In this document: positions 1 to 26,405 of the stretch, in pieces
Layout: each line of letters begins with the position of its first letter
Numbering within the stretch: position 1 is the first letter of the stretch
From: a virus
Strand: one strand, 5' to 3'
Virus record (IMG/VR): IMGVR_UViG_3300005577_000077
Coordinates: 1 to 26,405 of that record
Length of the DNA: 26,405 nucleotides
Translations under genes and position numbers: made by a program
Notes under the pieces: model-generated
The model's database searches: none
Told to the model about the DNA's origin: nothing
Seen by the model: only the letters and a program-made list of their open reading frames with translations

Positions 1-57
1 CTGATATTTCCCAGAGCGGAGCGCTTTCACCCAATCTGCTTTAAGCTTCGCGTCCAT
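1..57 (-). CDS. Partial small phage protein (N-terminus only)
   Basis: Only the first 19 codons of a leftward gene lie in the window; the rest runs off the left edge. The start has a GGAG-type ribosome site about 6 bases upstream, and the gene follows the stop of the 70-384 gene by a few bases, so it is the next member of the leftward operon. The motif KADWVKALRSGKY near the N-terminus is one I recognise from a common family of small phage proteins of unknown role. Function cannot be given from 19 residues. Confidence 0.6.
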   Translation of the reverse strand, partial: MDAKLKADWVKALRSGKYQ

Positions 58-69
58 CTCACTCTCCAG

Positions 70-384
70 TCATGATGCTTGTGCTGCTTTACGGGCGCGG
101 GCCAAAGCGGCGCCGAAGGTCCACGGCGATGTGATGGCGATCTCACGGAAGGCTTCCGGGATGTAAAAAGTCTCGGGATTGCCGCTGAATATCACGGTCA
201 CGTTGCCAAGATGCTCTGCGGGGCTACCGAGCGCGGCGAAGTATTGAGCGTGAAGGCACTTGCCGCTATCGTCATAGCAATAAACGCGATCCGCCGGCAT
301 CGTCTCCAGCCACGCAATGAGGCTATCGAGAGAAAATACATCAGCCTGGACTGGTCGCTTTCCAGTGGATTCGTTGTAGAGCAT
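70..384 (-). CDS. Hypothetical phage protein, 104 aa
   Basis: I do not recognise a family. The protein is mixed alpha/beta in appearance, with no signal peptide, membrane segment or metal-binding cluster. The start is supported by an AGGAGAACGAGA leader directly before the ATG. The gene sits between an HTH-like gene (409-663) and a partial small gene (1-57) in the leftward early operon, so it is probably made early. A plus-strand reading of the same region (79-534) has no ribosome site and poor composition and is treated as a shadow. Confidence 0.65.
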   Translation of the reverse strand: MLYNESTGKRPVQADVFSLDSLIAWLETMPADRVYCYDDSGKCLHAQYFAALGSPAEHLGNVTVIFSGNPETFYIPEAFREIAITSPWTFGAALARARKAAQAS

Positions 385-408
385 TCTCGTTCTCCTATGC
401 GGGGGCTT

Positions 409-663
409 TCAGTGTTTAAGATCGAAATTGGAGCGATAAAAACGCGACGCCTTGTTAGCCTTTGGCCGGGCTCGCACAGGTGTTCCAATCCCCATCAACA
501 GATTGGCGTAGTGCGTCTGGATAACCCTCGTTGAGCATTCAAGTTCGCGGGCTACGGCCTTGGGCTTGCGGCCACGCTTGTAAGCCGTCCGGATCAACGC
601 AATCTCGCTTTCAGTGAAATGTTGCTGGCGCGTTCGCTTATATTTCCAATCGTCGATTGTCAT
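409..663 (-). CDS. Small HTH DNA-binding-like protein, 84 aa
   Basis: The first half looks like a helix-turn-helix of the homeodomain-like/resolvase-tail type: FTESEIALIRTAYKRG, then KAVARELECSTRVIQTHYANL, which fits an acidic first helix and a basic recognition helix. The rest is basic and low in complexity. It starts with an ATGA overlap onto the end of the 660-932 gene, so the two are translationally coupled. It may be a small regulator or DNA-associated protein of the early operon; its target is unknown. Confidence 0.65.
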   Translation of the reverse strand: MTIDDWKYKRTRQQHFTESEIALIRTAYKRGRKPKAVARELECSTRVIQTHYANLLMGIGTPVRARPKANKASRFYRSNFDLKH

Positions 664-932
664 GCCGTGGCTTTCAGGGATGCGAGGGCGCGACGTTCCT
701 TCTCAGCTTCTTGGCTTCGGAATGCGTTCATCCATTCCGCGACGGTATGAAGCATTTCGCCCCTCGTTAGATGTATTGTGTAAGAGCACTCGTGGCCCTT
801 TCCTTGCACCCAAGGCCCGTGACAGCTCAGAGTGAACGTGGCTTCGCGCTTATCCGAATCGTAGCCGGTGGCCGCGTTACCGCTGGCATCATCCAAGATC
901 GGCTTCTTTGCACGCTCTTTTGTTAACTTCAC
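660..932 (-). CDS. Hypothetical phage protein, 90 aa
   Basis: No family recognised. The middle has a beta-rich stretch with two cysteines (SCHGPW and HECSYTIHLT) followed by a helical segment (GEMLHTVAEWMNAF) and a charged tail. It is coupled on both sides by ATGA overlaps: its start overlaps the HNH gene stop at 929-932 and its stop overlaps the start of the HTH gene at 660-663. The two-cysteine core could be a small metal site, but only two cysteines and one or two histidines are available, so this is weak. Confidence 0.65.
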   Translation of the reverse strand: MKLTKERAKKPILDDASGNAATGYDSDKREATFTLSCHGPWVQGKGHECSYTIHLTRGEMLHTVAEWMNAFRSQEAEKERRALASLKATA

Positions 933-1309
933 GTCCGTCTCTCCAATGGCCTTGATGCTGTTCGTTGCGGAGCCGCGCGCTTGAATCCCGCGCTCTGAAT
1001 TTTGCGTTTCGGTCCCGTGATGCCCAGGTGCTTCGCGCGCTTGCGGGCGATGGTGGATTTCTCGGCTACATCTGTTCGCGTCTTAACTGCATGACATGGC
1101 ACGCATAGCAGTTGCAGGTTATTTTCTCGATGTGCGCCGCCGTTAATGAGCGCAACGATATGGTCATAGGCCGGTCGCAGTTTTCCAACAATCGCAAGGC
1201 CGCAGGCCGCGCAACGTCCATCGGCCAGATCAAACACACGGACCTTAACCCGTGCAGGAATGTTTTGGTCATCGTCGGCTCCGATCCATTCGGGCAATTC
1301 GCGGCTCAT
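929..1309 (-). CDS. HNH endonuclease, 126 aa
   Basis: This is an HNH nuclease with the zinc-ribbon layout: CAAC in the first third, then YDHIVALINGG, ENNLQLLC and CxxCHAVKT. The DH pair, the asparagine before LQLLC and the final H give the H-N-H triad, and the CxxC pairs bind structural zinc. I chose the start at 1309 rather than an upstream ATG at 1336 because 1309 overlaps the previous stop as ATGA and has AGGAG and GGAG upstream. The C-terminal tail is basic and probably contacts DNA. Free-standing HNH proteins in phages act as homing-type nickases, packaging helpers or restriction-type nucleases; the sequence does not decide which. Confidence 0.85.
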   Translation of the reverse strand: MSRELPEWIGADDDQNIPARVKVRVFDLADGRCAACGLAIVGKLRPAYDHIVALINGGAHRENNLQLLCVPCHAVKTRTDVAEKSTIARKRAKHLGITGPKRKIQSAGFKRAAPQRTASRPLERRT

Positions 1310-1845
1310 GCTCCGACGCGCTCCTTTGCCAGCCACGCCTGATATTGCGTGTCAATGTTGAACCAAAGCATTCGCGAGGCATGAACCGTGTTCAGCTCCG
1401 CGCGTGAATTTACGCTGCACATATCTCTGACGGCCTCTGCGGCTTCATTTTCGTCGACCGGATCGTATTTGCATTCCTCTCGGAGGAACGCGCGGAACGT
1501 CGGCTCCGCGCATCTGATCCCGGCTTGTTGTGCGGGTTGTAAATCTTTCCAGTCCCGCTTCGCTCCAGCCGGCTTGTCCTTATCCGGCTGGAGCGTGGGG
1601 GATGTTGAGGCAAATGGTTTCGGTTTCTCCTTTTCAGCTCGAGTGATCGGCAACTCTTGATCGTTGATCTCGACCAGCACGGCAATGAACCTTGTACCCA
1701 TTGCGGCGCGTGTAATGCGCTCGTCCATATCGACGCCTTGAACCGTGAAGGATACGCGCCAGTCGCCATTCTGCATTTGACGGAGCGAATCCTTTTTCGC
1801 TTCGAAGGATATGGCGTTGTCTCTGGCGAGTTCGGCGGGCGTCAT
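1306..1845 (-). CDS. Hypothetical phage protein, 179 aa
   Basis: The N-terminal part (about residues 1-70) is beta-rich and looks like a small barrel or OB-like fold, with DWRVSFTVQGVDM followed by TRFIAVLVEIND. A proline/lysine-rich linker (about 72-100) follows, then a helical C-terminal domain with KDLQPAQQAGIRC and a tail motif WFNIDTQYQAWLA. I have the impression that this linker-plus-tail layout recurs in rhizobial phages, but I cannot name a family. It starts after AAGGACCGATC, 9 bases downstream of the SSB-like gene, and its stop overlaps the HNH start as ATGA. It is probably part of the recombination/replication early set by position. Confidence 0.7.
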   Translation of the reverse strand: MTPAELARDNAISFEAKKDSLRQMQNGDWRVSFTVQGVDMDERITRAAMGTRFIAVLVEINDQELPITRAEKEKPKPFASTSPTLQPDKDKPAGAKRDWKDLQPAQQAGIRCAEPTFRAFLREECKYDPVDENEAAEAVRDMCSVNSRAELNTVHASRMLWFNIDTQYQAWLAKERVGA

Positions 1846-1854
1846 GATCGGTCC

Positions 1855-2277
1855 TTAGAAAGGAATTTCGTCGTCAAGTTGCTTTGCGAGATTGTCCGAC
1901 ACGCCACCGATAACGCGCTGCGGGTTTGGGCCGCTTGTGATCGGGTCTTCGCGTCTGACCGGCGCACGGTCGCGGGCAGTCGGAACGCGAACACGGATGG
2001 CGGGGCCGACCTTGCCTTGGAAATCAACCATCACCGAAAACAGGATCAGCGGTTGATCAAACCAGTCTTCGGTATCGTCGCCGTAGGCATCGCTGATGGT
2101 GTTCGAGTTTGTCTTATTGAGAATCATTGCCTTTTCTTTGCCCTTGAAATACAGGGCCAACTTCATGTCATCGCCAAGCTTTTCTTTCTCGACATGCTGC
2201 ATGATAACTTTTACGTCACGGCCTTGCAGGTCGGCGGCTTTTAAATACCGGCTCGGAAACTCTTCAGAAATTTTCAT
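1855..2277 (-). CDS. SSB-like single-strand DNA-binding candidate, 140 aa
   Basis: The first ~100 residues resemble a common phage protein that opens with a FPSRYLKAADLQG motif and carries LNKTNSNTISDAYGDDTEDW, predicted as a compact beta-barrel. The last residues are LAKQLDDEIPF, an acidic tip ending in a proline-phenylalanine pair like the C-terminal peptide of bacterial single-strand binding proteins, joined by a flexible Pro/Arg-rich linker. This suggests binding to ssDNA and recruitment of host repair or replication proteins through the tail, but the barrel does not look like canonical Ssb. The start has a good AGGAAA site. The neighbouring Gp157-type and HNH genes fit a recombination module. 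Confidence 0.7.
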   Translation of the reverse strand: MKISEEFPSRYLKAADLQGRDVKVIMQHVEKEKLGDDMKLALYFKGKEKAMILNKTNSNTISDAYGDDTEDWFDQPLILFSVMVDFQGKVGPAIRVRVPTARDRAPVRREDPITSGPNPQRVIGGVSDNLAKQLDDEIPF

Positions 2278-2749
2278 GATATTTTTCCTGTCGTTTGAGT
2301 TGTCTAACTTTGAGATTGTGTTTTTCAGTGAGCGCGCGCTTGCAGATTAAGCAGGCGCGCTGGTTTGTGTTTTTCTGGCGGTATGTGTTCTCCTCTGTGT
2401 ACTCATGGCCTCGCTTGCAGTGAGTTTTCAGTTCGTTGAATTTGCCTGATCGCCCCTTGTTAACGCGGTCATCTACGTTGTCTTGGTTGGTGCCAAGGAA
2501 TAGATGATCGGGGTTGACGCAAAGACGGTTGTCGCAGCGGTGCAGAACGTGAAGGCCGGGAGGTATCTCGCCGTTGTATGCGGTCCACGAAAATCGGTTC
2601 GCGCGCTGCTGCCGATTATTATATTTGAGGTGTGCGTACCCCTTCGCGTTCGTGCTTCCGAGCCAAAGCCAACAGCCGCTATTTGGCTCTGGAATTGATC
2701 CGGCCATGATGCGGGCTATCGGAGCATAGCTCTGCGGAAAATGTTTCAT
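2264..2749 (-). CDS. HNH homing endonuclease with C-terminal zinc finger, 161 aa
   Basis: The N-terminal half carries the HNH_3 signature: GCWLWLG, then HVLHRCDNRLCVNPDHLFLGT and a KGR end. The C-terminal half has a second zinc motif, CKRGHEYT...ACLIC, often paired with this nuclease type. ATG 2749 overlaps the preceding stop as TGATG; a GTG one codon upstream is the alternative. The gene is visibly richer in A+T than its neighbours and its end overlaps the start of the SSB-like gene by 14 bases, as expected for a selfish insertion that keeps the operon coupled. Such enzymes cut an allele lacking the insertion and spread by repair; I infer that role here. Confidence 0.88.
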   Translation of the reverse strand: MKHFPQSYAPIARIMAGSIPEPNSGCWLWLGSTNAKGYAHLKYNNRQQRANRFSWTAYNGEIPPGLHVLHRCDNRLCVNPDHLFLGTNQDNVDDRVNKGRSGKFNELKTHCKRGHEYTEENTYRQKNTNQRACLICKRALTEKHNLKVRQLKRQEKYHENF

Positions 2750-3243
2750 CACTTAATCCGTATCGACAACGAAGGCGCAGAATTGCTCAATGAATATCCA
2801 GGGACTGCTGCGCCGCCCTTAAGTGCTTCCTTGACCTTGGTCCGATCAACATCACGGGAAATCTTGCAGAGCGAATCCGGTAACTGTGCCGGGTCGGCGT
2901 CGCCAACCAACTGTTGCGTCCCGGCGCGAAGCGATAGCGTGGCCTCGGGAAGCTCGATCTTGGGCAAATCGGCAGCCTGCATGATCTTGAAGGCGAGTTC
3001 GCGCAACGTTTCGATGCGATGCTCAAATCTGTCCTTGCGGGATTTCAGTTCCTCGAAACGATCTTTGGTCCCGATGACAAGGGCCTTCGTGTCTTCAATG
3101 CGTCGGACAATCGTTGTCAAAATCTCGTTGAAGTCGGTTTCGCTTTCCAGCGTTGCCAGCCACGCTTCGTTGTCCTCGACAATCTCGGGGTGAACGAGCT
3201 TGATGTTTTCGATCTGCAGGCGGATGTTCTGTTCAGGCTGCAT
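2749..3243 (-). CDS. Siphovirus Gp157-family protein, 164 aa
   Basis: The protein has a long central coiled coil (about residues 25-85) of the form RRIEDTKALVIGTKDRFEELK followed by HRIETLRELAFKIMQAA, then a short beta segment ATLSLRAG and a C-terminal ALKGGAAVPGYSL..APSLSIR. This order is that of the Gp157 family (PF05565), found in early operons next to recombination genes in many phages; its biochemical role is not firmly set. I chose ATG 3243 over an upstream ATG at 3342 because the family begins close to the coiled coil and the extra 33 residues overlap the previous gene deeply. Its stop is coupled to the HNH gene. Confidence 0.8.
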   Translation of the reverse strand: MQPEQNIRLQIENIKLVHPEIVEDNEAWLATLESETDFNEILTTIVRRIEDTKALVIGTKDRFEELKSRKDRFEHRIETLRELAFKIMQAADLPKIELPEATLSLRAGTQQLVGDADPAQLPDSLCKISRDVDRTKVKEALKGGAAVPGYSLSNSAPSLSIRIK

Positions 3244-3529
3244 GATTGAGATTTCCCGGGGGATCGCAAACCAGGGCATAGCCGCCGCCGTAATTGTGTT
3301 GCTTGAGAAAGCCCGCAATGCCGCCTTCATGTCCCGTGGCAATCGCGATTATTTCAGACAGCCAAGTTACCGGGATTTCGCCATCATGTACGATGACGCA
3401 GGACCAGCCCGCGCGAAGGCTCGCGATATTATTCCGCTCGGTAGCTTCAATCTCAAAAAAGCAGCCACCGTTTGCACCTTCGCCATTGAAGGCATTTGCA
3501 CAAATGTGTTTGGCAGGTTTAGGCTGCAC
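3233..3529 (-). CDS. Hypothetical phage protein, 98 aa (GTG start)
   Basis: No family recognised. It begins QPKPAKHICANAF and is a small mixed alpha/beta protein ending in a glycine-rich YGGGYALVCDPPG segment. I prefer GTG 3529 because a GGAGAG ribosome site lies 8 bases upstream and the overlap with the previous gene then shrinks to 11 bases; an ATG at 3556 adds nine residues without a better site. Its end overlaps the Gp157-type start by 11 bases. A role in the early recombination/replication set is only positional inference. Confidence 0.6.
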   Translation of the reverse strand: MQPKPAKHICANAFNGEGANGGCFFEIEATERNNIASLRAGWSCVIVHDGEIPVTWLSEIIAIATGHEGGIAGFLKQHNYGGGYALVCDPPGNLNHAA

Positions 3530-3752
3530 GGTCGCTCTCCACCGGCTTTGCCTCATAGGTAGCTTCCGCCGCGATGATGTTGGCTAGCGCGGCTTCCAAA
3601 ACCTTGCGGGCTTGCGCCAGTTCGTCTTGCGCGTGCGTGGTAAAGGCGAGCTTGCATGGAAGCGCCTTTGCGTGACGGGCGGCCATCTCAGCACCGGCTT
3701 CGATGAAATGCAGGCGGGGTTTTACCTTGATATCCCAATCGGCGAGGGTCAT
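3519..3752 (-). CDS. Hypothetical helical phage protein, 77 aa
   Basis: A small protein that looks almost fully helical, with an alanine-rich amphipathic C-terminal helix (ARKVLEAALANIIAAEATYEA). No family recognised. It is coupled upstream by an ATGA overlap with the HTH gene at 3749 and downstream overlaps the next gene. Possibly a small coiled-coil partner protein; no catalytic residues are visible. Confidence 0.6.
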   Translation of the reverse strand: MTLADWDIKVKPRLHFIEAGAEMAARHAKALPCKLAFTTHAQDELAQARKVLEAALANIIAAEATYEAKPVESDRAA

Positions 3753-3946
3753 GTGGATATTCTCCGGCTTCGCCTGTCATGTGCGGCCCGCATCAATTCT
3801 GGCGCATACTTTGAAATGATCTGATGTACATACTGCATCGAAACTCCGATCTGACCGGCGCATTGACGTAGTGTCAGGCCGCGACGATAGGAGGCTATGA
3901 TGCGGGCTTTTCGCGCTGCTGTGACAGTTCTCATATGCGGACTCAT
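3749..3946 (-). CDS. Small HTH protein, 65 aa
   Basis: The core ARKARIIASYRRGLTLRQC then GQIGVSMQYVHQIISKY is a helix-turn-helix of the Trp-repressor/transposase-like type, with a recognition helix rich in polar residues and a basic tail (RRSRR). The ATG at 3946 overlaps the stop of the previous gene as ATGA; an in-frame ATG four codons later is possible. It is the second tiny HTH protein of this operon and may tune early transcription or bind phage DNA. No target site can be proposed. Confidence 0.65.
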   Translation of the reverse strand: MSPHMRTVTAARKARIIASYRRGLTLRQCAGQIGVSMQYVHQIISKYAPELMRAAHDRRSRRIST

Positions 3947-4299
3947 GCTGCGAACTCCTGCATCATCTGGGCTACGGCGACTTCGTCATAGGCGTAGTTG
4001 GTGGCTTCGCTGATCTCGCCCAACGTCGCCAAATCCTGCATTGCCAGTTCATAGACGCGGCGGGCTTCGAACGTGGTTTCGTGATATTCCCGCTGGGCAA
4101 ACAGGCGTTCGCGTTCCCAGCGCGGGGAATTGCGGTAGGGCGCAGCATCGGCCATGCGCTGATTATACCGGGCGAGCTGGGGTTTCGTGAGATCGTTGAA
4201 CCATCTGCTGGCGGTTGCTTCCGCGCGCTCGAGCCGTTCCTGATCTTCATTGACGGGACGGGATTGAAGGAAGCGGCTGCGGTGGAAATCTTCTGACAT
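3943..4299 (-). CDS. Hypothetical phage protein, 118 aa
   Basis: A strongly charged, helix-rich protein without membrane segment or recognised motif; it has long runs of Arg/Glu with aromatic residues (SRWFNDLTKPQLARYNQR). I chose ATG 4299, which overlaps the preceding stop as TGATG; an upstream ATG at 4371 would bury 24 codons inside the previous gene and lacks a ribosome site. It is the second gene after the leftward promoter. Function unknown. Confidence 0.65.
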   Translation of the reverse strand: MSEDFHRSRFLQSRPVNEDQERLERAEATASRWFNDLTKPQLARYNQRMADAAPYRNSPRWERERLFAQREYHETTFEARRVYELAMQDLATLGEISEATNYAYDEVAVAQMMQEFAA

Positions 4300-4610
4300 C
4301 AGGCGGCCCTCTGTTGGGCGAACTTCACGCCATGTGCTATTCCGATGTCCCGAGAACGCTTGACCATCCATGACGGATGATCGCTCTTGTCGCCGAGCAA
4401 CGCGTCAGCAAGTGACTTCATGGCGCCCCCGCCTCCGCGCTGCGTAAGACAAACGCCGTCCTTGACGAGTTCGTAAACGCCGGCATGGCGATGAAAAATC
4501 TGAAAGCCGCGATACTGAACCGGCTTAACCTGAGTGCTGAAAAATTCTGGCTTGCCGATCGGGTCTGCCGACCAAGGATTGAGGTAGTGAAAGGTTTGCT
4601 TAGCGGTCAT
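4299..4610 (-). CDS. First gene of leftward operon, hypothetical, 103 aa
   Basis: This is the promoter-proximal gene of the leftward operon, 45 bases downstream of the predicted -10 element, with a CAGGAAA ribosome site directly before the ATG. That is the place held by N in lambda, but the protein is not an arginine-rich N peptide: it has a compact YRGFQIFHRHAGVYELVKDG segment, which looks like a beta-meander, and a GGGG loop. Whether it acts on transcription is unknown. Its stop is coupled to the next gene by TGATG. Confidence 0.7.
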   Translation of the reverse strand: MTAKQTFHYLNPWSADPIGKPEFFSTQVKPVQYRGFQIFHRHAGVYELVKDGVCLTQRGGGGAMKSLADALLGDKSDHPSWMVKRSRDIGIAHGVKFAQQRAA

Positions 4611-4654
4611 TTTCCTGCCCTCTCCCGTTGGCGATTGCCGATCTGATGGAAAGG

Positions 4655-4683
4655 AGCATAACCTAGGTTATTATAACCGTCAA
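4655..4683 (-). promoter_or_regulatory. Leftward early promoter (pL-like)
   Basis: Read leftward, TTGACG (4678-4683) and TATGCT (4655-4660) are separated by exactly 17 bases. The spacer and -10 contain the palindrome at 4658-4671 and the -35 touches the site at 4683-4696, so a bound repressor would block polymerase. It sits directly before the first gene of the leftward operon. Confidence 0.65.
4658..4671. promoter_or_regulatory. Repressor operator, left site 1 (perfect palindrome)
   Basis: ATAACCTAGGTTAT is a perfect 14-base palindrome fitting ATAAC-N4-GTTAT. It lies between the -35 and -10 of the leftward promoter. The same consensus recurs at the divergent promoter pair 1.1 kb away. Confidence 0.8.
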
Positions 4684-4696
4684 TAAGAAAAGTTAT
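4683..4696. promoter_or_regulatory. Repressor operator, left site 2 (one mismatch)
   Basis: ATAAGAAAAGTTAT matches ATAAC-N4-GTTAT in 9 of 10 fixed positions. Its start is 25 bases from the start of left site 1, the same step as in the right cluster, and it abuts the -35 of the leftward promoter. Confidence 0.6.
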
Positions 4697-4739
4697 AATT
4701 CCAGACAAAAAGATTGTGCGGCGCAATAATTCGCGATTT

Positions 4740-5048
4740 TTATTGGCTAAGCGTCAGGGTTTTCTTCAAATCGAGCTTGATTCGGACGATGATCGATTGA
4801 GTAACGGCCGGCGAAACATTGCCAAGCTGAAACCATGATCGCATTGCCTGTTCTTCGGTCGAGCAGGCCAAAAAAGCATTTTCGGCGTTCATTCGCAGGC
4901 TATTTGCTCCGATTCCATCCAATGCCGCTGCAATAACGCACGATCGGAAGCTTTCTATCAGCCGATCCCGTTGGGCGGTTATTGAATCTTGGGAAAGGGC
5001 CGAAGAGGTCAGCCCGCTAAAAGCAGCTATCAGAAGCCACTTTTTCAC
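4740..5048 (-). CDS. Secreted small protein downstream of the repressor, 102 aa
   Basis: The N-terminus is a typical Sec signal peptide: MKKWLLIAAFSGL followed by a small-residue stretch with a likely cut near residue 19 or 20 (SALSQ). The mature ~82 residues are helical and contain two cysteines (C37 and C62) that could form a disulfide in the periplasm. Its ATG overlaps the repressor stop as ATGA, so it should be made with the repressor in the lysogen. This is the location of rexAB in lambda, which suggests a lysogeny-expressed accessory gene, for example superinfection exclusion at the envelope. That role is inferred from position and export only; no family recognised. Confidence 0.7.
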   Translation of the reverse strand: MKKWLLIAAFSGLTSSALSQDSITAQRDRLIESFRSCVIAAALDGIGANSLRMNAENAFLACSTEEQAMRSWFQLGNVSPAVTQSIIVRIKLDLKKTLTLSQ

Positions 5049-5737
5049 CGGCCCGATTCCTTACCGACCGCGACATGGCACTTCTGCCAGTCGGCTTTCT
5101 TGATAGTGAATTTCTTTGGAGGGTTGGTCTGGCTGACGTGATAGAGCGTGGCTGAAGCGTCCGGGGAGCGCTCCAGGTACTTTAAAATGGCTTCGACCGT
5201 GCCATCCTCCCGAATCCCCTGGAAAACGCACGGGTCGCCTTTTCTGGCGTGCAGGCGGGGATCCACATATGCAATATCGTTTTCATTATACTCACGCGCC
5301 ATCGAATCGCCTTTGACCCGGACGCCATAGCCGTCCCTGATGCCGATCAGGCGTTTTGGGCGACTGGTAAAGGTGAAGGGCTCGTTTTCCAAGACAAGGG
5401 CACCTTTGCCGCCCTGCACGATGGAATAAACGGGCAGGTCCGCTTCCCCCATAAGGTCCGCGCCCGGAATAATATTCAATGTCGGGTTGCGGACAGGCGG
5501 GTTAATCTTCTCAGGTTGGTTAATGTTCCCGTCACTGTGCTGTGAAAGTGAGGGATCAAGCTTGGAAAGGGGAATTTCGAGCACTTGCCCGATTTTGGGG
5601 AAATATTTTGATTTTCGGGTGGCCCCCGCCTCAATTTTTTTGATAGCGACTTGGGAAATGCCCACACGACGGCCCAGCTCGGCTTGCGTCCAGTCGCGCC
5701 TAACTCGTTCTGTTTTAATTAAAATCCCGGGTTCCAT
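5045..5737 (-). CDS. CI-type phage repressor, XRE HTH plus S24 domain, 230 aa
   Basis: Residues 8-60 form an XRE helix-turn-helix (RDWTQAELGRRVGISQVAIKKIEAG). Residues about 100-225 form a LexA/CI-type S24 peptidase domain with VKGDSMAREYNEND holding the serine nucleophile (S145) and VEAILKYL holding the lysine (K186). It represses the early promoters by binding the operators at 4658-4696 and 5751-5813 (inference). I chose ATG 5737 because an upstream ATG at 5782 would place the operators inside the gene and the HTH normally starts near residue 8. The linker lacks an obvious Ala-Gly or Cys-Gly cleavage pair. The predicted transcript starts at or within 2 bases of the ATG and no Shine-Dalgarno is present. 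Confidence 0.92.
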   Translation of the reverse strand: MEPGILIKTERVRRDWTQAELGRRVGISQVAIKKIEAGATRKSKYFPKIGQVLEIPLSKLDPSLSQHSDGNINQPEKINPPVRNPTLNIIPGADLMGEADLPVYSIVQGGKGALVLENEPFTFTSRPKRLIGIRDGYGVRVKGDSMAREYNENDIAYVDPRLHARKGDPCVFQGIREDGTVEAILKYLERSPDASATLYHVSQTNPPKKFTIKKADWQKCHVAVGKESGR

Positions 5738-5745
5738 GGCCCGGT

Positions 5746-5774
5746 AGTATATAACGTCGGTTATTGGTTGTCCT
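5746..5774 (-). promoter_or_regulatory. Repressor maintenance promoter (pRM-like)
   Basis: Read leftward, AGGACA (5769-5774) and TATACT (5746-5751) are separated by 17 bases. Only 8 bases lie between the -10 and the repressor ATG. The weak -35 next to the middle operator fits a promoter helped by repressor bound there, as at lambda pRM; this is inference. Confidence 0.55.
5751..5764. promoter_or_regulatory. Repressor operator, right site nearest the repressor gene
   Basis: ATAACGTCGGTTAT fits ATAAC-N4-GTTAT exactly. It overlaps the -10 of the repressor promoter, so binding here should shut off repressor synthesis, the role of OR3 in lambda. Confidence 0.75.
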
Positions 5775-5775
5775 G

Positions 5776-5789
5776 ATAACATTGGTTCT
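5776..5789. promoter_or_regulatory. Repressor operator, right middle site (one mismatch)
   Basis: ATAACATTGGTTCT matches ATAAC-N4-GTTAT in 9 of 10 fixed positions. It starts 25 bases after the left neighbour and touches the first base of the rightward -35, between the two promoters. Confidence 0.65.
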
Positions 5790-5816
5790 TGACTTTCTCA
5801 TAACCTGCGTTATTTT
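5789..5816 (+). promoter_or_regulatory. Rightward early promoter (pR-like)
   Basis: TTGACT (5789-5794) and TATTTT (5811-5816) are separated by 16 bases. The operator at 5800-5813 fills the spacer and overlaps the -10. Six bases separate the -10 from the ATG of the Cro-like gene, so the message is predicted to be leaderless. Confidence 0.6.
5800..5813. promoter_or_regulatory. Repressor operator, right site nearest cro
   Basis: ATAACCTGCGTTAT fits ATAAC-N4-GTTAT exactly and starts 24 bases after the middle site. It covers the spacer and -10 of the rightward promoter. A further half-site GTTAT lies at 5820-5824. Confidence 0.75.
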
Positions 5817-5822
5817 GCGGTT

Positions 5823-6074
5823 ATGGAGAAGTCACCAATTGAACAGGCTATCGATCTGGCAGGCGGTTCCGAGGCGAAACTCGGGGCTGAAATCGGCTTT
5901 TCCCAAGTGGCAGTCAACAAAGCAAGGCGGGCAGGGCGTGCAAGCCCTCGCATGGCCTTGGCAATTCACCGCTTCACAGGCGGTCTAGTTCCAGCTTCCT
6001 CAATTCGTCCGGATATGTGGGCGCGGCCGGAAGATGTGCCGCCGCAAGTCTCCGAACCGGAAGCCGCAGCATGA
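5823..6074 (+). CDS. YdaS/Cro-like HTH regulator, 83 aa
   Basis: The protein is a short helix-turn-helix of the YdaS/Cro type: IEQAIDLAGGSEAKLGAEIG, FSQVAVNKARRAGR and AIHRFTGGLVPASSIRPDMW. The last part, a helix followed by a conserved RPDxW turn, is the family hallmark. It is the first gene of the rightward operon and divergent from the repressor, so it should act as Cro, binding the shared operators. No Shine-Dalgarno is visible before the ATG, which falls at the expected transcription start. The stop overlaps the next plus-strand start as ATGA. Confidence 0.88.
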   Translation: MEKSPIEQAIDLAGGSEAKLGAEIGFSQVAVNKARRAGRASPRMALAIHRFTGGLVPASSIRPDMWARPEDVPPQVSEPEAAA

Positions 6075-6292
6075 AAAGCGCGCGACAATCGACCGGGGCA
6101 GCCGATCATCGCGCGCTATCGATCGGCAAATATGCGCCGTCGAACAGTATCCTAATTCCTCCCCGTGATCCTCCGCTCGAACGCGGCATAGTCGCGCAAG
6201 CGCTGATTGACATAGCTTTCGTGCTGTTTGTTTCGGTGACTTCGCTCGCCATCGCAGGCGGGCTGTTCATTCTGCTTTTCGTAAAGACGTAA
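6071..6292 (+). CDS. Possible small membrane protein, 73 aa
   Basis: A start at 6071 overlaps the Cro-like stop as ATGA. The C-terminal 30 residues are a single hydrophobic segment (IDIAFVLFVSVTSLAIAGG and FILLFV) that would be one membrane helix; the N-terminal half is polar. It may be real because of the tight coupling. Against it, an opposite-strand ORF over most of the same DNA (6152-6355) has better third-position composition and looks more like a protein I have seen. Only one may be translated. Confidence 0.4.
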   Translation: MKSARQSTGAADHRALSIGKYAPSNSILIPPRDPPLERGIVAQALIDIAFVLFVSVTSLAIAGGLFILLFVKT

Positions 6293-6355
6293 CACCCGCG
6301 CGGTTGCCGCCGCTAGCGGGAAGAAGGTCGTTGGTTCGTTGTCGTTGGTCTTCAT
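6152..6355 (-). CDS. Possible leftward hypothetical protein, 67 aa, antisense to 6071-6292
   Basis: On the minus strand a 67-residue reading begins KTNDNEPTTFFPLAAATARVL and ends QRLRDYAAFERRITGRN. This layout resembles small unnamed proteins in rhizobial genomes and phages, and its codons end mostly in G or C, unlike the plus-strand reading. No good Shine-Dalgarno precedes the ATG at 6355, and an in-frame ATG at 6427 is possible. It would face the early operon. I rank it as slightly more likely than its antisense partner. Confidence 0.45.
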   Translation of the reverse strand: MKTNDNEPTTFFPLAAATARVLRLYEKQNEQPACDGERSHRNKQHESYVNQRLRDYAAFERRITGRN

Positions 6356-6387
6356 GCCGTCAGTCAACAGCATGAGGATTCCGAAAA

Positions 6388-6762
6388 ATGGAAAAGGCTT
6401 CCGGAGTAGGTGTTGTGCGTAAAGCAATCTCAGTTGTGGCTGGAGTGAGAGAGTGGGGAGATACCCGCGAAAGCTGGTTGGCCCGCGTCCCCCGCAGAGT
6501 TCCGACCGTTACGTTTCGCACCGTGAAGGCATTGTTTTATGGCGAGATTGACGATCCCGAGCACTGGGCGGCGCGCGATATTCGCAGAGCCGCTGAACTT
6601 ATCGAGGCACGTAAAGAGGCGTCCGCCCTTGCATCTCAATTTGAAACAATCGCGGGAGGCCTCGATGCCACGGACGCGGATTTTCATAGCGCGGATGTTG
6701 CTGCGCTTGTCCATGTGGCTCGCCTCCTTCGCGGTAAAGATAGCCCCGGAAATAAAGGCTAA
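6388..6762 (+). CDS. Phage DNA-binding-like protein, 124 aa
   Basis: The N-terminal third has GDTRESWLARVPRRVPTVTF..TVKALFYGE followed by DPEHWAARDIRRAAELIEARK, which reads as a short HTH-like segment (VTFRTVKALFYGE) followed by long helices. The end is a helical DADFHSADVAALVHVARLL motif. I recall similar small proteins in early regions of rhizobial phages, without a named function. A GAGGA site lies about 10 bases before the ATG. It stands between Cro and the GcrA-like gene, so a regulatory role is plausible. Confidence 0.65.
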   Translation: MEKASGVGVVRKAISVVAGVREWGDTRESWLARVPRRVPTVTFRTVKALFYGEIDDPEHWAARDIRRAAELIEARKEASALASQFETIAGGLDATDADFHSADVAALVHVARLLRGKDSPGNKG

Positions 6763-6767
6763 CTAGC

Positions 6768-7313
6768 ATGGATGCAATTTGCAACGATTTCAATTCCGCA
6801 GTGGTCGAACCCTCCGCTGCGGATACGGACGCCGCAACCGCCGCCCACTCCCCTGCGGCGTCCGTTCTTACATGGTGGACCTCAGAACGCATTGACGAAC
6901 TGAAATCGCTTTGGGCCACGGGCGCGTCAGCAGCGATCATAGCCGGCGAAATGCAAACAACCCGCAATGCCGTACTCGGGAAGGTTCACCGGCTTAAGCT
7001 GAACCCGAGAGAATGCCGAAACGGCTATTATTACGGGACGGTCATCACATTTGGGGAAGCAAAGCTTAGGCCGCGAAAGCGCTATCCTGCCCGACCCAAG
7101 ACTGTCTATCCCACGCGAGAAAGCAAGCCACGACTTCGCGTTCCTCGCCCGAATTTCAAACCCGCCATCATGCCCGTCATGTCCGTAATAACAGGCGCAT
7201 TCGTGACCTCCAAAAAGCGCAAGCCAATGATTGGCGAGTTCACCAAAAACCAGCTTCGCGCGATGCTGACACAAGCCATGGTCAATACCGCCGCGATGGA
7301 AATCCTGCCGTGA
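6768..7313 (+). CDS. GcrA-domain cell-cycle regulator homologue, 181 aa
   Basis: Residues about 36-78 match the N-terminal DNA-binding domain of GcrA: WWTSERIDELKSLWATG, SAAIIAGEMQTTRNAVLGKVHRLKL. In alphaproteobacteria GcrA binds sigma-70 holoenzyme and acts at promoters with N6-methylated adenine. Here the domain follows a 35-residue Ala/Thr/Ser-rich leader and is followed by a long basic, proline-rich linker and a short helical tail; the usual C-terminal region of host GcrA is not apparent. An AAAGG site precedes the ATG. It is coupled to a micro-ORF by GTGA and lies just before a DNA adenine methyltransferase, so it may redirect host or phage promoters (inference). Confidence 0.85.
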   Translation: MDAICNDFNSAVVEPSAADTDAATAAHSPAASVLTWWTSERIDELKSLWATGASAAIIAGEMQTTRNAVLGKVHRLKLNPRECRNGYYYGTVITFGEAKLRPRKRYPARPKTVYPTRESKPRLRVPRPNFKPAIMPVMSVITGAFVTSKKRKPMIGEFTKNQLRAMLTQAMVNTAAMEILP

Positions 7314-7474
7314 AACGCAATTCTATCGCTCACCAAATCCATCAAAAGCGCCGTCAACTGCGCGCTGCGAAGCCGAGATCAGAACTCGCGGCGAAATTGT
7401 ACTTCGAATTGCGGCGGTTATTGACCAAACAGCTTCAAGTTGAAAACCGGCTGGATCGGAAACTAGCTGTATGA
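7310..7474 (+). CDS. Basic micro-protein, 54 aa (GTG start)
   Basis: A GTG at 7310 overlaps the GcrA-like stop as GTGA and the stop overlaps the methyltransferase ATG as ATGA, so the frame exactly bridges two real genes. The product is highly basic and looks helical (KRRQLRAAKPRSELAAKLYF, then RRLLTKQLQVENRLDRKL) with a possible coiled coil. No family recognised. The tight fit at both ends is the main support. Confidence 0.6.
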   Translation: MKRNSIAHQIHQKRRQLRAAKPRSELAAKLYFELRRLLTKQLQVENRLDRKLAV

Positions 7475-8088
7475 TTGATCCGTTCGCCGATCTCCCGCGC
7501 GGGCATTACGGGGCGATCCTCGCTGATCCGCCGTGGGGTTTCAATCTGTGGTGGGGTGGTCGGTCGAACAAGACGCCTGCAGGCGTGCCATCACGCGCCA
7601 CGAAACCACATTACGAGGTTATGCGTGAGCCTGAATTGAACGCGCTCCCAGTCGGCACCTTGGCTGCAGATGATTGTGTGCTGTTTCTCTGGACGTGCTG
7701 GCCTGTGCTGGAATGGTCGCTGAGAACTATCGCGGCATGGGGGTTTGAATACAAAACTTGCGGGTTTTGCTGGGTGAAGGGCCACGCCCGCCAAATAGAG
7801 ATGTTTCGGGACGACATCGATCCACACATGACGTTGGGATATTGGACGCGCTCCAACTCCGAGGTTTGCCTGCTGGCGACACGCGGTAAGCCGAAGCGCT
7901 CCGACGCGGGAATCAAACAAGCCATCGTCGAGCCGCGTCGCGAGCACAGCCGCAAGCCCGACTGCGTTCACGGGCGCATCGAAAGACTCGTCGCCGGTCC
8001 CTATCTGGAATTGTTCGCCAGATCCCCGCGCAGCGGCTGGGACGTATGGGGCAATCAGACCGACAAGTTCGCAGAGGCGGCGGAATGA
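7471..8088 (+). CDS. MT-A70 family adenine N6-methyltransferase, 205 aa
   Basis: The catalytic DPPW motif appears at residues 19-22 (ILADPPWGFNLWWG), near the N-terminus as in phage MT-A70 proteins. Later core strands include CVLFLWTCWPVLEWSL and WGFEYKTCGFCWVKGH, and the family region SEVCLLATRGKP, then REHSRKPD and ERLVAGPYLELFARS. It transfers a methyl group from S-adenosylmethionine to adenine in DNA (or less likely RNA). Target sequence cannot be read from the protein. No restriction enzyme gene is adjacent, so it is an orphan, likely for protection or for marking promoters; the GcrA-like gene just upstream makes the second idea attractive. Confidence 0.9.
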   Translation: MIDPFADLPRGHYGAILADPPWGFNLWWGGRSNKTPAGVPSRATKPHYEVMREPELNALPVGTLAADDCVLFLWTCWPVLEWSLRTIAAWGFEYKTCGFCWVKGHARQIEMFRDDIDPHMTLGYWTRSNSEVCLLATRGKPKRSDAGIKQAIVEPRREHSRKPDCVHGRIERLVAGPYLELFARSPRSGWDVWGNQTDKFAEAAE

Positions 8089-8339
8089 GAACCTTTCATT
8101 ATGTTCGTCACCCCGACAAGCTCGACTGGCTGCGCTTGGGCTGGATCATCGCCAAGCCAAACTGCCGAATGTACATGGACGAATTTTCGGTGACTATGGA
8201 ATGGCTGTGCGACTGCGAAATGGTCAAGCCTCGCCCTGCCAGCACTAATAGCACCGCGTTGAACGCAACTTTGAGTAACTGGCTAGTCAGCCGTCAAAAC
8301 CGCGTTCCCGAAACCGCTGGCGAGCGGGAGACCGTGTGA
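8085..8339 (+). CDS. Hypothetical phage protein, 84 aa
   Basis: It starts at ATG 8085, overlapping the methyltransferase stop as ATGA. The N-terminal half (FHYVRHPDKLDWLRLGW, then an aromatic-rich MYMDEFSVTMEWLCDCEM) is short and compact; the rest is polar. No family recognised. Its stop overlaps the next GTG start. Confidence 0.6.
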   Translation: MRTFHYVRHPDKLDWLRLGWIIAKPNCRMYMDEFSVTMEWLCDCEMVKPRPASTNSTALNATLSNWLVSRQNRVPETAGERETV

Positions 8340-8524
8340 GTATTTCCGATAGCAAGCGCGCGGAAATTTCAACCATCGTTCGTGAGATAAAGTCGGGCAC
8401 CGCCTATTTTTCTGGAATGGGCATTTCGATCAATTCCTCGCACGAGATGAATGAAGCTATGGAGATCATCAAGCGCATCGAGCGCCGGATGATTGAGAAT
8501 CAGCAATCCGGGGGAAGCAAATGA
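8336..8524 (+). CDS. Small helical protein, 62 aa (GTG start)
   Basis: The GTG start overlaps the previous stop as GTGA and the stop overlaps the GapR-like ATG as ATGA. The product looks helical with a pattern EISTIVREIKSG and NEAMEIIKRIERRMIENQQ. No family recognised; it may be a partner of its coupled neighbour. Confidence 0.55.
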   Translation: MSISDSKRAEISTIVREIKSGTAYFSGMGISINSSHEMNEAMEIIKRIERRMIENQQSGGSK

Positions 8525-8769
8525 CCGAGCCGAAAGTGGGCGACAACAGCCAGCTTAAAGCGATTGTTGAGCGCATTGAGCATGTTGAGGGCGAGATTAA
8601 AGACCTTCAGAACGACAAGGGCGAGATTTATCAGGAAGCGAAGTCGCACGGTTATGACGTGAAGGTGCTTCGCAAGGTGATTGCCCTCCGCCGCATGGAC
8701 CCGTCTGCTCGTGTCGAGCAGGCTTCCGTCATGGAGGCTTACATTCATGCATTGGGGATGCTGGCGTGA
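8521..8769 (+). CDS. GapR-like nucleoid protein (DUF2312), 82 aa
   Basis: The protein matches the GapR/DUF2312 family over nearly all its length: QLKAIVERIEHVEGEIKDLQ, DKGEIYQEAKSHGYDVKVLRK and ALRRMDPSARVEQ, ending in IHALGM. Host GapR is a chromosome-bound protein that recognises overtwisted DNA ahead of polymerases and supports replication and transcription. The phage copy keeps the long first coiled-coil helix and the YxEAKxxGYDxKxLRKxxxLR DNA-contact region. It is coupled to its neighbours by ATGA overlaps at both ends. It probably coats or compacts phage DNA or supports its replication; that is inference. Confidence 0.9.
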   Translation: MTEPKVGDNSQLKAIVERIEHVEGEIKDLQNDKGEIYQEAKSHGYDVKVLRKVIALRRMDPSARVEQASVMEAYIHALGMLA

Positions 8770-9215
8770 TCGATTTTTACGAAAGCCGCGAATGGCTGGA
8801 CCTACGTTACCGCGTCCTGCAAAAGGCTGCGGGTAGCTGCAAATTATGTGGTTGTCGGGCGACCGCCGATAATCCAATTCAGGTCGATCATATCAAGCCG
8901 CGCTCGCTTCACCCCGAGCTTGCCCTTGTCGAATCCAATATGCAGGTGCTTTGCCAAAGCTGCAACAAGGGCAAGAGCAACAAGGACGATACAGATTGGC
9001 GCTGGAAAGCCTCCCACGAATTAACAGCTGGCATGAACCGAAGGGCTGCTATACTCGCTAGCGCAGATCCGGGACAAAAGGCGAAGTTAGAGCAGCTCGG
9101 TTGGCTCCGTCAAAACGACGTTGATCTGCAAATCCGCCGGGAAGCTGAGAAACAATACAAGGCTCTTTGGAAAGAGGTTGAAGCTGATTGGCTTGCGAAG
9201 GGCGAGCCGAAATGA
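8766..9215 (+). CDS. HNH endonuclease, 149 aa
   Basis: The N-terminal half has the classic layout CKLCG, VDHIKPRSLHPELALVESN, MQVLCQSCNKGKSN. The DH pair, ESN asparagine and the second CxxC give the HNH catalytic and zinc sites. The leading FYESREWLDLRYRVLQK helix is typical of this group. The C-terminal half (about 75-149) is a charged helical extension, possibly for DNA binding. It is coupled to GapR-like upstream and to the DUF1376 gene downstream by ATGA. It could serve replication or recombination; the more usual HNH packaging partner sits next to the terminase, which is not the case here. Confidence 0.87.
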   Translation: MIDFYESREWLDLRYRVLQKAAGSCKLCGCRATADNPIQVDHIKPRSLHPELALVESNMQVLCQSCNKGKSNKDDTDWRWKASHELTAGMNRRAAILASADPGQKAKLEQLGWLRQNDVDLQIRREAEKQYKALWKEVEADWLAKGEPK

Positions 9216-9724
9216 ACCGCCCCTGGATGCCCCTTTATGTCGGCGATTACCTTGGCGATACGGGGCACCTGACCACGACGCAGCATGGGGCCTACCTTCT
9301 CCTGATGATGCACTACTGGCGCAAGGGCGAGCTTCCAGACGACGATAAACAGCTGTCGAAGATCACCAAGCTACCACTGAAGGTTTGGACTGAATACCGG
9401 GAGACCTTGCAGGATTTTTTCTACGATGGATGGCGACATAAGCGGATCGATGCCGAGCTACAGCGAATGACCAAGGTTTCCAATGCCAGAGCGATTGCTG
9501 GGCAAAAGGGAGGAATTGGTTCGGCACTTTCTCGAATAAAGCTGGAAAATGCCTCGCTATCCAAACACGTCCCTCGCCAAGCAATTGCTTACCAAATGCC
9601 CAGCAACGCTACAGCAATCGTCAACCACTCACACTCACAAAGTAAGAAAGAAGAAGGGGCCACCAAGGGGAAAATAACCGCGACCCCCGAGCTAGAGGCC
9701 ATTCTTTCCAAACAGCGAGCCTGA
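9212..9724 (+). CDS. DUF1376 (YdaU-like) protein, 170 aa
   Basis: Residues 1-100 match DUF1376: MPLYVGDYLGDTGHLTTTQHG, YLLLMMHYWRKGELPDDD, KITKLPLKVW, then the end of the domain DGWRHKRIDAEL. These proteins lie in phage replication blocks and have a winged-helix look like replication initiators; the exact activity is not settled. I chose ATG 9212, which overlaps the HNH stop as ATGA; an earlier ATG at 9188 would only add residues inside the previous gene. The tail from about residue 100 is low complexity. By position it is the best replication-initiation candidate in the window. Confidence 0.82.
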   Translation: MNRPWMPLYVGDYLGDTGHLTTTQHGAYLLLMMHYWRKGELPDDDKQLSKITKLPLKVWTEYRETLQDFFYDGWRHKRIDAELQRMTKVSNARAIAGQKGGIGSALSRIKLENASLSKHVPRQAIAYQMPSNATAIVNHSHSQSKKEEGATKGKITATPELEAILSKQRA

Positions 9725-9726
9725 GC

Positions 9727-10272
9727 ATGAAACCCCACCGTGAAATCGACTTCGACAAGAAAGCGGAAGCGGCCCGAACCGATGCTCGAGGCCCGACTGC
9801 TGAGCGTATCTGGAAAGCCGATGGGGCGTTTGATCTTGGCGGCGACGATCGGGTAGGGCGGACCTACATCTTCTCCGATAGCCCCTTGGGCCGCATGTTC
9901 AAGCGCCATGCCATCGATCCAATCGAGTTCACCGCACTGCAGCGATACAAACATCATTGGTATCACGGGGGACTGTTATCCTCGATGGGAAGCGTTGATT
10001 TGAATCGGGTTTTTGCCTGCGACCCCTCGAATATGAGTGGCATGGCGAAATCAGAACGCCAGGCATTTCACAGGCAGCAATACCGGGAAGCAAGGGAACT
10101 GATCGGTCATCGCCCAGGTATCGTGGTGGACAACGTTGTCTGTGCGGAATGGCCCCTGCACGTCGCCGGCCATTCCATCGGCTACGACAGCCCGCACCGG
10201 GCTCGCATGGCGGCATCGCAGATATTGAGGGACGCCGGCTATCGGCTGGCCCGGCTTTGGGGGATCAGTTGA
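9727..10272 (+). CDS. DUF6456-like protein in the late-regulator (Q) position, 181 aa
   Basis: The C-terminal two thirds shows FKRHAIDPIEFTALQRYKHH, GLLSSMGSVDLNRVF, YREARELIG, DNVVCAEWPLHVAG, YDSPHRARMAASQILRDAG and a WGI end. This order resembles DUF6456-type proteins of rhizobial phages and chromosomes, an HTH-like all-helical fold. The gene is the last before a strong terminator, with a consensus -35 overlapping its own stop, which is where Q stands in lambda-like phages. I infer a late transcription regulator; there is no direct biochemical evidence. No good ribosome site is visible, but it follows the previous stop by two bases. Confidence 0.7.
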   Translation: MKPHREIDFDKKAEAARTDARGPTAERIWKADGAFDLGGDDRVGRTYIFSDSPLGRMFKRHAIDPIEFTALQRYKHHWYHGGLLSSMGSVDLNRVFACDPSNMSGMAKSERQAFHRQQYREARELIGHRPGIVVDNVVCAEWPLHVAGHSIGYDSPHRARMAASQILRDAGYRLARLWGIS

Positions 10273-10297
10273 CAAGGGGCGGCAAATCACATTTTGT
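10269..10297 (+). promoter_or_regulatory. Candidate late promoter (pR'-like)
   Basis: A perfect TTGACA (10269-10274) overlaps the stop codon of the Q-position gene and is followed after 17 bases by TTTTGT (10292-10297), a poor -10. A start near 10304 would meet the terminator at 10321-10350 within about 20 bases. Confidence 0.45.
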
Positions 10298-10320
10298 TGG
10301 TACGTTCGCAAGAGCCACGG

Positions 10321-10350
10321 CCCGTTCGGAGAAATCCGCGACGGGTTTTT
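10321..10350 (+). terminator. Intrinsic terminator between early and late genes
   Basis: The arms CCCGTtCGGA and TCCGcgACGGG form a stem closed by a GAAA loop and followed by TTTTT. It ends the rightward early operon and lies 17 bases before the next ATG, so late transcription would need to pass it. Confidence 0.8.
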
Positions 10351-10367
10351 GCATTTAGGAGGCTGGC

Positions 10368-10445
10368 ATGTCGGCCCAAGTAATCCAATTCAAGCCGCGT
10401 CCAAATCCCGTGCGCGACGCCCGCAAGCCTGCGAAGCAATGCTAA
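10368..10445 (+). CDS. Micro-ORF, 25 aa, possible 5' part of a split gene
   Basis: A strong TTTAGGAGG ribosome site precedes the ATG. The product starts SAQVIQFKPRPNP, a motif I associate with the N-terminus of small rhizobial phage proteins. Its stop overlaps the next small ORF in another frame. The two pieces together would read as one plausible short protein, so this may be one gene broken by a one-base frame change, or two coupled micro-genes. Confidence 0.5.
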   Translation: MSAQVIQFKPRPNPVRDARKPAKQC

Positions 10446-10534
10446 CCGCCTATTGGACCCCGTTCTTCGCATGGGCTGAAATGCTGGAAGATCCTATCGA
10501 CTGGAACGCGATCAAGCCAAAGGAGCCCGCGTGA
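10439..10534 (+). CDS. Micro-ORF, 31 aa, possible 3' part of a split gene
   Basis: Begins MLTAYWTPFFAWAEML and ends with a polar tail. The start lies inside the end of the 10368-10445 ORF, in a different frame, a few bases before its stop. The hydrophobic aromatic start is consistent with a continuation of the upstream reading. It may be read by reinitiation. Confidence 0.45.
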   Translation: MLTAYWTPFFAWAEMLEDPIDWNAIKPKEPA

Positions 10535-10584
10535 GCCGACTGACATCAAAAGCACGAAACAAACTTCCAGCCAAAAAACCATAA
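10531..10584 (+). CDS. Very short ORF, 17 aa, possible remnant of a common phage gene
   Basis: A GTG overlaps the previous stop as GTGA. The peptide SRLTSKARNKLPAKK matches what I recall as the opening of a widespread phage protein that normally continues for another 40 or more residues; here a stop follows at once. It may be a truncated remnant or a leader peptide for the terminase operon. Confidence 0.35.
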   Translation: MSRLTSKARNKLPAKKP

Positions 10585-10598
10585 CACTTAGAGGCTAA

Positions 10599-10901
10599 AT
10601 GGCTAAAGCACCGCTTGAAATCAAATCTTTGGCGCGGAAATATACAACGCAAGCCGTTGAAACTCTTGTCCATATTATGCGCCAGCCAGATGCACCGCCA
10701 GCTTCACGCGTCATGGCGGCCAATTCATTGCTAGATCGCGGCTGGGGCAAGCCAGATGCAACGGTAACCATCGATGACAAGCGCGATTCGACAGATTGGA
10801 CGCGAGCCGAACTGGTCGCCTTCCTCGTTGACGCCAGAAATGGCAGCTCGGGAACTGTTGAGGCGATTGGACGCCCAAGAGAACCTGATAGCGTTCACTG
10901 A
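10599..10901 (+). CDS. Terminase small-subunit-like protein, 100 aa
   Basis: The motif APLEIKSLARKYTTQAVETL, ASRVMAANSLLDRGWGKP is a helical pair common to proteins encoded right before terminase large subunits in alphaproteobacterial phages. It probably recognises the packaging site and feeds the large subunit. A GAGG site precedes the ATG. Its end overlaps the large subunit start by about 60 bases. It is shorter than most characterised small terminases, and the direct role in DNA recognition is inferred from position. Confidence 0.7.
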   Translation: MAKAPLEIKSLARKYTTQAVETLVHIMRQPDAPPASRVMAANSLLDRGWGKPDATVTIDDKRDSTDWTRAELVAFLVDARNGSSGTVEAIGRPREPDSVH

Positions 10902-12267
10902 ATACACATTTCCGCGATACCGAACCGCGCGGCACCATCGCATCATTGCAAACCAGCTTGAGCGGGTCGAGCGCGGAGAAATCGACCGGCTGATGCTGCT
11001 AGTGCCGCCTCGGCATGGCAAATCGGAATTGGCTTCGATCAGATTGCCCGCCTGGTTTCTGGGGAGGCAATCGCATAAGCAATTCCTCTCGGTCTCGGCA
11101 ACGGCGGAGCTGGCATCCGACTTCGGCCGTGTCGTCAAGAACACCATCGATAGCCCGGAATATCGTGCTGTATTCGATACGCGGTTAGCTGAAGATAGCC
11201 AAGCCAAAGGCAAATGGCATACTAGCGATGGCGGGATTTATTACGCGGTCGGTATTGGCGGGTCCGTTCTAGGCCGTGGCGGTGACTGCATCCTGATCGA
11301 TGATCCCTATTCATCAATGCAGGATGCCATGAGCGAACTGACCCGCAAGAACGTCTGGGATTGGTACACCGGCACGGCTTACAATCGTCTGATGCCGGGC
11401 GGTTCGATTGTCGTCATCAATCACCGGATGCATGAGGATGACCTTTGCGGGCGGTTGTTAGCCCAGCAGGCTGCCGGCGGCGACAAGTGGGAAGTTGTCG
11501 AACTGCCCGCGATCAACGCATCAGGCGAAGCTCTCTGGCCCGATGCGTACCCGTTGGAAGCACTCGAACGAATCCGAAAGAACAGCCAGGCGCGGTTTTG
11601 GTCGGCACTGTACCAGCAGCGCCCCGCGCCGGAAGAAGGCGATTACTTCAAGGTAGATTGGCTCAAGCCTTATGAAAAAGCCCCGTCACTCAATACGCTG
11701 CGGGTCTATGGCGGATCGGATTACGCTGTCACCGCTGACGGTGGAGACTACACGGTTCACGCCGTCGTTGGCCTCGACCCTGAAGGCCGAATGTATCTGT
11801 TGGACCTCTGGCGAAAACAAGCCAGTTCCGACGAATGGATTGAAGCCTTCTGCGACCTCGTAAAACAGTGGAAGCCGATGGGCTGGGCGGAAGAACAAGG
11901 CCAGATCAGATCGGGCATCGGGCCGTTTCTGGATCGCCGGCAACGTGAGAGAGGCGCCTATGTGTTCCGAGATCAATTCCCGACAAGGGGCGATAAGGCA
12001 ATTAGAGCACAGTCTATTCGGGGGCGAATGGCGCTTGAAGGGCTGTACGTTCCAGTACATGCCCCGTGGTATCCCGAGCTTCGATCTGAATTGCTTAGTT
12101 TTCCAGCGGGAAAGCATGACGATCAGGTCGATGCCCTCGGCCTCGTTGGACAACTGCTCGACAAGATGACATCCGGCCAGCATCCGCCCAAGCCCGAAGT
12201 TGTGAAGAACATATCCGGCTATAAATCGGCCGCCTCAGGCTCGACAGACGAATGGAAATCCTTCTGA
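10840..12267 (+). CDS. terL: Terminase large subunit, 475 aa
   Basis: The ATPase domain has Walker A PPRHGKSE (residues 56-63 from this start) and Walker B CILIDDPYS (about 150-158). The nuclease domain carries YGGSDYAVTADGGDYTV and later KHDDQVDALG, the acidic residues of an RNase H-like fold. It translocates DNA into the prohead through the portal and cuts it. The start is uncertain: ATG 10840 gives a typical N-terminus, while ATG 10774 adds 22 residues inside the small-subunit gene; neither has a clear ribosome site. Its stop overlaps a micro-ORF start. Confidence 0.95.
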   Translation: MAARELLRRLDAQENLIAFTEYTFPRYRTARHHRIIANQLERVERGEIDRLMLLVPPRHGKSELASIRLPAWFLGRQSHKQFLSVSATAELASDFGRVVKNTIDSPEYRAVFDTRLAEDSQAKGKWHTSDGGIYYAVGIGGSVLGRGGDCILIDDPYSSMQDAMSELTRKNVWDWYTGTAYNRLMPGGSIVVINHRMHEDDLCGRLLAQQAAGGDKWEVVELPAINASGEALWPDAYPLEALERIRKNSQARFWSALYQQRPAPEEGDYFKVDWLKPYEKAPSLNTLRVYGGSDYAVTADGGDYTVHAVVGLDPEGRMYLLDLWRKQASSDEWIEAFCDLVKQWKPMGWAEEQGQIRSGIGPFLDRRQRERGAYVFRDQFPTRGDKAIRAQSIRGRMALEGLYVPVHAPWYPELRSELLSFPAGKHDDQVDALGLVGQLLDKMTSGQHPPKPEVVKNISGYKSAASGSTDEWKSF

Positions 12268-12350
12268 TGACAGTCGATCCGCAACCCTATTTACCGCCGA
12301 GCCCGCGCGATTACGGCTGGTACAACGGCAGGCCCGGTAAGCCGCGATGA
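12267..12350 (+). CDS. Micro-ORF between terminase and portal, 27 aa
   Basis: ATG 12267 overlaps the terminase stop as TGATG and the stop overlaps the next micro-ORF as ATGA. The peptide is proline- and tyrosine-rich (PQPYLPPSPRDYGWYNG). No family recognised. The exact bridging of frames supports translation. Confidence 0.5.
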   Translation: MTVDPQPYLPPSPRDYGWYNGRPGKPR

Positions 12351-12454
12351 TAAGCATTTCACATTGGGGCATGTTCCGATTGCCTTGGCCTGCCTCAGTC
12401 GATTTGTCTCAGCCTTGGTGGATGTGGGATTTCAATCCATATCGTGAGAACTGA
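12347..12454 (+). CDS. Micro-ORF before portal, 35 aa
   Basis: ATG 12347 overlaps the previous stop and its own stop overlaps the portal ATG as TGATG. The peptide is rich in tryptophan (HWGMFRLPWP, then SQPWWMWDFNPY). No family recognised; it may be a small virion or portal-associated peptide, or only a device to couple translation. Confidence 0.5.
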   Translation: MISISHWGMFRLPWPASVDLSQPWWMWDFNPYREN

Positions 12455-14568
12455 TGCAAACGCTTCCCGCTGTTCAACCAAGTCAACAGCTCACCAAGAT
12501 CGACCAGGGGAAAGACGACGACTATTACGACGTAAACCGGCTTCGCAGGCAATTCACCGATTATGCCGCGGCCAAAGATGCAGAAGCCCGCGAGATGGTG
12601 GAGGCCCGCCATTACTACCACGGGGATCAATGGACTGAGCGGGAAATCCAGGCGCTTCGCAGGCGCAAACAGCCTGTCGTCACCTCGAATCGGATCGTCC
12701 GCAAAATTGATGCGGTGGTGGGATTGGTTGAACGTCTCAGACAGGACCCGAAGGCTTATGCGAGGACACCCAAGCATGACGAAGGCGCAGAGCTTGCCAC
12801 GGCTACTCTTAGGTTCGTCCTCGATAACAACGATTGGAAATCTAAGTCCTCCCGGATTGCGCGCGCAGGCGGCATTGATGGAATTGCTGGGATTGAATAT
12901 GATCTCGTCCCAGGCGATGATGGCGATCCAAGTCTTGAAATGCATATCGCTTACGGGGACGGCTTCTTTTATGATCCCCGTTCCTACGACGAAGGATTCA
13001 CCGACGCACGATATCTCGGCATAGCCAAATGGGTTGATGCCGAGCAGGCCAAGGAAATAGCCCCAGACAAGGCCGCTGAAATCGATGACCTCCTGGAGAG
13101 CGGCACCGATCTTATCACGGCGGCCGAAACCGACCGGGAAAAGAACTGGGTAAACACCAACGAGAAAAAACTCAGGCTTATAGACCACTGGTACATCAAG
13201 GGCGGCAAGTGGCGTTGGTGTTTGTACGTCGGCAATACCGTTCTGATGCAGGGAGTATCCCCGTTTGTTGACGAGAAGGGTAAGACATTCCCACGCTATC
13301 GGATGTATTCGGCCAGTGTCGATCATGACGGCGATCGTTATGGGTTCGTACGCAACCTGAAATCTCCCCAGGACGAGGTTAATCACCGACGTTCCAAGGC
13401 TCTGCATCTGCTCAACAGCCGCCGTGTCATATCGGACAAGGGCGCGGTTGACGATATCGAGGTTGCCCGCAGAGAATGGGCCAAGCCGGACGGCTGGGTT
13501 GAGAAAAATCCGGGGTTGGCGGTCGAGCCGGATCAGACGACTATTCAGGATTTCAAGGGCCAACTGGAGATGCTTCAGGAGGCCAAGAACGAAATCGAGA
13601 ATTTCGGGCCCAACCCCGCTCTCATTGGTCAGGGGCTAGAGGATTCCAGCGGCCGCGCAATTCAATTATTGCAACAAGCGGGCATAGCCGAGCTTGGGCC
13701 GTATCTGTCAGCTTACAAGAACTGGAAAATCCGGGTTTATCGCGATATCTGGAATATCATCCAACGCTATTGGACCGGCGAGCGCTGGATCAGGGTGACC
13801 GACGATCAGAACATCGCCCAATTTTTCCAGATCAACAAGATGGAAATCGATCAGTACGGCCATCCTGCCATCGTGAACGCCATTGGCTCGCTTGATGTCG
13901 ATATCATCATTGACGAGGGCCCGGACGCGGTAAACCTTCAGGGCGACGCCATGATGGTGCTGCAAAGTCTTGGGCCGCAGTTCCTTCAGCAGTTCCCCGA
14001 GATTGCCATCGAGCTGTCGCCGTTACCGTCCTCGGTCAAAAAGCCAATGCTCGACAAAATCCAGCAGAAGCAGAACGCTCCGCCGCCGCCCGATCCTAAA
14101 GTGCTGGCGTTGCAGGCCAAGGCGCAACTGGACCAGCAAACCGCACAACAGAATGCCCAGCAGAAGCAGGCTGAATTCGTAGCCGAACAACAGCGGCAGG
14201 CGCAAAAGGCCCAATTCGACCGGCAGCAGCAGCAAGAGCAGGCCGCATTCGATTTCCACCTCAAGCGTGAACAGGCCGCCGTCGATATGGAAATCGATCA
14301 GCGCAAGGCGGACCATCAGATCAACCTCGCCAATGTCAAGGCTCGCTCGGATATCGAGATGGCCAAGCAAAAAGGCGCGGTTGATGTGCAGCTCAAGGGC
14401 GAGAAGGCCGAGAAGAAGAAGCCTAAAGCCGACCCGATGGCGCAAACTGCGGCCAAGGCGCTAGAGCTGATAGCCGAGCATATGGAAGACATGAAGGAAA
14501 TCGCCAAGGCCCCGCGCAAACTCATTCGAGACAAAGCGGGTAGGCCGGAATCATCTATCATAGGATAA
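12454..14568 (+). CDS. P22-type portal protein, 704 aa
   Basis: The N-terminal half matches the P22 portal family (PF16510): RRQFTDYAAAKDAEARE, HGDQWTEREIQALRRRKQP, NRIVRKIDAVVG and later GDGFFYDPRSYDEGF and SPQDEVNHRRSKALHLLNSRR. Length is close to P22 gp1 (725 aa). From about residue 540 to 650 there is a long Gln/Lys-rich coiled coil, which in this family can form the internal barrel of the 12-mer. The protein forms the DNA channel at one vertex, docks terminase and later holds the gp4/gp10-type proteins. The start is fixed by the TGATG overlap. Confidence 0.95.
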   Translation: MQTLPAVQPSQQLTKIDQGKDDDYYDVNRLRRQFTDYAAAKDAEAREMVEARHYYHGDQWTEREIQALRRRKQPVVTSNRIVRKIDAVVGLVERLRQDPKAYARTPKHDEGAELATATLRFVLDNNDWKSKSSRIARAGGIDGIAGIEYDLVPGDDGDPSLEMHIAYGDGFFYDPRSYDEGFTDARYLGIAKWVDAEQAKEIAPDKAAEIDDLLESGTDLITAAETDREKNWVNTNEKKLRLIDHWYIKGGKWRWCLYVGNTVLMQGVSPFVDEKGKTFPRYRMYSASVDHDGDRYGFVRNLKSPQDEVNHRRSKALHLLNSRRVISDKGAVDDIEVARREWAKPDGWVEKNPGLAVEPDQTTIQDFKGQLEMLQEAKNEIENFGPNPALIGQGLEDSSGRAIQLLQQAGIAELGPYLSAYKNWKIRVYRDIWNIIQRYWTGERWIRVTDDQNIAQFFQINKMEIDQYGHPAIVNAIGSLDVDIIIDEGPDAVNLQGDAMMVLQSLGPQFLQQFPEIAIELSPLPSSVKKPMLDKIQQKQNAPPPPDPKVLALQAKAQLDQQTAQQNAQQKQAEFVAEQQRQAQKAQFDRQQQQEQAAFDFHLKREQAAVDMEIDQRKADHQINLANVKARSDIEMAKQKGAVDVQLKGEKAEKKKPKADPMAQTAAKALELIAEHMEDMKEIAKAPRKLIRDKAGRPESSIIG

Positions 14569-14575
14569 AATCATC

Positions 14576-15007
14576 ATGGGCATCGCGACCGCAACTCAGA
14601 ATAACATTCTGAAGCTGATCTTCAATGCAACGGCATGGGCGAACGTGGCCGACAACGCCGCAACTTCACCGTTGACCAATATCTCGGTTGCATTGCATAC
14701 CGCAGATCCCGGCATTGGCGGCAACCAGTCAACTTCGGAAGTGACCTATACGTCTTACGCCCGCGTCAGTGTGGCGCGCACCACGGGCGGTTGGACGGCC
14801 TCCAGCGCAGGCTCTACGAGCCCGGTTGCAGCGATCACATTTCCCGCCGGAACGGGCGGCACGGGAACGGCCAGTTTCTTCTCGGTCGGTCCGACCGGCG
14901 GCGGCGCGACGGCGATCTTCTGGTCTGGCACGGTCACGCCCAACATCGTCACCGGCAACGGCATCACGCCGCAGCTCACAACGGCGACAACAATTACACT
15001 GGTATAG
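14576..15007 (+). CDS. Tail-fibre/decoration-like beta protein, 143 aa
   Basis: The sequence NNILKLIFNATAWANVADNA, TNISVALHTADPG, SEVTYTSYARVSVART, then FPAGTGGTGTASFFSVG is typical of a small beta-sandwich protein often found among phage structural genes. It probably is a virion surface or fibre-base protein. An AGGATAAA site precedes the ATG. It opens a block of fibre-like genes between portal and scaffold. The exact place in the virion is unknown. Confidence 0.75.
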   Translation: MGIATATQNNILKLIFNATAWANVADNAATSPLTNISVALHTADPGIGGNQSTSEVTYTSYARVSVARTTGGWTASSAGSTSPVAAITFPAGTGGTGTASFFSVGPTGGGATAIFWSGTVTPNIVTGNGITPQLTTATTITLV

Positions 15008-15011
15008 CGTC

Positions 15012-15257
15012 ATGAATATCTGCCTGGTCAGCAAGGACGGCGAACAGCTAACCGAAATCGTGGTAGCGGAGTTCGACGGCGGCCTGCTTGCGGCGGACGT
15101 TGACCTTCCGACTCGAAAGAATATCGTCGGCAAATTCGAGGGCTGGAAAATCCGCGCCGATGGCAACGATGTTTCATTGAACTATGCGCTTCCCCGGGTG
15201 ATTGAGCCTTCGGAACTTTCCGCGATACGCTTTGGAAAAGGGGCACTTCAATTATGA
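15012..15257 (+). CDS. Hypothetical protein of the fibre block, 81 aa
   Basis: A small protein with alternating beta strands and charged loops (ICLVSKDGEQLTEIVVAEF, RKNIVGKFEGWKIR). No family recognised. It starts 5 bases after the previous gene and its stop overlaps the next start as ATGA. Confidence 0.6.
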   Translation: MNICLVSKDGEQLTEIVVAEFDGGLLAADVDLPTRKNIVGKFEGWKIRADGNDVSLNYALPRVIEPSELSAIRFGKGALQL

Positions 15258-15472
15258 TTGTCTCAGCAGTAGGTATCAGCGTTGGCGCGGTGGATCCTGC
15301 GAATAAAGATTTGGCCGACAGAATCGCGGAAGCCATGCGGCAGGCCGTGATTAAAGCGCAGGCCGAAGGCGTGACCGATCCTGACGTTATCCGCTCACGC
15401 ATGATGGAAGCGAAAGACAAATGCCTAGCGCCGTCGCCGGAATTATCGACCGCAACGGCGGCCTCCGCGTAG
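15254..15472 (+). CDS. Hypothetical protein of the fibre block, 72 aa
   Basis: Begins IVSAVGISVGAVDP and continues with a helix (DLADRIAEAMRQAVIKAQAEG) and a Thr/Ala-rich tail. No family recognised. It overlaps the next gene by 52 bases, which is more than any other junction here. Confidence 0.6.
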   Translation: MIVSAVGISVGAVDPANKDLADRIAEAMRQAVIKAQAEGVTDPDVIRSRMMEAKDKCLAPSPELSTATAASA

Positions 15473-15624
15473 TCATAACCGAACGCTGGCGGATGCAACA
15501 GCATCTCGGGCATGGCGAACGGCTGTTCATCGTCCCTGATCTTGAACTGCAAGAGCCGGTGCCGTGGGGCCAGGTCCCCGACGTGATTGAAGCCGTCAAA
15601 CAACACATCGCGTCGCTTCAATGA
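15421..15624 (+). CDS. Hypothetical protein of the fibre block, 67 aa
   Basis: A small protein (AGIIDRNGGLRVVITERW, then LFIVPDLELQEPVPWG). No family recognised. Its stop overlaps the next gene start as ATGA. No clear ribosome site; it is probably read by coupling. Confidence 0.6.
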   Translation: MPSAVAGIIDRNGGLRVVITERWRMQQHLGHGERLFIVPDLELQEPVPWGQVPDVIEAVKQHIASLQ

Positions 15625-18131
15625 CGCAAATTTTCCTGACAACCGCGTCAACTTCGCCTTGGACTGTTCCGGGGGATTTCACGGCGGCCGGGCATACGGT
15701 CGAACTCATTGGCGCGGGTGCCGACGGCTTAACAGGAACAACAGGCGCAAATCCAAAAGGAGCTTCTGGAAGTTCTGGCGGCAATTACCGCAAGCTCACT
15801 TATAGCAGTGGCACTGTCGGGTCATCCATCCCGTTCGTTGTCGATACGGGCAACAACGGTCTGGCTACAAAATGGCAGAGCAACGGCGTTGATGGATTAG
15901 GCAATAACCAAGCCGGAAGCGGCGGAAGCGGCGCGAGTCAGGGGACGAACGGCGACAATGGCACTCCCGCAATTACATACGCGGGAACCCTCTCGTTCCT
16001 TGGCGGTCCCGGCGGTGCAAATGCCACGAGCAATAGAGGGGGCGGCGGAGGAGGAGGCGCCGCCGGGCCAAACGGTGCAGGCGGCGCAGGGGGTGTTCCC
16101 GCCAGCACTGGAGGGGCGGGCGGCGGCGGTGCTGATGGCGGTTCTGCCGGTGGCGCGGGTTCTGCCGGTGCATTCGGTGCAGGCGGTAATGGTCCGGGCG
16201 GTACAGGAGGTGGCGCTACATCAGGCGCGGCCGGGACGGCGGGCACAGGCGGCGGCGGTGCTGGCGCCAGCGCGGTAGCCTCTGGTTCGTCCGGTACGGC
16301 GGGTGCAGGCTCGGCGCATACATCAGGCGGCGGGTTTGACGCTACTCACGGCCCCGGCGCTGGCGGCGGTGGTGGCGGACAGGTAACGGGCAGCGGCACT
16401 GGCGAAAGCAGCACGGGCGGCAACGGCGCGGCCTTTGGCGGCGGTGGCGGTGGTACTGGCGGTCTACGCGGGTCGGGCACGCAAACGCCGGGCCTCGGGG
16501 CGGACGGTCTTATCGTTATCACCTATACGCCGAGTGCGGGGGGTAGCGTTGGTGCGGCGTCGGGCACTGGAACGGCAACGGCAGTCGGTGCCTCTACGGC
16601 GGCTTCTCCAGCTTCCGCATCAGGAACCGGCTCGGCATCAGGTGTTGGCAAAAGCACCGCAGTAAGTATTGGCTCCGCGTCTGGCACGGGTACGGCGACC
16701 GGCGTTGGCAACGCGCTCATACCCGCGACAGGTTCGGCATCGGGCACGGGGACGGCGCTTGCAGTCGGCAGTTCGACCGCTGCCTCTGTTGGCTCAGCCA
16801 GCGGGACCGGGACGGCTACCGGAATCGGAGCAAGTACCGCTGCTGCTGTTGGCGCAGCAGCCGGGACAGGATCAGCGACAGGAATTGGCGCCAGCACCGC
16901 AATGGCAGTCGGTACGGCCGCGGGAACGGGAACAGCCGCGGGCGTAGCTTCATCTCCTGGTAGCGTCGGTTCTGCCTCGGGTGTGGGAACAGCAACCGGT
17001 GTCGGAAATGCTCTTGCACTGGCCGTGGGTTCGTCCGCTGGGACCGGGACAGCATCGGGTATCGGAGCCTCAACTGCCGCAAGCGTCGGCTCTGCATCGG
17101 GCACCGGCACTGCAACTGGAATTGGTGCATCCACCGCAAGTTCGGTCGGAACAGCAAATGGCACGGGTATCGCATCCGGTATCGGTGCCGCGACGGCTGC
17201 ATCCGTTGGATCGGCGGGCGGCACGGGAACGGCGACAGGAATAGGGGCGTCAACCGCCGCTTCGGTTGGTTCGGCCTCGGGCGTTGGCACCGCGACGGGC
17301 ATAGCATCTGCCGTTGGAAGTATAGGCGCGGCTTCCGGCGTCGGGACAGCCACAGGGGTAGGGGCTTCGACCGGAGCCAGCATCGGCGTAGCATCGGGCC
17401 TCGGTTCGGCCTCGGGCATTGGGACCAGCACGGCGGTTGCGACCGGGTCTGCATCTGGCGTCGGGACCGCCTCGGGTATTGGTGCTGCAACTTCGGCCTC
17501 CTTGGGGGTCTCAAGTGGAACGGGGATCGCGTCTGGCACGGGAGCGGCGACTTCAACCGCAATCGGCGTTTCAAGCGGCGTCGGTACTACGAGCGCGACC
17601 GGAGCAAGCACCGCTGCAAGTATCGGTGTGGCGAGCGGCATTGGAACGGCTACTGCAACATCTGCCGGGTCTTCTATCGGTGTCGCGGTCGGAACTGGCA
17701 CGGCAACTGGTTTCAGCGCCTCCATTGTCGCAGCCGTTGGTCTAGCGGCGGGCGTTGGAAGCGCTTCTGGAATTGGATCAACGGGCGCTGATGCAATCGG
17801 CGCCAGTGGCCGGGCTACCAAGCCGCATAGCGGACATTCCTCAGCTTGGAAGCCCCTCAAGGCCCGCAAGAAGAAGCGCGAAGAGGAACTGGAGGAATTA
17901 GCCGAACAGCTCCGCGCGCTCGCGGCGGAAATTCCAAAGATCAATGCGCCGGCGGTTCAACCAATAGTTCAATTCGAACCCCTGATATCGGAATTTGTAG
18001 ATCGGGAACGGACCTACCAAAGCGTCAAGAATATCATTTCGCGGGCCAAGGCCGACGCGGATTATCAGCTTCTATTACAGCGCCAGCGGGACGAGGACGA
18101 CGAGGACGCGGCCTTTCTGCTGTTGCAATGA
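15621..18131 (+). CDS. Glycine-rich repeat protein, fibre-like, 836 aa
   Basis: Residues about 1-310 form a glycine-rich domain (long GGGGGGG and AGGAG runs) ending in a LIVITYTP strand, a layout known from phage fibre tips. Residues 311 to about 727 hold some 21 copies of a 20-residue Gly/Ala/Ser/Thr repeat, such as SASGTGTATGIGASTAASVG. The last ~100 residues are charged and helical (RKKKREEELEELAEQLRALA), with an acidic end. Start is coupled by ATGA to the previous gene. I infer a surface fibre that may bind the host or a polymer; no receptor motif is seen. The opposite strand has a long open frame from the repeat, which I treat as a shadow. Confidence 0.75.
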   Translation: MTQIFLTTASTSPWTVPGDFTAAGHTVELIGAGADGLTGTTGANPKGASGSSGGNYRKLTYSSGTVGSSIPFVVDTGNNGLATKWQSNGVDGLGNNQAGSGGSGASQGTNGDNGTPAITYAGTLSFLGGPGGANATSNRGGGGGGGAAGPNGAGGAGGVPASTGGAGGGGADGGSAGGAGSAGAFGAGGNGPGGTGGGATSGAAGTAGTGGGGAGASAVASGSSGTAGAGSAHTSGGGFDATHGPGAGGGGGGQVTGSGTGESSTGGNGAAFGGGGGGTGGLRGSGTQTPGLGADGLIVITYTPSAGGSVGAASGTGTATAVGASTAASPASASGTGSASGVGKSTAVSIGSASGTGTATGVGNALIPATGSASGTGTALAVGSSTAASVGSASGTGTATGIGASTAAAVGAAAGTGSATGIGASTAMAVGTAAGTGTAAGVASSPGSVGSASGVGTATGVGNALALAVGSSAGTGTASGIGASTAASVGSASGTGTATGIGASTASSVGTANGTGIASGIGAATAASVGSAGGTGTATGIGASTAASVGSASGVGTATGIASAVGSIGAASGVGTATGVGASTGASIGVASGLGSASGIGTSTAVATGSASGVGTASGIGAATSASLGVSSGTGIASGTGAATSTAIGVSSGVGTTSATGASTAASIGVASGIGTATATSAGSSIGVAVGTGTATGFSASIVAAVGLAAGVGSASGIGSTGADAIGASGRATKPHSGHSSAWKPLKARKKKREEELEELAEQLRALAAEIPKINAPAVQPIVQFEPLISEFVDRERTYQSVKNIISRAKADADYQLLLQRQRDEDDEDAAFLLLQ
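16551..17801 (+). repeat. About 21 tandem copies of a degenerate 60-bp coding repeat
   Basis: The protein repeat averages 20 residues (a few of 18-21) and is built as SASGTGTATGIGASTAASVG with shifts among T, S, A, V and I. At the DNA level the copies are not identical, so they are old or diversified. It encodes the middle of the 836-residue protein. Confidence 0.85.
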
Positions 18132-18213
18132 ATCGTCCGCAGTTAACGACATAACTGCAACGGCGGCCAGCCGACAATGGCAAACGTGATCGCACGAAAC
18201 GCGAGAGGACCAC

Positions 18214-19077
18214 ATGACTGTTGAGAATGAGGAACTAGACGAGGCAACGCTGTTCGAACAAGCCACTTCTGACGAGACGGAAACGGAAGTCGTTACGGAA
18301 GAACCGCTTCAAGTTGAACAGCCACGCGATGCGGATGGCAAGTTTGCGAAAGCAGACGAACCGGCGGAAGCAGTTGCGGAAACTGAGGCTGAAAAGCCCG
18401 CAGTGGACGACAACGCGCCGCAAGTGCCGTCATGGCGTGTCAGGGAGATCAACGAGGAAAAGCGTGCGCTTGCTGAAAAGCTGACAGCCTACGAGACTGA
18501 AAAGTCCCAATGGCAAAGCCAACAGCAGGAATTGCAGCGACGCCTTGCGGCTCTCGAAAAGCCGGCTGCGGAGGTAAAGGCTGAAAAGCCCGATCCTCTA
18601 TTGGACCCCGAAGGTTATGAGAAGTACCTCGAAAACAGGTTCGAGGAAAGGCTTCTCAATGATCGCCGGGAATTTTCCCTCGCCAATGCTCACAAGACAT
18701 ATAAAACAGAGTTTGAAGAGGCTTACGCGGCTGCACAGAAGAACATCGATCCTGCTCTCAAGGCTCGAATGCAGCAGTCGCGCGACCCCGGCGAAACCCT
18801 GATGCAATGGCATCGTGAGCAGAAAACCATGCGCGAGGTCGGCAACGATCCGAACGCGTGGCTGGAAAAGAAACTTGAAGAACGCCTGAAAGACCCGGCC
18901 TTTCTTGCAAAGGCGCTCGAACAGGCGCGCGGTATCGCTCAACCTCAACAGCAAAACGGTCGCCCTCGGGTTGACCTTCCCCCATCCCTGAATGGCGCAA
19001 GCCGTTCCAACGCGGTGCTGCGGTCATCCAACGATGACCTGTCGGACGCCGAACTTTTCAATCAAACCACCGGCTGA
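18214..19077 (+). CDS. Capsid scaffolding protein, 287 aa
   Basis: Acidic, helical and with no enzyme motif: a Glu/Thr-rich N-terminus, a coiled coil (about 76-115, NEEKRALAEKLTAYETEKSQ) and a basic, Gln-rich C-terminus. This composition and its place directly before the major capsid gene fit a P22-like scaffold, which directs capsid assembly and then leaves. A GAGAGGACC site precedes the ATG. A strong terminator follows within 30 bases. Confidence 0.82.
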   Translation: MTVENEELDEATLFEQATSDETETEVVTEEPLQVEQPRDADGKFAKADEPAEAVAETEAEKPAVDDNAPQVPSWRVREINEEKRALAEKLTAYETEKSQWQSQQQELQRRLAALEKPAAEVKAEKPDPLLDPEGYEKYLENRFEERLLNDRREFSLANAHKTYKTEFEEAYAAAQKNIDPALKARMQQSRDPGETLMQWHREQKTMREVGNDPNAWLEKKLEERLKDPAFLAKALEQARGIAQPQQQNGRPRVDLPPSLNGASRSNAVLRSSNDDLSDAELFNQTTG

Positions 19078-19100
19078 TCCTTTTCGCATCCGATAAAAAC

Positions 19101-19126
19101 AACCCGCCTTAAGGGCGGGTTTTTTA
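19101..19126 (+). terminator. Intrinsic terminator between scaffold and capsid genes
   Basis: AACCCGCC and GGCGGGTT form an 8-bp GC-rich stem around a 5-base loop (TTAAG), followed by six Ts (120-125 in the last three digits). It lies 24 bases after the scaffold stop and 43 before the capsid start. Confidence 0.85.
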
Positions 19127-19168
19127 TTGGGCGGAAGTGACGGCCATTACTCTTAAGGAGCGTGGCCA

Positions 19169-20365
19169 ATGGCCCTCACTTCCAATCATGTCAATAACGA
19201 ACTCATCAAATTCCGCAGGACTGCGGCAGTTGATTTCCTGCGAAAATCAAGGTTCGACCCGTTCATGGGGCCGGATTCCACTTCTGTTATCGTTCGCCTG
19301 AACGACCTTGCCGCAGACGGCAAGGAAATCAACATTCCCCTCGTTACCCAGTTGGTCGGTTCTGGCGTCGGCGCCGGGTTGTTGCGAGGCAATGAAGAAC
19401 AGCTAGATTCCTACGGCTTCCCCGTATGGGCCGACTGGGCACGCAACGCGGTTGCCAACAATCGTGCCGTGAACAAGGAATCGTCGTTTTCGGTTCGCTC
19501 TACCGCCCGCTCACTTCTGTCAGGATGGTCGCGACGTATCGTTCGCGACGATATCATCGACAGCCTGCTATCGATCCCGACTGCCACGGTGCAGGTCGGG
19601 CGCTTGCAGGGCACCAATGGCGGCAACCGTGTCAATGGCGTGAGATGGTCGGCGGCCACCACGGCACAGAAAAACGCCTGGGTGACGGCCAATCAGGACC
19701 GCGTGGTGTTCGGTTCGGCGATCTCGAACTATTCCACCACCTTCGCAACTGCTGCCGCCAACGTCGATTCCACTAACGACAAGATGACGGCGGCGGTGGG
19801 CTCGTTGATGAAAAACGTAGCGCAACAGACTGGTGTTTCCGCTTCCAATCCCGGCGTCTACAACGGCCTGCCCAAGATCACGCCGTTCCAGACCAAGAAA
19901 ACCGATCAGGAATGGTATGTGTGTTTCCTCGGCTCCCGGGCCATGCGCGATCTCAAGGCCGATCCCGTCATGTTCCAGGCCAACCGTGACGCACGCGAGC
20001 GTGAAGGTTCCGATCCGACCAAGAACAACCCGATCTTCACGGGGGGCGGCCTGATCTTCGATGGTGTGATCTATCTGGAAATCCCCGAAATCACCCAGCG
20101 GCTATTGCTGACTGGCATCGGTGCTTCCAGCATCGCTGTTGAACCGTGCTTCCTCTGCGGCCAAGGCGCGCTTGCTTACGCCATGGGGCAGATGCCCCGT
20201 CCAACCACGCTTGAGGACGGGGATTACGACTTCATCACCGGCATGGGCATCGAAGCCCAGTACGGCGTTGGCAAGGTCGCCAAGGCGTCCCTATTCGATT
20301 CCGGCGGTACGCTGGTCGATTGGGGAATGGTGACAGGCTTCGTTTCCGGCGTCGCGAACGCTTAA
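19169..20365 (+). CDS. Major capsid protein, 398 aa
   Basis: The protein reads as an HK97-fold coat: NNELIKFRRTAAVDFLRKS start, then an INIPLVTQLVGSG strand, a GNEEQLDSYGFPVWADWARNAV motif, SFSVRSTARSLLSGWSRRIVRD helix, and DLKADPVMFQANRDARERE near residue 270. The sequence pattern resembles the DUF4043/N4 gp56-type coat family rather than P22 gp5; this call is from memory. It has an AAGGAG ribosome site and follows the scaffold gene, as expected. High expression is likely given the good site. Confidence 0.88.
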   Translation: MALTSNHVNNELIKFRRTAAVDFLRKSRFDPFMGPDSTSVIVRLNDLAADGKEINIPLVTQLVGSGVGAGLLRGNEEQLDSYGFPVWADWARNAVANNRAVNKESSFSVRSTARSLLSGWSRRIVRDDIIDSLLSIPTATVQVGRLQGTNGGNRVNGVRWSAATTAQKNAWVTANQDRVVFGSAISNYSTTFATAAANVDSTNDKMTAAVGSLMKNVAQQTGVSASNPGVYNGLPKITPFQTKKTDQEWYVCFLGSRAMRDLKADPVMFQANRDAREREGSDPTKNNPIFTGGGLIFDGVIYLEIPEITQRLLLTGIGASSIAVEPCFLCGQGALAYAMGQMPRPTTLEDGDYDFITGMGIEAQYGVGKVAKASLFDSGGTLVDWGMVTGFVSGVANA

Positions 20366-20389
20366 CCCCAGACTTAAAGGAAAACACAT

Positions 20390-20803
20390 ATGACTTATCG
20401 TAGAGACTGGGCACAGCCGCAGGTCGGTCCCATGGGCTTTGTCGGCAGCCAGAAGGTTATCGGCCGGGTCGTCAACGTTTCGGTCGCCGACAACGTGACG
20501 GGCAATACCATCGGCGCCTTCAAGGTGCCGGCGGGCTTCACTGCTACCGGCGTCATCATGACCGTTACCGACATGGATAGCGGTGCGGCCGGATTGATTG
20601 CCATTGGCGATGCGGCGTCAAGCACTCGCTATATTGCGTCAACGAGCATTCAGGCCGCCAGCACGGTTACCACGCTGGCAGCTACCGGACTTCTGTTCCT
20701 CAATACGGTGGATACGGAAATCCTCATCACGATTGCCACACAGTCGGGAACGGCTGTTGCGGGCACCGTGACCCTGTATCTCATCGGCTTCATGGCCCAG
20801 TAA
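20390..20803 (+). CDS. Capsid-associated (decoration-like) protein, 137 aa
   Basis: Almost all beta, with repeated hydrophobic strands (VIGRVVNVSVADNV, GVIMTVTDMDSG, EILITIATQSG, VTLYLIGFMAQ). No family recognised. Its place after the coat gene and its beta-barrel look suggest a head decoration protein. An AAAGGAAAAC site precedes the ATG. Confidence 0.7.
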   Translation: MTYRRDWAQPQVGPMGFVGSQKVIGRVVNVSVADNVTGNTIGAFKVPAGFTATGVIMTVTDMDSGAAGLIAIGDAASSTRYIASTSIQAASTVTTLAATGLLFLNTVDTEILITIATQSGTAVAGTVTLYLIGFMAQ

Positions 20804-20813
20804 GGAGACTGAC

Positions 20814-21182
20814 ATGCGAAAAGCAACTGCAACCTACGTCGCCCCTCCCGGCGATAGCAAGGTAGTCGAGATGGGCGGCATTACCTTCTTCGATGGTAAG
20901 TCCGTCGAACTCAACTCCTATGACCATGCTGGCCTGATATCGAAGCTGGAAGGAAACCAGCATTTCGATATCACGGTCGGTGAGGACGACAAGGAGGCCA
21001 AGTCGCCGGCGGCAAAGCGACGCGGCCGGCCATCAAATGCGGATATTGCGGCCGCGAAAGCCTTGGCAGAACAGACCGACAAGGACGCAAAGCAAGCGGC
21101 TGAAAAAGCGGAAGCTGCCAAGGCCGATCTGGAAGCCACGGAAAAGGCAACCGGCGAACCGCTCTCAGCGGAAGTTGCCTAA
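20814..21182 (+). CDS. Hypothetical structural-region protein, 122 aa
   Basis: N-terminal half compact (ATYVAPPGDSKVVEMGGITF), then a basic AT-hook-like KRRGRPSN and a long Ala/Lys/Glu helix. It may contact DNA or be cleaved in the head. A GGAGAC site precedes the ATG. No family recognised. Confidence 0.65.
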   Translation: MRKATATYVAPPGDSKVVEMGGITFFDGKSVELNSYDHAGLISKLEGNQHFDITVGEDDKEAKSPAAKRRGRPSNADIAAAKALAEQTDKDAKQAAEKAEAAKADLEATEKATGEPLSAEVA

Positions 21183-21186
21183 CTTG

Positions 21187-21216
21187 ATGGGGCGGTTCTC
21201 AAGCGGACTGCCCCAT
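21187..21216 (+). terminator. Hairpin after 20814-21182, weak terminator or processing site
   Basis: ATGGGGCGGT and ACTGCCCCAT form a 10-bp stem with one mismatch around a 10-base loop, followed by a pyrimidine-rich TCCCTTT. The T run is poor, so it may be a partial terminator or protect the coat message. Confidence 0.4.
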
Positions 21217-21235
21217 TCCCTTTAAGGAAAATCGC

Positions 21236-21571
21236 ATGTCCAAAACCCGCGCCGATATTCAGTTCAAGGTAATCGCCATCCTGACCGGCGGCGACGTTGG
21301 ACAGGTGCCATCCGCCGACGATGCTGCAGTGATCGATGGCTATATCGATGACGAAGTGGCCGAACTCAATGCCGATGTCACCTATATCGCCGATCCCGAT
21401 GATTTGGATGATGCGTTGTTTCTGACGTTCTGCAAGTTGGTTGCCAATGCGGCGGCGGACGAATTCGGCGCTGCATCCGACGAAAACAAGGCCCTTCAGT
21501 TACGGAATAGATTGCGCGTTCTCACTCGGGAAACGCCGGGATTTGGCCCGCAAGAAGTGTGTTATTTCTGA
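21236..21571 (+). CDS. Head-tail connector-like protein, 111 aa
   Basis: Short helical protein: RADIQFKVIAILTGGDVGQ, DDAAVIDGYIDDEVAELN, LTFCKLVANAAADEFG. This is the look of small connector or head-completion proteins (gp4/gp6-type) that attach below the portal. An AAGGAAAATC site precedes the ATG. Role inferred from position before the gp10-like gene. Confidence 0.65.
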   Translation: MSKTRADIQFKVIAILTGGDVGQVPSADDAAVIDGYIDDEVAELNADVTYIADPDDLDDALFLTFCKLVANAAADEFGAASDENKALQLRNRLRVLTRETPGFGPQEVCYF

Positions 21572-21903
21572 TGTCCGATTTTAGTTATCAGACGCTCGTG
21601 AGCGCGTTAGCTCCTCAGATGCAATCCCCAACGCCGCTGATGGATGGATTGAACAATGGAGGGCAGCAATTTGCACAAATTATTCCGAGCGTTCCGCAGC
21701 CTCACAATATTGAGGATGGCCCAGAATACAACAAATGGGATGAAGCACTGCAGCAATATGGGACAATTCGTCTACCAAAGGAGCGTGACGAGCCGCAAAA
21801 GTGGATGAATAAGTTCAATGACATATTAAAATCAAATGGCATTGATCGTGAAGATCGACCGGACGGCTCTGTTATTCTATCTAAGAAAGCCCTTACATCG
21901 TGA
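21571..21903 (+). CDS. Hypothetical protein of the connector region, 110 aa
   Basis: ATG 21571 overlaps the previous stop as TGATG and the stop overlaps the next GTG start as GTGA. The protein is polar and helical (EYNKWDEALQQYGTIRLP, MNKFNDILKSNGID). No family recognised. Its base composition is visibly richer in A+T than the genes around it, so it may be a newer arrival. Confidence 0.6.
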   Translation: MSDFSYQTLVSALAPQMQSPTPLMDGLNNGGQQFAQIIPSVPQPHNIEDGPEYNKWDEALQQYGTIRLPKERDEPQKWMNKFNDILKSNGIDREDRPDGSVILSKKALTS

Positions 21904-23339
21904 CCGCCGTTCCGATCCCGTGGCCGCTCAGTTCATCGCCCGGAGATTCGGCGCAAGAGAGCGCGGGCCGTTTGGTGAACTGTTATGCCGAACCGCTTGG
22001 GAAGGATGTTCTGGCCAAGAAAGGCATGGAGCCCCCTAAGGTCGTCTGGCGCAAATCGCCTGGGCTATCGCTGTTCGGAACGTCGGGGCAGACAGGCTTT
22101 CGCGGGCAAATCCTTGTTGGAAATACGCTATATGCGGCATGGGCCAACAAGGTCACAAAATTCACCTCTGGCGGAATCGAAACGCTGTTGACGGGCTCGC
22201 TCACGGGGATTGAAAAGGTTTTTTTCGCCCGCAACAACAAATCAACGCCTGATGTGGTGTGCGTGGCACCGGGAACGGGGGCCTTCACTGTTACATCAAG
22301 CGCGGTTTCATCTTTTGCTGATCCTGATATCGGTGCGCCTAATAGCGTCTGTTTCATGGATGGTTTTTTCATTTTTTCATACGGCGATGGAACGCTACAG
22401 GCTTCAGCGCTTAACGATGTCACGATCAATACGCTCGACAAGACGCAAGCCCAGTCCAAGCCGGGCGGACTGACAAGATGCGTGGCGTTCAACGGCCAGT
22501 TGATCGCGCTGGGACCTAACTTCGGTGAAGTCTATTCGGATACGGCCAATGCCAACGGCTTTCCGTTCACGCGCTCTTATGTACTGCAACGCGGATTGCT
22601 GGGCCCCTATGCCCTTGCGGGTCATGAGGATGGTTTCGGGACGGCGTTGATCTGGGTGGCTGATGATAATTCGGTGGTGCAGCACAATTCGACGCCGAAC
22701 CCGCTGAAGATTTCGCCAGCCGATCTGGATCGTTTGATTGCGGGAGTATCTGATAAAACTACTTTGGAAGCCTCTGTCTACATCTCGCAAGGGCATCCCA
22801 AATGGGTCATCAAATGCCCGATGTTCTGCTGGGAATTCGATCTTGGCTCTCAAAAGTGGAACGAGCGCAAGAGCTATTCGCTCGATACATGGCGGGCGAT
22901 TGGCGGCTGTTCTGCTTTTGGAAAATGGCTGGTCGGAGACAGCGAAGGGGGCCGGTTGCTTTATATCAATCAATTCGCCTTCGATGAATTCGGCGATCCG
23001 CTTGTGATGCAGATGGACAGCGGACCGGTGCAAAACTTCCCGAACCGTACAAAGGTTGCGAAGGCCGATTTTAATTTTGTGACCGGGGTTGGTATCGCAA
23101 CCGGACTTGATCCCATCGCGACAGATCCGAGGGTCGGGATTTCATGGTCGAACGACGGTGGAATAACTTACGGAAATGAATTCACCCGCGCGCTTGGCCG
23201 GCAGGCCACGACATCAAGAATTATGGTGCTTAGAACTGGTATGACCGGCACGACGGGGCGGCGCTGGCGCCTGAAAATAAGCGATCCGATCTACGCCGCA
23301 TTCGAAGGCGGCTCGCAAGACACGCAGTTGAGGCGCTGA
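21900..23339 (+). CDS. P22 gp10-like packaged-DNA stabilisation protein, 479 aa (GTG start)
   Basis: Length and layout match the P22 gp10 family: start PWPLSSSPGDSAQESAGRL, NCYAEPL, then repeated beta blades such as VVCVAPGTGAFTV, FMDGFFIFSYGDG, FNGQLIALG, FGEVYSDTAN, ALAGHEDGFGTALIWVADDNS and GHPKWVIKCPMFCWEFDL. P22 gp10 (472 aa) is a tail hub that closes the portal. GTG 21900 overlaps the previous stop as GTGA. It is the clearest link to a short-tailed virion in this window. Confidence 0.88.
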   Translation: MTAVPIPWPLSSSPGDSAQESAGRLVNCYAEPLGKDVLAKKGMEPPKVVWRKSPGLSLFGTSGQTGFRGQILVGNTLYAAWANKVTKFTSGGIETLLTGSLTGIEKVFFARNNKSTPDVVCVAPGTGAFTVTSSAVSSFADPDIGAPNSVCFMDGFFIFSYGDGTLQASALNDVTINTLDKTQAQSKPGGLTRCVAFNGQLIALGPNFGEVYSDTANANGFPFTRSYVLQRGLLGPYALAGHEDGFGTALIWVADDNSVVQHNSTPNPLKISPADLDRLIAGVSDKTTLEASVYISQGHPKWVIKCPMFCWEFDLGSQKWNERKSYSLDTWRAIGGCSAFGKWLVGDSEGGRLLYINQFAFDEFGDPLVMQMDSGPVQNFPNRTKVAKADFNFVTGVGIATGLDPIATDPRVGISWSNDGGITYGNEFTRALGRQATTSRIMVLRTGMTGTTGRRWRLKISDPIYAAFEGGSQDTQLRR

Positions 23340-23536
23340 TGGCAATTCCATTTCCCGGCAAGGACGTTCCAATAGTTGATCAAGCAACAGGTACGATGAC
23401 ACAGCCTTGGTATGATTACTTTCAGAACCATCAAAGGCTGACGCAGCTTCCTGACGTATCAACGGTCGCGCCGACCAACGGTCAAGTGCCAATCTGGAAT
23501 GACACGACAAAACTTTGGACACCGGGGACAAACTGA
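23339..23536 (+). CDS. Small structural-region protein, 65 aa
   Basis: Begins FPGKDVPIVDQATGTMTQPW and continues YDYFQNHQRLTQLPD and a GQVPIWNDTTKLWTPG end, a short protein of a type I have seen next to phage fibre or ejection genes. It is joined by TGATG overlaps at both ends. Role unknown. Confidence 0.65.
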   Translation: MAIPFPGKDVPIVDQATGTMTQPWYDYFQNHQRLTQLPDVSTVAPTNGQVPIWNDTTKLWTPGTN

Positions 23537-24198
23537 TGGGCCTCTTTGATCTTTTCAGCAATCAGACTGCCGAAGATGCAGCAGCGCAACGCAATGCTGG
23601 CTTGCAGCAGGGCTATGACGCGCTGTCAGGCCAGTATCAGCAAGGCAGGGATGCGCTCTCCACTGGCTACGGACAGGCGAGCAGTCTGTATAACAATCTG
23701 CTCGGCTCAAACACGGCCGGCGCAAACGCCTATGGCGATGCATCAGGCGCAAACGGCGCGGCTGGATATGGCCGGGCAACCGCAAATTTTCAAACTAATC
23801 CCGGCTATCAATTCCAGATGGATCAGGGACAGCAGGCGCTCAACCGCGCTCACGCGGCGGCGGGGAACCTTAACAGTGGCAATGCCGACACCGACGCACT
23901 GAAATTCTCACAAGGCTTGGCCAATCAGTCCTATCAGGGATATTTGGCAGGTTTGCAGCCTTACCTTGGTGGCCAACAGCAGGCCACGGCTGGCGCGGCC
24001 AATGCCGCAACCGGGTTAGGCGGAAACCTCAACCAGTCGTTCCAAGGACAGGGCAATGCCGCCAATGCCAACTATACGGCGCAGGGCGCGTCCAATGCTG
24101 CGGCCACGATGAATAACTATAATGTGGGAGCCAATCAGTTAAGCGCACTCACCGGACTCGCCAAGGGCGCCGGAAGCCTGTTTGGGATGTTCGCCTGA
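23536..24198 (+). CDS. P22 gp7-like DNA ejection protein, 220 aa
   Basis: The protein is rich in Gln, Asn, Ala and Gly: QQGYDALSGQYQQGRDALS, then NFQTNPGYQFQMDQGQQALN and FSQGLANQSYQGYLAGLQP. This is the pattern of gp7-type ejection proteins (P22 gp7 is 229 aa), which leave the virion with the DNA and help it cross the envelope. The start at 23536 overlaps the previous stop as TGATG. Confidence 0.8.
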   Translation: MGLFDLFSNQTAEDAAAQRNAGLQQGYDALSGQYQQGRDALSTGYGQASSLYNNLLGSNTAGANAYGDASGANGAAGYGRATANFQTNPGYQFQMDQGQQALNRAHAAAGNLNSGNADTDALKFSQGLANQSYQGYLAGLQPYLGGQQQATAGAANAATGLGGNLNQSFQGQGNAANANYTAQGASNAAATMNNYNVGANQLSALTGLAKGAGSLFGMFA

Positions 24199-25799
24199 TG
24201 GCCGGCATTGACGATATCCTTGCAGGCACAGGCGGCAATACCCGCGCGGATTTCTCGAACCTGTTTTCAGGCGGCATTGATGCATACAATTCCGGGCGGG
24301 ATCAGAAGGCCAAGAATGACCTTCGCGATGCGTTCAAGGGCGGAGTGCCGCTAACTGCCGATGGACAGCCCGATTTCTCCGCAATGGCAAAGATCCTTTA
24401 TCAAAAGGGAGGATTGAGCGAGGGAACGGCCGCAGCTCAGCTTGGGATAACCCAGCAGAACCAGCAGTTCGGCCAGCAGCAGAGCTCCAATATCGGCTCG
24501 GTTGAGCGCGGCGCTCCCCCTCCGCAGTCTGCCATTGTCAGCCCGCCATCGTCTAACCGATCGGCATCGACTGTTGTGGCTCCGCCGCTCAATCGTGGCG
24601 GTCAAGAGCAACAGGGCCAGGCCGGCGGAACGCTGATGCAGGTACTTTCAGCCCAAGGCATTCCCAACAATCAACTGGGCGCGGCATCAGCATCTATCGG
24701 CAGACAGCTTGGCGTCGATCCGTCTGCCCCGATTAACCTGCAGGACCCGCAAGTGCGGAATGTCCTGGTCCCGGCTATTCAGCAATTGAAGCGCATGGGG
24801 ATTGGACAGGTACAACAGGGACAGCCTCAACCACAAGCTCAAATGGCACAAGGCCAGCCCGCACCGGTCACGGATGCCGCCACTACCACGGCAGCCCCAC
24901 AAACGCCTTCCCGCAACGATCAGCTAATTGCCTATTACTCCGGGATCATGAGCGATCCGCGCTCGCCCAAGCAAAACGTCGATCTCGCAAAAACGCGGCT
25001 CGAAGCAATCCAGAGAAACAACGAGTTCACAGGTCCGCAAAAGGAATATGCCCAGGCTGTTACCCAAGGATACAAGGGCACGTTTCAGGACTTTGCCAGT
25101 GAACAAGAGGCTGGAAAGGCCGGCGCGACCGAACGCGCCAAGGCGGATGTCAAGGAACAGCAGTCCTATATCGACGCCGGCAAGACTGCTTCCAATCGTC
25201 TCAGCACACTCAACACGCTTTCAAATATCATTTCCAGTGACAAGAACGTCACCCTTGGCTTTGGCGCTGACACGGCACTGAAAGCGAAAATGGCTCTGGA
25301 GCAACTTGGCATCAATGTGGGCGACCTGTCCGGGTCGCAGGCCATTCAAAAACTCAACGCTACTCTTGCGGCCGAATCCACCAAGACCATGGGAGGTTCG
25401 AGACCAACCCAATTCGAGTTCAAGACGTTCCTAGGTAACAACCCGGGCTTGTTATTGGATAAGTCTGGCAACGAGCGCATGATCGGTATTTTCTCGCAAC
25501 TGGCAAAGCGCGAAGTCGATCTCGGCAGGCTCGCTCGCAAAAATCAGGACAATTGGCAGAATTGGGATAACGTAGTCGAGAATTACGACAAGTCGCATCC
25601 GATGGTTGACCCTGTTACAAAAAAGCCGATCACGACGGATTCGATTGTCGCGCCGGGACCAAACAGGGGAGCGTCATCGTCATCAGGAACAGCGCAAGCC
25701 GCTAGTCCGCCGGTTCCGGGCGCGCGTCTGGCGCCTGACAAGAACTGGTATGTGCCCGATCCATCACGTCCAGGTAAATATCTCCGGGTTGTGCAGTAA
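24198..25799 (+). CDS. DNA ejection protein (gp20-like), 533 aa
   Basis: N-terminal part helical with small residues, then a Gln/Pro/Ala-rich low-complexity linker (about residues 90-230), then a helical C-terminal part (EQQSYIDAGKTASNRLSTL, FGADTALKAKMALEQLG, MGGSRPTQFEFKTFLG). This is the look of second ejection proteins in P22-like phages. It is coupled at both ends (TGATG, then TAATG). Role inferred from order and composition. Confidence 0.72.
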   Translation: MAGIDDILAGTGGNTRADFSNLFSGGIDAYNSGRDQKAKNDLRDAFKGGVPLTADGQPDFSAMAKILYQKGGLSEGTAAAQLGITQQNQQFGQQQSSNIGSVERGAPPPQSAIVSPPSSNRSASTVVAPPLNRGGQEQQGQAGGTLMQVLSAQGIPNNQLGAASASIGRQLGVDPSAPINLQDPQVRNVLVPAIQQLKRMGIGQVQQGQPQPQAQMAQGQPAPVTDAATTTAAPQTPSRNDQLIAYYSGIMSDPRSPKQNVDLAKTRLEAIQRNNEFTGPQKEYAQAVTQGYKGTFQDFASEQEAGKAGATERAKADVKEQQSYIDAGKTASNRLSTLNTLSNIISSDKNVTLGFGADTALKAKMALEQLGINVGDLSGSQAIQKLNATLAAESTKTMGGSRPTQFEFKTFLGNNPGLLLDKSGNERMIGIFSQLAKREVDLGRLARKNQDNWQNWDNVVENYDKSHPMVDPVTKKPITTDSIVAPGPNRGASSSSGTAQAASPPVPGARLAPDKNWYVPDPSRPGKYLRVVQ

Positions 25800-26405
25800 T
25801 GGCCCAACTCGAAGCCGTTGACCACGATCCATTTGCGGGAGCCGGAATTACGATCCGGCCGGTTTCTGACCAATCGAACGGGCCAAGTCTGGAGCCTGTA
25901 GAGCATGATCCATTTGAGGCGAAAACTTCGCCCGTGGGGCAGATGCTGGTTGATTTCGGCAATCAGGGCATAGCGGCGGGGCAGCGGACTTCCCCTGTTA
26001 TCTCCGCTCACATGCCAAACCTGATCTCGGATCAGGTGCAGGAAAACGACGCCGGCGAGGCCATGTATATTGATCCGAAGTCGGGTCAACTGATGCCTAC
26101 CGATAGCAACAAGCATGTGATTTTGCGTGATCCCAGCGACAACGAATTGAAGGTATTTGCTAGAACGCCTGAAACCAACGAGGGCGTTCTTTCTTCCCTC
26201 GGGCGGTTGTTGGGAATGGGCATGGCCGCGCCGCGAATGGCCGTCTCAAAGGCCGTTGCGCCCGTGATAGGGGCCGCAGAGCGGATAGGGGTTGACGTCC
26301 CGAAGGGCATCGCAACCGATAGCCCGCTAACCGCCTTCACCGCCCAGGTCGCGGCCCGTGCGCCCGGCGGCGGCCCTTTGATGAAAGCCATCGAGGACTC
26401 GCGAA
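25799..26405 (+). CDS. Partial ejection-type protein, first 202 aa
   Basis: It begins at ATG 25799 (TAATG overlap) and is open to the window end. It contains a repeated HDPF motif (residues 9-12 and 37-40), a GEAMYIDPKSGQLM and HVILRDPSDNELKVFART segment, then a helical, alanine-rich part (LGRLLGMGMAAPRMAVSKAV). By order it is probably the third, large ejection protein, but the rest is outside the window, so a different tail-tip role is possible. Confidence 0.7.
   Translation, partial: MAQLEAVDHDPFAGAGITIRPVSDQSNGPSLEPVEHDPFEAKTSPVGQMLVDFGNQGIAAGQRTSPVISAHMPNLISDQVQENDAGEAMYIDPKSGQLMPTDSNKHVILRDPSDNELKVFARTPETNEGVLSSLGRLLGMGMAAPRMAVSKAVAPVIGAAERIGVDVPKGIATDSPLTAFTAQVAARAPGGGPLMKAIEDSR

Follow-up and report, generated by a model that had tools for sequence, protein, structure and literature searches.

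Recurrent neighbouring of GcrA-type genes with adenine methyltransferase genes of unrelated families in phages of Alphaproteobacteria

We found that genes for GcrA-type proteins stand next to genes for adenine methyltransferases in phage loci in a conserved and non-random manner. GcrA is a host protein which reads adenine methylation, GANTC being the site that is read; it is a sigma-70 cofactor, which binds m6A-methylated GANTC and contacts domain 2 of sigma-70. The arrangement was analyzed starting from a stretch of viral DNA of 26,405 nucleotides (positions 1 to 26,405 of IMG/VR record IMGVR_UViG_3300005577_000077; hereafter the window). We give an even chance to the reading that the two genes form a recurrent writer/reader module, composed of an adenine methyltransferase and a GcrA-type reader, in an early, replication-proximal operon of alphaproteobacterial phages, and that the reader of the window, a helix-turn-helix (HTH) domain, would act by occupancy and by competition with host GcrA.

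The window represents part of the genome of a temperate tailed phage with an alphaproteobacterial host, and over the 18,085 bases compared it was identical to IMG/VR contig IMGVR_UViG_3300005535_000008 (44,049 bp). As listed in Table 1, a gene for a CI-like repressor lies divergent to the early operon, which marks the phage as temperate, and the Cro-like gene has a homologue in the GcrA locus L169 (47% over 70 aa). The 836-aa protein encoded at 15621-18131 on the plus strand, which combines a glycine-rich part with near repeats of the GTATGVGASTAASVGSASG type in a long array, is likely a tail or surface protein. Two ORFs on the minus strand (929-1336 and 2264-2752) were read as HNH-type endonucleases, in addition to the HNH gene of the table. 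ORF, profile and junction analysis revealed a rightward cluster of eight genes which runs from 6768 past 9215 into the DUF1376 gene. The seven consecutive junctions from gcrA/54-aa ORF to HNH/DUF1376 are all 4-bp overlaps (GTGA or ATGA), the DUF1376 ATG lying at 9212, and the eight genes are therefore probably translated as one coupled unit. The coupling which the first-pass annotation had described for all junctions between 7310 and 8769 was thus found throughout, and it continues beyond 8769 into the DUF1376 gene. Among the small ORFs, the 54-aa ORF has a weakly similar counterpart (44% over 41 aa) at the equivalent place in contig L003, and ORFs similar to the 84-aa ORF occupy the equivalent place in L003 and L004, while no homologue of the 62-aa ORF was noticed in the loci compared. 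The 124-aa ORF matched no Pfam or NCBIfam family; it has homologues of 46-49% identity in L010, L025 and L178/L179, all of which carry GcrA and MT-A70, and is a candidate for a further member of the module. Since the DUF1376 gene alone could be aligned at the nucleotide level to DNA of phage relatives, we can only infer that the host belongs to the Hyphomicrobiales or their relatives.

Table 1. Features of the window, and methylases of the phiLM21_p027 type beside GcrA in other loci
Feature	Coordinates	Strand	Basis
CI-like prophage repressor (HTH and S24/LexA-type C-terminal part)	5045-5782	-	sequence reading of translation
Cro-like small HTH protein, first gene of the rightward early region	5823-6074	+	translation reading, position
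124-aa ORF just upstream of gcrA	6388-6762	+	ORF, homologues in other loci
GcrA-like protein, 181 aa	6768-7313	+	PF07750, E 6e-14, 53.2 bits
54-aa ORF, lying between the genes of GcrA and methylase and coupled to each	7310-7474	+	4-bp overlaps
MT-A70 family adenine methyltransferase, 205 aa, intact DPPW	7471-8088	+	PF05063, E 7e-23, 81.9 bits
Unassigned 84-aa ORF after methylase (97 aa if the start is 8046)	8085-8339	+	ORF, overlaps
Unassigned 62-aa ORF	8336-8524	+	ORF, overlaps
GapR (DUF2312/UPF0335) homologue, 82 aa	8521-8769	+	PF10073, E 1.8e-26, 91.9 bits
HNH endonuclease, coupled to GapR	8766-9215	+	PF01844, E 1.7e-9; PHROG 144, E 4.4e-19
DUF1376 primosomal/replication protein, coupled to HNH	9212-9724	+	PF07120, E 1.7e-18; PHROG 3992 'primosomal protein', E 7.4e-25
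Large terminase	from 10774	+	translation reading
Portal	from 12454	+	translation reading
phiLM21_p027 relatives beside GcrA	L161:7532-8374; L168:9282-10001; L173/L174; L176:10345-11064; L196:10487-11125; L209:10147-11166		

The GcrA domain recognized at first pass is well founded, as the PF07750 score lies far above the curated cut-off of 26.9 bits; the MT-A70 and GapR scores of Table 1 likewise surpass their curated Pfam cut-offs by a wide margin. An N-terminal GcrA DNA-binding domain was found by this profile, by a match to the solved DNA-binding domain of GcrA (PDB 5yiu, E 1.6e-8) and in an AlphaFold model, which is confident only in the three-helix HTH and leaves the C-terminal part unstructured. 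The HTH occupies residues 37-88, and its recognition helix, TRNAVLGKVHRL, shows a single difference from that of Caulobacter GcrA within the aligned stretch. The C-terminal sigma-interacting domain (SID; the C-x-W/F-P...FCG...YC..H region), on the other hand, is missing: the PF07750 match spans only positions 3-55 of 155 with nothing beyond, the Cys/His motif was not found in the alignment of the protein, and no recognizable SID was present in any frame of the window, in which a frameshifted copy was also sought and not found. Against the NCBIfam GcrA equivalog the protein scored 46 bits, far under the cut-off of 280. Judged by its sequence, the protein is half a GcrA, shortened to what is predicted to be a methyl-DNA-binding HTH, and the earlier suggestion that the system directs the host polymerase finds no support for this phage, the SID being absent. 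Among 80 viral GcrAs the strict SID motif was seen in 52, and by eye a substituted region was recognized in 27 of the other 28, leaving L172, whose gene is cut by the contig end, as the one without a visible SID region. Since the ranking of these 80 rested on their similarity to a full-length protein, SID-less forms are under-sampled in these counts. A direct search of phages and viral contigs with the window GcrA matched its own contig only, since no other protein shares its C-terminal half and the HTH by itself does not offer enough length, a difficulty which was solved by searching with an alignment. L010 and L264 show that a single phage may have two or more genes for a GcrA-like HTH protein.

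The partner gene encodes a full-length MT-A70 domain with DPPW, PF05063 being matched over its entire length (1-172 of 172). The CcrM-type N6_N4 domain PF01555 was not found in this protein, which upholds its initial assignment to the MT-A70 and not the CcrM type. It matched PHROG 359 'DNA methyltransferase' with an E of 2.6e-70 and was labelled MTase_II by PADLOC. DPPW and 19 other columns were invariant in an alignment of 28 relatives, and the core of the AlphaFold model is confident (mean pLDDT 81.8). In a Foldseek search with this model the closest solved fold was METTL3 (E 1.1e-15), with MTA1c farther down the list. The enzyme probably methylates adenine in DNA, although known relatives act on either DNA or RNA. 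Two phage enzymes share the family and the DPPW active site with it: PhiBZS1_p32, which methylates GATC in DNA (PMC7556043), and M.EcoPA8orf6770P of phage phiPA8, which together with PNB-2, the product of the upstream gene, methylates 16S rRNA in E. coli (PMC10810198). Both belong to gammaproteobacterial phages, whose MT-A70 enzymes of this kind are ~38-40% identical to that of the window, and they have no reported GcrA partner; neither targets GANTC, which speaks against a writer/reader module. A divergent MT-A70 lineage is found 0.5-1.6 kb downstream of GcrA in L139, L140, L141, L145, L147, L149 and L150; the catalytic motif of L139 is DPPT in place of DPPW, hence this protein may be inactive or altered.

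The first reading had placed the GcrA-domain and methylase genes almost side by side, and they are indeed 157 bp apart, the gap being filled by the coupled 54-aa ORF. The window therefore contains what we defined as the module, namely a GcrA-domain gene and an adenine-type methylase gene not more than 3 kb apart on the same strand. We searched 50 viral contigs, drawn from the relatives of MT-A70 and GapR, over their whole length for a GcrA above the family cut-off, and nearly every contig with such a GcrA carried MT-A70 on the same strand at a distance of a few kb; for G025 this holds only if the contig is circular, its two genes being found at opposite ends. Furthermore, a GcrA-anchored set was built from the best 80 of 422 viral GcrA relatives, giving 80 loci in 61 clusters at 80% identity, and HMMs of three methylase types (MT-A70, N6_N4 and phiLM21-type) were run over their 10-kb flanks. 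An adenine-type methylase was found within 10 kb of GcrA in 31 of the 61 clusters, within 3 kb in 28 of these 31 and on the same strand also in 28. The methylase lay within 500 bp and on the same strand in 15 of the 31, whereas random genes of these loci would give 1.6, or 2.8 if the draw is limited to the same strand; none of 20,000 draws attained this level of adjacency (p<5e-5). The GcrAs and methylases in these tests were taken as stop-to-stop ORFs, and the crude longest-ORF gene calls, which misplace some genes in GC-rich loci, were used for the random anchors only. The query alignment consisted of GcrAs associated with MT-A70, and the MT-A70 fraction could therefore be inflated; this cannot account for the other families, since the methylase types which had no part in finding the loci (phiLM21-type and N6_N4) alone gave 9 of 19 against 1.7 expected, and the phiLM21-type by itself 7 of 10 against 0.56. 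The order GcrA, small ORF, MT-A70, small ORF, GapR recurs in L003. On the MT-A70 tree GcrA adjacency requires at least 11 changes, 6 of them forced by well-supported branches, which implies that it is not one inherited arrangement. About half of the 61 clusters had no methylase of the three types in their flanks, and none of the three was found within ~4 kb of GcrA in the five phage records checked (phiCbK, RHph_X2_24, Pam5, Ssp-JY42 and a Manatee Spring podovirus). The first-pass annotation had let its proposal depend in part on a conserved neighbourhood in relatives; this was sought and is present, as the 15 of 31 against 2.8 demonstrate.

Three unrelated types of methylase thus stand beside GcrA, namely MT-A70, the CcrM-like N6_N4 enzymes and relatives of phiLM21_p027. 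The published specificity of phiLM21_p027, and of further phage methylases that share its motif, is GANTC; the paper makes no mention of GcrA (PMC5537653). Similar to the methylase of the window, these are phage adenine methylases encoded upstream of replication genes, but they constitute a separate family with an NPPF motif, as against MT-A70 with DPPW. GcrA has a homologue of phiLM21_p027 as its direct neighbour in L161, L168, L174, L176, L196 and L209, and the homologues so placed gave no Pfam match; N6_N4 methylases adjoin GcrA in L136 and L166. Two overlapping putative methylase ORFs follow the phage GcrA in L205 (10608-11710), with a weak phiLM21-type match and a PF05869 Dam match. In L261, which has the DUF1376 gene in common with the window phage, a phiLM21-type methylase lies upstream of GapR, in the place taken by MT-A70 in the window. 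That different enzymes fill one slot beside one reader suggests a shared function.

We also examined bacterial genomes. In Hyphomicrobiales, 42 MT-A70 genes were found in 33 of 199 genomes, and in none of these 33 did the best-scoring GcrA copy, presumed to be the cellular one, lie within 10 kb of MT-A70. Of ~13 secondary GcrA copies in the same genomes, three (G102, G225 and G239) lie not more than 2.1 kb from MT-A70 against ~0.02 by chance as estimated from genome size, G102 having been chosen for this arrangement, and in a fourth case (G246) the two genes share a strand and are separated by 5.7 kb. G102, a Hyphomicrobium MAG, has all three genes, GcrA, MT-A70 and GapR (L216). No GcrA was nearby for 38 or 39 of the 42 genes, which implies that the pairing is preferred and not obligatory. 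As for the sites themselves, GANTC is strongly depleted in the window (41 sites against 111 expected) and GATC is not; most of the related phage loci show this pattern too, in agreement with hosts that possess CcrM. We rejected this depletion as evidence for the module, because it is equally strong in GcrA phages lacking MT-A70 and is general regardless of MT-A70 or GcrA. A promoter scan of the window gave 5 sigma-70-like sites against 4.8 expected, and no GANTC-rich promoter was seen.

A homologue of GapR, a nucleoid protein that binds overtwisted DNA, had been noted three genes on at the outset, and the third gene after the methylase indeed matches PF10073 over positions 3-72 of 72, a full-length GapR DNA-binding domain, and the solved GapR structure (PDB 6cfx, E 6.4e-20); it is a short phage copy, scoring 69.6 bits against the Caulobacter equivalog of NCBIfam with its cut-off of 140. 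A search for the gene trio in other phages had been proposed, and besides the window and L216 the trio was found in L003, L010/L011, L025, L157 and L207. The case for GapR as a part of the system is weak: the shared operon and these relatives speak for it, but in a control no methylase lay within 3 kb in any of 31 other GapR-anchored viral loci. On this control we rejected the idea that GapR is an obligate third member. Phages of Alphaproteobacteria commonly encode GapR (151 phage records), and the copy in the window is one of many phage homologues, with no specific tie to methylases. Given this abundance and the control, we regard it as a neighbour from the replication side that shares its coupling with HNH and DUF1376, and these three are most likely replication-side genes of the operon and not the core of the writer/reader pair.

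The strongest alternative, possible in our view though not probable, is that the genes are independent cargo of a compact early region, MT-A70 serving anti-restriction and the GcrA-like and GapR-like proteins being separate host mimics which share nothing more than the operon. MT-A70 without GcrA is widespread in phages (348 records, mostly of other hosts), as is GapR, and the GcrA clusters and chromosomal MT-A70 genes that lack a partner fit this explanation as well. It does not account for an adjacency which greatly exceeds that of random same-strand genes from these loci, is seen with unrelated families of methylase and has arisen repeatedly, nor for the lack of any such adjacency in GapR, another gene common in these phages. 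It is unlikely that the GcrA-like HTH is instead a DNA-targeting subunit of an MT-A70 heteromer. MT-A70 enzymes usually need partners, as the phiPA8 enzyme needs PNB-2, MTA1c structures are among the fold matches, and the GcrA of the window is reduced to the HTH, with a small coupled ORF adjoining the methylase; yet related pairs keep the SID, for which such a subunit would have no need, and phiLM21-type and N6_N4-type enzymes fill the equivalent slot. Still less credible is a methylase that acts on RNA, for example 16S rRNA, and writes no mark for GcrA: the phiPA8 precedent and the closeness of the fold to METTL3 speak for it, while PhiBZS1_p32 acts on DNA and DNA methylases occupy the slot in related loci. 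Protection by MT-A70 against the coupled HNH endonuclease, to which the position of HNH in the operon and the PADLOC label could point, is highly improbable, since the methylase is not kept with a cognate endonuclease (among the loci compared, the methylase has homologues in 148 and HNH in only 7, though most loci had been fetched with the methylase as bait) and the closest PHROG matches of HNH are generic phage HNH families.

Under the writer/reader reading which we prefer, the methylase would mark adenines in phage DNA, host DNA or both after phage replication begins. The marked sites would be those which GcrA-type HTHs recognize, so that the reader acts only on marked DNA and would make transcription dependent on replication and on the state of methylation. 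Most relatives have a reader with the SID, which could plausibly recruit polymerase as host GcrA does. In the window phage the HTH may occupy methylated sites, compete with host GcrA, or repress or insulate phage promoters, occupancy and competition being the simplest action in view of the missing SID. We hold only tentatively a bolder form of this proposal, namely a complete and self-contained epigenetic circuit which copies the GcrA/CcrM logic, with a writer swappable among unrelated families and, in the window, a reader that retains only methyl-DNA binding, by which it would hijack or block host GcrA wherever promoters are methylated.

The window resembles the GcrA/CcrM circuit of Caulobacter crescentus (PMC3667746, PMC7403470) in its GcrA-type HTH with a near-identical recognition helix and in its adenine methylase partner, and differs in being phage-encoded, with the genes adjacent in one operon, with MT-A70 in place of CcrM and with a GcrA that lacks the SID. 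GcrA family proteins of alphaproteobacterial phages are known from phiCbK (gp222; PMC3556154) and Atu_ph08 (gp5; PMC6630229) and were treated as lone mimics of the host cell cycle; phiCbK, unlike the window, has no such methylase near GcrA, as noted above, while for Atu_ph08 a cytosine methylase (gp7) is listed two genes from gp5 (PMC6630229). GcrA homologues and GANTC methylases of phages both appear in a 2022 paper (PMC9437464), each as its own indication that phages take an interest in the cell cycle. In the mostly open-access literature that we searched there was no report of a phage GcrA-methylase pairing, nor of GcrA with phage MT-A70 or GapR. Phage GcrA and phage GANTC methylases were each already known and explained separately as host mimicry. 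The repeated pairing and the interchangeable methylase families turn these observations into one joint, testable hypothesis of a phage-run, methylation-dependent transcription switch, and the pairing provides a defined set of gene pairs for testing. The hypothesis predicts that the MT-A70 enzymes of these phages write a mark which the GcrA HTH recognizes, a target unreported for this family in the same body of literature. The occurrence of one pairing with unrelated methylases in many phages suggests that phages build their own version of the host epigenetic switch, and, if true, this would show how a phage could tell replicated from unreplicated DNA, or how it could seize a cell-cycle regulator of its host.
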